64,000 bases of DNA from Halovivax limisalsi. Its GTDB lineage: Archaea; Halobacteriota; Halobacteria; Halobacteriales; Natrialbaceae. The stretch is from the NCBI RefSeq assembly GCF_023093535.1, contig NZ_CP095757.1:1054001-1118000 (forward strand), in the 5' to 3' direction. A program made the position numbers and the translations under genes. Positions 1-64,000 of this stretch are shown here, piece by piece (position 1 is the first letter of the stretch; the number at the start of each line of letters is the position of its first letter). The notes under the pieces were generated by a model. It saw only the letters and a list, made by a program, of their open reading frames with translations. It was not told the origin of the DNA and searched no databases.

Positions 1-77
1 GGACGCCGGTCCACCGTAGACGCTGGTCGGCCGGCCCGCATGTCACTGACGGCGGCATGGCTGGCACGCTTCAATCG

Positions 78-85
78 ATTTATGG
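78..85 (+). promoter_or_regulatory. TATA element of the F420:NADP reductase gene
   Basis: ATTTATGG is centred about 27 nt before the ATG at 109. This is the spacing expected for a leaderless haloarchaeal transcript. It supports that ATG over an in-frame ATG at 40, which lies upstream of the element. Confidence 0.6.
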
Positions 86-108
86 GACGGCCGCCCGGAG
101 TGGCTGAC

Positions 109-777
109 ATGCGAATCGCGCTACTCGGCGGAACGGGTGACATCGGCGAGGGACTGGCGCTGCGGTGGGCGCGCGACACCGACCACGAACTTCTCGTCGG
201 CTCGCGCGACCCGGAGAAGGCCAGAGACGCCGTCGAAACCTACGAGGGGCGCCTGGCCGACGCGGGCGCCGACGGCGATCTGAAGGGTTTCGCGAACGAG
301 ATGGCGGCCGATCGGGCCGACGTGGTCGTCCTCTCCGTGCCGCCGTACTACGCGGGCGATACGGTCGAGGCCGTCGCCGACACGCTCGATTCGGAGACGA
401 TCCTCGTCACCCCCGCCGTCGGGATGAAAGGCGACGAGGACGGCATGCACTACAATCCGCCGGGCACCGGCAGCGTCACCGCGCTCGTCGCCCAGCGCGC
501 GCCCGACGCGGTCCCGGTCGTCGGCGCCTTCCACAACCTCGCCGCGGGCAAACTCGCCGACCTCACGGTCGAGTTCGACCTCGACACGCTCGTCGTCGGC
601 GACGACGCAGACGCCAAGCGGACGGTTTGCGGGCTCGCCGAGGACATCGAGGGGATCCGGGCGCTCGACGCCGGCCCCATCGCGAACGCCGCCGAAGTCG
701 AGAGCGTCACCCCGCTGGTCATCAACATCGCGCGGTACAACGACGACATGCACGACGTCGGCGCGAAGTGGATCTAG
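109..777 (+). CDS. npdG: NADPH-dependent F420 reductase
   Basis: This cytoplasmic oxidoreductase transfers hydride between NADP(H) and coenzyme F420, linking the two electron-carrier pools. The 222-residue protein opens with a Rossmann dinucleotide-binding segment, MRIALLGGTGDIGEGLA. SRDPEKA follows at the end of beta-2, where the NADP 2'-phosphate is usually bound. The length is normal for the family. An in-frame ATG 69 nt upstream would add a tail without family character, and the TATA element lies between the two starts, so the downstream ATG is preferred. The gene stands alone and ends 58 nt before a convergent gene. F420 use is normal in haloarchaea. Family assignment is confident; the physiological direction of the reaction is not visible here. 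Confidence 0.9.
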   Translation: MRIALLGGTGDIGEGLALRWARDTDHELLVGSRDPEKARDAVETYEGRLADAGADGDLKGFANEMAADRADVVVLSVPPYYAGDTVEAVADTLDSETILVTPAVGMKGDEDGMHYNPPGTGSVTALVAQRAPDAVPVVGAFHNLAAGKLADLTVEFDLDTLVVGDDADAKRTVCGLAEDIEGIRALDAGPIANAAEVESVTPLVINIARYNDDMHDVGAKWI

Positions 778-835
778 AACGGGTGACCACGCGCGCGCCG
801 ACGAGGGCGGCGTGCGAACCGACGTCCGTTCGTGA

Positions 836-1633
836 CTACAGTTCTCGACCGTCGTACGCGTCGAGGATCTCCTGCAGTTGCGCCCGGACCGTCTCCGCCC
901 GTTCGCGATCCGGACACGGCACGGAGGTCGGCGGCCTGTATATCCGGTTCAGCATCCACGTGAGCGCGCGGCCGATTGCGTCGTCGCCGACGGGCCCGGC
1001 GTCCCACGAGAGTTCGAGCGTTCCGTCGCTTGCGATCGAAACTGCCTGCAGGTTCGAGAGATCGTAGCACCCCGCTCGTCGGCCGTCGCGTCGTTCGACG
1101 CAGAGCGATCCAGCCGCTAGCTTCCACCGGCGATCGTCGACGACCCACTCGGCGGCGGGTTTCGTTGGGACCAGACACGCCGCCTCGTCGGGGATATCGA
1201 CGACCCCCTCGCGCCCGAGTTGCGATCCACACCGCGTCGCATCGAGGCCCGCATCGAGGTGGTGTGGGACCGCGGTCAGTACCCGCTCGCCGCCAATCCG
1301 GAGTTCGAGTTCCCGAACGAAGTAGGCGCCTGTACCGCCGTCCGTGAGCGATACCAGGTCGAACAGCACCGCTCGCCCCGCGTCGCTCGTCGGGTCCCAC
1401 CGCCACGCGGTCGTCGCGGTTCGATCCGCTTCGGGGAGCCGTTCGAGCTGCGGCCTGACGGACCGCCACGTGCGACGGCAGTCGCCGCCGTCCGGCGGCG
1501 GTTCCAGTTCGGCCGCGTCGACGTGGACGATGGCTGCGGTCGCTGCGGGGAGGATCAGCTCGAGGGTGGACGCGAGCGGGCCGGCGAACGTCGCACAGAG
1601 GAGGTCGTGGGTTCGATTCGGTGCTGGGGCCAT
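836..1633 (-). CDS. Conserved haloarchaeal hypothetical protein
   Basis: This 265-residue acidic soluble protein is not recognised. It has no signal peptide and no membrane segment. There are several tryptophans, and three well-spaced cysteines without a metal-binding pattern. The middle contains ELELRIGGERVLTAVPHH, and the C-terminal part reads like a beta-rich domain followed by a helix that starts at PDRERAETVRAQLQEIL. Codon usage and acidity match the surrounding genes, whereas the opposite strand gives arginine-rich shadow translations, so the reading frame is probably real. It lies downstream of the thioredoxin gene on the same strand with a 140-nt gap, so the two may or may not share a transcript. 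No function is proposed. Confidence 0.6.
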   Translation of the reverse strand: MAPAPNRTHDLLCATFAGPLASTLELILPAATAAIVHVDAAELEPPPDGGDCRRTWRSVRPQLERLPEADRTATTAWRWDPTSDAGRAVLFDLVSLTDGGTGAYFVRELELRIGGERVLTAVPHHLDAGLDATRCGSQLGREGVVDIPDEAACLVPTKPAAEWVVDDRRWKLAAGSLCVERRDGRRAGCYDLSNLQAVSIASDGTLELSWDAGPVGDDAIGRALTWMLNRIYRPPTSVPCPDRERAETVRAQLQEILDAYDGREL

Positions 1634-1773
1634 ATTCGGCCGGTTGGTGGACGGACACTACTCGGTACCGGTCGCTCGTCGGCTGGCGGCGTTCGGGCAG
1701 CCCTGGCAGCGCCGCGTGGGCGGTGCCGCGGCTGCGGGAGTCCCGTCACACCCATCGAAAAGCGTCCGCGATC

Positions 1774-2043
1774 TCACGCGCCGGCGGACTCGAGCGCGTC
1801 TTCGATGTCCTCGCGCTGGGTGACGCCGACGAACCGCTCGACGATGCCGTCGTCGTTCTCGACGACGAGCGTCGGGAGCGACCGGACCTGGTACTCGTTG
1901 GCGACGTCCTGCTCCTCGTCGACGTTGACCTTCTCGACCTCGAAGCGCCCGTCCCAGTCGTCTTCGAGTTCCTCGAGGATCGGATCCTGGGTCTTGCAGG
2001 GCCCACACCAGTCCGCGTAGAAGTCCTTGAGCGTGACAGTCAT
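1774..2043 (-). CDS. Thioredoxin-fold protein
   Basis: This 89-residue thioredoxin would reduce disulfides in cytoplasmic proteins, receiving electrons from a thioredoxin reductase. The active site WCGPC is at residues 12-16, after a short first strand (VTLKDFYAD). The cis-proline segment RSLPTLVV comes later, as in classical thioredoxins. It is shorter than the usual 105-110 residues because the N-terminal strand-helix unit is reduced, as in many archaeal small thioredoxins. The start is the ATG at 2043; the frame continues upstream to another ATG at 2136, but that extension has no thioredoxin character. The thioredoxin-reductase-like flavoprotein at 36.6 kb is a possible partner, which is only an inference. 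Confidence 0.88.
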   Translation of the reverse strand: MTVTLKDFYADWCGPCKTQDPILEELEDDWDGRFEVEKVNVDEEQDVANEYQVRSLPTLVVENDDGIVERFVGVTQREDIEDALESAGA

Positions 2044-2760
2044 ATCGTACCTCCAGCTTCCCGCGCGTCGCGCATAAGGGTTTCCCAGCACGCGTCCATT
2101 GCCGATACGTGTGACGGTCGGGACGGCTACGCACAAGCTGACGGTGATCTACTACGCGGACCCGGAGTGGTTGCCGACGCGCGACCCGGAATGGCGTCTC
2201 CAGGCGCAGGCGATCGCCTGCCCCCGGGCCGAGCCCCGATGCAGTTTACCTTGTGTCGTGGTTCGACGACGCTGTCCTGCCGGCGGATTCGCCATCGTGT
2301 TACAGCGAAACGAGGAGAAGGCCCACGGATTCAACCGTGGGCGGGTGTCATGGGATTCCTCGATGTGTGGATATGCGAGCGGGCGCCCGCTACTATCGCG
2401 GCGGGTACTCCCGTCCGCCACCCTTCGACCACCGAGACGTCGCACAGCCATCGACGGTCACTGACTGACGTCGTCCCCGGCTGCACATCCGATTCGTACG
2501 GCTCAGCGTGCGACCCCCGATTCCGATCACTAGCATAAATGTGGCTTCCCTCAAGTTAAATAGAGTTAGAATAGTAACTAATTTATGCGTCGGTATGCAT
2601 GTTTCAGTGAGCGTCAAGATATGGTAATGGTCACTGCGAACCTCCTCGACAGGTGCGGAATTTTGTGGGACGAGTCGGAGGCGCTCTTCCCCAGTGTACG
2701 GATTCCTTACGGTACGACGCATCGTTCGCCCGAAGTGAACTGCGGAGGTAGTTCGTAGGG
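2044..2760. other. Non-coding interval before the giant secreted-protein gene
   Basis: No credible gene is seen in these 717 nt. The left half is GC-rich and contains the hairpin described separately at 2322-2341. From about 2530 to 2640 the sequence becomes AT-rich, with TATA-like TTAAATAG near 2556-2565 and TTTATGCG near 2582. If either is the promoter of the downstream gene, its transcript would have a leader of roughly 150-180 nt. GGAGGT at 2743-2748, about 12 nt before the ATG at 2761, fits a message with a leader and a ribosome-binding site. Confidence 0.5.
2301..2352 (+). mobile_element. Possible right-end remnant of an IS200/IS605 (TnpB-type) element
   Basis: CCCACGG (2322-2328) and CCGTGGG (2335-2341) form a perfect 7-bp stem with a 6-nt loop. 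The stem is preceded by GCGAAACGAGGAGAAGG and followed by CGGGTGTCAT. Terminal subpalindromes of this style mark the right ends of haloarchaeal TnpB-encoding elements. No tnpA or tnpB gene is present nearby, so at most this is a relic. The assignment rests on resemblance only; a simple terminator hairpin is the alternative. Confidence 0.35.
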
Positions 2761-5700
2761 ATGCTGGGCGTATCACGGGGCCGACCGAGCGGGAGCGCGG
2801 TGCTCGCGGCACTCGTCGTGATGGTCGGAATCGCGGCACTTGCTGGTGTCGCCACTGCGGCCCACGCGCCGGCAACAGCTGACGAGGCTGGTGTGACGAG
2901 CACCGGGACCGACGGAACGCACGCGCCGGCAGACTCGGTACTCGAGCCGGCAGCGACGGTCGAGGCCGCCGGGACGACCGCAGATCTGGCGGCGAGGCTC
3001 GCCGCACGGAGCGCTGGCTCCGACGGGGCCAGCGCGGCTGCCAATTCGACGGTGTACGTCGGGTCCCAGACCGGCGAACTGTACGCCATCGACGCGGACT
3101 CGGGTGACGTCCGCTGGACGTTCCAGGCCGAAAACGGGATACTGAGTTCCCCGACCGTCGTCGGCGGGACGGTGTACGTCCCAGACGACGACGCGAACGT
3201 GTACGCGATCGACGCGGCAACCGGTACCGAGCGATGGCGGTTCGAGGCCGGGACGGAACACAGCGAGATGTTCTCCTCGCCGACGGTGGTAGACGGGACC
3301 GTTTACGTCGGCTCATACGACATCGTCGGGAAAAACGGCACCGTGCACGCACTGGACGCGGCCGACGGAACCGAGTCGTGGTCGTACGAGACCGGCGGCA
3401 AAATCTATTCGTCGCCGACCGTAGTGGACGGGACGGTCTACGTCGGCGCGAGAGACAACAACGTCCACGCGATCGACGCCGAGAGCGGCACCGAGCAGTG
3501 GGTGTTCGAGACCGGCGACTGGGTTCGGTCGTCGCCCACGGTCTTCGACGGCACGGTCTACGTCGGATCGTACGACAACAGCGTCTACGCAATCGACGCC
3601 GAGAGCGGCGCGGAGCTGTGGTCCTTCGACACGGGGGACCGGATCTACGCGTCTCCGACGGTGGTCGGGGGAACGGTGTACATTCGTTCCAACGACGTGT
3701 ACGCGATCGACGCCGCCGAGGGAACGGAGCGGTGGTCGGCCGACGCCGGCTCGTGGGGCGGTTCGTCGGTGACGATCGACGGCGGGACCGCCTACGTCGG
3801 CTCCGACGACGGGCGACTCTACGCGATCGACGCCGCGAACGGCAGCCAGCGGTGGTCGTTCGGGACGGGCGAGTTCATCCGGTCGACGCCGACGGTCGCA
3901 GACGGGACGGTCTACGTCGGCTCCGTCGACGATCGCGTCTACGCCGTGAACGCCGAAACCGGGACGGCGGAGTGGTCGGTGAATACGGGGAGGGCGGTCT
4001 ACTCCTCGCCGACCGTCGTTGACGATCCGGCGGACGGCGACTCGACGGGTTCGCGCGTGAGCCTCGGAACGCTCGGCCACCACGCGGGCTGGGACGGTTC
4101 GCCCGATCCGTCCGTGACCGGGATCGTCGTGGACGGCCGCGACCGAACCCTTCCGGGCGTCGACGTCGAGATCAGAACCCCGGAGGGTGAGACCGTTACG
4201 ACCACCCGAACTGACGACGAGGGGTCGTGGTCGGTGCCGCTTCAGGCGGGCACCTACGTGGTCGAAGCCAGCTACGGGACCGTCCAGGACCGTCGAACGA
4301 TCGAGCACGCCGGCGGGGGGACGTCAGTGACCCACATGCTCCAGGTGTGCGCTGAAACCGACATTCTGGTTCGCCCCGACGACCCCTCGATCGCCGCACC
4401 GGTCCAGTTCCGGGCCTGCCTGCCCGGCGAGGACGTCGAGTGGGACTTCGGCGACGGGAAGACGGCGAGCGGCCTCGCCGTCTCCCACCGGTACGACGAG
4501 GCGGGAACCTACGAGGTGTCCGCGAGCGCGAACGGGCAGACGGTGACGAGGACGATCGAGGTCGACGACACCGCGATCGTGATCCGTGACTACGCGGACG
4601 CGCTTGGCGGGCGCATTCTGGAGTCGGTCACCGAAGAGAACCTCTATCGCGTCCGGGTCGGGTCGGTCGAACCGGTCGAATCGGTGACCGTCGAACTCGA
4701 GGGATCGACCTTCGAGGGAAGCGAGATCGACGCGGACAACGACGTCTGGCAGGTCGTCGTCGACACCTCGGAGCTCGACAGCGACGCGACGGCGACGATC
4801 ACCGCCACGGACGCGGCGGGCAACGAGGCGTCGGAGACGACGTCGCTTGACGTCGTCAGCGTCCCATCCTCGGTCCAGTTTCTGCTGGACGTCGGCGACC
4901 GGGGAGCGCCCCGCGCCATCGCCGACCGGGTCGCCTACGACGGCGCATCCGGATCGTTGATCCCGACGGTGCGGATGACGTTCTTCGAACTCGTGCTGGT
5001 CGACGACGCGAACGAGTACGACGAGCTCGGTCCGCTGACGCCGTGGCGGACCGACCTCGGATTCGATCTCACGGCGAAAACGGCGATCGGGGCCACCGTT
5101 CCGTCGGGCACGATCGATCTCGGCGGTGAGATCACCGGCAAAACCGAGGTCGCCGGCAACAAAGTGCTTGGCGGCGGCGGTGCCGATCTCCGGTTCGATG
5201 GGAACGGACTGGCGAAGAAGTCCAAGATCTACTTCCTCGCCGGGCTCGAACGGGTGTTCCCCTTCTCGCCGCCGGTCCTTCGCGAGCGGATCGAAGTGAT
5301 TATCGGCGGTCAGGTCGGCACGGACTTCGTCGCCGACGGCACCGGCAACTGGGATTTCGTCGGGAAGGCCGGGGTAACGGGTGCGACGCGGGCGCAAACG
5401 AACGTCGCACCCGGTGTCGACCTCTCCGCGACGGCCGGCCTCGAACTCGGTTCGCAGGCGACGTTCGACTTGCCCCCGGGACTCGCCTTCCAGAGCGGTA
5501 ATATCTCCGTGAAGGGATTCCTCAACGGCAAGCTCGACGCGACCGTGTTCACCAAATCGCTCTCGATCATCTGGCCGGAAGCGAGCGCCAATTTCGGCGC
5601 GGAATCTGCAGCGACGATCGAGGCGCTCCAAAACGGCGATCCCGGTATTGCCGAGATCGAGGAGGGGGACTGGCGGCTTCAGGACAGGCGCGGGACGAAT

Positions 5701-8700
5701 CCGCTTCCGGGCGTCCCGACCGTCGACGAAGCGTCCGCCGACGCCGCCGGCGCGGCCCTCGGCACCACGGGTGCCACGACCGCAGCGCGACTCACCGACC
5801 GGCCGTACCAGGACACCGAACCCGCGATCGCCTCCAGCGGCGGCGAGACGGTCGCGGTCTGGAGTTCCCAGGGGGAGAACCGATCGACCCTGGAGGGCCG
5901 GGACATCGTCGTCCGAACGCACGACGGCTCGAACTGGGGGGACCCCGTGTTGCTCACCGACGACGAGCGCCACGACGCGACGCCGTCGATCGCGGTGCGC
6001 GACGAAACCGGGGACCGACTCCTCGCCTGGACCAAAACCGACGCGGACCTCGAAGCGATAAACGCCTCCGGTCCCGAAGACGTCTATCCGCACCAGGAGA
6101 TCGCGATCGCCCGGTACGACGGCGACACCTGGAGCGAGCCGACGCTCGTGACCGACAGCGACGACCTCACGCACGCGCCGGTCGTCGCCGCGGGCGACGA
6201 TCGGTGGCTCGTCGCCTGGGAGCGAAATCCGGACGCGAACCGCACCGTCTACGAGAATCGCTCGGTCGAGTACGTCGTCCACGACGGCAGCGGGGTGATC
6301 GAGCGCGGCGCGATCGCGGACGCCATGTCGCCCGCGGTGGGTGCGACCGACGACGGGTTCGACCTTTCGTACTACGAACCCCAGGTCAACGGCACCGAGC
6401 GGGGCGCGGTCGTCCGGGGGACCGTCTCCGGTAACGGGACCTACGAGGAGCAGTTCCGCAACGAGAGCCGCCAGTACGTCGACCACGACGCGGACGGCGG
6501 TCAGCTCGCCTGGGTCGACGGCCCGCTCGACGAACCGAACCTCTCCTATCACGACGGTGACGGATTCGAGTCGCTCCCGCTGGCGGGCAATATGACCGGA
6601 CTCGAGGAACTCTCGCTCGAGGTCGAGGGCAACGAGACGTTGTTGACCTATCGCGGCCGTCCCGAGACCCAGCCGGCCCCGGACCTGGCCTATCGGTTCG
6701 CCCGGGACGGCGAGTGGGTCGTCGATCGTCGCGTGGTCGGCGGTCCCGAGGCGAATATCTCCCTCTATCACTCCGACGCCGCGCTCGAGAGCGATTCGTT
6801 CAGCCTGATTCACGCCGCGTCCGACTTCGGTCCGGAGACGAAAAACGACATCTTCGTGGCGAGGCACGACTTCCACCCGGACTTCTCGGTCGCCGCCGAC
6901 GCGCCGTCCAACGTAACCGCGGGCGACTCCCTGTCGGTCGAGTACCGGGTTCGAAACGTCGGCGAAACCGCGAGTAACGGAACGGTTCCGGTCGTGCTCT
7001 CGTCGGCGAACGAGACGATCGCGACCGCGGCGGTGGGGCCGCTGGCACCGAACGAGACGGCGACCGGCACGTTCGACGCGACGGCGGACGAGAGCGGGAC
7101 GCTCTCGGTCGCCGTCGACCCGTCCGGCGCGGGCGGGACCGACGTGCTCGCCGAACGGGAGGGCTGGTTGCCGAGTGAGACGTCCCTCACGACCGGCACC
7201 CCGGCCCTGCGGATCGACGACGTCGAGACGACCGTTGCCGCGGCGAACGCGAGCAACGGGACGATCACGGTCACCGTCGCGAACGGGGGCGACATCCCGG
7301 CCGAGTCCGTGCCGGTCGCACTCGAGTACGGCAACGAGACGTTCGATCTCGCGGTCGATGCGGTGCCGGTCGACGGCACTGCGACGGCGAACCTCACCGT
7401 CGATCCGACGTCGGTGAACGCCTCGGCCGTCGGACGGTTCGTCATCGACCCCGCGGGCGATCTCGACCCGGCGGCGATCGCGAACCGGACGCTCAGAACG
7501 CCCCTCTTCGCCGCCGATCTGGCGGTCGACGGGCCGGCAGGTTACGTCGAGGCTGACGGCCGACTCGAGGCGAGGATCGACGTCGCCAACCGCGGATCGC
7601 TGCCGACGACCGCGACGGTCAGGGCCGTCGAGGTCGATTCCGCGGGCAACGAGACCGTGGAATACGGTAACGCCACCGTCGAACTCGACGGAACGGGGCC
7701 GTCGGAGACGACGTTCGAGCGCGTCTCGATTCCGCTTTCGGGTCTCCAGGACGGCGACCCCGTCCGATTCGTCGCCGACTCCTCGGCGGTCGAGACCGAC
7801 CGCTCGTCGGCGGTGTTCGAGGACGAGGTCGGGCCGGTCGTTCCGGAACACGGGTCGGTCTCGATCGACGTGATCGATCACCATGGCGACCCGCTCGCCC
7901 ACGCTGGGGTGTTCGTCGACGGGGTCGGCGAGGCGACCGCCGAAAATGGCACGGCCGCGTTTCGGGCCCCGGCGGGCAACCGGACCCTCTCGGTCGATCG
8001 CGACGGATTCCAGCCGGTCGAGCGACCGCTCACGGTCGATCCCGACGACGTGACCGAGGCGACGGTCGAACTCGCGCCCGTCGTCGAACTCGCGTCCGTG
8101 GAGATTCCGGAGACGGTCACCGTCGGCGAATCGGTCGCGGTGAACGCGACGCTGGCCAATCCCAGCGAGACGAACCTGACCGATACCGTCTCGCTCGCGA
8201 TCGACGACGACGTCGTCGCCGAGACGGTCGCCGAGGTCGAGGCGGGATCGACGGCGACGGTCGCGCTGTCCTGGACTCCCGCCGAGGCCGAAGCCGGCAA
8301 CGTCACCGCGACGATCGCGACGACGACCGACGCGGTGACCGAACCCATCACCGTCGAACGGGCGCCGACGTTCGACGTCGAGATCGTCGGGACCAACGCG
8401 CCGGTGACCGAAGGCGACGACCTCGTCGTGGACGTCGCGATCGAATCCGACCAGCCGAACGCTTCGGTCGAAGGCGGGCCGACTGATCAGGAGATCGAAC
8501 TCGTCGACTTCGACGGGACGGTCGTGGACGCGACCGTCGTCGAGCTGGAGCCGGGCAACTCGACCCAGCGCTCGCTCGTCTGGGAGACTGCGGCGGGCGA
8601 CGCCGGCACCGGCACCGTGACCGTCAGCAGCGAGGACGATACCGCTACCGCCTCCGTCGCGATCGAGGCCGAGGCGGGCGTCGTCGAACTCGGCAATGAA

Positions 8701-9249
8701 AGCGTCGCCGCGGGGGAGGTCGCGACGATTCCCCTCGAAACGGATCGCGACGGTATCACGGGGTACGCCGCCGAAATCCACTACGACGCAGACGTCGTCG
8801 CGTTCGAGAACGCGACCGGCGTCGACCTGGCCGACCCCGCCGTTGAGGCGGGCAACGGCGTGGTCACCCTGACCGTCAGCGGGGACGACGCCGTCGATGC
8901 GCCGACCGTGGCCTCCCTCTCGTTCGAGGCCGTCGGTGCGGCCGGCAATTCGACCGCCCTCTCCTTCGAGGCGGCCGCCACCGAGCTTCGGGCCGGCTCC
9001 GTCACCATCCAGCCCGACGTGTATCGGTCGGGTGCGATCGGGATCGAGACGGCCTGTTCGACCCCGGGTGACGTGGACGACGACGGAACGGTCACGTCGC
9101 TCGACGCGACGCTAACCCTGCGTCACATCGCGGGACTCGATCCGGCGGGCTTCGTCAACCCGGCGTGTGCGGACCTGACGGGAGACGGCGAGATCACCCC
9201 GGCCGACGTGACCGCCATTCACCAGCGGATCGTCGGCATCGGGGGCTGA
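2761..9249 (+). CDS. Giant secreted PQQ-propeller / PKD / CARDB-like / cohesin-dockerin protein
   Basis: This 2162-residue exported protein probably acts at the cell surface or in the medium as an adhesive or scaffold molecule. A Sec-type signal spans residues 1-36 and ends near VATAAHA. Residues about 95-420 hold roughly nine PQQ-type propeller blades, with recurring TVYVGS...YAIDA and RWSF motifs. About 450-510 is a carboxypeptidase-regulatory-like beta-sandwich, and 550-600 is a PKD domain (VEWDFGDGK). About 700-950 is an unassigned beta-rich region, and 1000-1370 has sialidase/BNR-like repeats. About 1374-1970 has several CARDB-like Ig domains and one further carboxypeptidase-like domain. 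About 1971-2097 is a cohesin-like domain, and 2100-2162 is a type-I dockerin with two calcium-loop repeats (GDVDDDGTVTSLDA and ADLTGDGEITPADV). There is no PGF-CTERM anchor. GGAGGT precedes the start by about 12 nt. Confidence 0.9.
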   Translation: MLGVSRGRPSGSAVLAALVVMVGIAALAGVATAAHAPATADEAGVTSTGTDGTHAPADSVLEPAATVEAAGTTADLAARLAARSAGSDGASAAANSTVYVGSQTGELYAIDADSGDVRWTFQAENGILSSPTVVGGTVYVPDDDANVYAIDAATGTERWRFEAGTEHSEMFSSPTVVDGTVYVGSYDIVGKNGTVHALDAADGTESWSYETGGKIYSSPTVVDGTVYVGARDNNVHAIDAESGTEQWVFETGDWVRSSPTVFDGTVYVGSYDNSVYAIDAESGAELWSFDTGDRIYASPTVVGGTVYIRSNDVYAIDAAEGTERWSADAGSWGGSSVTIDGGTAYVGSDDGRLYAIDAANGSQRWSFGTGEFIRSTPTVADGTVYVGSVDDRVYAVNAETGTAEWSVNTGRAVYSSPTVVDDPADGDSTGSRVSLGTLGHHAGWDGSPDPSVTGIVVDGRDRTLPGVDVEIRTPEGETVTTTRTDDEGSWSVPLQAGTYVVEASYGTVQDRRTIEHAGGGTSVTHMLQVCAETDILVRPDDPSIAAPVQFRACLPGEDVEWDFGDGKTASGLAVSHRYDEAGTYEVSASANGQTVTRTIEVDDTAIVIRDYADALGGRILESVTEENLYRVRVGSVEPVESVTVELEGSTFEGSEIDADNDVWQVVVDTSELDSDATATITATDAAGNEASETTSLDVVSVPSSVQFLLDVGDRGAPRAIADRVAYDGASGSLIPTVRMTFFELVLVDDANEYDELGPLTPWRTDLGFDLTAKTAIGATVPSGTIDLGGEITGKTEVAGNKVLGGGGADLRFDGNGLAKKSKIYFLAGLERVFPFSPPVLRERIEVIIGGQVGTDFVADGTGNWDFVGKAGVTGATRAQTNVAPGVDLSATAGLELGSQATFDLPPGLAFQSGNISVKGFLNGKLDATVFTKSLSIIWPEASANFGAESAATIEALQNGDPGIAEIEEGDWRLQDRRGTNPLPGVPTVDEASADAAGAALGTTGATTAARLTDRPYQDTEPAIASSGGETVAVWSSQGENRSTLEGRDIVVRTHDGSNWGDPVLLTDDERHDATPSIAVRDETGDRLLAWTKTDADLEAINASGPEDVYPHQEIAIARYDGDTWSEPTLVTDSDDLTHAPVVAAGDDRWLVAWERNPDANRTVYENRSVEYVVHDGSGVIERGAIADAMSPAVGATDDGFDLSYYEPQVNGTERGAVVRGTVSGNGTYEEQFRNESRQYVDHDADGGQLAWVDGPLDEPNLSYHDGDGFESLPLAGNMTGLEELSLEVEGNETLLTYRGRPETQPAPDLAYRFARDGEWVVDRRVVGGPEANISLYHSDAALESDSFSLIHAASDFGPETKNDIFVARHDFHPDFSVAADAPSNVTAGDSLSVEYRVRNVGETASNGTVPVVLSSANETIATAAVGPLAPNETATGTFDATADESGTLSVAVDPSGAGGTDVLAEREGWLPSETSLTTGTPALRIDDVETTVAAANASNGTITVTVANGGDIPAESVPVALEYGNETFDLAVDAVPVDGTATANLTVDPTSVNASAVGRFVIDPAGDLDPAAIANRTLRTPLFAADLAVDGPAGYVEADGRLEARIDVANRGSLPTTATVRAVEVDSAGNETVEYGNATVELDGTGPSETTFERVSIPLSGLQDGDPVRFVADSSAVETDRSSAVFEDEVGPVVPEHGSVSIDVIDHHGDPLAHAGVFVDGVGEATAENGTAAFRAPAGNRTLSVDRDGFQPVERPLTVDPDDVTEATVELAPVVELASVEIPETVTVGESVAVNATLANPSETNLTDTVSLAIDDDVVAETVAEVEAGSTATVALSWTPAEAEAGNVTATIATTTDAVTEPITVERAPTFDVEIVGTNAPVTEGDDLVVDVAIESDQPNASVEGGPTDQEIELVDFDGTVVDATVVELEPGNSTQRSLVWETAAGDAGTGTVTVSSEDDTATASVAIEAEAGVVELGNESVAAGEVATIPLETDRDGITGYAAEIHYDADVVAFENATGVDLADPAVEAGNGVVTLTVSGDDAVDAPTVASLSFEAVGAAGNSTALSFEAAATELRAGSVTIQPDVYRSGAIGIETACSTPGDVDDDGTVTSLDATLTLRHIAGLDPAGFVNPACADLTGDGEITPADVTAIHQRIVGIGG

Positions 9250-9356
9250 TCACCAGGCCCTTATCTGGACGATCACGACTCTGCTGCCCCGTTGTTCTCT
9301 TTGACGGACACCGCCTCGCGGCGGCCGGCGGCCACCGTCGGCTGGTGGTCCGGAGA

Positions 9357-10247
9357 TCAGCTCGATCCGCTCGCGCCATCCGGCCGGTCGCCACCGTCGA
9401 GCACCGTTTCGCGCCAGCGATCGAGATCCACCGCGACGAGGGAGGTAAGCGTCGACTGCTGGTGCTCGGGAAGGATCCGACACGCTCGCTCGTACGCGAT
9501 TCGGCGTTCGACCAGCCTGTCGATCGCCTCGTTCGTGCCGGCCAGGGCGAACAGGTTCCACCCCTCGGTCTCGCCGCCGCCGTACTGTTCGCCGTCGAGG
9601 AGAAACTGCTCGAACGCGAAGAACGATCGACCGATGCGCTCTGCCCGTTCAACCGTCGGGGTCGGTTCGTCGCCGAGGACGGCACACAACCCCGTGAGAA
9701 ACCCGAACAGGTCGCCCTGCCGTTCGACGATCTCGAGGTACGGATCGAGACCTGGATCGGTCAACACGCCGGCCAGCGGCGCTTCCATCAGCCCCATCCC
9801 CAGCTCCGTCCAGTACTCGACGGCGTCGTCGCCGAGCCGGTGGACGAGCCGCGCACAGAGCGGAAACATGACCTGCCAGGTGGCGACGACTTCCCCGCGC
9901 GCACCGTCGGCGACGTCGCCGTCGACGACGTCGTCGAAGATGTCGTAGTATTCGTTGATGCAGAGCGAAAACCCCAGCACGGTGTCCCGGGGCTGGCCGT
10001 CGACGCCGAACGCCCGAGCCAGCCCGTCGACCAGAAACGCGACTTCCCACTTCGGTCGACGCCGCCGCTTCGGGAGCGCGTCGTTGGGGGTGAACGCGAG
10101 CAATTCGACCTGTTCCCGCAGCGGCTCGTGGGGAATCTCCGCGAGCAGGGCGGAGACGATGCGATCCAGGTCCTCCTCGAGGGCGTCGCGACGCTCGTCG
10201 AGACACCGCCGATCGGCTGCGGGCAGATCCATCGGGCGCTGTAACAT
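9357..10247 (-). CDS. Isoprenoid-synthase-fold protein (polyprenyl synthetase-like)
   Basis: This 296-residue all-helical protein resembles trans-isoprenyl diphosphate synthases. LPKRRRRPKWE matches the GKRxRP region that opens the catalytic core. YYDIFDDVVDGD carries the first aspartate-rich DDxxD motif, and YLEIVERQGDLFGFLTGLCAVLGD matches the helix with the conserved (E/K)KTA-like segment. At the second aspartate-rich motif, where family members read QIxDDxLD, this protein has FEQFLLDGEQ, so that metal site is altered. It may be a divergent prenyl synthase or a non-catalytic relative. It is convergent with the giant gene and transcribed alone. A shorter start at MDLP, five residues in, is possible. 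Confidence 0.7.
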   Translation of the reverse strand: MLQRPMDLPAADRRCLDERRDALEEDLDRIVSALLAEIPHEPLREQVELLAFTPNDALPKRRRRPKWEVAFLVDGLARAFGVDGQPRDTVLGFSLCINEYYDIFDDVVDGDVADGARGEVVATWQVMFPLCARLVHRLGDDAVEYWTELGMGLMEAPLAGVLTDPGLDPYLEIVERQGDLFGFLTGLCAVLGDEPTPTVERAERIGRSFFAFEQFLLDGEQYGGGETEGWNLFALAGTNEAIDRLVERRIAYERACRILPEHQQSTLTSLVAVDLDRWRETVLDGGDRPDGASGSS

Positions 10248-10460
10248 CGCGAACTGTTGTTCGGTGGCTTCCTCGTCGGTTTCGCGCTCCCGAGCGGGCG
10301 ACGCCGGCCGGTGGCACGTGCGACCGTGATACCGGTCGGCGAACCGAGAACGGGCACAGCGCGTCGATTGTCGACGAGATCGCCTCGTCGTCCGAACGGT
10401 CGTTCGGCCCGGTATTGCGTCGCCGCGTCGGTCAGGCGTCCGATTCGTTCGCGTGGCGGA

Positions 10461-11168
10461 TCACCAGTTTGAGCACGTACAGCACAGCCAGCACTCGTGG
10501 CTGTCACAGTAGACCGTGCCGTCGCTGCAGGTCTTGTGCGCCAGGTATTTACTGTTCATGTCGTCGTAATCGCTGCAGTACCGACCGCAATCACAGTCGT
10601 TGCTCCCACAGCGCTCGGTCCAGCCGGAACACCCGTTACAGTCCATCGGCTCGGCGTCGGCCTTCCTGGTCCAGCCGTCGTACTCGGGACTGAGAACGAG
10701 CCGTTCGCCGCCCCGATCGGCGACGGCACCGGCGATCCCGGCTTCCGGGAACAGTCTGACGGTGATCGGTCCGTCGAACCTGTCGCTCTCCAGTTTGGCG
10801 ACGAATCCCGCGACTCGCCCGTGCTCTTTGTGTTGTGCCTCGACGGTCGTGAGCACGTCGAGGCCGGTCGTCTGTTCGGCCGTCACGCGATCGACGCGCA
10901 GCGCGTCGAACTCGGCCGACTCGATGTGCCCGCGGTCTGCGAGTTGTTCGAGCAGTTTCCGTCCGCGCTCGGAGCGAAACGCCCGCCGAGCTCGCGACTG
11001 GGTGGCGTTGGTCTTGATGAACGCGGTGGGTTCGTCCGGGGCGGCTGCGACGGACCCGGCTGCCGCCGTTCCGGTCACCGCAGCGCCTGTCGCCCCGATC
11101 GAGCGCAGCACGCTCCGTCGGGCCGGTCGTTTCTCCCCGGTGCCGTCGTCGACATCGCTTCGGGACAT
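10461..11168 (-). CDS. Tat-exported cysteine-rich precursor, halocin C8-like architecture
   Basis: The 235-residue precursor has a twin-arginine signal at residues 16-43 (ARRSVLRSIG, then an alanine-rich stretch ending SVAAA). An acidic middle domain of about 130 residues follows, then a C-terminal tail with cysteines at 177, 180, 187, 192, 194, 198, 214, 221, 226, 229, 230 and 232. Twelve cysteines in the last 59 residues indicate a disulfide-locked peptide. In established work on halocin C8, a Tat-exported precursor is split into a cysteine-rich C-terminal toxin and an N-terminal immunity part. The layout here matches that, but the tail sequence differs from halocin C8, so antimicrobial function is inference. 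A secreted metal-binding protein is the alternative. Confidence 0.6.
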   Translation of the reverse strand: MSRSDVDDGTGEKRPARRSVLRSIGATGAAVTGTAAAGSVAAAPDEPTAFIKTNATQSRARRAFRSERGRKLLEQLADRGHIESAEFDALRVDRVTAEQTTGLDVLTTVEAQHKEHGRVAGFVAKLESDRFDGPITVRLFPEAGIAGAVADRGGERLVLSPEYDGWTRKADAEPMDCNGCSGWTERCGSNDCDCGRYCSDYDDMNSKYLAHKTCSDGTVYCDSHECWLCCTCSNW

Positions 11169-11198
11169 GGTCCATGTGGATTACCACTGGTCTTCCGT

Positions 11199-11208
11199 AA
11201 AAATTTAA
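11199..11208 (-). promoter_or_regulatory. TATA element of the cysteine-rich precursor gene
   Basis: On the minus strand this reads TTAAATTTTT. It lies 31-40 nt before the ATG at 11168, so the leader would be very short or absent. The surrounding 20 nt are clearly AT-richer than the flanks. Confidence 0.55.
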
Positions 11209-11335
11209 CGAATGACGTTGCTGAACCGATATCGCCGTCGCGATCAGTACACGACGGGTGGATTTCGATGACGAGAACGCAGACGCGGCCGCTGTTCGCA
11301 CAACGCTGCTCGAACGCGTCCCGTCGCCGAGACGA

Positions 11336-11653
11336 TCACATCCGAAGGGCCTGCGCGTGGACGGTCTCGCCGACCTCCAGCACGTTGGCCTCGTCGACGA
11401 TGCCGACGTCGACGGCCACCTCGATCGCGAGGTGGCCGACGAGGTTGGCGACGTCGGCCCGCGCGAGGGCGTCGCGGGCGGTCGCCAGGTCGACCGGGTC
11501 GCTGCCGTAGAACTCCTCGGTGACGGTCAGCGAAATCCCGTCCGCCTCGAACGTCTCGCCGAGGACCTCGGTGTCGCAGGCGGCGACGAGTACGCCTTTG
11601 GGCGTCCGGCGCTCGGTGAGAATCAGCGACGGGGACCCCGATCCGTCGCTCAT
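11336..11653 (-). CDS. DUF424 family protein
   Basis: This 105-residue protein matches the archaeal DUF424 family. It opens with a short strand (SLILTERRTPKGVLVAACD) and has the family's LGETFEADGISLTVTEEFY core. A helix with DALARADVANLVGHLAIEVAVDVG follows, and the protein ends in a short strand. The family has no settled function. Its ATG overlaps the stop codon of the upstream TPR gene (ATGA), so the two are co-transcribed and probably translationally coupled. The start is fixed by that overlap and by the family N-terminus. Confidence 0.85.
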   Translation of the reverse strand: MSDGSGSPSLILTERRTPKGVLVAACDTEVLGETFEADGISLTVTEEFYGSDPVDLATARDALARADVANLVGHLAIEVAVDVGIVDEANVLEVGETVHAQALRM

Positions 11654-12462
11654 TCGTCGAGCCGGGCGGCGTCCTGTTCGTCGTCGATCAGTCGCTGCTC
11701 GGCTTCCTCCCGGCGCTGGTCGGCCTCCTCGCTGACGCGCTCGGCCTCGTCGTACTCGCCCAGGTCCTCGAGGATGCGGGCCTTCTCCTCGAGTACCTGC
11801 GACGTGCGCATACCCAGCCTGATCGCGTTGTCGATGCAGCGAAGCGCCTCGTCCGAGAGGCCGCGTTCCTGGAGGAAAAAGGCGCGATTGTACCAGCCCT
11901 CGGCGAAGCGCGGATCGCGCTCGACGGCCCGTTCGGCGTGTTCGAGCGCCTGGGCGGTCTCTCCGTACTCCCAGAGGGCGAAGGCGAGGTTGCTCTCGGC
12001 GGTCGCGGCGTGTTCGCTCGCCGAGCGCGTGTTCGAGGTCTCGTCCTCGCTCGTCTCGACCTCGGTCGCCTCGACGACGTTGATCGCCTCGCGGTAGGCG
12101 CCGATGGCCTCGTCCCACTCCGCTAACTCGGCGTGGGCGACGCCCTTGTTCGTCCAGGCCTCCTGGGCGAGCCGATCGTCCTCGGTAAAGCGCGCCGCGC
12201 GCTCGAAGGCCTCCGTCGCCTGCTCGAAGCGGTTGATCTGCATGTAGTTGAGGCCGACGTCGAGCAACTCTTCGGACTCGACGTCCTCGGTCGAGAGCTG
12301 TCGCTCGTCGAGCAGGTCCGAGACGGCCCGGGAGTCGACCGGGTCGACCTTCCCGGGGTCGACGGCGAGTTCCGGGGGATCGAGGTCGAACTCGTCGTAA
12401 GACTCGTCGAAGCCGGCGCCCTCGGAGAAGCGATGCCGGTCGTCTCCCTCGTCGTCGGTCAT
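11650..12462 (-). CDS. Tetratricopeptide-repeat protein
   Basis: This 270-residue, very acidic cytoplasmic protein consists of TPR helices after a disordered N-terminus of about 70 residues. Recognisable repeats include LLDVGLNYMQINRFEQATEA, AWTNKGVAHAELAEWDEAI, LAFALWEYGETAQALEHAERA and AEGWYNRAFFLQERGLSDEA. The last segment (about 225-270) is a charged, glutamate-rich helix likely to form a coiled coil. TPR proteins mediate protein-protein contacts, and no partner is evident apart from the overlapping DUF424 gene. The start at MTDDEGDD is preferred because the frame upstream loses acidic character. Confidence 0.85.
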   Translation of the reverse strand: MTDDEGDDRHRFSEGAGFDESYDEFDLDPPELAVDPGKVDPVDSRAVSDLLDERQLSTEDVESEELLDVGLNYMQINRFEQATEAFERAARFTEDDRLAQEAWTNKGVAHAELAEWDEAIGAYREAINVVEATEVETSEDETSNTRSASEHAATAESNLAFALWEYGETAQALEHAERAVERDPRFAEGWYNRAFFLQERGLSDEALRCIDNAIRLGMRTSQVLEEKARILEDLGEYDEAERVSEEADQRREEAEQRLIDDEQDAARLDE

Positions 12463-12567
12463 TATCGCGCCGTAGGCGGCCCGGCGGGTTAAGACCTGCG
12501 ACACGATGGGTCGTCCGTCTGGACCGGCGGCGGTGCGTTCAAGCGCGTCGCGGTCGAACGCGCTCAC

Positions 12568-13173
12568 ATGCGACTGTTCGTCAGCGTCGACCTCCCCGAC
12601 GCTCTCGCGCCGGCGATCGCCGACGTTCAGGACGCGTTTTCGGCCGCGTCGGGGCTGTCGTTCACCGACCCCGAACAGGCTCACGTGACCGTGAAGTTCC
12701 TCGGCGAGGTCGACCCGGCGCGCGTCTCGACGATCGAACGCGAACTGGCCGCGGCCGTCGAGGACGCCGGCGTCTCCCCCTCTGCCGCCACCTTCGGCGG
12801 CCTCGGCGTCTTTCCGGATCTCTCGTACATCTCGGTGCTCTGGTTAGGTGTCGAAGACGGTGGGCGGGAACTCACCGAGTTGCACGAGGCGGTCGAAGCC
12901 CGGACGACGGCGATGGGATTCGACCCGGAATCGCACGACTTCATGCCCCACGTCACGCTCGCCCGGATGGAACACGCCGGCGGTAAGGACCTCGTCCAGG
13001 AGCTGGTCACCGACTGGGAGCCGATCGACTCCGACGCGCTCGCGGCCCAGCACCCGGGCGAGCGCGGACCGATCGTCGGCGAGGCGACCGTCTCGGAATT
13101 GCGCCTGAAAGAGAGTACGCTGACGCCGGACGGTCCCGTGTACGAGACCGTTTCGTCGGTTTCGCTCGAGTGA
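12568..13173 (+). CDS. thpR: RNA 2',3'-cyclic phosphodiesterase
   Basis: This 201-residue 2H phosphoesterase hydrolyses 2',3'-cyclic phosphate ends of RNA; the family was first described as a tRNA ligase (LigT). Both HxT motifs are present: HVT at residues 39-41 and HVT at 128-130 (in MPHVTLAR). The family opening MRLFVSVDLP is intact. It is divergent from the TPR/DUF424 pair, with about 105 nt between start codons. The length is slightly above the usual 180-190 residues, with the extra in the C-terminal third. Confidence 0.93.
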   Translation: MRLFVSVDLPDALAPAIADVQDAFSAASGLSFTDPEQAHVTVKFLGEVDPARVSTIERELAAAVEDAGVSPSAATFGGLGVFPDLSYISVLWLGVEDGGRELTELHEAVEARTTAMGFDPESHDFMPHVTLARMEHAGGKDLVQELVTDWEPIDSDALAAQHPGERGPIVGEATVSELRLKESTLTPDGPVYETVSSVSLE

Positions 13174-13372
13174 GCGACGCGGGCTGACGGCGCACGGTCG
13201 CCTCGGCGTGCGCCCGCGTGGATTCGGTCGCGTCCCGTCCAGAGTATCGTCCGTTCCGTCGCGCTGCGACCTGTTCGTTCTCCGTACCCGGAGAATTCAC
13301 CCCGCGACGAGACGGTAATCCCGTTGTACCGGTGCAGGGATAAAGCAACTCGCCGGTGTCGGGTTCCCCGGC

Positions 13373-14476
13373 ATGGGGGCGCGTGAGACGGATCCATCGG
13401 GCGCGACGAGGGGCGGCGACGAGGGCGGCAGCACCGAGACGGAGAGCGATCGAGCGACGGCTGCCGACTGGGCGCACGACGGCCAGAAAACGATCGGTGA
13501 CGGCGAGGCCGAAGCTGACTCGCCGCCGCGGTGCTGCTCTCGTCGGACCGTCCTCGGCGCGGTGGCCGGGACGACGGGGATCGTGGCGCCGGGGGCCGGC
13601 TCGGCCGCGGCAGCGTCGGAGGAAGCGGCCGCGACACTCTCCGTCCGGCTGTACGCGGGCCCGACGCCGGTGTACGGCCGGTTGCGCGACGGCCCCGGCG
13701 CGCTGGGTTCGGACTGGACGAGCGCGCACGAAGCCGCCGCGACGGCGATCGAAGCCGCGCTCGGCGAGATCAAGGCGTACGCGAGCGACACCGGCCGCGA
13801 GTGGCTCGACGTCGCGGTCGATCGCGGCTCGTCCGTCGGTCCCCCGTTCGCGGTGCCGTCGCCACTCGACGCCGTCGTGCCGGCAGAACGGCTCTACGAT
13901 CGGTTTCGGGGGGCGGTCGAGTCGGCCGGCGATGCGGACGCGCCCGTGTGTCACCTACTGCTGTGGTGGGGGCCGTTCGACTACCAGCTCGGCTACGGGC
14001 GGGTGCTGCCGGACGCGGCGCCCGTCGGGATGGGCGATCAGCGGTCCTCGTTCGCGGTGGTCAACGTCGGCGCGACCGAGGGCTGGGACGGCCGCGCGGT
14101 GACGAAGAACATGGCGATTCACGAGGCGCTTCACGCCTTTCTCTCCGAGCCCGACGCCGAGGCGGTCGCTGGGGCCCCGTGCGAGCACGCGCTCGGGTCG
14201 GTCGCGGCGCCGGAACCGGACGTCCGCGTCGTCTCCCCGATGGCGACGGCCTACGCCGGTCGCTCGGAACGGATCGACCCGCTTCGGCGCCTCGGCGGCG
14301 GCCTCGCGGGAACCGCGCCCGGAGACACGCGCTGGCCCGGACGCGGCTGCGTTGAGAGGCGACCGGCAAGGGCGGAACCCGAGTCGGACGGTGCGGTAGC
14401 CTGGCGCCACGAGACGGCGCTCTCGGCGGCGACGACGGCGGCGGTCTGCCGGTACGCAGACCGAGTGCTGCGATGA
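13373..14476 (+). CDS. Tat-exported putative metalloprotease (HExxH)
   Basis: This 367-residue protein has an acidic, disordered N-terminal tail of about 50 residues. A twin-arginine signal follows (SRRTVLGAVAG at 56-66, hydrophobic to about 80). The exported domain contains a zinc-protease signature, H250-E251-A-L-H254, in MAIHEALHAF. A third metal ligand is not obvious; D260 or a histidine further on could serve. The very long n-region before the RR pair is unusual but occurs in haloarchaeal Tat substrates. The C-terminal 70 residues are arginine-rich for this genome and may be poorly conserved. Peptidase activity is inferred from HExxH only. Confidence 0.65.
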   Translation: MGARETDPSGATRGGDEGGSTETESDRATAADWAHDGQKTIGDGEAEADSPPRCCSRRTVLGAVAGTTGIVAPGAGSAAAASEEAAATLSVRLYAGPTPVYGRLRDGPGALGSDWTSAHEAAATAIEAALGEIKAYASDTGREWLDVAVDRGSSVGPPFAVPSPLDAVVPAERLYDRFRGAVESAGDADAPVCHLLLWWGPFDYQLGYGRVLPDAAPVGMGDQRSSFAVVNVGATEGWDGRAVTKNMAIHEALHAFLSEPDAEAVAGAPCEHALGSVAAPEPDVRVVSPMATAYAGRSERIDPLRRLGGGLAGTAPGDTRWPGRGCVERRPARAEPESDGAVAWRHETALSAATTAAVCRYADRVLR

Positions 14477-14639
14477 ACCAGCGAACGCGCACACGACGCC
14501 GCTCGACCGAATGCTGGATCGCCCACTACCTGCAACGCGTTGAGAATCGCCACCGTCGCCGACCACGAGTGGACCGACGAACTCGCCCTCTTCGTGGTGG
14601 CCACCGGTCAAAAAAGACGGATACTGCGTACCGGATCGG

Positions 14640-15076
14640 TCACAACGCACCGGTTTCGTCGAGGTACGAACGAACGTCGTGCAGAAACCTTCGATATCGA
14701 TCGAGATCCTGTTGTATACGATATCGTCGTCGATAACGTCTCCGTAGGTCTGAGCCAGTACGTTCCGAAAGCTAGCCGCTTGGGCCATCGCTTCGGACGG
14801 TTCAGCCGCGACGATTCCGACATCGTTCAGCGACTGCATCATCTCGCGGTTCGTATCGGGGACGGACCCGGATTCGGCACGAACCATCGTCCGCGCGACG
14901 TCGAGTGCGGCCTCGGTCGCCTTCACGAATCGCCGTTCGACCACGTCCCGGGCAACTCGATCGGATTTGTACGCCCTTCGATCCATCGACTGGTACTCCG
15001 CGAGGATGGTGACGCTTTCTTCGATGGTCTTTGCGGCTGTCAACACGCGCTCTATGTCGGCGTCCGAAAGCGTCAT
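14640..15076 (-). pseudogene. hepT: HepT-type HEPN toxin gene with a single-base frameshift
   Basis: Residues 1-129 read as a HepT/DUF86 HEPN protein in one frame. At about 14689-14691 the frame must shift by one base to continue with the family ending, RFLHDVRSYLDETGAL and a stop at 14640-14642. Total length is then 437 nt, one short of 146 codons. Without correction the frame runs on into arginine-rich noise. The HepT RX4HXY motif appears as R104-N-V-L-A-Q109-T-Y111. The catalytic His is Gln, while the Tyr that the MNT partner AMPylates is kept. The gene overlaps the upstream mntA relic by 4 nt (ATGA), the usual arrangement. It is probably inactive as an RNase on both counts. Confidence 0.75.
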
Positions 15077-15314
15077 GCGAGGTGCTCGTCGATCGTTTCG
15101 AGAATCTCGTCGAATCGTTCGGCCGGCGACCGGGAATCGTCGTCACGTTCGACAGCGAGGGATTCCCGCAATCGGTCGACGGATTCGTCGTCCCCAACGT
15201 GCGTGGGCGTCACCGCGCGCCCGAGAACCGAACAGGATCCCCACGTCGATCGGATGATCGGCCAACGTCTCTCACCGCCTCACGAGTCGCGTTATCATCC
15301 AGGTCCGTGGGCAT
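15073..15314 (-). pseudogene. mntA: Degenerate MNT-type nucleotidyltransferase antitoxin gene
   Basis: Three pieces in different frames reconstruct an MNT protein. MPTDLDDNATREAVRDV is followed by a frameshift near 15265 into LADHPIDVGILFGSRARGDA. The next piece is the C-terminal end ESVDRLRESLAVE...ILETIDEHLA with its stop at 15073. Between GSRARGDA and the C-terminal piece the catalytic stretch that should carry SDxDL and the following strand is missing, so the enzyme cannot work. A normal MNT has about 110-140 residues, whereas the remains encode about 80. It overlaps hepT by ATGA. The start is supported by a TATA element about 25 nt upstream, and GGGAGGT lies directly before the ATG. Confidence 0.7.
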
Positions 15315-15333
15315 ACCTCCCACTAAGCGGACT

Positions 15334-15344
15334 GTGATAAAAGC
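15334..15344 (-). promoter_or_regulatory. TATA element of the mntA-hepT relic
   Basis: On the minus strand this reads GCTTTTATCAC, about 25 nt before the mntA ATG at 15314. The promoter looks intact although both genes are damaged. Confidence 0.5.
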
Positions 15345-15640
15345 ATTCGGCAGCGAACCGCGCCGAAGGCGCCATTGTTCGAGGGCGTTTCGCATGCAGA
15401 CTGCAACAGTACTGCGACGCGTTATCTGCCAACGGGCGCGATCTATCGCTTGCGCACGAGGGCTCGTCGCCAACCGAGATGGACGCAACGTCGCGCCCGA
15501 ATACTCGATGACTTCCGTCAGTTAGTAGGGTCGTCGGCACTCCGTCGAGCGTTTTCTCGTTCTGAACAGACTGAGATCCTCGAAACCGCCGGGAGTCGGG
15601 CAATCCGTCCGGCCGGGCCGGACGCACGCGGGATGGACAA
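15345..15640. other. Intergenic stretch without recognised features
   Basis: This divergent interval lies between the mntA relic and the ribosomal-protein cluster. No frame with haloarchaeal codon character, no RNA gene and no strong repeat was seen. The only functional sites noticed are the two promoters at its edges. Confidence 0.5.
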
Positions 15641-15650
15641 GCCTTTAACC
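15641..15650 (+). promoter_or_regulatory. Promoter of the ribosomal protein / aIF6 cluster
   Basis: GCCTTTAACC is centred about 29 nt before the L39e ATG. The 11-mer AAGCCTTTAAC here also precedes srp54 at about the same spacing, so the two translation/secretion promoters share an almost identical core. Confidence 0.65.
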
Positions 15651-15674
15651 GAGGGTGGGCAACAGTCGGGCACT

Positions 15675-15827
15675 ATGGGTAAGAAGTCCAAGGGCAAGAA
15701 GAAGCGCCTGGCGAAACTCGAGAACCAGAACAGTCGCGTCCCGGCGTGGGTCATGCTCAAGACCGACATGGACACGCAGCGAAACCCCAAGCGACGCAAC
15801 TGGCGGCGCCACGACACCGACGAATAA
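15675..15827 (+). CDS. rpl39e: 50S ribosomal protein L39e
   Basis: This 50-residue, strongly basic protein of the large subunit lines the polypeptide exit tunnel. The sequence is typical throughout: [19 protein letters not shown] at the start and an arginine-rich end ([13 protein letters not shown]). It stands out as basic among acidic neighbours, as expected for an rRNA-binding protein. It is the first gene of the cluster. Its stop codon TAA shares one base with the ATG of L31e. Confidence 0.97.
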
Positions 15828-16105
15828 TGAGCGCGAGTGATTTCGAGGAGCGCGTCGTCACCGTCCCGCTCCGCGAGGTGAAGGCCGCACCGAACCACAA
15901 GGCCGCCGACCGGGCGATGAAGATCGTCCGCGAGCACCTGGCGAAGCATTTCGCCGTCGAGACCGACGTCGTCCGCCTCGATCCCTCGATCAACGAGGCG
16001 ATCTGGGCCGACGGCCGGGCGAACCCGCCGCGGAAGCTGCGGGTTCGGGCCGCACGCTTCGACGAAGAGGGCGAACCGGTTGTCGAAGCCGAGTTCGCCG
16101 AGTAA
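15827..16105 (+). CDS. rpl31e: 50S ribosomal protein L31e
   Basis: This 92-residue large-subunit protein sits at the exit-tunnel rim. The family pattern is clear: [18 protein letters not shown] near the start, then [13 protein letters not shown] and [20 protein letters not shown]. It overlaps L39e by one base and is followed two bases later by the aIF6 start, so translation is probably coupled along the cluster. Confidence 0.97.
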
Positions 16106-16106
16106 C

Positions 16107-16772
16107 TTGCTCCGCGCCTCCTTCGCCGGCTCCGCGTACGTCGGCGTCTTCGCGGTCGCGACCGGCGAGTACCTGCTGGTCCGGCCGGACGCCGACGACG
16201 AGCAGGTCGCCGCCATCGCCGACGAGCTCGACGTGCGCGCCGTCCCGACGACCATCGGCGGCTCGTCCACGGTGGGCGTCCTCGCGACCGGCAACGAGAA
16301 CGGCCTGCTCGTCTCGAACCGGCTCTACGAGTACGAACGCGAGCGCCTGGCCGAGGCCGTCGACGTCCCGATCGGGACGCTTCCCGGCGAGATCAACGCC
16401 GCCGGCACGGTCGTCCTCGCTAACGGGTCCGGCGCGTACGTCCACCCGGAGCTCTCGCGCGAGGCGGTACAGGCCGTCGAGGACACCCTCGACGTCCCCG
16501 TCGAACGCGGCGACCTCGCCGGCGTTCGGACGGTCGGCACGGCCGCCGTCGCGACCGACGAGGGGGTCCTCTGTCACCCCAAGTCGACCGACGAGGAACT
16601 CGATCTGCTGGAGGAGACGCTCGACGTCCGGGCCGACGTGGGGACGATCAACTACGGCGCGCCGCTGGTCGGCTCCGGGCTGCTCGCCAACGCGGCCGGC
16701 TACGTCGTCGGCGAGGACACCACGGGGCCGGAACTCGGCCGCATCGAGGACGCGCTCGGCTACATCGACTAA
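16107..16772 (+). CDS. eif6: Translation initiation factor aIF6
   Basis: This 221-residue protein has pentein-like repeats. It binds the 50S subunit and prevents premature joining with 30S. The N-terminus [15 protein letters not shown] is the archaeal family opening. The start is taken as TTG at 16107, one base after the L31e stop. An in-frame ATG at 16080 would overlap L31e and add nine residues foreign to the family. Repeated Nx[15 protein letters not shown]-type motifs mark the pseudo-fivefold repeats. It is the third gene of the cluster. Confidence 0.93.
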
Positions 16773-17020
16773 CGCGGGTAACTGAGTGACGTGTTTCTGC
16801 GGACTGACACCGACAGTACGGTGTATCGGCGGGCCCCTCCCGAAGGCCTCCTGCGCGTTTGCTAGTCAGACTGTTCGATACGTCCGCCGCTGGACCGAGC
16901 GCCGTGGCCCCGGAAGGGAACATTCTTCCGCCTGCCTGCCGGATGATCGAGTATGAACGACTCAGCGACGTGCGCGTTCGCGGCGAATCACCAACCCAGC
17001 CCGAGCGAGGTGACCCGGCG
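16773..17020. other. Gap between aIF6 and prefoldin alpha, where an L18Ae gene often lies
   Basis: In many archaeal genomes a short L18Ae (LX) ribosomal gene lies between aif6 and pfdA. I translated this 248-nt interval in all three forward frames and found nothing resembling it. The only short frame, from 16954, ends at the pfdA start and has no family features. A separate promoter for pfdA is therefore likely, but no clear TATA element was seen. Confidence 0.5.
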
Positions 17021-17476
17021 ATGAGCGCCAACCAACAGCAACTGCAGGCCCTATCGCAGGAACTCCAGGAGATCCAGGAGTCGATCACGAGCCTCGAGGA
17101 GACGATCGAGGGGATCCGCGAGGAGCAATCGGCGATCGACGAGGCGATCGAGGCCGTCGAGACGCTCGAAACCGGCTCGACCGTTCAGGTCCCGCTGGGC
17201 GGCGGCGCCTACGTCCGCGCGACGGTCGAGGATATCGACGAGGTCATCGTCGAACTCGGCGCGGACTACGCCGCCGAGTTCGATCAGGAGCACGCGACGG
17301 AGACGCTCGAACGGAAGAAGGACAACCTCGACGACCGGATCGACGAGGTGAACGACCGCATCGCGGACCTCGAATCCGAGAGTTCGGAGCTCGAACAGCA
17401 GGCCCAGCAGATGCAGCAGCAGGCCCTCCAGCAGCAGATGGGCGGCATGGGCGGGGAGTCCGAGCCCGACGAGTGA
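17021..17476 (+). CDS. pfdA: Prefoldin subunit alpha
   Basis: This 151-residue subunit of the hexameric archaeal chaperone captures unfolded proteins and hands them to the thermosome. Two long coiled-coil helices (about 1-50 and 90-140) flank the beta-hairpin core, VQVPLGGGAYVRATVEDIDE. The C-terminal helix is glutamine-rich (QQAQQMQQQALQQQMGG), and the tail is acidic. It lies one base upstream of ftsY, so the two are co-transcribed. The start at MSANQQQ follows the family pattern; the open frame upstream has no prefoldin character. Confidence 0.95.
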   Translation: MSANQQQLQALSQELQEIQESITSLEETIEGIREEQSAIDEAIEAVETLETGSTVQVPLGGGAYVRATVEDIDEVIVELGADYAAEFDQEHATETLERKKDNLDDRIDEVNDRIADLESESSELEQQAQQMQQQALQQQMGGMGGESEPDE

Positions 17477-17477
17477 C

Positions 17478-18785
17478 ATGTTCGACAACCTGAAGGAGAA
17501 GCTCGGGAGTTTCCGCTCCGAGGCCGAAGACGTCGCCGACGAGAACGCCGAGGAACTCCCCGCATCGGAGGCGCCCGAGGAGGCCGACTCCGCCGACGGG
17601 GCCGGGTCCGAGGGCGTCGCAGCGCCCGAAGACGGGGCCGCGGACACCGAGGACGCAACCGCGGAGTCCGCGTCCGCGGGGTCGGCGGCCGAGCGTGCGG
17701 TCTCCGAGGGTGCGACGTCCGAATCCCCGGAGGTGGCAGAATCCGCCGAAGCGACAGCGTCCTCGGAGGCGACGGCGTCTACTGAGACGTCCGCGACGAG
17801 CGACGCAGACGCAGAACCAACCGCGGACGCCGAGGATTCGGCCGACAGCTCCGGTCTCATCGGCTCGGCCGGCGAGGCTGAAACCTCGGAGCGCTCCGCG
17901 GGCTTCGGCCGCAAGGCGGCCTCGCTCGCCCGCGGTCGATTCGTCATCGAGGAGGCCGACCTGCAGGGCCCGCTCGACCAGCTCGAACTGGCGCTGCTGT
18001 CGAGCGACGTCGAGGTTGGCGTCGTCGACGAGATCGTCGAGACGATGCGCGACGAACTCGTCGGCGAGACCCGTACGTTCACCACGTCGACCGGCGAGGT
18101 CGTCGAGGACGCGTTGCGGACGGCGATCGTCGACGTGATCAGCGTCGGCCAGTTCGACGTCGAGGAGCGGGTCGCCGAGGCCGAAAAGCCCCTGGTGATC
18201 GTCTTCACCGGCGTCAACGGCGTCGGGAAGACGACCTCGATCGCCAAGCTCGACCGCTGGCTCGAAGAGCGGGGTTACTCCACCGTCATGGCAAACGGCG
18301 ACACCTACCGCGCGGGTGCGAACGAGCAGATTACCGAACACGCCGAGGCGCGCGGGACCAAACTCATCTCCCACCAGCAGGGCGGCGACCCGGCGGCCGT
18401 CCTCTACGACGCCGTCGAGTACGCCGAGGCGAACGACGTCGACGTCGTCCTCGGCGACACGGCCGGCCGCCTCCACACCGACGAGGGGTTGATGGACCAG
18501 CTCGAGAAGATCGGCCGCGTCGTCGACCCGGACATGACGCTGTTCGTCGACGAGGCGGTGGCGGGCCAGGACGCCGTCAGGCGCGCCCGCGAGTTCGACG
18601 AGGCCGTGGAAATGGACGGGGCCATCCTGACGAAGGCCGACGCTGACTCCAACGGCGGCGCGGCGATCTCGATCGCGCAGGTGACGGGCAAACCGATTCT
18701 CTTCCTCGGCGTCGGCCAGGAGTACGACGATCTGGAGCGCTTCGACCCCGAGCAACTGGCCGATCGGTTGCTCGCCGAGGAGTAA
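17478..18785 (+). CDS. ftsY: Signal recognition particle receptor FtsY
   Basis: This 435-residue SRP-GTPase at the membrane receives the SRP-ribosome complex. After a short helix (MFDNLKEKLGSF), about 140 residues are an acidic Ala/Ser/Glu-rich A-domain, long even for haloarchaea. An N-domain helical bundle then precedes the G domain. The G domain has GVNGVGKTTSIAKL (G1), DTYRAGA (insertion box), DTAGR (G3) and TKAD (G4), and it ends in ILFLGVGQEYDDLERF. The partner SRP54 is encoded 5 kb downstream on the same strand. Confidence 0.97.
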   Translation: MFDNLKEKLGSFRSEAEDVADENAEELPASEAPEEADSADGAGSEGVAAPEDGAADTEDATAESASAGSAAERAVSEGATSESPEVAESAEATASSEATASTETSATSDADAEPTADAEDSADSSGLIGSAGEAETSERSAGFGRKAASLARGRFVIEEADLQGPLDQLELALLSSDVEVGVVDEIVETMRDELVGETRTFTTSTGEVVEDALRTAIVDVISVGQFDVEERVAEAEKPLVIVFTGVNGVGKTTSIAKLDRWLEERGYSTVMANGDTYRAGANEQITEHAEARGTKLISHQQGGDPAAVLYDAVEYAEANDVDVVLGDTAGRLHTDEGLMDQLEKIGRVVDPDMTLFVDEAVAGQDAVRRAREFDEAVEMDGAILTKADADSNGGAAISIAQVTGKPILFLGVGQEYDDLERFDPEQLADRLLAEE

Positions 18786-18954
18786 CTCGCCCGTCGGCAG
18801 ACTGACCCCTACTCGCGGTTCTTCGAGGCGACGCGTCACTCGTCGACACGCCGGTCGCTCGACCGAAGCGTTGTCGACTCAGTCGACCGCTTCGGCCGGC
18901 ACGGCGGCGCCCCATCGCTCGCGCGTCCCCCTGATCGATCGCGCTGAACGGTGG

Positions 18955-20451
18955 TCACTCCGATTCGGACCCGACGTCCCGCCAGTCCGGGGCGGTCGAA
19001 ATTTCTCGCGACGCACATGCGGCGAACGCGCCCAGCACGGCCTCCGAGAGCGCCGGGTGGACGTGTATCGGGTCCAGCACGTCCTCGACCGCGCCACCGC
19101 CGACGGTCATCGCGGATACGACCTCCTGAATCAGGACGGGCGCGTCGGGACCGACGACGTGACAGCCGAGGATCGATTCGCCGTCCGCGGCCGTAAGGAC
19201 CTGCACGAACGCCTCCGGCTCGTCGAGGAGCAGCCCCAGCGGCGCGACGTCGTACCCGACGCGGACGGCGTCGTACTCGATATCGTCTTCGTCCAGCGCC
19301 GCCGGCGTCGGGCCGACGCTGGCGACGCGCGGGTCGGTGAAGATCGCGTGCGGAACGACGTCCCTGTCCATCGTCTCCGGATCGCTTCCCCGCTCGCCAC
19401 CGTCCTCGCGGAGCCGGGCCAGCACGTTCGTACCGACCACCTCCGCTTCGCGATCGGCGACGTGTTTGAAGGGATCCGCCGGGAGGACGTCGCCGAGCGC
19501 CCAGACCCCGTCGACGTCGGTTTCGAGCGTCTCGTCGGTCGAGACGTGGCCGTCGTCCGTCGTCTCGACCCCCGTCGCGTCCAGCCCGAGGTCGTCGGTA
19601 TTCGGCCGGCGGCCCGTCGCGAGGAGGATCTCGTCGGCGCGGATCTCGATCGCCTCTCCGCCGTTGGCATCGTCGTCATCCCCGCCCTCGGTCGCGGGCT
19701 CTGCAAGGAGTACTCGTCCGCCGTCGTCGCTCGCCCGGATCTCGGTCGCCTCGTGGCCCGCGCGGACCGTACACCGGTCGGAGAGCGAGCGCGTGACGGC
19801 CTCGCTGACCGCGCGCGACTCCCGGGGGACGAGGACGTCGCTCCGCCCGACGATCGTGACGTCGACCCCGACGGCGTCGAAGAAGTGACCCAGTTCGACG
19901 CCGATGTAGCCGCCGCCGACGATGGCCAGGCTGTCGGGCGCCGAATCGAGGTAGAGCGCGTCGTCGCTGGTGAGGATCTCCACGTCCTCGACGCCGTCGA
20001 TCGGCGGAACGACCGGCCGGCCCCCGACGGCGATCACGACGTGCTCGCCGCGGATCCGTTCCCCGTCGGCGTCCCCGCCGTCGAGTTCGATCTCGCGGTC
20101 GTCGACGAAGCGGCCGGCGGCGTCGTACAGGGTGACGTTCTCAGTCGATTCGAGCGATTCCGCGGCTCGATCGGCCTTCTCGAAGACGGTGTCGTGGACG
20201 CGATCGACGACCGCCCCGTATTCGATCCCGTCGAGGGTAGCGTCGACGCCGAACCGATCGGCGCGACGGATCGTTTCACAGAGATCCGCCCGGTGGATTA
20301 GTCCCTTGGAGGGGACGCAACCCCGGGTGATACAGGCGCCGCCGATCGGCCCCGGTTCGACGACGGCCGCCTCGAATCCCTGCTTCGCCGCCGCGGTCGC
20401 GACCTGCGAGCCGGAGCCGCCGCCGAGGACGACGACGTCGAACGTGCGCAT
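18955..20451 (-). CDS. FAD-dependent disulfide oxidoreductase (dihydrolipoamide dehydrogenase-like)
   Basis: This 498-residue flavoprotein belongs to the class I pyridine nucleotide-disulfide oxidoreductases. The FAD-binding opening is VVVLGGGSGSQVA. The redox pair C40-ITRG-C45 lies in GGACITRGCVPSK, and the NAD(P) fold opens SLAIVGGGYIGVELG. ALGDV is the second FAD motif, and HVHPALSEAV at the dimer interface holds the catalytic His-Glu. The first 300 residues contain an acidic insertion (EGGDDDDANGGE). Mercuric or coenzyme A disulfide reductases share this plan, and no 2-oxoacid dehydrogenase genes adjoin it, so the substrate is open. It is convergent with ftsY. Confidence 0.88.
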   Translation of the reverse strand: MRTFDVVVLGGGSGSQVATAAAKQGFEAAVVEPGPIGGACITRGCVPSKGLIHRADLCETIRRADRFGVDATLDGIEYGAVVDRVHDTVFEKADRAAESLESTENVTLYDAAGRFVDDREIELDGGDADGERIRGEHVVIAVGGRPVVPPIDGVEDVEILTSDDALYLDSAPDSLAIVGGGYIGVELGHFFDAVGVDVTIVGRSDVLVPRESRAVSEAVTRSLSDRCTVRAGHEATEIRASDDGGRVLLAEPATEGGDDDDANGGEAIEIRADEILLATGRRPNTDDLGLDATGVETTDDGHVSTDETLETDVDGVWALGDVLPADPFKHVADREAEVVGTNVLARLREDGGERGSDPETMDRDVVPHAIFTDPRVASVGPTPAALDEDDIEYDAVRVGYDVAPLGLLLDEPEAFVQVLTAADGESILGCHVVGPDAPVLIQEVVSAMTVGGGAVEDVLDPIHVHPALSEAVLGAFAACASREISTAPDWRDVGSESE

Positions 20452-20602
20452 ACGGTCGTCTCACCACGGCCGCGCGCAAATAGGTGACAGCGGGTGATCG
20501 AGATGGTGGCCGGACGGATATCGAGACGGCGACAAGCCGGTGGTCGAGTACCGGACGGAGACGTCCCAGTCCGGCCAGCAGTCGAGCTGGCGAACTCGAT
20601 CC

Positions 20603-21013
20603 TCAATCGACCCGTCGAACCCGCTCCGCCAGCGCCGCCGCGTGCTCGTCGTCGAGCTCGCGGCGATCGAGCGAGAGGCCGATCCCGTCGTCGGTCTCGC
20701 GCGGAACGACGTGGACGTGGGCGTGATCGACCGTCCCCACCAGTGGGCCCGAGGTATAGAACGTGCTGAAGCCGTCCGGATCGAGGACGGCGTCGAGGCG
20801 ATCGGCCACCTCGCCGACGGCGTCGAGGACGGGGTCGCGGATCGCGTCGGCCGCCGTGAGTAGCTCCTCGCAGTGTGTCGTCGGAACGACCAGCGCGTGC
20901 CCCGTCGCGGCCGGGTTCTCGTCGAGGAAACTCACGGCGTCCTCGGTTCGGTAGAGTTCTGCCACCGCCCGCTCGCCGGCCGCGATCGCACAGAACGGAC
21001 AACCCCCTTCCAT
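20603..21013 (-). CDS. HIT family hydrolase
   Basis: This 136-residue histidine-triad protein is a nucleotidyl hydrolase or transferase of the Hint/Fhit type. The catalytic triad H97-A-H99-V-H101 lies in DHAHVHVVPR. C5 and C8 (CPFC) are half of the Hint zinc site; the other half appears to be H48 and H97 or nearby. The start at MEGGCPFC is the family N-terminus. The next gene upstream on this strand is the HicB-like gene, 61 nt away, but no functional link is known. Confidence 0.92.
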   Translation of the reverse strand: MEGGCPFCAIAAGERAVAELYRTEDAVSFLDENPAATGHALVVPTTHCEELLTAADAIRDPVLDAVGEVADRLDAVLDPDGFSTFYTSGPLVGTVDHAHVHVVPRETDDGIGLSLDRRELDDEHAAALAERVRRVD

Positions 21014-21074
21014 ACGTGACTGTACGACCGGGTAATCATAGGTTTGTCCCACCCCAACCTGTCTGGTGGCCCGC

Positions 21075-21293
21075 TCAGAGCCAGTCGTCCCCGTCGTCAG
21101 TTTCGCCTTCCTCGACCGTTTCGAGGGTCGCGGCCAGATTCCTGAGGGCGTCGGCTTTCGTCGGGCCCTGGCTCGAGAGGCCGGTCTCCTCGTCGTCGGC
21201 GATCCAGAGTCCGTCCTCGACGGTGATCGAGATGCCCGCCTCGACGGCTGTGCCGGGCGTCGACGAGGAGTCGTCTGGGGCGTCATCTGCCAT
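21075..21293 (-). CDS. HicB-like small protein
   Basis: This 72-residue acidic protein contains the HicB-type partial RNase-H-like fold: ISITVEDGLWIADDEETGLSSQGPTKADALRNLAATLE. In haloarchaea such proteins are annotated as HicB antitoxins. No hicA-like double-stranded RNA-binding toxin gene adjoins it, so it may be an orphan or serve another role. The start is placed at MADDAPDD; the open frame begins 16 codons earlier with an untypical segment. Confidence 0.7.
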   Translation of the reverse strand: MADDAPDDSSSTPGTAVEAGISITVEDGLWIADDEETGLSSQGPTKADALRNLAATLETVEEGETDDGDDWL

Positions 21294-21411
21294 ACGTGAC
21301 AATTGTCTCGGTCCGTGGAAATGGATGTCGGTCTGGTGCATAGCGATCGAACGCTTCGGCGTTTCGATGCTGATGGCAGTGGTAATCGTGGGATGTTGGG
21401 GCGACAGGGAA

Positions 21412-21881
21412 CTACCGACATTCGGAGTCGAACTGTCGGTAGGCGAGCACGTCCCCGCTTGCCGATTGAACCTCGACGCGCAATTGGCCGCTGACCGGTA
21501 GCGGATCGACGTACGTGAACTTGGTCACGACGCCGTCGTCACCCGTTCGATCTGCCGGTCCGACGTCGCCCTCGTGAATGGGGAGCGTATATAGCGGTGT
21601 TCGACGTTCTGCTTGTGGAGTGTACGCGTTGACTACTGTCGCATCCCTCTCTCGTATTTCTGACTCGTTCAACTCCACTCGGAGGAGGGCATTCCCGTCT
21701 TCGAGCGAGATTCTGGTCGTTCGAAGCGGCGGTACTCGATCGGCGTCGATGTCGTACATCGCAAACTCGCCGTTTCGTCGTCACTGGCAGTGCTGGAAAA
21801 CGCCGAACAGCCGGCGATACCAACCGTCGTAGCTGCCAGTACTCCACTCAGGAATGTTCGACGGGAACCATTCGGTCTCAT
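21412..21881 (-). pseudogene. Tat lipoprotein gene interrupted by a frameshift
   Basis: The first frame, from 21881, gives a Tat lipoprotein signal: RRTFLSGVLAATTVGIAGCSAF, with lipobox IAGC. After about 30 residues, near 21776-21790, the sense continues in another frame. That frame reads NGEFAMYDIDADRVPPLRTTRISLEDG, then RVELNESEIRERDATVVNAY, and ends in VLAYRQFDSECR. Together these make a lipoprotein of about 155 residues with a single beta-rich domain. I do not recognise the domain. One inserted or deleted base explains the break, either as gene decay or as a sequencing error. Confidence 0.6.
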
Positions 21882-22011
21882 TCGCTTCTATCCTGTTACC
21901 TGCGGACAAATAGCACCTCGCTGTGTTTCGAATGTATCGGTCCATGAGATTAGACATGAGTACATTTTATAGTCCATGAGGTCATACGAGCGAACACCTA
22001 CCTGAATCGCA

Positions 22012-22317
22012 ATGAGCAGTTCCGACGACACCAAGCACGTTCAAACCGAACTGGATGAAACTGAATACGATCGATTCCGGGAGTTCGCAACGGAAAATGG
22101 GCTGTCGCTCAAAGAAGCCGGGCGCGAGGCGCTGATCGAGTGGATCGAGCGACAACAGCGAGCGGATCCAGCCGACCGGGCGTTCACCGTCCTCGACGAG
22201 CTCGCGGACGCTCCGGCAGCGTCGGCGGAGACCGACGCTCGCGACGAAGATGATCTCGTCGAGGAGTGGAGCGGCGAGGATTTCACGCTTGCCGACGACC
22301 CGTCCGCGAAATCCTGA
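22012..22317 (+). CDS. Antitoxin-like protein (VapB-type candidate)
   Basis: This 101-residue protein lies six bases upstream of a PIN-domain gene. Its N-terminal part (VQTELDETEYDRFREFATENGLSLKEAGREALIEWIERQ) looks like a ribbon-helix-helix DNA-binding unit. The acidic C-terminal part (about 65-101) would be the toxin-binding tail. The arrangement is typical of VapBC pairs, in which the antitoxin represses the operon. TTTTATAG near 21967-21973 is a likely promoter. Assignment rests on gene order and fold pattern. Confidence 0.7.
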   Translation: MSSSDDTKHVQTELDETEYDRFREFATENGLSLKEAGREALIEWIERQQRADPADRAFTVLDELADAPAASAETDARDEDDLVEEWSGEDFTLADDPSAKS

Positions 22318-22323
22318 TATCGC

Positions 22324-22821
22324 ATGGCCGAACCAGTCGAGACCACGATCGGGACGGTCACGGCCGAGCATTTTCGTCCGGGCCACGTCCGGCATCAGGT
22401 CGTCGTCGGTCCGAAGTTCCTGTACGCCCTGTTCAATCCGTCCGATAGAATGCACCCGGTCTCGCGGGCGTTTATGGCGTTCGTTCGCGACGGTGACCTC
22501 CCGTATCGTCGGCTCGTCGTCAACGACCACATCGTTGACGAAGCTGCAACGCGGCTGAAAAAACAGGCATCGGTGCAGCATGCAGCATCCTTCCTGGCGA
22601 CCCTCGACGATAGTGCGGTCTATCAGTTCGAATCCGTCTCCGGGGCCGTCTTCGACGACGCCAAAGCGACGTTCGTGGAGTGGACCGATTTGGGTGCCTC
22701 CTTCACCGATTTCGTCGTGGCCACCCACATGGATGCCCTGGATATCGATCATATCGTGACGTATGACCGGCACTACGATGCATTCGACGTCACAACGCTT
22801 CCGTATCGGAGTCGGGACTAA
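22324..22821 (+). CDS. PIN-domain protein (VapC-type candidate) lacking the first Asp
   Basis: This 165-residue PIN-fold protein is paired with the upstream antitoxin-like gene. Typical elements are NDHIVDEAATRL (second acidic residue), SFTDFVVATHM (third) and HIVTYDRHYDAF (fourth, with the usual TYDxHF ending). The first strand normally ends in a catalytic Asp (VxDTNxL), but here it reads VVVGPKFLYALF, with Gly-Pro instead. About 25 residues precede that strand, longer than in classical VapC. RNase activity is therefore uncertain. It overlaps by 32 nt, tail to tail, with an open frame on the other strand. Confidence 0.72.
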   Translation: MAEPVETTIGTVTAEHFRPGHVRHQVVVGPKFLYALFNPSDRMHPVSRAFMAFVRDGDLPYRRLVVNDHIVDEAATRLKKQASVQHAASFLATLDDSAVYQFESVSGAVFDDAKATFVEWTDLGASFTDFVVATHMDALDIDHIVTYDRHYDAFDVTTLPYRSRD

Positions 22822-23390
22822 TCGAGTGCTCCATGCGGTTGCTCGCGTCAGTGTCGATGACGTCGTACATCCGGACCGTGTCGGGTGCGGACTCGATGGT
22901 TCCGTCGTACCCGGTTGCGAACGCCGCGGTTTCCTGAAGCGCAATAACGGGTCGTCCGTCGATCATCTCGGACTCGATCCGTAACCGCGGCTCGAAGACG
23001 ACCTGGATGGCACATCGATGTCGCCAGCAGGCCGGCGATTCTCCGCGGTCGGAATCCGAATCGATCGAAGAATATCGTCCGGGCGTTGAGCTCGGACTCA
23101 CTGACGGCGATAAATTGGGGGGTAGTCCGCTGGGTCGCGAGCAACCCGGTAGTCACCGCGAGTCCAGTCATCGACCCCATCGATGGCAGCACTGCTCGTC
23201 CGTGCCGGCGAACTGGGGGAGGACGGACTTCTGATAGTGATGGTGGCGAGCTGTCAGCTGGCGCCGTCGAGAACTCGAGACCGTATTTGCCAGCGACAGC
23301 CCAGTCGGCTGAAGCTGACTGGCGAGTTTCGTACCCAGCCGAGACGTCGCATTTCGCGTTACAATGCTCGAGTCGATCTTGCTGGTGCAT
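22790..23390 (-). pseudogene. Possible decayed gene of unknown type
   Basis: Two overlapping minus-strand frames each have protein-like character over part of this stretch. The upstream one contains a hydrophobic run, GSMTGLAVTTGLLATQ, then TPQFIAVSESELNARTIFFD. The downstream one reads VVFEPRLRIESEMIDGRPVIALQE, then FATGYDGTIESAPDTVRMYDVID, and ends at 22790. A shift near 23000 would join them into one membrane-anchored protein. I do not recognise the family, and the downstream frame could also be a short independent gene. The 3' end overlaps the PIN-domain gene. Confidence 0.35.
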
Positions 23391-23486
23391 CCAGGGAGGC
23401 GGTCGGTTTCTGATATCTCACTCGAGATTGCCACCGCCTCACTTCGTCACGCTCCTCATTGAACACCACCGACCCGCGCGAGAAAA

Positions 23487-23496
23487 GCCTTTAACG
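23487..23496 (+). promoter_or_regulatory. Promoter of srp54
   Basis: GCCTTTAACG is centred 28 nt before the srp54 ATG. The core AAGCCTTTAAC is identical to the one ahead of rpl39e. Confidence 0.65.
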
Positions 23497-23519
23497 GCGT
23501 CACCCCGTACCTCCAGCAA

Positions 23520-24917
23520 ATGGTACTCGACGACCTCGGGAGTTCGCTGCGGGGGACCTTGGACGACCTCCGCGGGAAGTCCCGGATCAGCGAGGAGGAC
23601 GTCCAGTCGGTCGTCAAGGAGATCCAGCGATCGCTGCTCTCGGCCGACGTGGACGTCTCGCTCGTGATGGACCTCTCGGACAGCATCGAGACGCGGGCCC
23701 TGGAGGAAGAGCCGCCCGCCGGAACGCCCGCGCGGGACTTCATCCTGCGCATCGTCTACGAGGAACTCGTCGCCCTCATCGGCGAGTCGACGGAACTGCC
23801 CCTGGAGGAGCAGACGATCCTGCTGGCCGGCCTGCAGGGGTCGGGGAAGACGACGTCCGCGGCGAAGATGGCCTGGTGGTTCTCGACGAAGGGGCTGAAG
23901 CCGGCAGTCATCCAGACCGACACGTTCCGGCCGGGCGCCTACGACCAGGCCCAGCAGATGACCGACCGCGCCGAGGTCGACTTCTACGGCGACCCGGACG
24001 CGGAGGATCCGGTCGAGATCGCCCGACAGGGCCTCGAGGAGACGTCCGAGGCCGACGTTCACATCGTCGACACCGCGGGTCGCCACGCCCTGGAGGACGA
24101 CCTCATCGCCGAGATCGAGGAGATCGAGGGCGTCGTCGAGCCCGACACCTCCCTGCTCGTGCTCGACGCCGCGATCGGGCAGGGCGCGAAGGATCAGGCC
24201 CGCGAGTTCGACGATTCGATCGGCATCGACGGCGTCGTCATCACGAAGTTAGACGGGACCGCGAAAGGGGGCGGCGCGCTGGCGGCCGTCGACCAGACCG
24301 ACTCCTCGATCGCCTTCCTCGGGACCGGCGAGGAGGTCGACGACATCGAGCGCTTCGAGCCCGAGGGCTTCATCTCCCGCCTCCTCGGGATGGGCGACCT
24401 CGGCCAGCTGGCCGAGCGCGTCGAGCGCGCGATGGAGCAGACCGACATCGAGGAGGACGACTGGGACCCCGAGGAGATGCTGCAGGGCAACTTCACCCTG
24501 AACGACATGCAGAAGCAACTCGAGGCGATGAACAACATGGGCCCGCTCTCGCAGGTCTTGGACATGATCCCCGGCATGGGCGGCGGGATCAAGGATCAGC
24601 TGCCCGACGACGCGATGGACGTCACCGAGGAACGCATGCACACGTTCCAGGTCATCATGGACTCGATGACCGACGCGGAAAAGGAGTATCCGCGCGCCAT
24701 CGGCGCCAGCCAGATCGAGCGCATCGCCCGCGGGTCGGGCACCAGCGAGGAGTCCGTCCGGGAACTGCTCCAGCAGTACAAGATGATGGAACAGACCATC
24801 AAGCAGTTCCAGGGCATGGGCTCGGAGAAGGAGATGCAGCGTATGATGCAGCAGATGCAACAGCAGGGCGGCGGTGGCGGCGGGATGGGCGGCATGGGCG
24901 GCGGCCCGTTCGGCTGA
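23520..24917 (+). CDS. srp54: Signal recognition particle protein SRP54
   Basis: This 465-residue GTPase subunit of the SRP binds signal sequences and 7S RNA and docks with FtsY. The N domain (about 1-90) opens [19 protein letters not shown]. The G domain has GLQGSGKTT (G1), [16 protein letters not shown] (G3) and [13 protein letters not shown] (G4 and after). The M domain, from about 300, includes LGMGDL, many methionines and an RNA-binding helix region. It ends in a Gln/Met/Gly tail ([19 protein letters not shown]). The length is as expected, and it is encoded alone with its own promoter. Confidence 0.97.
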
Positions 24918-25100
24918 ACTGCAGGCCCACCCGCTCTCCGATCCCGCGGGCGCCGCTATCCGCGACTACCGTTCTCGTCCTCGCCGCGTGGTTCCGCCAC
25001 GAGCCGCGTGCCTCGGACCATCGATTGCGCGTCTCGAACTGGCGCCAGCAGAGCCGTTTCGACTCGGTCTGACGGCCGCGGACCCGATCGGGAGGGCCAA

Positions 25101-25430
25101 TTAGACCCTCACCTGGGACTCGATCGTTTCCTGGATCGCACTCGTCACCTCGCACAGCGTCTCGACGCGGCCGGTCGGCTCGACCGTCCCGCGTCGCGGA
25201 TCGTACTCGATCACGTTCGCTCGAGCGAATTTCGGCAGGTCGTCGTGTATCAGGCGCGTTTCTACCTCCGAGGGGGGAACGTCGATCGAGGTGGCGACCG
25301 ACTCGGCCACGTCTCCCGTCCGGACGACCCCATCCGCCGACTGCAGGTATTCGAGAACTCGCTGGCGACGCTCGGCACCGACGAGGGTGCAGACGGTCCG
25401 GATATCGAGTTCGGTGGCGACGCGTGGCAT
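25101..25430 (-). CDS. Winged-helix protein, DUF7344 type
   Basis: This 109-residue haloarchaeal protein has a winged-helix fold. VCTLVGAERRQRVLEYLQSAD matches the helix pair that opens DUF7344 domains. GDVAESVATSIDVPPSEVETRLIHDDLPKF gives the recognition helix region, and ANVIEYDPRRGTVEPTG the wing. It is probably a transcription regulator of unknown target. A paralogue with the same fold is encoded at 43465-43818. It stands between srp54 and another HTH regulator on the same strand. Confidence 0.8.
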   Translation of the reverse strand: MPRVATELDIRTVCTLVGAERRQRVLEYLQSADGVVRTGDVAESVATSIDVPPSEVETRLIHDDLPKFARANVIEYDPRRGTVEPTGRVETLCEVTSAIQETIESQVRV

Positions 25431-25506
25431 AGATTACCATTATGGATCTGCATTGCAAATAGATGATCCGTACCCGATTACTGTTAGCATCTATTCACCT
25501 TCCGTC

Positions 25507-26448
25507 TCAGCGAGCGGACCGGTCGACGGCGTCGATCTCCAGATCGTCGGTCAGTTCGACGGCGAGCCGTTCGTCGTCCATCGCGAGCACCACCCGGAAC
25601 CGGTACGGATCGCGACCGAGGAGTTCCGTGCGAACGTTCCCGACGATCCGCGGATCCTCCCAGAGGAGTTCTCGGAAGGAGAAGAGGTCGTCGACGCCGT
25701 GATCGCAGAGAAAGGTGACGACCGACGGGTGGTAAAAGGCGCACGACCAGACCACCGAGAGGCGCTCGTATTCACAGTGGTCACACGAAAGCACCGCCCA
25801 CGCCTCGTCGCGACGGTCGCACGTCGAACAGAGTCCCGCGTCGCGTTCGTGGTCGGAACAGACCTCGAACGTCGCCTCGACCTGGGCGGCACACTCCGGA
25901 CAGATCCCGTTGAGCATCGGAATGATCTTCGAATCGTAGTGGAGGTGGGCGATGTCGACGAGTTCCGCCGGCGACCGGCCGGCGAGTCCGGACGGCGGGA
26001 ATTCGTAATTCATGAACGTCCCGTCGGGGCGCGACCCGCCGATCAGGCCGGGACAGCCGGTGCAGCTGACGGTGAGCGTTTCGTCCTCGTAGCTCACCTG
26101 GACCGGCGACCCGCAGAACGCACACTCCCGGTCGACGGTCACCGGCTCGATGGACGGATCGTCGGTGAACGACCCCTTCAGAACGCTGCGAATCACCTGC
26201 TCACCCGGCTGGCGTAACAGGTACCCCTCCGGTGATTTCTCGATGTACTGATCGCGTAGCTTCCCGAGGTGATACCCGAAATTCCCGTGGTCCTCCGGCG
26301 CCACGCGACGTCGGAGCTCGGCGTAGGACTTCGGCTCGTCGGCCTCCCAGAGCGCCCAGAGCACGCCCAGGCGAATCTCGTTTCCGAGGACCGAGAAGGC
26401 CTCGGTCGGCGGGATCGCCCACCGATCCGCCTCGTCGTCCGAAAACAT
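25507..26448 (-). CDS. ArsR-like HTH regulator with zinc ribbons
   Basis: This 313-residue haloarchaeal regulator has an N-terminal winged helix at about 15-100 (EAFSVLGNEIRLGVLWALWE, then SYAELRRRV and NFGYHLGKLRDQYI). Cysteine pairs follow that look like zinc ribbons: CAFC and CTGC near 112-134, CPEC near 185, CSTC near 210 and CDHC near 225. The C-terminal third (DLFSFRELLWEDPRIVG...) may be an effector domain. A TATA element 27 nt before the start indicates a leaderless transcript. Target genes are unknown. Confidence 0.82.
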   Translation of the reverse strand: MFSDDEADRWAIPPTEAFSVLGNEIRLGVLWALWEADEPKSYAELRRRVAPEDHGNFGYHLGKLRDQYIEKSPEGYLLRQPGEQVIRSVLKGSFTDDPSIEPVTVDRECAFCGSPVQVSYEDETLTVSCTGCPGLIGGSRPDGTFMNYEFPPSGLAGRSPAELVDIAHLHYDSKIIPMLNGICPECAAQVEATFEVCSDHERDAGLCSTCDRRDEAWAVLSCDHCEYERLSVVWSCAFYHPSVVTFLCDHGVDDLFSFRELLWEDPRIVGNVRTELLGRDPYRFRVVLAMDDERLAVELTDDLEIDAVDRSAR

Positions 26449-26470
26449 GTACTGAATTCGACAGTGGGGG

Positions 26471-26480
26471 AGTATAGACG
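26471..26480 (-). promoter_or_regulatory. TATA element of the HTH/zinc-ribbon regulator
   Basis: On the minus strand this reads CGTCTATACT, centred 27 nt before the ATG at 26448. A second AT-rich run (CTATATAT) lies near 26530 and may serve another start or be part of a regulatory site. Confidence 0.55.
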
Positions 26481-26656
26481 TTCGGGTCGATACACGGCCT
26501 GATACGTCGGTGATCCGGAACTCGTCTCCCTATATATCGATGTCGGTATGTGTTTATCGGGGACCGGATCTGCACCCCCTTGCCTATAGGCTGTGAGGGG
26601 GTCGTCTCGCTACCGAATTCGGGTCGAGCGGACGACGCGTCGGCGCGTTCGTCGGT

Positions 26657-27076
26657 TCACTCGACCGGTCTGCCGTCCTCGGTCGGCGGTGCGACGTGGT
26701 CGACGTAGGCCTCGAGCGACGGCTCGTCCACCCGGACGCGGACGTCGAGTTCGCCGAGTTCGTCCGGCTCGCCGACGGCGAACGTCGCGCGGCCGTGGAG
26801 GGCCGGCTGTTTCTTCAGCGAGAAGGAGAACGTCTGCCCGTCGCGATTCGCGAAGAACTCGCTGCGAGCCGTATCGAGGATCTCCTGGCGGTGGAGCAGT
26901 TCGGAGAAGTGTTCGAGCGAGTGGGCCGTCGCCCGGAGTTCGCCGTGGCTCGTCTCGACCGACGCCTCCGGAAAGACGTTTTCGACGGCGTCGACGACCC
27001 GATCGGTGACCTCCGTGTCGTAGATCGGGGCCGTCACCTCGACGTCGACTCGGTAGACCGTCGCGTCGTCGCTCAT
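26657..27076 (-). CDS. UPF0201 / RNA-binding-like archaeal protein
   Basis: This 139-residue protein matches the archaeal UPF0201 family, whose fold resembles ribosomal protein L5 and is thought to bind RNA. It opens with VYRVDVEVTAPIYDTEVTDRVVDAVENVFPE and continues HGELRATAHSLEHFSELLHRQEILDTARS. A strand with FSFSLKKQPALHGRATFA follows. Its ATG overlaps the stop of the upstream kinase-like gene (ATGA), so the two form an operon, a pairing also common elsewhere in archaea. The biochemical role is not established. Confidence 0.88.
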   Translation of the reverse strand: MSDDATVYRVDVEVTAPIYDTEVTDRVVDAVENVFPEASVETSHGELRATAHSLEHFSELLHRQEILDTARSEFFANRDGQTFSFSLKKQPALHGRATFAVGEPDELGELDVRVRVDEPSLEAYVDHVAPPTEDGRPVE

Positions 27077-27642
27077 TCCCGTGTCACCGTGGCCTCGGGT
27101 CCCGTCTCGAGGATCTCGCGGACCCGCTCGTGGAAGTGCTCGAGCGAGTCCGTGTTTTCGACGACCGCGTCGGCCCGATCCATCGCCTCGCCCATCCCCC
27201 AGCCGAGTTCGCGTTCGTCGCGCGCCTCGAGCGACTCGCCGCCGTCGGCCTCGCTCGCGTCGCGCCCGCGCGCCGTGAGGCGCTCGGCTCGCAGCTCGAA
27301 CGGCGCCTCGATGCTGAGCAGGGTAAAGGCCTCGCCGAACGCGTCTTCGAAGACGTCGACTTCGGCCTCGGAGCGAATCCCGTCGACGAGGACCGTCTCG
27401 TGAGCCTCCAGTCGATCCCGGATCATAGGCAGCGAGCGCTCGGCGATCGCTGTCGGGCCGTTCTCGTCGCGCAACGCCTGGGCGACCGCCCCGTGATCTT
27501 TCGACGGGTCGAGCCCGCGATCCGCGGTCTCCTGGCGGACGACGTCGCCCATCGTCACCACGGGAATTCCCGCCTCGCGAGCCACCGTGGCGGCCTCGCC
27601 CTTGCCGCTGCCCGGCAACCCGACGGTTCCGATGACGTGCAT
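27073..27642 (-). CDS. UPF0200 nucleotide kinase-like P-loop protein
   Basis: This 189-residue P-loop protein is related to dephospho-CoA and nucleoside monophosphate kinases. The Walker A motif GLPGSGKGE is at residues 8-16 and a Walker-B-like strand is TVLVDGIRS. The LID region contains SLEARDERELGWGMGEAMDRADAVVEN, typical of the archaeal UPF0200 group. The substrate is unknown. It overlaps the next gene by 4 nt and lacks other operon partners. Confidence 0.88.
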   Translation of the reverse strand: MHVIGTVGLPGSGKGEAATVAREAGIPVVTMGDVVRQETADRGLDPSKDHGAVAQALRDENGPTAIAERSLPMIRDRLEAHETVLVDGIRSEAEVDVFEDAFGEAFTLLSIEAPFELRAERLTARGRDASEADGGESLEARDERELGWGMGEAMDRADAVVENTDSLEHFHERVREILETGPEATVTRE

Positions 27643-27951
27643 TGGCTCTCGGTACTGGCGAGACGAGCATAAGGGCTGTGGGTTCGCCGTCGCGTTGCGT
27701 TCGGACGGACGCGGCCCGTTTCGAACGAATTGCGATCGAACGGGCGGACCACGAGGGACGGTCGCGTCTCACGACCGTGATGGAACGTCCGCGTGTCGAC
27801 TCGAGCATCGACTCTTCGGCGTCACTCGTGGCCCTCTTCTCGAGAACGGCGGCGGATCGCCTCCCGGAATTGGAGGCGAGTTCCCCCGGAGCGGAACGGA
27901 TCGCGAGCCGAGGTCGTGGTGTGTCAGGAGTTAGGGAGCGGTTGCCGCGCG

Positions 27952-28191
27952 TTACATCCGACTCAGTCGGATCTCGTCGTCGGTGACCGACTCGATCTGA
28001 CTGTCGTCGAGTTCGTACGTCCCTTCGTCGGCGTCACCCCAGCCGAGTGTCGCCTTGATCGAGTCGGTCATGCCGGGGTCCGGATCGACGTGGAGCGACC
28101 CGCCGCGAACCTCTTTGACCATGCCGATCTCGTCGCCGTCGCTCGTGACGACGCGCTTTCCCTCATCGTCGTCGGTGTAGTTTGCGGACAT
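27952..28191 (-). CDS. PRC-barrel-like small protein
   Basis: This 79-residue acidic haloarchaeal protein has a beta-barrel pattern. GKRVVTSDGDEIGMVKEVRGGSLHVDPDPG is the usual opening of PRC-barrel proteins, and it ends ESVTDDEIRLSRM. Such proteins bind partners or RNA; this one has no neighbour that hints at its role. The start is the first ATG of the open frame with family character. Confidence 0.78.
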   Translation of the reverse strand: MSANYTDDDEGKRVVTSDGDEIGMVKEVRGGSLHVDPDPGMTDSIKATLGWGDADEGTYELDDSQIESVTDDEIRLSRM

Positions 28192-28355
28192 TGCACCCGG
28201 ATCGACAGGCAGCACACGGTTGAACCTCCCAGCCGCAGGCGCAGGTCGTTCAGGTGGGGGCGGTTGTCCGTCGACGGGATGGCCCGGTCGGGTCGCTCGT
28301 CTCGACCGACGCCCGCCGGCGCACTGGTGACGCTGTCGTCTGATTCGTCGGGCCC

Positions 28356-29117
28356 TCAGACGCGCTCGGCGGGGAGGAGATCCTCCTGCGGCCGCGCGGC
28401 CACCCACTCGGCGAGGTCGACGAGCTGGTCGACCGCCGCCTCGAAGAGTCGCTCGCCCTTCTCGGCGGAAGCGTCGCGCGGGTCGCCGAAGGCGCCGTTC
28501 GCCGAGTTCTCGATGGCGTCGTGGAAGACCCGTGCGCCGTTTCGCGTGAACGTCTCGCGGTCGACGGGCGCCATCCCGCCCTCGTAAGCCGCCTCGAGTT
28601 CGTCCTCGCGGACGAGCCCCTCCAGGTAGGCGACCATCGACGTCTCCTTCGGCCCCGCGTGGGGCCCGTTCGTCTCGAAGAGGTCGTCGACGAGTTCCGG
28701 GATGGACTCGTCCCACATCCACTCGATCGCGTAGGCTCTGCCGTCCTTGTGCAGGCGCTTCGAGACCTCGCGAAGGTGCTGGACGTTGCCGCCGTGAGCG
28801 TTGACGTAGATGACGCGGTCGACCCCGTGGTAGGTGAGGTTCCGCGTGAAGCTCTCGACGTAGTCCCGGAAGACCGACGCGTCGACCCACATCGTGCCGG
28901 GGAACTGCCGGTGGTGGTCGCTCACCCCGACCGTGATGGTCGGCGTACGGAGGTAGCCCGTCCGCTCGGCCGCCTCGCGGGCGAGTCCCCGCGCGATCAT
29001 GTGGTCGGTCCCCTCGGGGAGGTGCGGCCCGTGCTGTTCCGTCGACCCGAGCGGAACCAGCGCGATCGACTCCTCGTACCCGGCCACCTCGGGCCAGGTC
29101 TGCTCCGGCAGGTGCAT
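28356..29117 (-). CDS. Creatininase family amidohydrolase
   Basis: This 253-residue metal-dependent amidohydrolase has the family signature GSTEQHGPHLPEGTD near the start. Metal ligands are visible as the E and H of that motif, and further as D and H in VSDHHRQFPGTMW, NAHGGN and GPHAGPKETS. Family members include creatininase, the FAPy deformylase ArfB of riboflavin/F420 synthesis and the MftE peptidase, so the substrate cannot be fixed here. The ATG at 29117 is preferred over a GTG four codons upstream. The tRNA gene lies 100 nt beyond its start, divergently. Confidence 0.88.
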   Translation of the reverse strand: MHLPEQTWPEVAGYEESIALVPLGSTEQHGPHLPEGTDHMIARGLAREAAERTGYLRTPTITVGVSDHHRQFPGTMWVDASVFRDYVESFTRNLTYHGVDRVIYVNAHGGNVQHLREVSKRLHKDGRAYAIEWMWDESIPELVDDLFETNGPHAGPKETSMVAYLEGLVREDELEAAYEGGMAPVDRETFTRNGARVFHDAIENSANGAFGDPRDASAEKGERLFEAAVDQLVDLAEWVAARPQEDLLPAERV

Positions 29118-29186
29118 GGACGGTAGCACGACGGCGGGGACTAACGGTCTTCCGGCTCTCTGGGGTTGTGATCCGAATCCCTACCG

Positions 29187-29193
29187 CTTATGC
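29187..29193 (+). promoter_or_regulatory. Box A of the tRNA-Arg gene
   Basis: CTTATGC is centred 29 nt before the mature tRNA 5' end, the normal archaeal spacing. Confidence 0.55.
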
Positions 29194-29218
29194 TATCGGC
29201 GACGGAACGTCGGTTCGA

Positions 29219-29293
29219 GGGCACGTAGCTCAGTCCGGATAGAGCGTCGGACTTCTAATCCGACGGTCGTGGGTTCGAATCCCATCGTGCCCG
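29219..29293 (+). tRNA. tRNA-Arg (anticodon TCT)
   Basis: The cloverleaf is complete. The acceptor stem is GGGCACG/CGTGCCC, and the D arm carries GCTC...GAGC. The anticodon stem is TCGGA/TCCGA with loop CTTCTAA (anticodon TCT, reading AGA). The T arm is GTGGG/CCCAT with loop TTCGAAT. The discriminator base is G, CCA is not encoded, and no intron is seen. Total length is 75 nt. Confidence 0.95.
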
Positions 29294-29428
29294 CTGATTC
29301 TGTTGCGAGCGACAGCGAGCAGCGAATAGAGGATCGTGTTGGATCGAGTAACCATCCGACTGTGCGATCTCTCGATGAAACCCTCGTCCTTCAGGCTGCA
29401 CACCCACCGGTGGCCGGCCGCCGGTCGG

Positions 29429-30193
29429 TCACCGGCCGATCGTTCCCTGCCGCGTGATTGGTGCGTCGGGGTTGATGGTAAACGCGACGATGGTGGCGTC
29501 TTCGGTCGCGGTGACGGGGACGTCGCCGCCCGCGGTCACGAGTGCGCTCTCGGTGTACCCGACGGACGCCTCGCCGACGTCGACGGCTCCCTCGAAGACG
29601 TAGAGATAGGTGTGCCAGTCCGGCCGGGACGGGAGTGAAACCGTGGCACCAGCGTCGAGTCGGCAGTCGAAGCAGTGGACGTCGTTGCGGACGGACAGCG
29701 GGGCGTCGGTCCCCTCGGGGCCGAACAGGTGGCGCCACTCGTTCGCGACGGGGTCGGGAATCGGTTCGTGCTGGATGCCCGGCTCGAGGTCGAGACTGTG
29801 TGGCCGGACGAAGATCTGGAGCATCCGAAGCGGCGGATCGTCGTCGAGCGTCTCCTCGGCGTGCCAGAAGCCGCTCCCGGCGCCCATCACCATCAGGTGG
29901 TCGGAATCCGTAACGAGGTCGTTGCCCAGGCGGTCGTCGTGTCGCATCACGCCGTCGGGCACCCAGGAGATGATCTCCTCGTTGCGGTGCTGGTGCATCC
30001 GGATGAGGGTCCCCGGATCCATGAACGACTCGACGACGGTTGCGAGGGGCCCGTAGCCGTGGTCGTCGTGGTCCGGGACCGCTCGCCCCGGGAAATCGAA
30101 GTGGATCCGGAATTTGCCCTGATTCTGCGAGATCTCTGTTCGGGGTGCCGTGTAAATACGAGGCTGGGTCTGTGCTGACGGCGAATCGTCCAT
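29429..30193 (-). CDS. Pirin family protein
   Basis: This 254-residue bicupin metalloprotein has the pirin signature RMHQHRNEEIISWVPDGVMRHDDRLGN in its N-terminal cupin. Metal ligands are the two histidines of HQH and the His and Glu of FWHAEE. The C-terminal cupin is more divergent (DWHTYLYVFEGAVDVGEASV). Pirins include quercetin dioxygenases and redox-sensing regulators, so the substrate is open. ATG 30193 is chosen because CCATATACGG lies 26 nt upstream; an earlier in-frame ATG at 30373 would start ahead of that promoter. Confidence 0.88.
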   Translation of the reverse strand: MDDSPSAQTQPRIYTAPRTEISQNQGKFRIHFDFPGRAVPDHDDHGYGPLATVVESFMDPGTLIRMHQHRNEEIISWVPDGVMRHDDRLGNDLVTDSDHLMVMGAGSGFWHAEETLDDDPPLRMLQIFVRPHSLDLEPGIQHEPIPDPVANEWRHLFGPEGTDAPLSVRNDVHCFDCRLDAGATVSLPSRPDWHTYLYVFEGAVDVGEASVGYTESALVTAGGDVPVTATEDATIVAFTINPDAPITRQGTIGR

Positions 30194-30214
30194 TATCACG
30201 GTGTGGTCTCGCAG

Positions 30215-30224
30215 CCGTATATGG
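30215..30224 (-). promoter_or_regulatory. TATA element of the pirin gene
   Basis: On the minus strand this reads CCATATACGG, centred about 26 nt before the ATG at 30193, indicating a leaderless transcript. Confidence 0.6.
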
Positions 30225-30449
30225 GTTCTGCGCGACGGTCTGCGTCGGTGCTCCCTGGCCGCGTGTTTTCCGTCCGGCAGCATTCTCCCTGGGAGGACGC
30301 GGAGAACCAAAGTGCATAGCGGACCGGGGAGTAGCTGTGTCGTACTGCTCGCGTCGTCCTTCGCTTCGATCACGTGTCAGGGAGTCACCCTCCTGAAATC
30401 GCAGCAGGCAAATGGACGAGATTCGAATTACGTTACTGAGCCCAAGGGA

Positions 30450-31316
30450 ATGGACGTACCATCCGGAGCGGCGGTCGTGGAGGTCGTGACGGCGGTCTTC
30501 GTGCTTTCGACGATGGTCTCGATGGGGGTGAGGCTCTCCGTCAGCCAGCTCGTCGACGCGCTCCGAAAGCGACGGCTGCTCGCGAACTCCCTAGTGGTGA
30601 ACCTCGTCGCGGTTCCGCTACTCGCCGCCCTCCTCGTCCGGACGGTCTCGGTGGGGACGGGGTTCGCAGGCGGTATCGTGTTGCTCGCGGTCTCACCCGG
30701 CGCACCGTTCGGTCCGAAGCTCGCGGAGCTCTCCGACAGCGACGTGGCGTTCGCGAGCGGCCTGATGGCCATTCTCTGTCTGCTCTCGGTCGTGACGATT
30801 CCCCTCTCTTTGCTGTTGTTGCTTCCCGGCGATGTTTCCGTGGATCCCCTTGCCATCGGACGGATGGTTTTCGGCATCCAACTGATCCCGCTACTGCTGG
30901 GGCTCGGGCTGTCGATCGTCGTCCCGTCGCTTGCAGACTGGGTGTACCCTTTCGTTCAGCGACTCTCTGATGTCACGTTCGTCGGGCTGATCGTGTTGCT
31001 GGTGGTCGTATACAGCGATAGCATGGTATCCCTCGTCGGGACGGGAACGCTCGGGCTATCGACCGTCGCTGTAGGCGCGTCGTTACTGCTCGGATACGGC
31101 CTCGGTGGGCCAGCACGGGAGACTCGGGAGGTGCTGGCAACGACGACCGCGGCCCGAAACGCGGCGATCGCGCTGTTCGTCGCGACGACCGGGTTCTCGG
31201 ACCCGGACGTCCTCACGACGGTCCTCGCGTTCTCGTTCATCGGCGTCGTCGGCTCCGGGCTGATTGCGAGCGTGTGGGGACGACAGCCGGTCGAGTCAGC
31301 CTCGTGTCCCGGCTAA
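30450..31316 (+). CDS. Bile acid:sodium symporter (BASS) family transporter
   Basis: This 288-residue integral membrane protein has about nine to ten hydrophobic segments and a BASS/arsenite-permease-like fold. Characteristic stretches are FVLSTMVSMGVRLSVSQL in the first helices, GGIVLLAVSPGAPFGPKLAELSDSDVAFA at the first crossover, and TTAARNAAIALFVATTGF at the second. Together these form the sodium-site region. BASS members carry bile acids, pantothenate, pyruvate or other organic anions with Na+, which suits a halophile, but the substrate is unknown. The start at MDVPSGAA follows the family; the long upstream frame is not membrane-like. Confidence 0.85.
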   Translation: MDVPSGAAVVEVVTAVFVLSTMVSMGVRLSVSQLVDALRKRRLLANSLVVNLVAVPLLAALLVRTVSVGTGFAGGIVLLAVSPGAPFGPKLAELSDSDVAFASGLMAILCLLSVVTIPLSLLLLLPGDVSVDPLAIGRMVFGIQLIPLLLGLGLSIVVPSLADWVYPFVQRLSDVTFVGLIVLLVVVYSDSMVSLVGTGTLGLSTVAVGASLLLGYGLGGPARETREVLATTTAARNAAIALFVATTGFSDPDVLTTVLAFSFIGVVGSGLIASVWGRQPVESASCPG

Positions 31317-31556
31317 CGGCCAGACGGGTGCCACAACCGAGCCCGTCAGCCACCGACTCGGTTTCGGTGGCGTCACTGAACGCGTCTGCCGTCCGACCGA
31401 TCTGGCCGAGCCGATCGCGAACGCTCTCTGGATTGTCCGACCCCACGCGGATAGGGCATTTTGCGGTCGGCAAATCGGCATGCGGATCGACCGTCCAGCA
31501 ATTTTCACACCACTCCACATCATAACAAATATCTGTCTTCTCGGTAACGGGCAGCC

Positions 31557-31763
31557 ATGGCGCACTGCTCAGACTGCGAGTCGCCGCTCGAATCGACCGC
31601 GGATCTCGAGTTCCGGGACGTCGATTCCAGTATCGGCTTCGTCAACGCATCGAAACGCTACTACGTCGCCAATTGCGCGAACTGCGGGGCGACGATCGGA
31701 AGCGGCGTCGCAGCAGCCTCGGATAAGCGAGCCGGGGCCGCTGGAGCGGGCGGCGGATACTGA
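31557..31763 (+). CDS. Small zinc-ribbon protein, paralogue 1
   Basis: This 68-residue protein has two CxxC pairs, C4-x2-C7 (HCSDCESPL) and C40-x2-C43 (ANCANCGATIG), likely holding one zinc. Between them is DSSIGFVNASKRYYVANC. The C-terminus is a Gly/Ala tail. The next gene encodes a close relative with the same spacing, so the two arose by tandem duplication. Such small zinc-ribbon proteins are abundant in haloarchaea. No activity can be assigned. Confidence 0.8.
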   Translation: MAHCSDCESPLESTADLEFRDVDSSIGFVNASKRYYVANCANCGATIGSGVAAASDKRAGAAGAGGGY

Positions 31764-31788
31764 CGAACCCAGGAGGAATTCGACAACT

Positions 31789-31962
31789 ATGTCAACGAAC
31801 GTTCACTGTTCGGAGTGCGGTACAGACTTCACGGGGAAAGACGACGTCGAATTCGTCGATCTCGGCGCCGAGACCCGCTTCTTCAAGGCCTCGAAGCGGT
31901 TCTACCTCGTCGCGTGTAACGAGTGCGGCGCCGCCATCGGCGGTGGCGTTGCGGGTCGCTGA
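31789..31962 (+). CDS. Small zinc-ribbon protein, paralogue 2
   Basis: This 57-residue protein has the pairs HCSECGTDF and ACNECGAAIGGG, separated by ETRFFKASKRFYLV. That segment corresponds to SSIGFVNASKRYYV in the preceding protein. AGGAGG at 31771-31776, 12 nt before the ATG, suggests translation from a polycistronic message with paralogue 1, 25 nt upstream. Confidence 0.8.
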   Translation: MSTNVHCSECGTDFTGKDDVEFVDLGAETRFFKASKRFYLVACNECGAAIGGGVAGR

Positions 31963-32185
31963 ACGTCGGTTCGTCGCGGTGCCACCCGACGGTTAGTGGC
32001 GAACCGATCGTCCGCGGCGTCTTCACCAGACGGGCGGCCGTCTCGATGGTGTCGGACGGCACGTCGAAGCCGAGTGGAACCCGCTCGATTGCAGGGGTGT
32101 GGGGGAATCATCCACCGTTCGGGAACGGTCACCACGAACGGCAAGGCGTATAGTCCCGTTCACCAACGGAACCAAACCGAAGAGG

Positions 32186-32695
32186 ATGCTCGGTGGGGCT
32201 GACCCAGTGTTCGGTAGCAGGCTCGCTGATGCGGCCGTCTCGATGGTACTCGCATCAATCACACTCGCGGTGCTGTACACGGGACTATCGCGAACTGACA
32301 GCCCAGACGGGGTTGTTTCGGCCAGCAGTGTCAGCTACATCCTTCTCTGCGGGGCTGCCTATTTCGTCCCGCGGTACGTGTTCGACGCGTTTGCGTCGGG
32401 TGTGTTTGCAGTTCAGTATCTCGTCTGGATTGCTGTGTTTGTGGTTCCGACGATGGCACTTCAGGCCGCGATCCCAGCGTACCTTTATACAGCCCGGGGG
32501 AATGTGGGCGCGATAATTGGATTGTTCGGTGCGATGACCTACACCTTTTGGGAACTACTGGGTATACGCGGTGATACTGATATTTTGACCGTGTTCCCGT
32601 TCGTTATATTTCCCGTGTCTATCACGTTCGTGTTGTTCGCCGCTGGGATAGATTTCGCTGCCAGGCGCGTGCCAACGCGAGCCGGGGTGAGGTGA
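32186..32695 (+). CDS. Hypothetical membrane protein (AT-richer gene)
   Basis: This 169-residue protein has four or five hydrophobic segments: VSMVLASITLAVLYTG, SYILLCGAAYFVP, VFAVQYLVWIAVFVVPTMAL, GAIIGLFGAMTYTFW and FPFVIFPVSITFVLFAAGI. It has no recognisable motif. Codon use is less GC-biased than in the neighbours (many TTT, ATA and GTG codons), which could mean recent acquisition. GAAGAGG lies just before the ATG. The frame extends 29 codons upstream, but that part is charged and unlike the rest. Confidence 0.65.
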   Translation: MLGGADPVFGSRLADAAVSMVLASITLAVLYTGLSRTDSPDGVVSASSVSYILLCGAAYFVPRYVFDAFASGVFAVQYLVWIAVFVVPTMALQAAIPAYLYTARGNVGAIIGLFGAMTYTFWELLGIRGDTDILTVFPFVIFPVSITFVLFAAGIDFAARRVPTRAGVR

Positions 32696-32794
32696 GCGAA
32701 CCGCTGGAAAATTCCTCGCCCAGCGCTGCCACCGGCGGAACGAACGCGTTTGCCTATCTGGTGTGCTGGTGGTGCGAGACGGACTGGTCCGTTC

Positions 32795-33418
32795 TCACGC
32801 GAGTGATCCGGGGGCTTCGATCTCTTCGACGAACAGTTGGCCGTCCGTGTCGAGGTCGTCGTACGCGACCGGCGGCTCCCACGCGGTGTAGTCGAACGGC
32901 TCCGTGAGAACGTGATAGCCGTTCGGCGTCTCGCGGGTCAACAGGACCGTCGTCTGCGAGTCGAGCGCATCCGTGAACGCGTCGATCTCGGCGTCGGTGA
33001 CGTCGTCGACGTCGAACTGGAAGCACCGGTCGTCTCGCGCTTCCGGGCTGTGGAGCGCGCTCTTCCAGTACGAGTCGACCTTCCCGAGCTTCGGGATGGC
33101 GTGGTCGTCGCCGGCGACGAGGTCGTGGATCCAGCCGTTCATCTCCTCGCGGAAGTCGAAGTACGCGTCGAGCGTGTTCCGCGCGTTCACCGACAGGTAG
33201 ATGCGGAACGTGTAGTCGTGTCTGGCGACTAACGCGCGGAGGTCGTCGTACTGGTCCTGGACGTCGTCGACGTCGCAGAGGACGCGCCGATAGACGACTT
33301 CCCCGCGGTGGGTGAGATCGTCGTTGTGCGCTCTCCGCGCGATCGCCATGAGGATGTACGCCCGGTACTCGCCGAACTCGCACCAGTTGGTGATGGTCTC
33401 GACTGGCTCAGTCGCCAT
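32795..33418 (-). CDS. Conserved haloarchaeal hypothetical protein
   Basis: This 207-residue soluble acidic protein has no signal peptide or membrane segment. Mixed alpha/beta pattern segments are FGEYRAYILMAIARRAHND, TFRIYLSVNARNTLDAYFDFREEMNGW, KVDSYWKSALHSPEARDDRCFQFDVDD and TVLLTRETPNGYHVLTEPFDY. The last two recall nucleic-acid enzymes such as primase-like folds, where acidic and His residues alternate in strands, but no catalytic motif could be confirmed. No function is assigned. Confidence 0.65.
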   Translation of the reverse strand: MATEPVETITNWCEFGEYRAYILMAIARRAHNDDLTHRGEVVYRRVLCDVDDVQDQYDDLRALVARHDYTFRIYLSVNARNTLDAYFDFREEMNGWIHDLVAGDDHAIPKLGKVDSYWKSALHSPEARDDRCFQFDVDDVTDAEIDAFTDALDSQTTVLLTRETPNGYHVLTEPFDYTAWEPPVAYDDLDTDGQLFVEEIEAPGSLA

Positions 33419-33581
33419 CGCTCTCCTCCGTTCGATCGATCCGGGCGCTTCTGTCCGTCATACACCAACATTGCGGCCGACCGCCGTATCGGTTTCCGTC
33501 GACGTTCCCCTCTCGCCCCGGAGTTCATCGCGTTCGACGTCAGTTCAAAACTGCATTGACGGTTGTGACGAATGGGCTCGC

Positions 33582-33779
33582 ATGGAACTCGTCGGGCGCA
33601 CGCTCAGCGAGCGGATCGGGCAGGCGCTCGTCGTCTTCGCCGTCTTTCTCGCGTTCGAGTACTATCGAGGCGAGATCGAGTGGGGATATCTGATCGTGGC
33701 AGCCCCCCTCTTCTTCGTGATCATGATCGGCCTGGACCGATTTCGGCACGTCTCGAATCGTAGTTCGCAGGTCGCCTGA
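33582..33779 (+). CDS. Small two-helix membrane protein
   Basis: This 65-residue protein has two hydrophobic segments, ALVVFAVFLAFEYY and WGYLIVAAPLFFVIMIGL, with short polar ends. It is of unknown function. It is divergent from the preceding minus-strand gene and faces the accessory island. The ATG at 33582 is the only start near the first helix. Confidence 0.6.
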   Translation: MELVGRTLSERIGQALVVFAVFLAFEYYRGEIEWGYLIVAAPLFFVIMIGLDRFRHVSNRSSQVA

Positions 33780-34257
33780 CTGCCCAGTTCGAGGGTCCGA
33801 TCACTGGGGCATGAGTATCCGCCGGGCCCCATGGCGGTCGCAGGTAGATACTCTCAGGAGTGGCATTAAAGAAACCGGCCTCAAAAACCGATTTGTCGGA
33901 ACCTCGACGATACAATCTACCGAAGCGACGTGAATCCTACCGGTAGATCGTAGTGACCTGAACCAGAGCTGTCGGTATGATGCATTCGAGGGAAATTTTG
34001 TCCTATCAATTAGTATCGAGTCCGTCACTTCTCGGAACTGCGTTTATTTTCAAAGACTGGTCTGCTAGCGCAACGCTTATTGGCCGTACCAGTCAAGTGA
34101 CTAGTACCGATAAAGCCGTGAGAGGTCCATGACCTCGCATAGGTGTTAAAAGCACCTCGTCTGCTGGATCCTCGAACCACGTTTGATGGACCGGCGATCT
34201 AGCAGGCTGGCGGGTGGGAGGCCGATCACGGACCGGCATTACACCGAGTAGAACCAT
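33780..34257. other. Gene-free interval of the accessory island
   Basis: These 478 nt are less GC-rich than the rest of the window and hold no credible frame. The striking content is the run of hairpins at 34055-34205, described as a separate feature. ATTTTGTCC and TTAGTATCGAG near 33990-34020 form the AT-richest part upstream of those hairpins. Confidence 0.5.
34055..34205 (+). ncRNA. Candidate structured non-coding RNA (consecutive stem-loops)
   Basis: Within 151 nt several exact complementary segments follow one another. GACTGGT (34055-34061) pairs with ACCAGTC (34088-34094) around an inner AGCG/CGCT. GAGGTC/GACCTC has a 3-nt loop (34122-34136). AGGTG/CACCT has a 7-nt loop (34141-34157). 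A 10-bp stem, CTGCTGGATC with GATCTAGCAG (34161-34170 and 34196-34205), encloses TCGAAC/GTTTGA. Two stems contain a G-T pair that would be G-U only in a plus-strand transcript. GGTCCAT (34124-34130) can instead pair with ATGGACC (34186-34192), so a switch between folds is possible. No known RNA family is recognised. Confidence 0.4.
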
Positions 34258-34914
34258 CTATCGGTCGTAAGATGTGAGATCATTCTCCAACTGAATAAGC
34301 GCGCCAGCCGTGCAGTCTGTAATCGTTTCCGAATCGAGAATCGACAGCCAGTCTGTTTCTTTTTTATAGTCCTCTGCGATGGCTCCGGCAAAGCAGTCAG
34401 CGGCCTGAATTCCTGGCGTGTTATGCGAACTTCCGACCTGTATAGTTGCTTCAGGAACGAATGTCCCGATGTGTGTTGCAACTGAATTCGACTGTGCATC
34501 GGACGCAACGCGATCGAATTCGAAAATGACTCGACGGGCATCCAGTGCCCCATACTCCAGGAGGAGCTCCCCGTACGCGTATCCAGTGAGAGCCAAGTCC
34601 CAGTCCGGCGGAAAAGACACGTCCTGATAGAGCAGATATTGGTCCTCCAGTCTGCGTAATTTTTCTCTGGTGAAGAGCGAATACCCGAATTCCAGCCCGC
34701 GAACCTCCTCAAAGCACTCGAGAATCCGTCGCTTTTGGGTTTCGTTCAGATCGTTCCACTTCGCTTCCTCGACATGTTGAATATTTCGAACGGTCTTCTT
34801 GGCACAACGTCCTGCCTGGATCTGATCGCCGAAAACCACCCCGACAACGACAACATCGCAGTCTCCCTGGATGAGGCCTCGAAAATGACCCGAAACATCT
34901 CCATACCCTTGCAT
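34258..34914 (-). CDS. DUF3800 family protein
   Basis: This 218-residue protein ends in a segment typical of DUF3800, TPGIQAADCFAGAIAEDYK. These proteins have an RNase-H-like fold and are scattered among mobile and defence-associated genes. The canonical opening DESG appears here as DVSGHF at residues 6-11, so an active-site residue may be altered or the N-terminus shortened. Less biased codon use and the gene-poor setting suggest horizontal acquisition. The role is unknown. Confidence 0.7.
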   Translation of the reverse strand: MQGYGDVSGHFRGLIQGDCDVVVVGVVFGDQIQAGRCAKKTVRNIQHVEEAKWNDLNETQKRRILECFEEVRGLEFGYSLFTREKLRRLEDQYLLYQDVSFPPDWDLALTGYAYGELLLEYGALDARRVIFEFDRVASDAQSNSVATHIGTFVPEATIQVGSSHNTPGIQAADCFAGAIAEDYKKETDWLSILDSETITDCTAGALIQLENDLTSYDR

Positions 34915-35299
34915 CTAGGATAATATGAGTCTCACAGCTAGCCCGGATAAATGTATTGGACCGCTGTATCCCTCGATGATTGCGATATCCCAGTAACGAA
35001 CAAGTATCGTGTTCGTATTCGAGTTCGACCGGAATAACGTTCAGGACGTCACGAAGCGCAATCGATACGCAGCCCCCGATTCACCTCGTTCACTGGTCGA
35101 CTTCCGAATGTCATCAGGAGAGCAGAACGCCCAGTTCATCAGGGCCGAAACTCCAGGACTGTGGCGGTTCAAAAACCGCCGCAATTCACCTGATCCGGCG
35201 CAAACATACACTACCCATCCTCCGGTATCCGCACCACTCCACATCGAACGGGTCGGTTTAGGAGTTCACGCTTGTCCCCATCGAAACGTCTCGTATCGA
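34915..35299. other. Gene-free interval with a strong hairpin
   Basis: No convincing gene is seen. A short plus-strand frame from 35009 begins MFVFEFDRNNVQDVTKRN but soon loses protein character and may be a remnant. GGCGGTT (35163-35169) and AACCGCC (35174-35180) form a 7-bp stem with loop CAAA, which could be a terminator or a repeat end. Confidence 0.4.
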
Positions 35300-35563
35300 T
35301 CACCCGCCGACCGACCACACCCGCTGGCGTCGATCCTCGGCCGATTTCCCGGTGTGACTACCAGGTTCCACTCTCTCGAACTCCAGCATCCCGAGCGCCG
35401 CGACGCAATCGCCGCAGACGTACGTCTCCACGTCCCGATAGCGATCCGAACTCGCGCCCTCGTGACAGGCGACGAGGCGAACGCTGTGCTTCGGGGTGAG
35501 TTCCTGGCCACAGCGCTCGCACGACCGGTCGGGCGATGGTCCGTCGTACTCGTATCGTCCCAT
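35300..35563 (-). CDS. Small zinc-finger protein
   Basis: This 87-residue protein has two cysteine pairs, CERCGQEL near residue 15 and CGDCVAALG near 50, spaced for a single zinc site. It is acidic with a basic C-terminal tail. It resembles the many small haloarchaeal zinc-finger proteins of unknown role. It starts at the ATG complementary to 35561-35563. Confidence 0.65.
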   Translation of the reverse strand: MGRYEYDGPSPDRSCERCGQELTPKHSVRLVACHEGASSDRYRDVETYVCGDCVAALGMLEFERVEPGSHTGKSAEDRRQRVWSVGG

Positions 35564-35997
35564 TAGTGCACCCTCGACGAGCGGCCGACAGACGCACCGC
35601 TATTTTTCGAATCTAAGACGATATCGGGACAGAGCATTCGCTGACGATACCACGGGCGTGCGAGACCTTTTTGTCTCGGCAGTGTGTTCGCAATCATGGC
35701 AGACAAATCCTTCCTGGATTTGGAAGCCACGTCTCGGGTGCTGGACCCACCCGGGACATTCTACAGGCATGTCCCCACGTCAGCGTGGCGTGTGGCTTCC
35801 GTTCAAACAACTGCCACAATCGGTTACATAACTATCGGAGATGAGTGAGATGAATACCGATCGTGGGGTGACGCGAACACCGATCGAGGGACCACTCGCC
35901 CTCGGACAGTCCTGCCCGAGTCGAACGTGCCGGCGACTGTGCTTCCGCTGCAGGCCGACCACTGAACGGTCCCGACAACTCTCACGGCCGAACGCGA
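35564..35997. other. Interval with a hairpin element and a doubtful 50-codon frame
   Basis: Apart from the element at 35722-35800, GAGAC and GTCTC flank a C/T-rich loop near 35670-35685, a possible terminator. A plus-strand frame of about 50 codons starts near 35697 (MADKSFLDLEATSRVLD...) and runs through the hairpins. It has no match I recognise and may be fortuitous. Confidence 0.35.
35722..35800 (+). repeat. Three-stem palindromic element, MITE or structured RNA candidate
   Basis: GGAAGCCAC (35722-35730) and GTGGCTTCC (35792-35800) are exact 9-bp inverted ends. Inside lie two more stems. GTCTCGGGTG pairs with CACCCGGGAC (35731-35740 and 35748-35757, with one G-T pair). CCACG pairs with CGTGG across a 4-nt loop (35775-35779 and 35784-35788). 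The whole folds as a three-way junction. Read from the minus strand it resembles the terminal structure of haloarchaeal TnpB-type elements, so a palindrome-associated miniature element is one explanation. A small RNA is the other. Confidence 0.45.
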
Positions 35998-36507
35998 TCA
36001 CGGGACGTCGCCCGGCATCGAGCCGGTGACCCACCGGCCCGTTTCGGTGTCACACTCGAGGCAGTACGCAACCACGGCGGCACCCTCGGGTGCGTCTTCG
36101 TCGTCCTGTCGGTCGAGCTCGTTGCGCGTTTGCCCGCCGCAGGTCGGGCAATCCCGGCGGAGTTCGGATTCGCCGTACGCCAGCGGCGCGCCCAGCGCGA
36201 GCGCGACGACGCGTTCGTCGCCGCGATTCCAGCCTCGCTGGAACTCGCCGGGCGCGAAGCGGACGATCTCGCCCGCACCGACCGTGACGTCGCCGGTCTC
36301 CGTTTCGAACGTCGCCGTGCCGGACCGGACGAAGAACACCTCCTCCTGGATCTCGTGGCGGTGGTAGCCGAACGCGAAGCTGTCGCCCGGCTCGAGTTCG
36401 TAGTGGTTGATGGCGACGTCGGTCGTTTCGAGCGCTTCGGTCAGCCGGCGCACGACCGCCGCCGGCTGTACGTCGTTTTCGACGTCGTCGATGCGTACGT
36501 GCTTCAC
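35998..36507 (-). CDS. Cupin protein with C-terminal zinc ribbon
   Basis: This 169-residue protein has a cupin barrel at about 30-115. HRHEIQEEVFFVRSGTATFETETG gives motif 1 with its His/Glu metal ligands, and VRFAPGEFQRGWNRGDE the second motif. Then CPTC near 120 and CLEC near 150 form a probable zinc ribbon. The combination is seen in haloarchaeal cupins of unknown substrate. It is divergent from the flavoprotein gene, with about 120 nt between the starts. Confidence 0.82.
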   Translation of the reverse strand: MKHVRIDDVENDVQPAAVVRRLTEALETTDVAINHYELEPGDSFAFGYHRHEIQEEVFFVRSGTATFETETGDVTVGAGEIVRFAPGEFQRGWNRGDERVVALALGAPLAYGESELRRDCPTCGGQTRNELDRQDDEDAPEGAAVVAYCLECDTETGRWVTGSMPGDVP

Positions 36508-36594
36508 GAGTCACCGATCGGTCGACCTCGTGAAACGCGTTGCGGGCGCGTCGGGTTCGGGCTCGATGGACGCCGGTTTCGGGTCCCGTCGTAG

Positions 36595-36603
36595 CTATTT
36601 ACC
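36595..36603 (+). promoter_or_regulatory. TATA element of the flavoprotein gene
   Basis: CTATTTACC is centred 28 nt before ATG 36627. It supports that start over an earlier in-frame ATG at 36540 and over a later one at 36639. Confidence 0.6.
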
Positions 36604-36626
36604 GCGCGGTCCCGTCCGTTGGTGGC

Positions 36627-37661
36627 ATGAGCGACCCGATGGAGAGCCACGAGTACGAGGTCGTCGTGGTGGGCGGCGGGCCGGCCGGGCTGACCGCGGC
36701 GCTGTACACCACGCGACTCGGCCATCGAACGGCGCTCGTCGATCGCGGCGGCGGCCGGGCGGCGATGATGCGAAACGTCCACAACGTCCTCGGCGTTCCC
36801 GAGGAGACCAGCGGCGGCGAGTACCTCGGCGTCGGTCGCGACCAGCTCGAGGCCTACGGCTGCGAGCTCCACCGCGATCTGGTCACCTCGTGTACCTGCG
36901 AGGGCGACGGAGACGGCCCGATCCGGCTGGCCGGGGACGCGGCCGAGTACGCGGGCGACGTCGTCGTCCTCGCCACGGGGTTCGCCGACGTTCGACCTGA
37001 ACCGCCGCTGCCGCGGACCGGCCGCGGCCTCCACTACTGTTTGCACTGCGACGCGTACATGTTCGTGGACGAGTCGGTCTACGTGATGGGTCACGGCGAA
37101 AGCGCGGCCCACGTCGCGGGGATCATGCTGAACTTCACCGACGAGGTCGATCTGTTGACCCGGGGCGAGGCGCTCGAGTGGAGCGACGAGACGGCCGCCG
37201 TGCTCGAGGCGCATCCGATCGACGTGATCGAGACGGAGATCGCGGGGGTTCGAAACGGCGAGGACGGTTGGCTCGAGGCCCTCGAGTTCGAAGACGGCAC
37301 CGTGCGGGAGTACGAAGGTGGCTTCGCCATGTACGGCGCCGAGTACAACAACGGGCTCGCCCGGGAGCTGGGCTGTGAGCTCAACGACGACGGCACGATC
37401 GCGGTCGACGATCACGGGCGGACCTCGGTCGAGGCCGTCTACGCCGTGGGCGACTGCACGCCCGGTCACAACCAGGTCCCGGTCGCGCTCGGACAGGGCG
37501 CGAAAGCCGGGATCGACGTCCACTTCCGGTTGCGCGACTTCCCGCGAGATCTCGAGGCGATCGACGAACTGGGGCCGGTTCGGTCGACCGACGTCCCCGG
37601 GATCCCCGACGCACTCCTCGAACAGGCCGTCGACTTCCACACGTACGGGCGCGAACGATGA
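36627..37661 (+). CDS. Thioredoxin-reductase-like FAD oxidoreductase
   Basis: This 344-residue flavoprotein has the two-domain plan of thioredoxin reductase. The FAD motif is VVVVGGGPAGLTAAL near the start. The redox-active C138-L-H-C141 is followed by Asp (YCLHCDAYM), and the NAD(P) region is VYVMGHGESAAHV. The late FAD motif is YAVGDCTPGHNQVPVALGQGAKAG. The CxxCD motif argues for disulfide reduction rather than a ferredoxin reductase. The small thioredoxin at 1774-2043 is a possible substrate, but the two are not linked. The 40 C-terminal residues are longer than in the bacterial enzyme. Confidence 0.85.
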   Translation: MSDPMESHEYEVVVVGGGPAGLTAALYTTRLGHRTALVDRGGGRAAMMRNVHNVLGVPEETSGGEYLGVGRDQLEAYGCELHRDLVTSCTCEGDGDGPIRLAGDAAEYAGDVVVLATGFADVRPEPPLPRTGRGLHYCLHCDAYMFVDESVYVMGHGESAAHVAGIMLNFTDEVDLLTRGEALEWSDETAAVLEAHPIDVIETEIAGVRNGEDGWLEALEFEDGTVREYEGGFAMYGAEYNNGLARELGCELNDDGTIAVDDHGRTSVEAVYAVGDCTPGHNQVPVALGQGAKAGIDVHFRLRDFPRDLEAIDELGPVRSTDVPGIPDALLEQAVDFHTYGRER

Positions 37662-38684
37662 AGCGACGGCGAGCGATGCACTATCTGTGACCGTCCACGA
37701 CCGATTACCTGCGGTCGGGAGGGATGTCCGTGGGAGCCGCCGCCCGTCGCGCCCTTCTCGCAGTCGCGGTCGAGACGAGCGAACCGTTCGCGAATCCAGT
37801 CCGATCGGTCGCGAGAACCGGAGCGGAGAGCGTAACGCTATCGGCGTCCGTCTGTGGCGTACAAGATGTGGATGCGGGGGTCCCGCTGACGCTTCAGGGC
37901 AACTCAGTTCGGGGCCCGCAACGATATGATTGCACAGGTTCGAACAACATTTGCCACGTCTGTACGTCCCTCTGTCGCGCGTTCGGGACGCTCCGACGTG
38001 GTCTCCATCGGCGGCACCCAGTTCTGAGGACCCGTTCGACGCGCTCTCACCGGTGAGACCTGGCGGCGGGCCGTCACCGAGGTGCCCGCCCCGGTCGACG
38101 GCTCGACGCTCGCGACCGGCCCTCGTCCCCGTCAGCGCCGGTCGCGACGACGTGGGCCACCGAGTGGCACGCCTCGGCGCACTCCCGTTCGAATGTCGAA
38201 CGGATGCGTCACGGGCTTCCGAATCGGACAGCCTCACCCGACGAATCCGTTTCGATACGGAGCTGAGGCGCGATTCGGTTCGAAATCGTGGACTCAGTAG
38301 CGAAACCTATTTCCGACCCGCTGGGTTACGTTTCACCGACGAAGGGCCCGGTCCGGTTTTCTCTCGTCGCCTCGATCCGCCGCCCGGTTGTGGCGATCTG
38401 GGCTTTCCGATGCGGCGCGCCCGTTTCACACCCTGGCGTGCGTCGATACGGGACCGGGCGCCGACGATACATGACGCACGAAACCCGTCCCCCGCGGTCG
38501 AGCCGTCGATCGATGCGCACCGAGCGGTCAGTACGGGTCGAGACTCGGCCACGTGCGACGCTGACCGCCGATCGCGGTTCCGTCGCCGAGCACTCACGGT
38601 GCGGTCCGGTGCTGCCCGGCGACGATGCGGGCCACCGCTCGCAACCGCGGAGAGGGGAGCAGCGCCGTCGCGAACCGATCTCCA
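37662..38684. other. About 1 kb without a recognisable gene
   Basis: All six frames here give arginine- and serine-rich translations without the acidic bias of real genes, although several are open for hundreds of bases. TCTCACCGGTGAGA near 38045-38058 is a perfect 14-bp palindrome. The stretch could be a decayed region; no homologue could be made out by eye. Confidence 0.45.
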
Positions 38685-39362
38685 ATGAATAAATCGATAG
38701 ACCCGTCGGACGATGCCAGTGTGCAGTCGATCCCGCCGTTCCCAGCGGCGGTGAGCGCCGGGTCGACCGTCCTCGTCGCTGGAACGGTCGACCCGTCGAA
38801 CGACGCGATCGGGCTCCGCATGCTGTGTCGGTACGGCGACGCCGACGACGCCGCACTCGTCGTCACGAGCACCGAAACGGCCGACGAGACGACGGCTCGC
38901 TACGAGTCGGTCTGTCCCGAGGGCGGGCCGTCGATCGGACTCGTCGACACCCAGTCCAAACGCCAGTACCTCTCGTCGCTGTACGGGCCGACGCCGACGG
39001 TGTACACGCCGTCGACGGCCGACCTCGAGCGCATCGTCATCGCGCTCGCGGAGCTCACCGAGACGGCCGTCCCGCCGACGGACGCCCGCCATCTCGTCGT
39101 TCGGTCGGTCACGCCTCTTCTCGAACACGCGTCCGTCGACCGCGTCTGTAACGTTCTGCGGCGGATCTCGGGCCTTCGCACCGGCGGCGGAATCTGCTAC
39201 GTCGGGATCCACTACACTGAGCACGACCAGGACGCGGTCGCGGAACTCGCCCGGCAGGCCGACGGCATCGTCTGGGTGACGCGCGGCGCGGATCGAGACG
39301 TGACGTTCGACTACCAGCCGGCCCGGAGCTACGTGGGGCCGATCCCCGACGGCGACTCGTAG
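38685..39362 (+). CDS. DUF7504-like protein (RecA/KaiC-type fold without Walker A)
   Basis: This 225-residue haloarchaeal protein follows the DUF7504 pattern: AGSTVLVAGTVDPSND where a P-loop would sit, ALVVTSTETADETTARYE, then SIGLVDTQSKRQ. RHLVVRSVTPLLEHASVDRVCNVLRRISG comes later, and GGICYVGIHYTEHDQDAVAELARQADGIVWV lies near the end. The P-loop Gly-Lys-Thr is missing, so ATP binding is unlikely. Such proteins often accompany chromatin or signal-transduction genes, but the neighbours here give no hint. The start is at MNKSIDPS. Confidence 0.75.
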   Translation: MNKSIDPSDDASVQSIPPFPAAVSAGSTVLVAGTVDPSNDAIGLRMLCRYGDADDAALVVTSTETADETTARYESVCPEGGPSIGLVDTQSKRQYLSSLYGPTPTVYTPSTADLERIVIALAELTETAVPPTDARHLVVRSVTPLLEHASVDRVCNVLRRISGLRTGGGICYVGIHYTEHDQDAVAELARQADGIVWVTRGADRDVTFDYQPARSYVGPIPDGDS

Positions 39363-39529
39363 AACGCGCCGCCGCAGTCGAACGCGGTCGCGGTCGACGC
39401 GGCGCCGATCGTAGTACCGGGTCCCCAGTATCACTGCCCACGACGCGCGCTTGGCATCGACTCACAGCGAGGCTCCACAGGAGGGGACGGACCGATGCGG
39501 ATTTACGTGCGGGCGGCGCGGTCCGCACC

Positions 39530-39715
39530 ATGGGGTTTGGAAGCTACGACGAGTCCGAACAACGCCAGCAGGACGTCGGCGATGACGAGGAAGAGACGGC
39601 GGTGAACGTCCACGAACACGATCACGACGGCGAAATGACGACCGAAACGGGGAGTTCGACCGACGAACTCCTCGGTCAGCTGCAGGAGATCAAGGAGCAG
39701 ACGGACGAAGAGTAA
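39530..39715 (+). CDS. DUF5786 family small protein
   Basis: This 61-residue, extremely acidic protein is conserved across haloarchaea (MGFGSYDESEQRQQ...). It is probably disordered in the middle, with a C-terminal helix, STDELLGQLQEIKEQ. The function is unknown. The family N-terminus fixes the start. Confidence 0.85.
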   Translation: MGFGSYDESEQRQQDVGDDEEETAVNVHEHDHDGEMTTETGSSTDELLGQLQEIKEQTDEE

Positions 39716-39904
39716 CCGTCGACGGGTCCAGCCGGATCGCGGTTCGAGGCCGGTCGAATGTTCGATTGCAACGCGGGCAACCGCTGGCACTGCCGCCGGC
39801 GTAACCGGCGAGCCGTAATTGCGCTGGGTCGTCTCGTTCTGAGGGCCGGTCGATACCGCGTTCCAGCCAGCCCATCGGTCGCTCTGTGAGCTCGCCTTCC
39901 GAAT

Positions 39905-41254
39905 CTATTCGACGAGCTGGATCACGTTTCCGTTCGCGGTGACGTGGAGGTCTCGCCCCATCGTGTAGCCCTGGTTGGATGCGAGGTCGACGTACCCCGA
40001 GAAGCCGCTCATGTCCTGGTGGGCGGGGATGACGTGCTGGGGCTGGAGGGCGTCGAGCATCTGGTAGTGGCCCTCCTGGCGGAGGTGGCCGGAGACGTGG
40101 ATGTCCGAGTAGACGCGGGCGCCCTGCATGCCGAGCAGTTTCTCGGCCTGGTATCGCTGTCCCTCGTTGGTCGGCTCCGGGATGACCCGGGCGGAGAAGA
40201 GGACCTTATCACCCTCGTCCAGGTCGTAGTTCGTCTCGCCGCGGGCCATCCGGGTGAGCATCGCGCGCGGTTCGCCCTGGTGGCCGGTGACGATCGGGAG
40301 GAAGTCCTCCTTCCCGTCGTCCATGATGCGCTCGAAGGACTGGTCGATCGAGCGTCGATAACCGAACATCCCGAGTGAATCGGGGAAGTCGACGATGTCG
40401 AGTCGATCGGCCGTTCCGGAGTACTTCTCCATCGACCGGCCCAGCAGGATGGGCTGGCGGCCGATGTCCTCGGCGAACTCGACCAGGCTCGTGACCCGGG
40501 CGATGTGACTCGAGAACGTCGTCGCGACGATCCCGCCGTCGTAGTCCTCCAGGCTGTACATCACGTCCCGGAGGTGCTCGCGGGCCACGCGCTCGGAGGG
40601 CGTTCGCCCCTGCTTGTTCGCGTTGGTACAGTCCTCGATGTAACAGAGCACGCCCTCGTCCTCGCGACCGATCTCGCGAAAGCGCTTCATGTCGATCGGA
40701 TCGCCGAGGACCGGCGTGTGGTCCATCCGCTTGTCCAGGCCGTAGACGATGGCTCCTTCGGGCGTGTGGAGAACGGGGTTGATCGCGCCGACGATGGAGT
40801 GGGTGACGTTGACGAACTCGAGTTCGAGTCCGTGCTCGCCGATCGTCATCGACTCGCCCGGATCCATCGTGCGGAGTTCGTTCCCGGTGCTGAACTTGTC
40901 CTCGTCCTGGATCTCCTCCTCGACGAGGGCGCTGGTAAACGGCGTCGCGACGACCGGCGCGTCGTACCGGTGGGCGAGCTTCGAGATCGCGCCGATGTGA
41001 TCCAGGTGGCCGTGGGTCGGCACGATCGCCCTGACGTCGCCGTCCAGGTCGGCCATGACCCGGTCGTCCGGGATCGCCCCCATGTCGATCAGGTCGAGAC
41101 TGTGCATCCCCTCCGTCTGAATGTTGTCGTGAATGAGCACCTTCGACAGGTTCAGACCCATGTCGAAGATGACGATGTCGTCGCCCGCCCGCACCGCAGT
41201 CATCTGTCGCCCGACCTCCTCGTAGCCGCCGATCGTCGCGATTTCGATTTCCAT
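39905..41254 (-). CDS. rnj: Ribonuclease J (beta-CASP 5'-3' exonuclease)
   Basis: This 449-residue metallo-beta-lactamase/beta-CASP nuclease degrades RNA from the 5' end and is a central archaeal RNA-decay enzyme. The opening [21 protein letters not shown] is typical. H81-G-H83-L-D85-H86 binds the zinc pair, with later ligands in NVTHSI and YGLDKR. The beta-CASP part has [15 protein letters not shown] and TGHQGEPRA, and the C-terminal motif is [18 protein letters not shown]. The open frame upstream of ATG 41254 is arginine-rich and is not part of the family. Confidence 0.93.
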
Positions 41255-41670
41255 ATTCAGGTTCCGATCATAGCGGCCGAACGCCTGGTATCGGCCCGAG
41301 CGCACGGAACGAGGCCTCCCGGCCGACGAACCCGAGAATCGGAGTTTTCGCTCCCTCAAATTCGCGTCGCAAGATCGTTCGCTACCACGGCGCGGCCAGC
41401 GCGTGTTTCGGTTATCCAGTACGAGCCGGCCCGGGCGGAAATAGTCGGCGGTTCGCGTGCGACCGTCTCCCTGATCGAACGGCGAGCACTCGCCGAACCG
41501 GCGGGTTACGTTCCGAAACGCATTTCGTCCCCTCGCCGAAGGTCGAGTCGTGAACGACGACGGGCTGCAGTTCTGGGCGCCCTACAGATAAACGAGGCGA
41601 GTGCCTCGGGGTCGTTCGGAAGATCGACGGTCTTCCGTGATGACGAGAGCTCCGCTCTCTCGAACCACTT
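41255..41670. other. Interval upstream of the RNase J gene
   Basis: No gene is visible in these 416 nt. The part next to the RNase J start contains TTCAGGTTCCGATCATAGC but no clear TATA element. The far end holds three successive hairpins, described separately. Confidence 0.45.
41593..41662. repeat. Cluster of three short hairpins
   Basis: CGAGGC/GCCTCG (41593-41608) has loop GAGT. CGGAAGA/TCTTCCG (41617-41637) has a 7-nt loop. CGAGAG/CTCTCG (41644-41662) has a 7-nt loop. They lie between the RNase J upstream region and an MFS relic. The style resembles the larger hairpin repeat at 57.5 kb. Confidence 0.45.
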
Positions 41671-42380
41671 GACCTGAGGCGGTACGCGCCGCGTTCCCGC
41701 TCGTCGACTCCAGCGCCGGGAGCCTCTACGAGGCGTTCGGGTTCGCCCCGATATTCGCCGCCGTCGCCGCGGCCCAGGGCGGACTGGCCTACGGCGGGTT
41801 CGCGGTCGCGCTCACCGTCGTCGCCGAGAAGTTCACCAACATGTGCTGTCAGCCGTCCACCGGTCGGCTCTCGGACCGAGCCGGGCGGGCGGCGTTCGTC
41901 TTCGCCGGTGGCGCGGCCTACGGCGCGATCGCGCTGGCCGTGCCCCTGGCCCCCGCAGTCGGCGCTACCCTCGACACTCTCGCTGGGGTCCCCGCCGCGG
42001 TTGCGGGCCGCTCGCTCCCCGGCTGGCTCCGATTGAGGCCGTCCCCGACCAGCTCGTTCTCCTCCGGACGTCTCGCCGGCGTTCCTCCCGCTCGTGACGC
42101 TCTCGGGGCTGCTCGGCGTCGCCGACAGCTTCCGGGAGCATGGAGCTCTTTGCGGACGAGGGGACCAGCGAGGGCGGCGTCGCCTCGAGTTTCGGGATTC
42201 GCGAACTCGTCTGGCGGCCGGGCAGCGTGATCGCGCCGCTGCTCGGCGGCTGGCTCATGGTCGAGGTGAGCATGGCCTCGGTCTTCTACGTCGGCGGTGC
42301 GTTCGCCCTGACAGGCGCCGCGACCCTCTTCGTGTTCTCGTCCGCTTCCGCGGGATTCGAGGCCTCACGACCTGGTGACG
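41671..42380 (+). pseudogene. Remnant of a major facilitator superfamily transporter gene
   Basis: One frame from about 41680 reads LYEAFGFAPIFAAVAAAQ, VVAEKFTNMCCQPSTGRLSDRAGR (an MFS loop motif), AAFVFAGGAAYGAIALA and VPLAPAVGATL. The sense then jumps frame near 42000 and again near 42120. It continues as FADEGTSEGGVASSFGIRELVWRPGSVIAPLLGGWLMVEVSMASVFYVGGAFALTG with no sensible stop. The N-terminal half of a 12-helix transporter is absent. The gene is clearly dead; its substrate cannot be inferred. Confidence 0.7.
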
Positions 42381-42454
42381 ACCGATCGCCGTCCCGTCAA
42401 TCGCGAGGGGAGACCGTCGAACCGGCTGCCGACGCCGCCGTCGGTCGGCCGCCC

Positions 42455-42772
42455 TCACGGATCGACCGCACAGCGATCGCCGCACTCGCCGCCGCAGCCG
42501 CAGTCGCTTCCGAGGGTGACGCTGTCGCACTCCTCGCAGCAGCCGACTCGGAGGTAGACGGTGACGGCGACCAGCAGGCCGACGCCGCCGACGACCGCGC
42601 CGGAGACCGATCCGAGGACGGGGAGGGCGATCGACCCGTTCCCGACGATGCCCAGGCTGACGCCCGCGAGGACCCCGGTCAGCAGAATGAGGACGGTCGT
42701 GCGACCCACGGCGGTGCGGACCCACGCGACGAATCGCGACGGGATCGCCGCGGGACCTGCGTCGTTCGTCAT
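42455..42772 (-). CDS. Small membrane protein with cysteine-rich tail
   Basis: This 105-residue protein has two hydrophobic helices, TVLILLTGVLAGVSLGIVG and GAVVGGVGLLVAVTVYLRV. They are followed by a tail of about 32 residues with eight cysteines (GCCEECDSV...DCGCGGECGDRC). The tail could bind metal or form disulfides, depending on which side of the membrane it faces. It is unrelated to the cysteine-rich precursor at 10.5 kb. AT-rich sequence 25-45 nt upstream suits a promoter. The start is taken at MTNDAGPA; MDRSPT, six codons earlier, is possible. Confidence 0.6.
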   Translation of the reverse strand: MTNDAGPAAIPSRFVAWVRTAVGRTTVLILLTGVLAGVSLGIVGNGSIALPVLGSVSGAVVGGVGLLVAVTVYLRVGCCEECDSVTLGSDCGCGGECGDRCAVDP

Positions 42773-42910
42773 CGTGGGGGAACGGTCCATCGTGAATTAT
42801 CTAAGTAATTACGGTTCGGACGGCGCGGACGCCCGTCGAAATCCCGGTCGGTCCGGCCATCGCCGTCTAGCATCGCCGACACCGTTATCGTGGCGCCAGT
42901 CCTCCCGTAT

Positions 42911-43201
42911 ATGAGAGATCGGCCCGTATCGCCGCTCTCGCCCGCCCTCATGGACCACTCACCGTCCCCCGATCCCGCTGACCCGACGGCCGCCTTCCGA
43001 ACCCGACTCGCCGACGCGCTCCTCTCGGCGTACGCACGCGGCGCGACCGTCGAGACGACGCACGAAATCGACGGACCCTGCGCCGACGCGCCCGGCTGGC
43101 GCGTCACCGTCGAGAAAGTCCCACCCGAACGGCGTCGGTACGAGCCGGCCCTGCTCGAGGAGGGACAGGCGTCGAACGAGGACGCCGGTCGAACCCCGTG
43201 A
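42911..43201 (+). CDS. Small hypothetical protein
   Basis: This protein has 96 residues with the start at 42911, or 83 with the start at 42950. The core TAAFRTRLADALLSAYARGATVETTHEIDGPCADAPGWRVTVEKVPPE suggests a helix followed by a short sheet. It is acidic overall, without membrane segments or metal motifs. CACCGTTATCG just upstream could be a weak promoter. No family is recognised. Confidence 0.5.
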   Translation: MRDRPVSPLSPALMDHSPSPDPADPTAAFRTRLADALLSAYARGATVETTHEIDGPCADAPGWRVTVEKVPPERRRYEPALLEEGQASNEDAGRTP

Positions 43202-43464
43202 GCGACGTCGACGGAGAAACGCGACGTCGACGCCGGCCGCTCGGAGCCGGCCGCGTTAGCGCCGTCGCCGTCTGCGAATTCGCCTTCGATCGCGTCGACC
43301 GGACGGACTGACCGTCTTCGCTGAGTGTTTAATTCGACTGCAGATTTTCGAATACAAACGCTTATCGTATTCCTCCGCACAGAACCACACTGACGTACTT
43401 TGCTGAAGTCGGCGGGCGAGAGACGTTGGCGGGGCGTCGGGTCGGTACAGTACCGAGAGGCCGT

Positions 43465-43818
43465 ATGATTCCCAACTCCAAGACCCCACACCGATCCGAC
43501 GACCGCCGCGAGATCACCCCCACGGAACTGTTCGCCGTATTCTCGAGCGAGCGTCGCCAGCGAGCGGTCGCCTACCTCGCGGGAAAACCGGCCGCGATCC
43601 CGCTCGGCGATCTGGCGGAGTGGATTGCGATCTGCGAGGGCGAGCCGACGTACGACCGGTACGACCGCGTCCTCACCGCGCTGGCGCACACCCACCTGCC
43701 CCACCTCAGCGACGCGGGGATCGTCCGGTACGACGCCGGAGCCGAAACCGTCGAACTGGCCGTCTCGCGGCGCGTGGTGCAACCGTACCTGGAACTCGCC
43801 GGCCACGCCGACGCGTAG
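43465..43818 (+). CDS. Winged-helix protein, DUF7344 type
   Basis: This 117-residue protein has the same fold as the one at 25101-25430. ELFAVFSSERRQRAVAYLAGK is followed by PLGDLAEWIAICEGEP, then YDRVLTALAHTHLPHLSDAGIVRYDAGAETVELA. It is probably a DNA-binding regulator. The start at MIPNSK follows AT-rich sequence containing CGCTTATCG about 100 nt upstream. Confidence 0.78.
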   Translation: MIPNSKTPHRSDDRREITPTELFAVFSSERRQRAVAYLAGKPAAIPLGDLAEWIAICEGEPTYDRYDRVLTALAHTHLPHLSDAGIVRYDAGAETVELAVSRRVVQPYLELAGHADA

Positions 43819-43976
43819 GACGTATTCGACCCTCACCCGAACCGCCGCGACGCCTCCGCGGAGGTAGGGTCCAGTCTGGTGTGCCGGCCAGCGATGCCGC
43901 GCCCGTTGTGCATGCCGCTGACGTGATTCGTCCTCTCCACGACGACGTCGGCCACTTTCCCCTGACCTCCCTGAAT

Positions 43977-43984
43977 CCTTATGG
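43977..43984 (+). promoter_or_regulatory. TATA element of the amine-oxidase gene
   Basis: CCTTATGG is centred 27 nt before ATG 44007. It shows that the long open frame further upstream is not part of the protein. Confidence 0.6.
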
Positions 43985-44006
43985 TTACGCGGTCGTATGG
44001 GGTGCT

Positions 44007-45158
44007 ATGGACGTAGTCGTCGTCGGTGGTGGAATCGTCGGGCTCTCGGCGGCGTACCATCTGGCCGAACGTGATACATCCGTGATGCTTGTCGAACAGG
44101 GCCCCCTCGGTGCGGGGAGCACGGCCCGCTCGGCCGGCGGCATCCGATCGCAGTTTTCCACCGCGGTCAACGTCTCCCTCTCGCTGGCCAGCAAGCCCGT
44201 CTGGCGCTCGTTCGAGGAGCGCTTCGGCGTCGACATCGAGTACCGGCGGAACGGCTACCTGTTTCTCGCCCGGACCGAACCGGCCGCCGAACGGTTCCGC
44301 GAGAACGTCGCGATGCAGCGCGAGCTCGGGGCCGAGAGCGAATTTCTCGCGCCGGCGGAGGCGACCGAACACTGTCCCGGCCTGGAGCCGGAACACTTCG
44401 TCGGCGCGACGTACAACCCCGACGACGGGGTCGCCGACCCCAACCTGGCGGTGCAGGGCTACGCTGCGGGCGCCCGCGAGGGCGGTGTCGAGATCCGCAC
44501 GGGAACGACGGTCACCGACGTCCTCGTCGACGACGGGCGGGTCGTCGGCGTCGAGGTCGAGGGGGACGAGCGCCTCGAGGTTGACTACGTCGTCAACGCC
44601 GCGGGCGCGTGGGCGGGCCGCTTCGGCGAACTCGCGGGCGCCGACATCCCGATCTCGCCGCGTCGCCGACAGGTCGCCGTCGTCGAACCGTCGTCGCCGG
44701 TCCCCGAGACCGACCCGCTGACGATCGACCTCGAAACGGGGTCGTACTTCCGCCCGGAGCGCGAGGGCATCGCGCTCGTCGGCGGGCACTTCGGGAGCGA
44801 CGATCCGGCCGTCGACCCCGATCGATTCGACGAAGACATGGACCTCGAGTGGGCCGCCTACGCCGTCGAGCAGGCGGCCGACTACACCACGTACTTCGGG
44901 CCGGACACCCGGATCAGACGCGGCTGGGCGGGATTGTACGGCGTCACCCCGGACCACCACCCGGTCATCGAGGAGACCCGCCCCGGCTTCGTCACCGCGG
45001 CCGGCTTCTCGGGCCACGGGTTCCAGCACGCCCCCGCGACGGGCCGGATCGTCGCGGAGATCGTCCTCGACGGCGAGCCCTCCCTCGTCGACGTCTCGAT
45101 GCTCGACGCCGCCCGGTTCGAGCGCGAGGAACACTTCGCCGAGCACAACGTGGCCTGA
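44007..45158 (+). CDS. FAD-dependent amine oxidase (sarcosine/glycine oxidase-like)
   Basis: This 383-residue DAO-family flavoprotein begins MDVVVVGGGIVGLSAAYHLAE, the FAD-binding motif, followed by TARSAGGIRSQF, the region near the covalent flavin or active site in sarcosine oxidase beta subunits. Later parts are DYVVNAAGAWAGRFGELAG, an internal YFRPEREGIALVGG strand and the ending RRGWAGLYGVTPDHHPVIEE...GFSGHGFQHAPATGRIVAE. It probably oxidises an N-methyl or D-amino acid, releasing peroxide or passing electrons on. No partner subunit genes are adjacent, so it may act alone. Confidence 0.87.
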   Translation: MDVVVVGGGIVGLSAAYHLAERDTSVMLVEQGPLGAGSTARSAGGIRSQFSTAVNVSLSLASKPVWRSFEERFGVDIEYRRNGYLFLARTEPAAERFRENVAMQRELGAESEFLAPAEATEHCPGLEPEHFVGATYNPDDGVADPNLAVQGYAAGAREGGVEIRTGTTVTDVLVDDGRVVGVEVEGDERLEVDYVVNAAGAWAGRFGELAGADIPISPRRRQVAVVEPSSPVPETDPLTIDLETGSYFRPEREGIALVGGHFGSDDPAVDPDRFDEDMDLEWAAYAVEQAADYTTYFGPDTRIRRGWAGLYGVTPDHHPVIEETRPGFVTAAGFSGHGFQHAPATGRIVAEIVLDGEPSLVDVSMLDAARFEREEHFAEHNVA

Positions 45159-45271
45159 GCGGTCCAACGGCGCCGTTCGGGGCAGCCGCCGGGAGCGCCC
45201 GCCGGACCCCGTCACCGGCCTCGATGGCCGGCCGGGAAAGCGGTTTTCTGGATCACGATCGAACGATCGGT

Positions 45272-45442
45272 ATGAGCCCGGCCTGCGCGTACTGCGATAG
45301 CGAAGTCGACCGGCACCAGCCCGTCTTCGTTCGAGACGGGGCGAGTAGCGAGCCTGACCCGTTTTGCAACTACGCCTGTCTGGTCGCCCACATCGAGGCG
45401 AACGAACTCACCTACGGGGCCGCCTGCGAGTGGAATCCGTAG
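45272..45442 (+). CDS. Small zinc-finger protein
   Basis: This 56-residue protein has ligands C5-x2-C8 (CAYC) and C32-x3-C36 (CNYAC), with H40 and other residues possible. The pattern recalls treble-clef or MYM-like small zinc proteins common in haloarchaea. It lies about 110 nt after the amine oxidase gene and may follow it in the same transcript. The function is unknown. Confidence 0.72.
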   Translation: MSPACAYCDSEVDRHQPVFVRDGASSEPDPFCNYACLVAHIEANELTYGAACEWNP

Positions 45443-45515
45443 GCTGAAACGAGTCCCCGTAGTCAATCGAGCGCGTGGAAACTGGAGGCGACCACCCGAC
45501 GCGCCCCGGCGGTCG

Positions 45516-46289
45516 TCACCGGACGGTCGCCCAGAACCGGAGGTTGCGCGGGACCGACGCCGGCAGGTCAGCCCGGTCGCTCTCGAGCGGGTCGTCGTCG
45601 TGCTCCTCGGGGTCGTCGCTCCCGGGTTCGAGGAGCCGTTCCACCGCGAAGCCGGCGTCGACGAGCGCGTTGTGGAGGTCGGCGATCGTTCGGTCGTAGA
45701 CGACCATGTCGACGTCGTAGGCCTCGTCGATCGCGATCGTTCGGCGATCGGTCCCGTGGTAGCTGCGGACGAGTTCCCGGTTCTCGGGGTCGAACAGTTC
45801 GGAGAACGGGTGCGGGACGTCGAGGACGAGGACGCCCTCGTCCCGGAGGACGCGCCCGGCCTCTTTCAAACAGGCCTCGAGGTCCTCGACCATCTGGTAG
45901 ACCCAGCCCGAGAAGGCTGCGTCGAAGGAGCCCTCGGCCAGCGGGACGGCCGTCACGTCGCCGGTGACGAATTCCGCCTCGACGCCGTAGTGATCCCGCA
46001 GGTGACGCGCGTGGGCGAGTTGCTCGCCCGAGAAGTCGACGCCGACGACGGTGTCGGCCCCGTGGAGCGCCGCCCCGACGCTGCCCTGGCCGCCGCCGCA
46101 GCCGAGCTCGACGAAATCGATCCCCTCGACGGTCGGCAGGATGTCGGGGTGGCTGCCACCCGGAGCGTCCTCGGCGAACGGGCAGGGCGCCGGCGGCGCC
46201 TCGCCATCGGCCGTGTCGGCGTTCCACAGCGCCTGAAAGTCCTCGCTCCAGGCGTCCCAGAGTCGCCGGTTCGTCGTCCGGTCGTCCAT
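45516..46289 (-). CDS. Class I SAM-dependent methyltransferase
   Basis: This 257-residue enzyme has a Rossmann methyltransferase core: motif I FVELGCGGGQGSVGAALHG, the acidic residue after strand 2 in VVGVDFSGEQLAHA, motif II-like FVTGDVTAVPL, and motif III EAGRVLRDEGVLVLDVPHP. A small N-terminal helix region (NRRLWDAWSEDFQALWNAD) precedes it. This layout is of the UbiE/Methyltransf_11 type, acting on small molecules. The substrate is unknown, and no biosynthetic genes adjoin it. Confidence 0.87.
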   Translation of the reverse strand: MDDRTTNRRLWDAWSEDFQALWNADTADGEAPPAPCPFAEDAPGGSHPDILPTVEGIDFVELGCGGGQGSVGAALHGADTVVGVDFSGEQLAHARHLRDHYGVEAEFVTGDVTAVPLAEGSFDAAFSGWVYQMVEDLEACLKEAGRVLRDEGVLVLDVPHPFSELFDPENRELVRSYHGTDRRTIAIDEAYDVDMVVYDRTIADLHNALVDAGFAVERLLEPGSDDPEEHDDDPLESDRADLPASVPRNLRFWATVR

Positions 46290-46415
46290 GGATAGGTAGC
46301 CGATATGATATCACTGGGTGTTAAATCTCCCGAACCCGATCACCGGACGGCGATCGCGGCGTGGACAGCGGGCTGGACGCTCTCGATAGGCCGTCCGTCT
46401 CACTGCACGGGTTCC

Positions 46416-48554
46416 TTACTCGGCGGATTCATCCTGCTCGACGCCGGGATCGTGCGCCTCGAACCAGTCGGTCAGCGTCTCGAGGCGGTGGGCGTGTCGA
46501 CCGGGCCGGGAGATGCCGTGGTGTTCGTCCTGGTAGACGACGAGTTTCGCCTCGACGCCGGCGCGTTTCGCGCTGACGTAGAGCTGCTCGGCCTGCGAGG
46601 GCGGACAGCGCCAGTCGTTCTCGCCCGCCGTGACCAGGAGCGGGGTGTTCACCCGGTCGACGTCCTGAACGCTCGAGATTCGGCGGTAGCCCTCTGCGTT
46701 CTCCCACGGGACGCCCAGGTCGTTGACGTACCACTGGTGCATGTCCGCGGGGCCGAAGTTGGCCTGAAAGTCGTAGATGCCGTGTTCCGGCGCCGCCGCG
46801 GCGAAGCGATCGTCCCGCGTAACGACGTAGAGCGTGTTGATGGCGCCCTGGGAGAAGCCGCCGACGAACAGTCGGTCGGGGTCGGCCCAGCCGCGCTCGA
46901 CGAGGGTGGAGACGCCCGAGAGAATGTCGTCGGCCTCGCGCGGACCCCACTCGCCGCGGATGCACTCGGAGAACGATCGGCCGTAGGAGGTCGAGCCGCG
47001 GTAGTTGACGTTCAGGACGGCGTAGCCCCGGCCGGTCCAGTAGGCGTAGTCGAACCGGAACGCCGGCGCGTCGTAGGCGGTCGGCCCGCCGTGGACGTAG
47101 CAGATCAGCGGGAGGGCGTCCGCCTCGTCGTGGTCGTCGGACTCGAACGATCCGGGCAGGTAGACCTGGCCCTCGACGGTCTCGCCGTCGTCGTTCTCGT
47201 ACGTGATACGTTCGAACGACGGGAGCGCGGCACCTTCGAGCAGCGCGTCGTTGCACGCGCTCAGTCGCGTCGGCTCGACGCCCGAATCGAGGTCGGCCGT
47301 CGGGAGGCCGAAGACGTCCGGCCCCTCGCTCGGGTGGCTGCAGACGACGGCGGTCGTCTCCGGCGTGGCGTCGAACCCCGTCACCGTGCGGTCGTCGCCC
47401 TGCGCCTCGAAGATCCGCTCCGGGTCGTCGGTCTCCGCGTCGAGTCTGACGAGCCGGGTCCGGCCTTCGTCCCCGACCGGCGCGACGAGTTCGCCCTCGC
47501 CGACCCACTCCGGGGCGCCGGCCCGCGCGACCGTCCGGTCGAGCGAGGCCGAGACCGACCGCGTCTCGCCCGCCTCCGCGTCCGCGACGTGGACCTCCGC
47601 CGGGTGGTACGTGTTCGTCGCGTGCGCGGCGACGTACGCGAGGCGGGTGCCGTCGGGCGACCACCGGAGCACCGCCGCGGTGAGCGCACCCTCGGTCAGC
47701 GTCCGGTGATCGTCCCCCTCGGGCGAGATGGTGTGGACGTCGAGGGCGTAGGTCTCGTCCGGCTCGTCGTCGCCCGCGTAGGAGGCGAAGGCGATGCGGT
47801 CGTCCGGACCCCACGCCGGCTGGAGACCGAAATACGGTTCGCGAGCGCCGCGACCTACCGCGTCGTCGAGTCGCCTCGCGGCGTCGCGCGCGACGCCGCG
47901 TCCTTCGGCGTCGAGGACGAACAGGTAGGTCTCGACGCCGTCGAGGTACCCGGCTCCGTCCCGTTTGTGCTGCGTTCGCGTCACCTCGTACGGTTCGTTC
48001 TCCTCGCGGACGCCCGCGAGGTAGTCCCGCTGGTCGTCGGTCGGATCGCGCGCGGAGACGACGAGGCGCTCGCCCGCGGGGCTCCAGTCGAACTCGCGGA
48101 CGCCCTCGTCGAAATCGGTGATCTGTCGGGCGTCACCGCCGCGTGCGAGATCGAACGCCCAGACCTGGGGCGTCGGCTCGTCGGCCTCGGACCCATCACC
48201 GTCGTCCGCATCCGGTGACTCCGTCTCGCCCTCGTCCTCGTCTCCGGTCGAATCGTCCTCGTCTCCGTCGCTCGATCCGACCGCGAGTTCGACGTCCCGG
48301 TCACGGGTCGCGAGAAACGCCAGTCGCTCGCCTCCTGGCCCCCACGCGGGCGACTCCGCGTTCGCCACGCTGGTGAGTCGGTGCGGGTCTCGGCTCCCGT
48401 CCGTCGGGGCGACGAACAGCGACCGGCGGTACTCGTCCGCGTCGGGATCGGCTTCGGAGACGACGTACGCGACGCGGGCGCCCTCCGGCGAGAGCGCCAC
48501 GTCCGACGGCCGCCGGAGGGCGTTGAGATCCTCGAGGTCGAGCGCTTCAGACAT
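46416..48554 (-). CDS. S9 family peptidase (acylaminoacyl peptidase-like)
   Basis: This 712-residue serine peptidase has an N-terminal beta-propeller (about 1-440) and a C-terminal alpha/beta-hydrolase (about 450-700). Propeller elements include GARVAYVVSEADPDADEYRR, LAFLATRDRDVEL and FDWSPAGERLVVSARDP, with an Asp/Glu-rich insertion near 90-120. The catalytic serine is S568 in GGFSQGA; Asp near 647 (TAGENDWRCP) and His near 678 (DEHHGISRPGRH) complete the triad. Such enzymes cut short peptides in the cytoplasm. No signal peptide is present. Confidence 0.92.
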   Translation of the reverse strand: MSEALDLEDLNALRRPSDVALSPEGARVAYVVSEADPDADEYRRSLFVAPTDGSRDPHRLTSVANAESPAWGPGGERLAFLATRDRDVELAVGSSDGDEDDSTGDEDEGETESPDADDGDGSEADEPTPQVWAFDLARGGDARQITDFDEGVREFDWSPAGERLVVSARDPTDDQRDYLAGVREENEPYEVTRTQHKRDGAGYLDGVETYLFVLDAEGRGVARDAARRLDDAVGRGAREPYFGLQPAWGPDDRIAFASYAGDDEPDETYALDVHTISPEGDDHRTLTEGALTAAVLRWSPDGTRLAYVAAHATNTYHPAEVHVADAEAGETRSVSASLDRTVARAGAPEWVGEGELVAPVGDEGRTRLVRLDAETDDPERIFEAQGDDRTVTGFDATPETTAVVCSHPSEGPDVFGLPTADLDSGVEPTRLSACNDALLEGAALPSFERITYENDDGETVEGQVYLPGSFESDDHDEADALPLICYVHGGPTAYDAPAFRFDYAYWTGRGYAVLNVNYRGSTSYGRSFSECIRGEWGPREADDILSGVSTLVERGWADPDRLFVGGFSQGAINTLYVVTRDDRFAAAAPEHGIYDFQANFGPADMHQWYVNDLGVPWENAEGYRRISSVQDVDRVNTPLLVTAGENDWRCPPSQAEQLYVSAKRAGVEAKLVVYQDEHHGISRPGRHAHRLETLTDWFEAHDPGVEQDESAE

Positions 48555-48639
48555 ACTCCGTTCTCACGCGAGCAGCACTTCTGTATTCCGGGCGCGATGG
48601 GTCGGCGGCGGTCGAGCGACCGCGTGACCGAACGGTCTA

Positions 48640-49428
48640 CTACCCGCCGTAGTCGGTGCCGTCGTCGGAGGTATTCCCGCTCGCGGTGTCGTTCTCGTCG
48701 CCACCGCCACCATCGGATCCGCCGGCCGTCTCGTTGCCACCGGCACCGTCGCTCCGGTTGCCGTCGGCGGTTCCGCCGTCCCGTTCGTCGGTCTCGTCGA
48801 CCGCGTCACCGTCGTGCTCGTGTTGCAGGGCCGCGGCGACGTCCTCGGCCGACGTGAGCTGACCGCGGATCTCGCCGGCGGGGTATTCCTCCGTGTGGAC
48901 GTTCACGTAGGCACCGCCGCCCTCGATCGCTTCGAGGAGCGCGTCCATCGTTCCGCCCTCGACCGCGTCGGTGAGGTGCTCCTCGGTGAACGTCCCGGTG
49001 GCGAGGACGCCGTCGAAGCGCCCCTCCTGGAGTTCGGGTTCGGTCGCCTCCGGATCGGGATAGAGCCAGACGGCGACCGGCCCGTTTTCGCCCGCTCCGC
49101 CGAGGTGGATGTGGGCCTGCGTCACGTCCTCGATCGCGGAGACGAGCAGGGCGTACTCCATCTCGCTGCCGTCCTCGCTCAGGCTGAACGCGGCCCCGCC
49201 GGCCGCCTCGGTGTCGACGTCCTCGGTCTGCTGGCCGCCCGTCGCGGCCGCGAGGAAGAGGCCGCCGCTCCCGTCGTCGCCGTCGTGTGAGTCGGCGCTC
49301 GCGACCCCCGACCCGAGCCCCAGCGCGCTCGCACCGGCCAGCGCCAGTACGCTGCGTCGGTCGACGCCGAAGTCGTTCGTTCTCGACCCGTCCGTTGGGC
49401 GTTCGTCTGCTGCGGTGTGTGCTGTCAT
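48640..49428 (-). CDS. Tat-exported CHRD domain protein
   Basis: This 262-residue protein has a Tat signal (DRRSVLALAGASALGLGSGVASA, about 23-46). A CHRD domain follows at about 55-190, with EYALLVSAIEDVTQAHIHLGGAGENGPVAVWLYP and the ending AYVNVHTEEYPAGEIRGQL. The C-terminal 60 residues are a Gly/Asp/Asn-rich flexible tail. CHRD domains occur in extracellular proteins, and their ligand is not settled. GGGGAG just before the ATG at 49428 may be a ribosome-binding site. Confidence 0.88.
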   Translation of the reverse strand: MTAHTAADERPTDGSRTNDFGVDRRSVLALAGASALGLGSGVASADSHDGDDGSGGLFLAAATGGQQTEDVDTEAAGGAAFSLSEDGSEMEYALLVSAIEDVTQAHIHLGGAGENGPVAVWLYPDPEATEPELQEGRFDGVLATGTFTEEHLTDAVEGGTMDALLEAIEGGGAYVNVHTEEYPAGEIRGQLTSAEDVAAALQHEHDGDAVDETDERDGGTADGNRSDGAGGNETAGGSDGGGGDENDTASGNTSDDGTDYGG

Positions 49429-49706
49429 GTTCTCTCCCCGACGATCTGTGGTGTGCAGACGAGTAAAACGACGCCCGACCGTTCCACGGTGGCCGTCGAT
49501 CGTTTCGCGGTAAATGTCCGACTGGGACCACGAGGACGAACCCCAGAGACCGTCCGGGCCACTGACGGTCCAGCGATGCCGCGCCGAGCCGCCGCGGCTG
49601 ACCGTCGCCGCCGGCGAACGACGCGGTAATTCCGCCATTGTCGGGAGCAAGCGATCGATTGGCACGGATAAGGCCGGATTATCCCGCGTCGACCTGCCGC
49701 GGCCGA

Positions 49707-50135
49707 TCACGCCTCCGGAATCACGGTCACGGGCACCTCCGACCGACGGATCGTCGTCTCCGCGACGCTCCCGAGCATGAGCCGTTCGATGCCGCTACGG
49801 CCGTGACAGCCCATGACCACCTGATCGACGTCGTCCGCCGCGACGCGGTCGACGATCTCGTGTCCCGGCCGCCCGTAGCGCCACTCGGTCTCGATCGCGG
49901 CGTCGTACTCGGCGGCGATCGCCCGCGCCTCGTCGAACCGTTCGCCCGCGATGGCCGCCGCGCGGTCGCGCCACTCGCGTCGCGCGTCGTCGCTGCCGGC
50001 GTCCGTGTGCGCGGCGAACGGTTCGACGACGTACAGGACCTCGACGGTGGCGTCGGGAAACGTCTCGAATGCGTAGCGAAGCGCCTCGGCCGCGGCGGCG
50101 CTCCCGTCGTACGGAACGAGAAGGCGGTCGACCAT
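49707..50135 (-). CDS. Universal stress protein (UspA family)
   Basis: This 142-residue single-domain Usp has the opening MVDRLLVPYDGSAAAAEALRYA and the ATP-binding signature GCHGRSGIERLMLGSVAETTIRRS (G-x2-G-x9-GS). Family members respond to stress or starvation, and many bind ATP. The length is standard. The start is the ATG at 50135; 18 more codons upstream lack family character. Confidence 0.93.
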   Translation of the reverse strand: MVDRLLVPYDGSAAAAEALRYAFETFPDATVEVLYVVEPFAAHTDAGSDDARREWRDRAAAIAGERFDEARAIAAEYDAAIETEWRYGRPGHEIVDRVAADDVDQVVMGCHGRSGIERLMLGSVAETTIRRSEVPVTVIPEA

Positions 50136-50273
50136 AGGGGCTATTGGGGGTCGACGATATAGTAGTGCTGGGACCGCCGTCGAGGCCACGGGTCCGTTGT
50201 ATCGCGTTACTCCGTTCGTCTTCCGCTCTGGTTCGCCCCGAACCGCCAGCTCCCAGCGTGGTTCCGGATAGCG

Positions 50274-51212
50274 TTAGTTTCCGACTGAGGGTTCCTCGGC
50301 GCCCGGGCAAACGACCCAGACGTGACTGATGTCGGCGTCCGGTTGGCCCGACTCGGAGCGGTCGACTTTCGTCACGTCGAACTCGCCGGATACCGAACTG
50401 TGCTGTTGTTCCTGCACGTTACCGCCGAAGACGTAGACGTCGACCGCGAACGGGGCGGAGAACGCCGCACCCGTCTCGTCGCCGGCGACGAACTCGACGC
50501 CGTGGGTTTCCGACGGATCCCACGACCCGTCTCCGATATCGTACTTGATCTCGAGGCCGTCCGGACACGTTTCGCCGTCGTCACCATCATCTCCGTCGTC
50601 GCCGTCATCTCCGTCGTCACCGCCATCGCCGTCGTCGCTACAGTCGCCGTCGACGTCGGCGACGATGGTGACGTCGTTGTCGAGCGCGTCGAGGAGCATA
50701 TCGCCCTCCTCGAGGCCGTAGCTCTTGGTGCGGATGCCGACGCAGATGCACTCGCCGACGTCGAGCGCGACGGCGTTACCCTCGCCGACGATCGAGGCCT
50801 CGTCGTCGGCGCCGAGGTAGAATTCGACGCGGCGGTCGCCCTCGTACGTGGGCCAGTTATCGTCGTCCTGGATCCAGATGCAGGCCGATTCCTTGCCCTG
50901 GTTACAGATCTGGAAGACGTTGTGGAACCAACTCGTGGAATTCGAGTTGATTCCGGCACCCAGCGGGGTCGAGTCCCGCGTGGGGTTGTCCTCGTCCATG
51001 TAGATCTTGAGGTGGCCGTTGTCGTCGAGGTGGGCGTAACTGCCGTTTGGCGAGTCACACTTGTCCAATCCGAGGTAGGCGTCCGGGTCCTCCGCGACGG
51101 CGATGGAGACGGCTCGGTCCGATTCGACGCGACTGAACGCGCCCGATCCGACGATGGCGCTTCCGCCGAGGGAAGCAGAGCCGGCGCCGATCAGGAAATT
51201 TCGTCGTTTCAT
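50274..51212 (-). CDS. DUF1102 surface protein
   Basis: This 312-residue exported protein has an RR-containing signal (MKRRNFLIGAGSASLGGSAIVG) followed by GSGAFSRVESDRAVSIAVAED, the hallmark of DUF1102 proteins of haloarchaea. The domain continues to about residue 190. An Asp/Gly run (about 193-215, DDGD repeats) separates it from a C-terminal beta-rich domain (DGLEIKYDIGDGSWDPSETHGVEFVAGDE...) with a CP..C pair. It is probably part of the cell-surface layer or attached to it. AT-rich sequence at 51290-51300 (GAATATAACG) could be the promoter, giving a leader of about 60 nt. Confidence 0.82.
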   Translation of the reverse strand: MKRRNFLIGAGSASLGGSAIVGSGAFSRVESDRAVSIAVAEDPDAYLGLDKCDSPNGSYAHLDDNGHLKIYMDEDNPTRDSTPLGAGINSNSTSWFHNVFQICNQGKESACIWIQDDDNWPTYEGDRRVEFYLGADDEASIVGEGNAVALDVGECICVGIRTKSYGLEEGDMLLDALDNDVTIVADVDGDCSDDGDGGDDGDDGDDGDDGDDGETCPDGLEIKYDIGDGSWDPSETHGVEFVAGDETGAAFSAPFAVDVYVFGGNVQEQQHSSVSGEFDVTKVDRSESGQPDADISHVWVVCPGAEEPSVGN

Positions 51213-51814
51213 GGATACACTCCGACACGGCCGATTACCGAATCGACTGCTCGGTGCCGTGCCAGATGATTTATTGAGATACAGGACTGAATATAACGTC
51301 AGGAGTTGGTACGCAACAACCACCCCGTACGACCGTTCTGGGTGCGTCAACCGATCGAACCCGGCGTACCTATCGGTCGTTGCTGGTTGTCTTTGGACGG
51401 TAAACGACGCGTTAGATCGGCCGTCCCTCACGACCGTAACTCCACGATGGCGCCGGTATCGTTCCGCCGTACGCTCAGAAACTTCGGTTTTCGAGCCAGG
51501 AAACGGACGGACAACTGCTAATCGGTCGCGATTACTGATAACGATCTGGTGTCGGGCACGATACGACCGTGATATTGGAACGTGTAACATTCCACAATCC
51601 TTCGAGCTATCGCTACGCGCGCGATCGTCACCTCGGCGTGCGTAGCCCCGAACGGACGCTACTGGACGAATCGCCGAACAGGAACGCTCGGTAAGTCGGT
51701 CGCACGGGCACACTCCACGCCGACGATACCCCGCGCCGGTCGAACCCGTCACTACCGCTGGAGACGTCGCCAGCGAGACGGAGCCGTTAACACGAATCGG
51801 ACGAACGAGCGACT
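51213..51814. other. Divergent intergenic region without recognised genes
   Basis: In 602 nt between the DUF1102 and APH-type genes no frame with haloarchaeal protein character was seen. The stretch is less GC-rich than genes here, and TATA-like GAATATAACG lies near 51290. Nothing else stands out. Confidence 0.5.
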
Positions 51815-52899
51815 ATGACGGTCTCAGCTGCCGAACGGTCCGCGATCGCCTCGGTTCTCGCCCGCGAGGCCGGCGTCGCGGTGACCGGGGCGACCCTGTT
51901 ACACGACGGGCTCAATCGATCCGTCGCCGTCTCGACGGCCGAGACCGAACGGGCTTACGTGGTGCGCATCACCGGTTCGGTTCGCGATCGCGAGACGTTC
52001 AACTCGATCGAACGGGAGTACGCCGTCCTGCAGGCGCTCGAGACGACATCGATTCGTGCGCCGGCCCCCGTCGCGATCTGCCCGGACGAGTCGCTCCTCG
52101 GCGATCCGGTTCTGGTGATGACGCACCTCGACGGCGAGCCGATTCCGCTCGGAACCGACCTTCCGGAACGCTACCGTCGGCCGGCGGCCCGCGAGCGCTT
52201 CGCCGTGGGTCTCGTCGAGACGCTCGCGGCGCTCCACGCGGTCGACGTCGAGCCATTCGTCGAGGTCTGCGATCGGCGCCCGCTCCGGGACCAGATCGAC
52301 CGCATCGTCGAGCAGTTCGAGGACGCCTCGCGTGCGACCGGCAAGGACTGGCCGCGCCTGCGACGCGTGGCCGAGTGGCTTCGCGCCAACGCGCCGGCCG
52401 AGGCCGAGTCGGCGCTCGTCCACGGGGACTTCCGCCCTGGAAATCTGCTCGTGACGGGCGAGGACCCCGAAATCGCCGGCGTCCTCGACTGGGAGACGGC
52501 GTTCGTGGGCGATCCGCTGGTCGAACTCGGTTACCTTCTGCTCCGGTGGCGGGACGACGGCGATCCGACCGTCCCGATCGAACTCGTTCGGACCGACCCC
52601 CTGGACGCGGGGGTCCGCGCCGACCTCGAATCGATGAACCAGCGGGGCCTCGCACCGTACGCGAGCGATCCCGGCAGCCCCAGTCGGCGAGAACTGGTTC
52701 GACGCTACGAGGCGGCCGCCGGATGCGCGTTCGAGAACGAACGGTTCTATCGGGCGTTCGCGGCGTTCATCCTCGCGACCGTCTGGGCGATCTGTACCGG
52801 CTGCAGGTCGACGCCGGCGAACCGACGCGTCGCGGCCCGTACATCGAGTACCTCTCCGTGGTCGCGATGCAGATCGTCGACGGCGAACTCGGGCTATAG
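51815..52899 (+). pseudogene. APH-type phosphotransferase gene with a late frameshift
   Basis: The first 325 residues encode an aminoglycoside-phosphotransferase-fold kinase. The opening is LAREAGVAVTGATLLHDGLNRSVAVST, the hinge region DPVLVMTHLDGEPIPLG, the catalytic loop H203-G-D205-FRPG-N210 and the metal-binding VLDWETAFVGDP. At about 52786-52790 one base is missing. The correct ending, DLYRLQVDAGEPTRRGPYIEYLSVVAMQIVDGELGL, lies in the next frame and stops at 52899. Uncorrected, the frame runs to 54214 through unrelated sequence. The intact protein would have about 361 residues. Relatives phosphorylate varied small molecules; resistance is not implied. Confidence 0.75.
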
Positions 52900-53103
52900 T
52901 CCCCGTCCGCTGGCGCCGTCTAGCCGAACTCAGTCCCGTACGACGGGGAGTACGTGTTTAGAGAGGTCGGCTGCACGGGGTCGCGCTTCGTGGCTGACTA
53001 CGTTACACCCTCTCACACGGTGGGCGGCCCGCACCTCACCACTCTCGCCCTCAGCGGTTTGTCGCGTTCGCGCCCCGGTTACTCTTAGAGGCTGTCCAGG
53101 TTC

Positions 53104-53484
53104 ATGCCAACCAAGACGACGGTGTCGCTCGCACGAACGACGCGCATGGCCAGGGTCGAAACCGTCCTCTCGTCGATCTTCAGCACGATTCCAGAACTCC
53201 ACTCGGGCCAACTGGGCCTCCTCGCCGGCCTCCTGGTGGGACTGTGCTACTGGCACGGCTACCGGCGCGAATCGCTCGGTGTGCTCGCCGCGTGCTACTT
53301 CCTGGCGCTGGGGATCGTTCCCGCCTCGGCGCGCGGGCTGGCGGTCGTCCAGGCCAAGCCCTGGTACTTCTGTTCGCTCCTGCTCGCGACCGCCGTCGTC
53401 GCGATGCTCGGGCGCGCGCTGTGGACGCGGGCGTCGGTCTCCGCGCCGGCGGTTGCGGTCGACGCCGACGGCCGAGAGGTCTGA
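53104..53484 (+). CDS. Hypothetical membrane protein
   Basis: This 126-residue protein has hydrophobic segments at about 42-50 (LGLLAGLLVGLCYW), 57-75 (LGVLAACYFLALGIVP) and 88-104 (YFCSLLLATAVVAMLG), after a polar N-terminal 30 residues. A start at the internal MARVETV is equally plausible. Function is not recognised. It lies 126 nt before another small membrane protein gene. Confidence 0.55.
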   Translation: MPTKTTVSLARTTRMARVETVLSSIFSTIPELHSGQLGLLAGLLVGLCYWHGYRRESLGVLAACYFLALGIVPASARGLAVVQAKPWYFCSLLLATAVVAMLGRALWTRASVSAPAVAVDADGREV

Positions 53485-53609
53485 TCGGCCGGTATCGACG
53501 GACGCGAGGACTGACCGGCCGACACGGAACGGAGTATCGGACGTCGCCGGCCACCCGATCACGCACTCGCGCGCCCGACGTTTTTCGCGATCCGCGTCGA
53601 ACCGACGGT

Positions 53610-54176
53610 ATGGGCACTCGGCGCAGGTCCCACGACGCCGGTCTCGGCGGGTCGTTCGACTGGCTGCTGGGCGGCGCACTCGGCGGATTACTCGGGTCCG
53701 CCCTCTTCGGCGTGGTGCTGTGGCTGTTCGAACCGACGTTCGTCACCAACATCGTCCCCGCACTCTACGGCATCGAGGCCGGGCCGCTCGTCTGGGTCTT
53801 TCACCTGGCGCACGGGATCGTTCTCGGCATCGTCTTCGGCTTTCTCGTCACCCGGGCGCCGGTCATCGGCGCCCTCTCCGCGGACGTCGATACCGGGTTT
53901 CTGGCGGCGACCGGCCTGCACACCCGATTTGCGCTGGCCGGCGTCGTCTACGGGCTGGCGATCTGGGCCGTCCTGCCCGTGATCGGTTTCCGGCTCTGGA
54001 CCGACGCGGGCGGAGTGGGAGCGAACCTGCCGGCGGTCGGATTCTGGGCACTCCTCGGGCACATGCTCTACGGCCTCTTGCTCGGGGCGCTGTTCTCGCT
54101 GTTCGTCGGGGTCGGCCGCCCCGCTGCGGAGGCGACGGCGCCGTTCGAGGAGGCGTCTCCCGAGGATCGCCGCTGA
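53610..54176 (+). CDS. Haloarchaeal membrane protein, four helices
   Basis: This 188-residue protein has four to five membrane segments: LLGGALGGLLGSALFGVVLWLF, VWVFHLAHGIVLGIVFGFLV, FALAGVVYGLAIWAVLPVIGF and FWALLGHMLYGLLLGALFSLFVG. The alternating small residues and the histidines in FHLAHG and GHMLYG are regular, as in a duplicated two-helix unit. Relatives are common in haloarchaea without known function. The start is at MGTRRRS. Confidence 0.72.
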   Translation: MGTRRRSHDAGLGGSFDWLLGGALGGLLGSALFGVVLWLFEPTFVTNIVPALYGIEAGPLVWVFHLAHGIVLGIVFGFLVTRAPVIGALSADVDTGFLAATGLHTRFALAGVVYGLAIWAVLPVIGFRLWTDAGGVGANLPAVGFWALLGHMLYGLLLGALFSLFVGVGRPAAEATAPFEEASPEDRR

Positions 54177-54570
54177 GCGGGACTGGCGAGTGTGTTTCGC
54201 CATCGGTACGCTGATTGGTCTCCGGCGAGTACGGTCCCGCGTCGGCAGCCCTGCACGGCATCACAGCTGGGGATCGGTCCGACCATTGCGTCGGCCCACT
54301 GCCGACACGTTCCTCGACCGGGCCGACCCCCCGACAGTCACGGCTCCGTCGCGGCGAACCGACACCGCTCCGACCCGCTTCAGCTGCCGTTTGTCGCCCG
54401 CTTCCGATCGATTCGTGCAGCGCATTCTCGCGCCTCGTTTCACTGCCCGCCGATCACGGTGCCTCCGTTTCGATCGCTGGTACCCGTTCGGCGGTTCGGA
54501 CGCCGCGACCGAACGGCCTCGTATCGTCACATCTATAATAACCTGAGCACAGATCGGAACCAACGAACGA
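54177..54570. other. Intergenic region before the CapA-like gene
   Basis: No gene is seen in these 394 nt. The only feature noticed is the promoter near the right end, listed separately. Confidence 0.5.
54533..54543 (+). promoter_or_regulatory. TATA element of the CapA-like gene
   Basis: CTATAATAACC lies about 34 nt before ATG 54571, leaving a very short leader. Confidence 0.6.
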
Positions 54571-56760
54571 ATGGGAGAAAATTACCACCGGAGGCGCGTC
54601 CTCCAAGGACTCTCCGCCGCCTCCGTCGGCGCGCTCGCGGGCTGTACCTCGTCGTGGTTCGATCCCGAACCGGCGCCGGTCGATCCGGCGCCCGCCGGCG
54701 ACTACTACGACGAGGCGACGGTTTCCGGCGTCGTGACGGATCTCGACGGATCGGGGCTCGCCGACGTCGCCGTCAGTGCGTTTCGGACCGACGAGACCCT
54801 GGATACCATCGTCACCGACGAGTCCGGCCGATTCGAGCTGACGATCGACGGGCCGGTCTGGATCCGTGCCGAGGCGGACGGCTACCTTCCACAGCTCGAA
54901 GCGGCCCGGCCGCGTCGATCGTACCGCCTCGCGCTGACCCCGTCAGCGGGAACGATCTCGCTCTCGTTCGGCGGCGACGTGATGTTCGGGCGGCGGTTCT
55001 ACCGCTCGAACGACGACGCGCTGTCGTACCGGTTCCGGATCGACCCGTCGTCGCGATCGGCTGATCACCGGCGGATCCTCGATCCCGTGGCGCCCATCTT
55101 CGAGACCGCCGACGTCTCGTCGGTCAACCTCGAGACGCCGCTGACGACGTCCGAGTGGCGCCACCCGGAGAAACTGTACTCGTTCGTCAGCCACCCCGTC
55201 GCGGCCGAGGCGCTGGCAGATGCCGGCCTCTCATACGCCGCGCTCGGAAATAACCACGTCTTCGACGCGCTCACGCCGGGGCTCGAAGACACGATCGGGG
55301 CGCTCGACGACGCCGGCATCCACCACTCCGGTGCCGGCTTCGATCGCGACGCCGCCTGGGAACCCGCGATCGTCACGCGCGACGGTATCGACGTCGCCTT
55401 CCTCTCGTGTACGACGATCACCGGCGAGCAGTACGACCTCGACTGGTCGGCCGACCGTGAGCCCGATCGGTCGCACACGGTCGAACGCGCCGGCGACTCC
55501 ATCACCGTCTCGGGCGGCGCCGGGGTCGCCGAACCGACCGACGACCGCCTCGCAGGCGCGGTCGAGCGCGCCACCGAGCGCGCGGACGTCGTCGTCGTGC
55601 AGATCCACGGCGGCGACGAGTACGCTCGCGAGCCGACGCCACGACTCGAACGCCTCACGGACGCGGCGGCCTCGGCCGGCGCCGACCTGGTCGTCAACCA
55701 CCATCCTCACGTGGCAGGCGGCATCGAGCGCCGCAACGGCGCGCTCGTCGCCTGGACGCTGGGGAATCTGATATTCGACCAGAACATCTGGGCGACGCTA
55801 CAGTCGTACACCCTCACGGCCCACGTCACTCGCGAGGGCGTGCTCCGGGCGTCGATCACCCCGATCCTCCTCGAGGGCTACGTGCCGAAGGGCGTCACCG
55901 GGCGGCTCGCGACGTCGGTCGCTCGCTCGACCGCCGCCACGTCGGTTACCCGGTCGAGTGGCGACACGTCGGAGGCGTCGCTCCTCCCATCGCCGACCGG
56001 ACTCGTCGATACGACGGCGGTCACGCCGGAACTCTCCCGACGGGAGGTCTCGCTCTCGGGCGACGCGACGATCTTCGCCGGGTCGACCAGCTGGATCGAG
56101 TCGCTCTCGGTCGAGGACGGGAGCGTCGCCCTCGGTCGCGAGCGGTTCCCGACGGGGCAATTCGGCGATCCGATCGTCGACGAGGATCGCTTCGAGGGAC
56201 CGCTCTGGCGGTTCGGGCGCCACGGCGACTCGTCGGGGCCCGGACTGGGTCGCGAGTACGCGAGCGGGCTCCGGCTCGCTCGCCACAGCGGCAACGTGGA
56301 TAACGCCCTCCTCAGCCCCTGGCTCAGGCTCCCCGTCTCGAACGAGCGCCTCACCCTCTCGACCGTCTACCGGACGACGGACGACGAGGGACTCGAACTC
56401 GCCGTCTCTTGGTACGACGACACCGGCGGCTCGTCGTTCACCCAGGATCGCTGGGCCATCGACGGGACCGACGGCGAGTGGGCTCGCCTCACGCTCGACC
56501 TCGTCCGCCCGGACGACGCCCAGTACGTCGATTGCTTTTGGATCCTCAGCCCGCCCGAGGTTCACGAACGCGAGGTTCGGTTCGACGAACTGCGACTCGT
56601 CGAGTGGCGGGACGAGCCCGCACCCGCGTTCGACGCCGACCACCTCCGCGTCGACGGCGAAGCGCTGGTCGAGTTCGCCGGTCACGCCCATCGCGAGGAC
56701 GCGCTCGGCTGGGTTGAACTCTGGGCCGAACGCCGGGCATCCCCCAGCGAACGACTGTGA
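54571..56760 (+). CDS. Tat lipoprotein with CapA-type phosphoesterase domain
   Basis: This 729-residue surface lipoprotein has a Tat motif (HRRRVLQGLSAASVGAL) and lipobox LAGC near residue 24. A carboxypeptidase-regulatory-like domain (about 48-120) precedes a CapA/poly-gamma-glutamate synthesis domain of the calcineurin-like fold: SFGGDVMFGRRF, VNLETPLT, LGNNHVFD, VVQIHGGDEY, VNHHPHV and TLGNLIFDQ. These carry the metal and active-site residues. The last 230 residues form a beta-sandwich (ARHSGNVDNALLSPWLRLPV...), perhaps binding carbohydrate. CapA proteins act in making or anchoring surface polyglutamate; whether this species makes such a polymer is unknown. Confidence 0.88.
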   Translation: MGENYHRRRVLQGLSAASVGALAGCTSSWFDPEPAPVDPAPAGDYYDEATVSGVVTDLDGSGLADVAVSAFRTDETLDTIVTDESGRFELTIDGPVWIRAEADGYLPQLEAARPRRSYRLALTPSAGTISLSFGGDVMFGRRFYRSNDDALSYRFRIDPSSRSADHRRILDPVAPIFETADVSSVNLETPLTTSEWRHPEKLYSFVSHPVAAEALADAGLSYAALGNNHVFDALTPGLEDTIGALDDAGIHHSGAGFDRDAAWEPAIVTRDGIDVAFLSCTTITGEQYDLDWSADREPDRSHTVERAGDSITVSGGAGVAEPTDDRLAGAVERATERADVVVVQIHGGDEYAREPTPRLERLTDAAASAGADLVVNHHPHVAGGIERRNGALVAWTLGNLIFDQNIWATLQSYTLTAHVTREGVLRASITPILLEGYVPKGVTGRLATSVARSTAATSVTRSSGDTSEASLLPSPTGLVDTTAVTPELSRREVSLSGDATIFAGSTSWIESLSVEDGSVALGRERFPTGQFGDPIVDEDRFEGPLWRFGRHGDSSGPGLGREYASGLRLARHSGNVDNALLSPWLRLPVSNERLTLSTVYRTTDDEGLELAVSWYDDTGGSSFTQDRWAIDGTDGEWARLTLDLVRPDDAQYVDCFWILSPPEVHEREVRFDELRLVEWRDEPAPAFDADHLRVDGEALVEFAGHAHREDALGWVELWAERRASPSERL

Positions 56761-56847
56761 CGCGGCGTTCGAGCGCGACGCGCGGGGACCGCGTCCCTCG
56801 CCGAAACCGAGGGCTACAAATACGACGACGATCACGTTCTATCTAGG

Positions 56848-57105
56848 ATGTCGAGCACAGTACTCGCGTACGGAATGGCGACCATCGGCGGCATGAGCAC
56901 GACGTATCTCGTGACGATCGTCGCGTCGATCTTCCTGCTCGCCGCGGTCGGCTTCTTCGCGGCCGTCGCACTCGGCCCGCACCTCAAGCCGTCCTCGCTC
57001 AGCGAGCAACAGAAGAGCGCACTCATCGGTCTGGGCGCGGCCGCGGTCGGCGCCACCTGGATGGTCGCGATCCTCCGGGCGGCCTACGCGACCGCCCCGC
57101 ACTGA
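56848..57105 (+). CDS. Small membrane protein
   Basis: This 85-residue protein has two hydrophobic segments, YLVTIVASIFLLAAVGFFAAVAL and LIGLGAAAVGATWMVAILRAAY. Its loop is SLSEQQKSALIG. No family is recognised. A start at MSTTYLV, 15 residues in, would keep both helices and is an alternative. Confidence 0.6.
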   Translation: MSSTVLAYGMATIGGMSTTYLVTIVASIFLLAAVGFFAAVALGPHLKPSSLSEQQKSALIGLGAAAVGATWMVAILRAAYATAPH

Positions 57106-57195
57106 CCGCGCTCCCACGCGACCGTCGGACCGGCGTTCGCGTAGCTCCGCGGTTTTTCTCGCCGACTCGAGTTCGTCCGCTTCCGATGGAAATTG

Positions 57196-57206
57196 TTATT
57201 TTTATT
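57196..57206 (+). promoter_or_regulatory. TATA element deciding the start of the next gene
   Basis: TTATTTTTATT is centred 27 nt before ATG 57228. An in-frame ATG at 57186 lies upstream of this element and is therefore unlikely to be used. Confidence 0.65.
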
Positions 57207-57227
57207 CGGGACTCCGGTACGCGTACG

Positions 57228-57404
57228 ATGGACGTCGACACGAAGCTGACGCTCGTGCTCGTCATACAGGCCGTTCTGCTCTGGTTCCACGTCGGACCGC
57301 TGCTCCCCGCGGGGGTCGTCTACCACCTCGTCGTGCTGGCCTTCCCGGTGGTACTGCTGTTCGGAGTGTGGAAGCTCGCGAGATCGCAATCGGCTCTGCA
57401 GTGA
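57228..57404 (+). CDS. Small two-helix membrane protein
   Basis: This 58-residue protein has two hydrophobic helices, LVLVIQAVLLWFHVGPLL and YHLVVLAFPVVLLFGVWKLA. The start follows from the TATA position. It is of unknown function and is directly followed by the hairpin-rich repeat region. Confidence 0.6.
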   Translation: MDVDTKLTLVLVIQAVLLWFHVGPLLPAGVVYHLVVLAFPVVLLFGVWKLARSQSALQ

Positions 57405-57429
57405 CGAGCGCGGATCGAACGGACTCGAT

Positions 57430-57775
57430 CATCGTACTCCTCTCGCGGTTCAAGTCGGCGACCGGTGCGCTCGGTTCGGCTTCCGGATTCGCTCTCCGTT
57501 CGTCTATCCGAGGATTTCGCTCGCTGGCGCTCGCTCACGGCTTCGCCGCTCACCTCTCCGAGATTCTCGCGCCTTCGGCGCTCCGAATCTCGCCGCTCGC
57601 AGTTTCGAGGGCTTCGCTCACTCCGTTCGCTCAGACCTCGCCGCTCACGGGTCACTTCGTTCCCCGTTCGCATCTCCGCGGTTTTCGGCCTGACGGCCTC
57701 AAACCGCGCTACTCGCGGTTTCGCCGCTCGCGATCCCGAGGATTTTCGCTCACTTCGCTCGCTCAATCCTCGCTT
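57430..57775. repeat. Hairpin-rich, low-complexity intergenic repeat
   Basis: The stretch is built from variants of TTCGCTCGCTGGCGCTCGCTCA and contains three perfect 8-bp hairpins. CGAGATTC (57559-57566) pairs with GAATCTCG (57585-57592) around an inner GCGCC/GGCGC. CGCGGTTT (57677-57684) pairs with AAACCGCG (57701-57708). CGAGGATT (57737-57744) pairs with AATCCTCG (57765-57772). It runs into the 3' end of the aminopeptidase gene, whose last codons share the style. It could be a termination region or an expanding palindromic repeat. Confidence 0.6.
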
Positions 57776-58854
57776 TCCTCAAACACGAACGTCCCATCCT
57801 CCTGAACCCGCTCGCCGTCCACTTCGATGAACGAGTCCTCGCTCATGTCGACGATCATGTCGACGTGCGTCGAGGAGTCGTTGGCCTCGTTGTCCTCGCC
57901 CACGGTCTCGTCGTAGGCGCGGCCGACCGCCATGTGGACGGTGTCGCCCATCTTCTCGTCGAAGAGCATGTTGTACGTGAACTCGTCGATGTCGCGGTTC
58001 ATGCCGATGCCGAGTTCGCCCAGGCGGCGGGCGCCGTCGTCGGTCTCCAGTACCTCGGTGAGGACGGCCTCGTTCTTGCCGGCCTCGTGGGCGACGACTT
58101 CGCCGTCCTCGAACTTCAGGTAGGCGTCGGTCACCTCGCGTCCCTCGTGGTACAGCGGCATGTCGAACCGGACGGTGCCCTCGACGGAGTCAGGGACGGG
58201 CGCGGTGAAGACCTCGCCGCCGGGCAGGTTGAACTTCCCGTGGTCGTTGATGGCGTGGTTGCCCGCGATCGACATCGTGACGTCGGTCTCCTCGCCGCTC
58301 ACGATGCGGACCTCGTCGGCGGGGTCGAGGATCTCGACGAGCTGTTCCTGGTGTGCGCGCTGGTCGGCCCAGTCCTTGTTGACGGCGTCCCAGACGAAGT
58401 TCTCGTAGGCTTCGGTGCTCATCTCGGCGAGCTGGGCGTTACCGGGGGCGGGGAACTGGGTGAGACACCAGCGCTTGTCCAGCCGTTCCTCCATGACCGG
58501 TCGGTAGGCCGTGCGGTAGGCGGTGTTCACCGCCGGGTCGACGTCGCTGGTCTCCGTCGCGTTCGGCCCGGCGCGGACGGCGATGTAGACGTCGGTCTCC
58601 TCGATGAGCGCGAGTTCGTGCTCCGGCGTCTCGAACTCGCCGCCCGCGGCGCGCAGGTAGGCGCGGTTGGCGCGCTTGCCGGCGCGATTGACCGTCCAGA
58701 GCGGTTTCCCGCCCGCGTCGCCGATCTCCTCGCAGAGCGCGACGACCAGGTCCTCGGCGACGGGGTGGGCGTCGATGACGACGGTATCGTCCTCCTGCAG
58801 ACCGACCGAGTGGTTGGCGATGACGGCGGCGTGTTCGCGAATGCGCGGATCCAT
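57763..58854 (-). CDS. M29 family metallo-aminopeptidase
   Basis: This 363-residue cytoplasmic peptidase of the thermophilic aminopeptidase T group removes N-terminal residues with a two-metal centre. Characteristic stretches are VGLQEDDTVVIDAHPVAEDLVVALCEEI, FPAPGNAQLAEMSTEAYENFVWDAV, NLPGGEVFTAPVPDSVEGTVRFDMPLYHEG, GIGMNRDIDEFTYNMLFDEKMGDTVHMAVG and SSTHVDMIVDM. The His, Asp and Glu residues in these are the metal ligands. The length is somewhat below the usual 400-410. The 3' end touches the hairpin repeat. Confidence 0.92.
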   Translation of the reverse strand: MDPRIREHAAVIANHSVGLQEDDTVVIDAHPVAEDLVVALCEEIGDAGGKPLWTVNRAGKRANRAYLRAAGGEFETPEHELALIEETDVYIAVRAGPNATETSDVDPAVNTAYRTAYRPVMEERLDKRWCLTQFPAPGNAQLAEMSTEAYENFVWDAVNKDWADQRAHQEQLVEILDPADEVRIVSGEETDVTMSIAGNHAINDHGKFNLPGGEVFTAPVPDSVEGTVRFDMPLYHEGREVTDAYLKFEDGEVVAHEAGKNEAVLTEVLETDDGARRLGELGIGMNRDIDEFTYNMLFDEKMGDTVHMAVGRAYDETVGEDNEANDSSTHVDMIVDMSEDSFIEVDGERVQEDGTFVFEESED

Positions 58855-58970
58855 GTGCGCCCGCTTGTGTCACCGCTCGCATACTCCTTTCGTTTCGACG
58901 ATTTGCCGCGACTCGCCGCGCAATCGTCGCGCCGGCCTCGCGTCGGTCAGCGAGCGAGTCCACCAGTATC

Positions 58971-58979
58971 TCTATACCC
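58971..58979 (+). promoter_or_regulatory. TATA element deciding the start of the 706-residue protein
   Basis: TCTATACCC is centred 27 nt before GTG 59002. It is only 12 nt before another in-frame GTG at 58987, which is too close for the known spacing, so the downstream GTG is favoured. Confidence 0.6.
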
Positions 58980-59001
58980 GTACCGCGTGACGTGTCTGGT
59001 C

Positions 59002-61122
59002 GTGCCCGACGACGAAGCACCGGTTCTCGACATCGAGCACCTCGACACCACGATTCGCGCGGTCGACCGCGCGAACAACGTCTCCCGGATCGAGGTCACG
59101 GGGTGGGACCCGATCGCGACGGAGCGGCCGATTCCCTACGCCCTCGACGCCACGACGTCCGGCCGCGTCAACCGACTCTCGTTTTCGTCCTGGGGGACCT
59201 CCGTCGGGCGGGTCGTAGACGGGACGTTCGATGACCACGACGCGGTGGCGGCTCGCGAGGATCACGACATCGGCGAGGGGGACTTCATCCTCGAACTCTT
59301 CAAACCGATACACGCGTTCATCGCCTTTGCCGGTCCGGCCACGCTCTCGATCGATCACGCCAGGCGCGGAACGCTCACGTTCGCCCAGCCGACGCCGGTG
59401 ACCGTCGGATTTCGGAGCCACCTCCACCTGCCCCGCGATTCGGTGACGGTCCCGCCGACGCCCGAGGGCCTCGCCGCGGCGATTTCGCACTTTCCCTATC
59501 AGTACGCGGCGACCGGGCCGATACGGACGGCCAGCCTCTCCCGGAAACACCCGCCGCGTATCAGGTACGGCGACGCGATCGAGATCCCGCCGGCCGTCGA
59601 GCGGCCGACCACGACGACCGGGATCGAACTCCGGCTTCCCGACTCGTTCGCGTCCCTCGTTCCGGCCGCGTCGCTCGCCACCTATCTCGGTGCCAGGGTT
59701 ACCGTGAGCGACCGGGACCGACCCCGACTCGTCGCGCCGTCCGCCGATCTCGACCGGACGTTCTCGCCGATGCCCCGGTTCCAGCACGAGGCGGCGGAAC
59801 TCCTCCGACGGGTGTTCTACCTCGACATGTTGGTCCGGGTCGATGTCGAGTACGACTGGGACGCCATGGAGCGCGACGCCCTCTCGGTGCTGGATCTCGA
59901 CGCCGACCGCTGCATGGCGGATTCGCTCGCCGGCCGCCTGGCGACGTACCTCTCGGTCGACTTCGAGCGCGTTTCCGCCGTCTTTCCCGAGTGGCCGACG
60001 TCCATCTACGTGGAACCGACGGCCGACCACGCACGGACGCTCCCCACTCTCGTCAGCGTCCTCACCCAGCCGTACCTTCACAGCGGACGCCCGGATCGAG
60101 ACGCTGCGGCCGGTAGCCGGCGGGAGCGGGCGATCGACGCGTCACACCCTGCCGGCGATTCGTTCGCGACGATCGATCCCCCCGACCCCCGGTCCGAGCC
60201 GGCCGCCCCGTTCGTCGGCTGGATGGGGCCCGATCCGATGGCCGACGCCTACCGACTCTCCCCGATCGCGATCGAGAACCGGGAGCGGTACGTCGGGCGG
60301 GCGGATCCGGTCGCCGTCGACGTCGTCGCGCCGGCGAACGGTTTGGAGGCGGTCTGCGAGGACGCCACCGAGTACTACACGTCCGACCCGAACGTCTCGG
60401 TGGACGTCGCCGTCCACCGCGATCCCGATCGCGACGCGCTCGAGGCCGTCTTCGACCGGGGGACGGACCTCCTGCACGTGCTCGGTCCCTGTCGTGACGG
60501 CATTCCGAGCGCGGACGGGCCGATCCGACCGGCCGCGGTCGAGGACTTCGCCGCCAAAACGGTGTTTCTGGACGACACCGGCGCGGCGACCCTCGCGGCC
60601 GAGTGTCTCGAGGCCGGCAGCGTCGTCTGTCTCACCTGGCCGAACTCGGCCGGCGACGACCTCCCGGCGAACGCGTCCCCCTCCGACCGCGCGGCCGCGC
60701 TCGCGTCGCCGCCGGCGACGGCGGTCCGGTCGTCGCTGCTGAAGTGCCTCACCGGCGGGTTCAGGACCGAACTGGCCCGCCGGTACGCGAACCTGGCCGC
60801 CGAGTCGTGGCCGTCGCCGCTGGTTTACGGTGACGGCACGCTCCCGCTTTCGGACGTCGGACAGGGCGACGTGTTGCCCCTCGAAATCCGCTCCGTTCGT
60901 GACGGCACGGTCTCGGTGGCCCTGCCAGTTCGCCTCGTCGAACCCGGCATCACCTTCGGTGGGCCGCCGCTCGACCGCTGGCAGTTCGCCGGCAGCACGT
61001 TTTCCGTGCGCCTCGATTGGGCTCAACTCAACCAACTGTTAGCGACCGGGCAGTACCTGATCTTCCACGAGGGAGCGATCTACCGGCCCGACGAGATCGG
61101 ACCGTTTTACCCGCTCGTATGA
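59002..61122 (+). CDS. Large conserved haloarchaeal protein of unknown function
   Basis: This 706-residue acidic soluble protein is not recognised. The N-terminal half is beta-rich (VSRIEVTGWDPI, LSFSSWGTSVGRVVDG, TLTFAQPTPVTVGFRSHLHLP), then mixed (FQHEAAELLRRVFYLDMLVRVDVEYDW). In the C-terminal half, DLLHVLGPCRDGIPSADGPI, AAKTVFLDDTGAATLAAECLEAGSVVCLTWPN and the segment between them follow the order of a CHAT protease domain. That order is His strand, then Cys strand, then helix with a GA..V turn. The cysteine expected after VFL is replaced by DDTG, so any such domain would be inactive. This similarity is by eye only. The start is GTG, set by the promoter. Confidence 0.65.
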   Translation: MPDDEAPVLDIEHLDTTIRAVDRANNVSRIEVTGWDPIATERPIPYALDATTSGRVNRLSFSSWGTSVGRVVDGTFDDHDAVAAREDHDIGEGDFILELFKPIHAFIAFAGPATLSIDHARRGTLTFAQPTPVTVGFRSHLHLPRDSVTVPPTPEGLAAAISHFPYQYAATGPIRTASLSRKHPPRIRYGDAIEIPPAVERPTTTTGIELRLPDSFASLVPAASLATYLGARVTVSDRDRPRLVAPSADLDRTFSPMPRFQHEAAELLRRVFYLDMLVRVDVEYDWDAMERDALSVLDLDADRCMADSLAGRLATYLSVDFERVSAVFPEWPTSIYVEPTADHARTLPTLVSVLTQPYLHSGRPDRDAAAGSRRERAIDASHPAGDSFATIDPPDPRSEPAAPFVGWMGPDPMADAYRLSPIAIENRERYVGRADPVAVDVVAPANGLEAVCEDATEYYTSDPNVSVDVAVHRDPDRDALEAVFDRGTDLLHVLGPCRDGIPSADGPIRPAAVEDFAAKTVFLDDTGAATLAAECLEAGSVVCLTWPNSAGDDLPANASPSDRAAALASPPATAVRSSLLKCLTGGFRTELARRYANLAAESWPSPLVYGDGTLPLSDVGQGDVLPLEIRSVRDGTVSVALPVRLVEPGITFGGPPLDRWQFAGSTFSVRLDWAQLNQLLATGQYLIFHEGAIYRPDEIGPFYPLV

Positions 61123-61213
61123 CGGCCCCGGTTCGTCTCACCTCCCACGTCGCCCGTCCCCTCGAACGAAATAGACCCACAATGTACAAGCCGGTCACTC
61201 CCGAGCACGAGGT

Positions 61214-63436
61214 ATGGGCGTGACGATCCTCGTCGTCGGTGCCGTCGAGGAGGCGGCGTTCGAGCGGGCGATCGATCCCTTGCCCACGCGGATCGTCGCC
61301 GCGCCCGAAGCTGTCGGTCCCGCGATCGAGTCAGCCTCGATCGCGGGAGTGATCGTGCTCCCGTCCGCTGCGGATTCGCTCGACGACATCGTTGTCTCGG
61401 TGCCGTCTCCGACGCCCGTGGTGGCAGTCGTCGACACCGCGGACGCGGGCGCGAACGCGCTCGCCGCGGGGGCCGACGATTTCCTCTCCCGATCGACCGT
61501 CGAGGCCGCCCCGGACGCGCTCGCGGCCCGGATCGACTCGCGCGTGCAGGCGGGTACGGCCGGCCGGACCGGTTCGTGCGGCGACCCGGAACGGATCCTC
61601 GACCTCCTCGACCCGTTCGTCGCGGACGAACTCGTCGCCGTCTTCGACGCGTCGGGTCGTCACCTCGCCGCGACGGGAGCGGCGCTCTCGGACGGGCTCG
61701 ACCCGGAGACGCTTTCGAGCGGCCACGTCACCGACGTCTTCGGCGCCGAACCCGCGCTGTCTGCGCACCTGGAGGCGAACTACGCCGCCGCCGTCGACGG
61801 GACGGCTCGACGACGCGAACTCGCGTACGGGCGCTCGTCCTACTGGTTCGAGACGATCCCGATCCCGGGGACGCCCTGGGGCCTGTGTCGGATCACCTCG
61901 ACCGTGCCGGTCCGAACAGCCTTCCCCGGACGCGAGGACGTCCAGTCGAAACTGCACCGCCTCCACGAGGTCTCTTCCCGGTTCGAGGCGGCCGAAACCG
62001 AGAGCGAGATCTTCGAACTGGCTGTCGAGTCCGCCGAGCGCATCCTCGAGTTCGACGCCTGCAACGTCGCGGAGGTCGAAGACGGCATGATCGTCCCCCG
62101 CGCGGCGACCGCGCCGGAGATCGACGTCGACGTCTCGCTCGCGAGCACGGACGAGAGCATCGCCGGAAAGACCATCCGAACGGGCGAAAGCTACCTCGTC
62201 GAGGATGTCGCGGCCGATGCCGAAGCCAGGCCGACCGACGCTGCCTATCGATCCGGCCTCTCGGTGCCGATGGGTGAGGACGGCGTGTTCCAGGCCATCT
62301 CGACCGAACCCGGCTACTACGACGAAACCGACCGCACGCTCGCGGAGTTACTCGTCGCCCACGTTGGAAACGCCCTCGAGCGCGTTCGCTACCAGGACGC
62401 CCTCACCGTCGAGCGCGACCACTTCGCCGCGCTGTTCCAGAATATCCCGGACCCGGCCGTCGAGTACTCGCTCGTGGACGGCGTTCCCCGGATCGAGTCC
62501 GTCAACTCGGCGTTCGTCAGCCAGTTCGGCCTGGAACCGGACGAGGCGGTCGGCGAGTCGGTGCTCGATCGCCTGGTTCCCGATGGCGAACGGGAATCGG
62601 CGCTCGGTCACTACGACCGGATCGCCGACGGCGACCCCGTCGACGCCGAGGTGGCCCGCCGGACCGACGACGGGATTCGCCCGTTCCTGCTCCGGAGCGT
62701 CCCCGTCGCCTCGGCCGACGGCGGGCGGGGCTACCTGATCTACACCGACCTGGGCGAGCTGAAAGCCCGCGAACGGGAACTTCGCCAGCAGAACGAGCGC
62801 CTCGATCGGTTCGCGAGCGTCGTCAGTCACGACCTCAGGAACCCGCTGTCGGTCGCCTCCGGCTACCTCGAACAGGCCAAAGCCACCGGGGACGTCTCGT
62901 ACCTCGACGAAGTCGAGCGCGGGCACGACCGCGCGTTCGCCATCATCGAGGACGTCCTGACGCTCGCACGCGGCGGCAATACCGTCTCCGACCCGGAGGA
63001 CGTCGACCTCGCGACCGTCGCCCAAACTGCTTGGGGAGACGTCGACACGGGCGACGCCACCCTCGAATTACCCGTCGACCGCTCCGTTTACGCCGACCAG
63101 GGGCGGCTCCGCCAGCTCTTCGAGAACACCTTTCGCAACGCGATCGAACACGGTCGCCCGGACGAGTCGGCCGATCCCCTGACGGTGACCGTCCGGGAGA
63201 TCGAGGGCGGCTTCGCCGTCGCGGACGACGGCGTCGGCTTTCCCGACGACGTCGCGGACCTCTTCGAGTACGGCGTGACCACCTCGCCCGACGGCACCGG
63301 CTTCGGCCTCTCGATCGTCGCGGAAGTGGCCGAGGGACACGGCTGGGACGTCGAATCCGCGGACAGCCCGGACGGCGGGGCCGAGGTTCGCATCACGGGT
63401 ACCGACGAGCTCGCCCACCTCGATCTCGACGAGTGA
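61214..63436 (+). CDS. GAF/PAS sensor histidine kinase
   Basis: This 740-residue cytoplasmic sensor kinase has a receiver-like N-terminus (about 1-110, without the usual phosphorylated Asp). A PAS-like segment (about 130-240), a GAF domain (about 250-395), a second PAS (about 400-515) and a helical linker (LKARERELRQQNERLDRF) follow. The HisKA has phosphorylation site H539 in SVVSHDLRNPLSVASGYLEQ. The HATPase has an N box (TFRNAIEHG), G1 (DDGVGFP) and G2 (GTGFGLSIV). No response regulator gene adjoins it, which is common in haloarchaea. No membrane helices are seen, so it senses an internal signal. Confidence 0.9.
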   Translation: MGVTILVVGAVEEAAFERAIDPLPTRIVAAPEAVGPAIESASIAGVIVLPSAADSLDDIVVSVPSPTPVVAVVDTADAGANALAAGADDFLSRSTVEAAPDALAARIDSRVQAGTAGRTGSCGDPERILDLLDPFVADELVAVFDASGRHLAATGAALSDGLDPETLSSGHVTDVFGAEPALSAHLEANYAAAVDGTARRRELAYGRSSYWFETIPIPGTPWGLCRITSTVPVRTAFPGREDVQSKLHRLHEVSSRFEAAETESEIFELAVESAERILEFDACNVAEVEDGMIVPRAATAPEIDVDVSLASTDESIAGKTIRTGESYLVEDVAADAEARPTDAAYRSGLSVPMGEDGVFQAISTEPGYYDETDRTLAELLVAHVGNALERVRYQDALTVERDHFAALFQNIPDPAVEYSLVDGVPRIESVNSAFVSQFGLEPDEAVGESVLDRLVPDGERESALGHYDRIADGDPVDAEVARRTDDGIRPFLLRSVPVASADGGRGYLIYTDLGELKARERELRQQNERLDRFASVVSHDLRNPLSVASGYLEQAKATGDVSYLDEVERGHDRAFAIIEDVLTLARGGNTVSDPEDVDLATVAQTAWGDVDTGDATLELPVDRSVYADQGRLRQLFENTFRNAIEHGRPDESADPLTVTVREIEGGFAVADDGVGFPDDVADLFEYGVTTSPDGTGFGLSIVAEVAEGHGWDVESADSPDGGAEVRITGTDELAHLDLDE

Positions 63437-63544
63437 GTGCCGCACCGTCGTGGAACCGTGCCAGCGGTGACCCGGACCGACGATGGCTCGAGAGGTTGCG
63501 TCGATCTCCGACAGGTTTAGCACCGGTCCGTCCCCATCGAAACT

Positions 63545-64000
63545 ATGATCGACTGTCGGTCAGACACGGTGACGAAACCGGACGGGGAGATGCGCGAGGC
63601 CGCGTTTTCGGCCGAGGTGGGGGACGACGTCTACGGCGACGACCCCACCGTCAACGAACTCGAACGGCGGGCGGCCGAGCGCGTCGGGACGGAGGCGGCC
63701 CTGTTCGTCCCGACGGGGACGATGGGCAACCAGGTGGCGGCGTTCGTCCACACCGAACCCGGCCAGGAGGTGCTCGCCGACCGCAGGAGCCACGTCGTCA
63801 AGTACGAACTCGGCGGCCTCGCCCGGCACGCGGGCCTGCAGGTGCGCATGCTCGACGCCGATCCGCGCGGCGTTCCGACGCCCGAGCAGGTCGCGGCGGG
63901 CTACGTCGAGGAGGATCTGCACCGACCCGGAACCGGCCTGCTCTGCCTCGAGAACACGCACAACGCCCGGGGCGGCCTCGCGATCGAACCCGCCGCGATC
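63545..64000 (+). CDS. ltaE: Threonine aldolase-like PLP enzyme (cut by window end)
   Basis: The first 152 residues of a fold-type I PLP enzyme are present. The opening MIDCRSDTVTKPDGEMREAAF and VGDDVYGDDPTVNELERRAAERVG are typical of low-specificity threonine aldolases and related beta-eliminating lyases. ALFVPTGTMGNQVA binds the cofactor phosphate, and CLENTHNARGG lies near the substrate site. The reaction would split threonine or allo-threonine into glycine and acetaldehyde. GGTTTAG about 28 nt before the ATG is a possible promoter. The PLP lysine lies beyond the window. Confidence 0.9.
   Translation, partial: MIDCRSDTVTKPDGEMREAAFSAEVGDDVYGDDPTVNELERRAAERVGTEAALFVPTGTMGNQVAAFVHTEPGQEVLADRRSHVVKYELGGLARHAGLQVRMLDADPRGVPTPEQVAAGYVEEDLHRPGTGLLCLENTHNARGGLAIEPAAI

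What the first reader, a model, noticed from the sequence alone, without database searches (positions are those of the whole stretch)
34055..34205. Unannotated run of stem-loops with two competing folds: candidate new structured RNA
In a gene-free part of the accessory island, several exact inverted repeats follow each other within 151 nt. They include a 10-bp stem enclosing a 6-bp triloop hairpin. Two stems contain a G-T pair that is tolerated only in a plus-strand RNA, which suggests the stems are conserved in RNA and not in DNA. A 7-bp pair (34124-34130 with 34186-34192) competes with three of the local hairpins, as in a switch. No known RNA family matches by eye.
Basis: partly seen in the sequence, partly recalled or inferred. 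Interest (0 to 1): 0.6.

Follow-up and report, generated by a model that had tools for sequence, protein, structure and literature searches.

The report
New structured RNA paired with DUF3800 nuclease
The stem-loops belong to a real, previously unlisted 136-base RNA of salt-loving archaea that sits tail-to-tail with a predicted RNase-H-type nuclease and outlives that nuclease when its gene breaks, as an RNA antidote to a toxic enzyme would.

Summary
The stem-loops are real, but the RNA is displaced from the reported coordinates: 34104-34239, plus strand.

The same RNA lies next to every intact DUF3800 gene of one haloarchaeal subfamily (15 of 15 loci; here DUF3800 is 34258-34914, minus strand, convergent). 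It is far better conserved than the gene. Eighteen homologues support one fold (94% of pair cells paired, 21 pairs with two-sided changes, 0/500 shuffles), and a TATA box stands exactly 27 bases upstream. It matches no Rfam family.

A second, unrelated DUF3800 subfamily carries, also downstream and convergent, one or two hairpins that share the same internal loop (C-NAUG-A-Y-C / G-G-N-NNGA-G), probably the nuclease-recognition site. DUF3800 is predicted to have an RNase HII-like fold with conserved acidic residues.

At seven loci the nuclease is frameshifted, truncated or missing while the RNA stays intact. The reverse was seen only for two diverged DUF3800 genes. Most likely the RNA restrains a toxic nuclease (type-III-like toxin-antitoxin or abortive defence). 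Structure and association are shown by comparative evidence; transcription, binding, toxicity and inhibition are inferred.

The parts
34104..34239 (+). Class I DUF3800-linked structured RNA (model R1/R2 match, 139 bits)
   Evidence: covariation; MFE equals consensus fold
34077..34080 (+). TATA-like box TTAT (haloarchaeal TTWT), 27 nt upstream of RNA model start; a TTWT starts exactly here in 10 of 18 loci, background 0.21 of 18
   Evidence: consensus TTWT from PMC4983044
34095..34096 (+). AA, candidate '-10 WW' element (A/T in 16/18 and 18/18 loci)
   Evidence: PMC4983044
34106..34109 (+). P1 5' arm; pairs with 34234-34237 (two outer pairs change on both sides)
34116..34121 (+). P2 5' arm CCGUGA; pairs with 34226-34231 UCACGG; three pairs with two-sided changes
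34127..34134 (+). 5' strand of shared internal-loop module C-[NAUG]-A-Y-C; partner 34213-34220 G-G-U-[NNGA]-G
   Evidence: same module in class II hairpins
34133..34138 (+). P3 5' arm; pairs with 34210-34214 (98.9% of cells paired)
34141..34157 (+). P4 hairpin AGGUGU-UAAAA-GCACCU; loop-closing pair takes five pair types
34159..34207 (+). P5 hairpin, variable and covarying; shortened in the two loci that have no DUF3800 at all
34213..34220 (+). 3' strand of shared internal-loop module GGUGGGAG
34258..34914 (-). DUF3800 protein (PF12686), 218 aa, predicted RNase HII-like fold, conserved D6, E50, D173; convergent, stop codon 18 nt from the RNA model end

Best explanation
The element is an independently transcribed small noncoding RNA (start near 34104-34106, at least to 34239, plus strand) and is the RNA half of a two-component, patchily distributed module whose other half is the convergent DUF3800 gene. 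Most likely mechanism: DUF3800 is an RNase-H-fold nuclease that is harmful when free. The RNA folds into a rod (P1-P2-P2b-internal loop-P3) topped by a three-way junction with P4 and P5. The nuclease recognises the internal-loop module C-NAUG-A-Y-C / G-G-N-NNGA-G, binds the RNA and is held inactive, in the manner of a type III toxin-antitoxin or AbiF-like abortive system. If transcription stops, for example in viral infection, the RNA would fall away and the nuclease would be released. Shown by comparative evidence: the RNA, its fold, its strand and promoter, its partnership with the gene, the shared module, and RNA outliving nuclease. Inferred: transcription, direct binding, toxicity, inhibition and a role in defence.
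For: Protein search found 13 intact and 1 frame-broken homologue plus fragments in 391 haloarchaeal genomes. RNA model search independently found 16 genomes at E < 1e-17, including all of those 14; L004 and L020 add two more intact pairs. The RNA keeps ~87% DNA identity where the protein keeps 67%. Covariation. Promoter. The second subfamily has hairpins with the same internal loop, also convergent and with TATA-like boxes upstream in several loci; the strict motif occurs nowhere else in 622 kb scanned over both strands. Searching with the class II hairpin model led to two DUF3800 genes not seen in the earlier searches. RNA kept while the nuclease is broken or gone: G335 frameshift and Halorussus ruber C-terminal remnant; G154 and G158 no DUF3800 of this subfamily; G110 and G258 frameshifts at different sites with a compensatory U-A to C-G change in the hairpin; G198 lacks the gene at the syntenic hairpin locus. 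Fold: top nine PDB matches are RNase HII / RNase H2. Neighbourhood contains PIN/MazE-like and HicBA toxin-antitoxin genes at two loci. Precedents: AbiF RNA acts as a type-III-like antitoxin with two hairpin motifs (PMC12373285); AvcID has a non-ToxN toxin with an RNA antitoxin (PMC10511110).
Against: No transcript, binding, nuclease or toxicity data. A 650-bp gene offers more room for a frameshift than a 136-nt RNA, so part of the asymmetry could be target size, and some genomes are drafts. The convergent arrangement differs from the type III loci described in PMC5086642. RNA and mRNA 3' ends may overlap, so antisense regulation of the nuclease mRNA is possible. A guide or cofactor RNA would explain the partnership equally well, though not the orphans.
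Confidence: 0.55

Rival explanations
1. The RNA is an essential cofactor or guide of the DUF3800 nuclease (an RNP effector like OMEGA or CRISPR systems), activating or directing rather than inhibiting it.
For: Strict partnership, extreme conservation of the core, RNase-H-like fold; DUF3800 proteins occur as accessory genes in some type V and VI CRISPR loci (PMC10910872, PMC12669027).
Against: No variable single-stranded segment that could be a guide: the only variable part, P5, is a paired, covarying hairpin. RNA persists when the nuclease is broken or absent, which a pure cofactor should not. Class II RNAs are only hairpins of invariant core and paired stem.
Confidence: 0.2
2. The RNA is a cis-acting element or antisense regulator controlling DUF3800 mRNA (3'-overlap, processing or termination).
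For: Tail-to-tail layout with about 0-20 nt between RNA and stop codon; Rfam calls DUF3800-VI 'Cis-reg', lying upstream of the gene on the same strand.
Against: Own TATA box at -27 on the opposite strand; G-U pairs only make sense in the plus-strand RNA; structure kept in loci without the gene; antisense pairing alone would not need a conserved fold or compensatory changes.
Confidence: 0.15
3. The RNA has a housekeeping or regulatory function of its own and the nuclease merely hitchhikes next to it.
For: Orphan RNAs in G154, G158, several class II loci and a viral contig.
Against: Patchy distribution (16 of 391 haloarchaea; no further hits in a phylum sample); two unrelated RNA scaffolds next to two DUF3800 subfamilies share one loop.
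Confidence: 0.08
4. Chance stem-loops in intergenic DNA, or a DNA-level palindrome.
For: The first-listed stems at 34055-34103 are private to this genome.
Against: Homology, covariation, promoter and strand asymmetry.
Confidence: 0.02

Closest known systems
Rfam DUF3800-associated RNA motifs (DUF3800-I to XI; here DUF3800-VI, RF02915, tested)
   Same: Structured RNA beside a DUF3800 gene; function unknown; three-way-junction element present.
   Different: No covariance-model match. DUF3800-VI, recovered as positive control at bacterial plasmid loci, is ~52 nt, upstream of and co-oriented with the gene; the present RNA is 136 nt, downstream, convergent, with its own archaeal promoter and a different core.
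Type III toxin-antitoxin systems (ToxIN, CptIN, TenpIN, AbiQ)
   Same: Proposed logic: RNA restrains an adjacent nuclease; class II has tandem hairpin repeats.
   Different: RNase-H-like rather than ToxN fold, convergent rather than co-operonic, class I not repeated, no pseudoknot seen.
AbiF / RCd22 of Clostridioides difficile (type-III-like, PMC12373285)
   Same: Two conserved hairpin motifs in a noncoding RNA next to a toxic protein; similar to class II.
   Different: AbiF is an Abi_2/Cas13-related protein, RNA upstream of the gene; no sequence match found by Rfam scan.
AvcID (PMC10511110)
   Same: RNA antitoxin with a non-ToxN toxin.
   Different: Toxin is a nucleotide deaminase; RNA unrelated.
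RNase HII / RNase H2
   Same: Predicted fold of the DUF3800 protein (Foldseek E 2e-5 to 3e-4).
   Different: No sequence match in the PDB; different acidic-residue layout (D6, E50, D173); activity unknown.

Membership tests
Rfam DUF3800-I..XI RNA families | Match to a family covariance model | tested here: not met
   positive control
Rfam DUF3800-I..XI RNA families | Adjacent to a DUF3800 gene | tested here: met
Rfam DUF3800-I..XI RNA families | Position and strand as in DUF3800-VI (upstream, co-oriented) | tested here: not met
Type III toxin-antitoxin | Toxin of ToxN/CptN/TenpN/AbiQ family | tested here: not met
   Pfam PF12686, RNase HII-like fold
Type III toxin-antitoxin | Antitoxin repeats upstream of the toxin in one operon with a terminator between (PMC5086642) | tested here: not met
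   convergent, separate promoter
Type III toxin-antitoxin | RNA binds and inhibits the toxin protein | not testable with these tools
   needs pull-down and growth assays
Type III toxin-antitoxin | Antitoxin made of tandem repeats | tested here: inconclusive
   class I single copy; class II one or two ~61-nt repeats
DUF3800 protein family (PF12686) | Score above the curated cut-off | tested here: met
   26.3 bits vs 21
RNA-guided OMEGA/CRISPR effectors | Guide segment or RuvC/HNH effector | tested here: not met
   no variable unpaired segment; no such domain
   7-bp competitor not conserved

The most novel reading that the evidence does not exclude
A previously undescribed class of archaeal RNA-protein toxin-antitoxin or abortive-defence system. 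An RNase-H-fold DUF3800 nuclease is neutralised by a convergently encoded RNA, and one small internal-loop module (C-NAUG-AYC / GGN-NNGA-G) has been mounted on two unrelated RNA scaffolds. Viruses and relatives may keep orphan copies of the RNA as protection.
Probability: 0.4. Interest if true: 0.85.

Novelty: new variant of a known kind. Interest (0 to 1): 0.74.

Why it matters
DUF3800 proteins are widespread on plasmids and mobile islands and in some CRISPR loci, and several unrelated RNA motifs sit beside them, but their function is unknown. This case supplies a defined RNA, a defined candidate recognition module shared by two RNA scaffolds, and an evolutionary asymmetry (RNA survives, nuclease breaks) that turns an open question into a direct experiment in haloarchaea, some of which are genetically tractable.

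Tried and rejected
Rfam scan of window and homologues: no match. A weak HgcC hit in L015 (E 0.3) lies away from the element and was treated as chance. Seven-base 'switch': not conserved. K-turn or box C/D reading of GAUGA...GA: rejected because the loop lacks the 3-nt bulge (inspection). Weak R1 hits (L040-L046, E 0.002-0.1): partial, treated as chance. Class I homologues in viral contigs and phages: none. Viral hit L138: inside a terminase gene, chance. PDB sequence search with the DUF3800 profile: no relative. Search for a guide segment: none. No empty insertion site could be defined for the class I cassette in genus g78, because DUF302 and trm1 are apart in G198 and G360. The Weinberg 2017 paper is not in the library, so statements on DUF3800-I..XI beyond DUF3800-VI rest on Rfam names, on citing papers and on memory.

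Full report
Setting. The window is a haloarchaeal chromosome (G000 C1:1054001-1118000). The only tRNA or Rfam hit in it is a tRNA-Arg at 29219. The reported stem-loops lie 3' of a minus-strand gene, 34258-34914, which encodes a DUF3800 protein (PF12686, 26.3 bits against a cut-off of 21).

The observation. The inverted repeats exist and the segment folds better than dinucleotide shuffles on both strands. Comparison with relatives redraws the element. DNA next to every DUF3800 homologue is conserved from ~34104 to ~34239 with a sharp left edge, for instance 86.7% DNA identity in Natronorubrum daqingense where the protein is 67% identical. The region 34055-34103 is not conserved as stems; it holds a TATA-like box. 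TTWT, the haloarchaeal TATA consensus (PMC4983044), starts exactly 27 nt upstream of the RNA in 10 of 18 loci, against 0.21 of 18 expected from neighbouring positions. A/T pairs at -9/-8 fit the -10 WW element.

The fold. A 15-sequence alignment gave the same consensus by RNAalifold and by hand. With 18 homologues 94.2% of cells pair, 21 pairs change on both sides, and none of 500 shuffles or slid registers comes near. The alignment was fitted to the model and so leans to the structure, but the unfitted alignment and the single-sequence MFE of the window RNA and of the Halomicrobium katesii RNA agree; the orphan L038 RNA on its own does not fold better than shuffles, so for that copy the structure rests on the alignment. 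Order: P1, AUAA internal loop, P2 (CCGUGA/UCACGG), 2x2 purine loop, P2b (GGNC/GGCC), the loop NAUG/NNGA, P3, then a three-way junction with P4 (AGGUG...CACCU) and a variable P5. G-U cells outnumber A-C cells 72 to 12, so the plus strand is the RNA.

Partnership. The protein was found as 13 intact copies, one broken copy and fragments in 391 haloarchaeal genomes. An independent search with the RNA model found 16 of 391 at E < 1e-17, including all 14. L004 and L020 add two intact pairs, so 15 of 15 intact class I nucleases have the RNA, always convergent and abutting. A phylum-wide sample gave no further hits. Flanking genes otherwise differ from locus to locus, so the RNA and DUF3800 form the unit; one copy is on a plasmid among PIN and HicBA toxin-antitoxin genes, another lies beside a MazE/PIN pair.

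A second RNA with the same loop. Other haloarchaeal DUF3800 genes (PF12686 search) lack this RNA, but seven of nine carry one or two hairpins with a period of about 61 nt just past the stop codon. Read on the strand convergent to DUF3800, their core is C-NAUG-A-U-C ... G-G-N-NNGA-G inside a freely covarying stem. Class I has C-NAUG-A-C-C ... G-G-U-NNGA-G. The strict motif (fixed CGATGAYC and GTNNGAG with outer and inner pairing) occurs nowhere else in 622 kb, both strands counted, except for one alternative pairing of the same 5' half inside L020. Two more plasmids, in Halanaeroarchaeum and Halobacterium salinarum, have the hairpin in the same place. A model of the hairpin found further genomes, and in two of them, G154 and G227, it pointed to convergent DUF3800 genes not seen in earlier searches. 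Two scaffolds, two protein subfamilies and one loop make that loop the best candidate for the protein's binding site.

RNA outlives nuclease. Class I: in G335 the nuclease is split between frames, and in Halorussus ruber only a C-terminal remnant is left, yet both RNAs are intact. G154 and G158 have the RNA but no DUF3800 of this subfamily; both orphans have a shortened P5 and keep P2 by a two-sided change (A-U to G-C). G154 does carry a class II hairpin pair and its DUF3800 about 15 kb away. L020, of the same genus as G154, has RNA plus DUF3800 between the same neighbours (DUF302 and trm1); homology between the two breaks off at the RNA's 3' end, where only L020 has the DUF3800 block. Class II: G110 and G258 carry frameshifts at different sites in the nuclease while the hairpin is intact with a U-A to C-G compensatory change; in G198 the hairpin stands at the syntenic locus without the gene. 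Five more hairpin loci show no DUF3800 within 1.5 kb, and one viral contig carries a lone hairpin (not followed further out). The reverse was seen only in L095, a diverged protein, and L109, whose genome has a hairpin 82 kb away. Target size and draft quality weaken this asymmetry but do not remove it.

The protein. AlphaFold2 gives pLDDT 82 and pTM 0.85. The nine best PDB matches are RNase HII / RNase H2 catalytic subunits. D6, S8, G9, E50 and D173 are invariant across both subfamilies. The FLSHclust paper also describes DUF3800 as an RNase H fold with a catalytic rearrangement, and notes earlier association with putative ncRNAs.

Known relatives. As a positive control, cmscan of bacterial DUF3800 plasmid loci recovered DUF3800-VI upstream of and co-oriented with the gene. 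The haloarchaeal RNAs match none of the 4227 families and differ in place, strand and core. Functionally the nearest precedent is AbiF/RCd22, whose two-hairpin RNA neutralises its protein partner directly. Type III loci proper have co-oriented repeats upstream of a ToxN-fold toxin, which is not met here, so the module works, in my reading, like type III but is not filed as a member.

Verdict. A new structured RNA family: very likely (about 0.95). Functional partner of DUF3800: very likely (about 0.9). Antitoxin-like restraint of a nuclease: the best single mechanism, about 0.55, untested.

Noticed in passing
L096, L097, L098, L100, L101, L103, L110, L111, L121, L123 (3' of DUF3800): Second RNA class: one or two tandem ~61-nt hairpins convergent to a different DUF3800 subfamily, sharing the internal loop of the window RNA; no Rfam family.
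   Followed up: partly
L116 and L117 (genomes G110, G258): DUF3800 frameshifted at different places in two related species while the neighbouring hairpin is intact with a compensatory change.
   Followed up: yes
L137, viral contig IMGVR_UViG_3300019926_000023, minus strand 2974-2999: Lone class II hairpin in a viral contig, no DUF3800 in the 7 kb held; possible decoy against the nuclease.
   Followed up: partly
L109 (G258:C5:113913) and L117 (G258:C5:195809): An intact DUF3800 without a local hairpin, in a genome with a hairpin 82 kb away: possible action in trans.
   Followed up: no
L020 340-1038 against L052 6438/6439: DUF3800 block present or absent at the same DUF302-trm1 locus, homology ending at the RNA 3' end.
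   Followed up: partly
L120, L122, L125, L126, L128: Further class II hairpins with no DUF3800 within 1.5 kb, some near integrases; L120 has a compensatory change in the inner stem.
   Followed up: partly
   Followed up: no
L143, L144, L146, L141, L145 near 1377-1455: Rfam DUF3800-VI upstream of bacterial plasmid DUF3800 genes, with sub-threshold matches in Burkholderiaceae that may extend the family.
   Followed up: no
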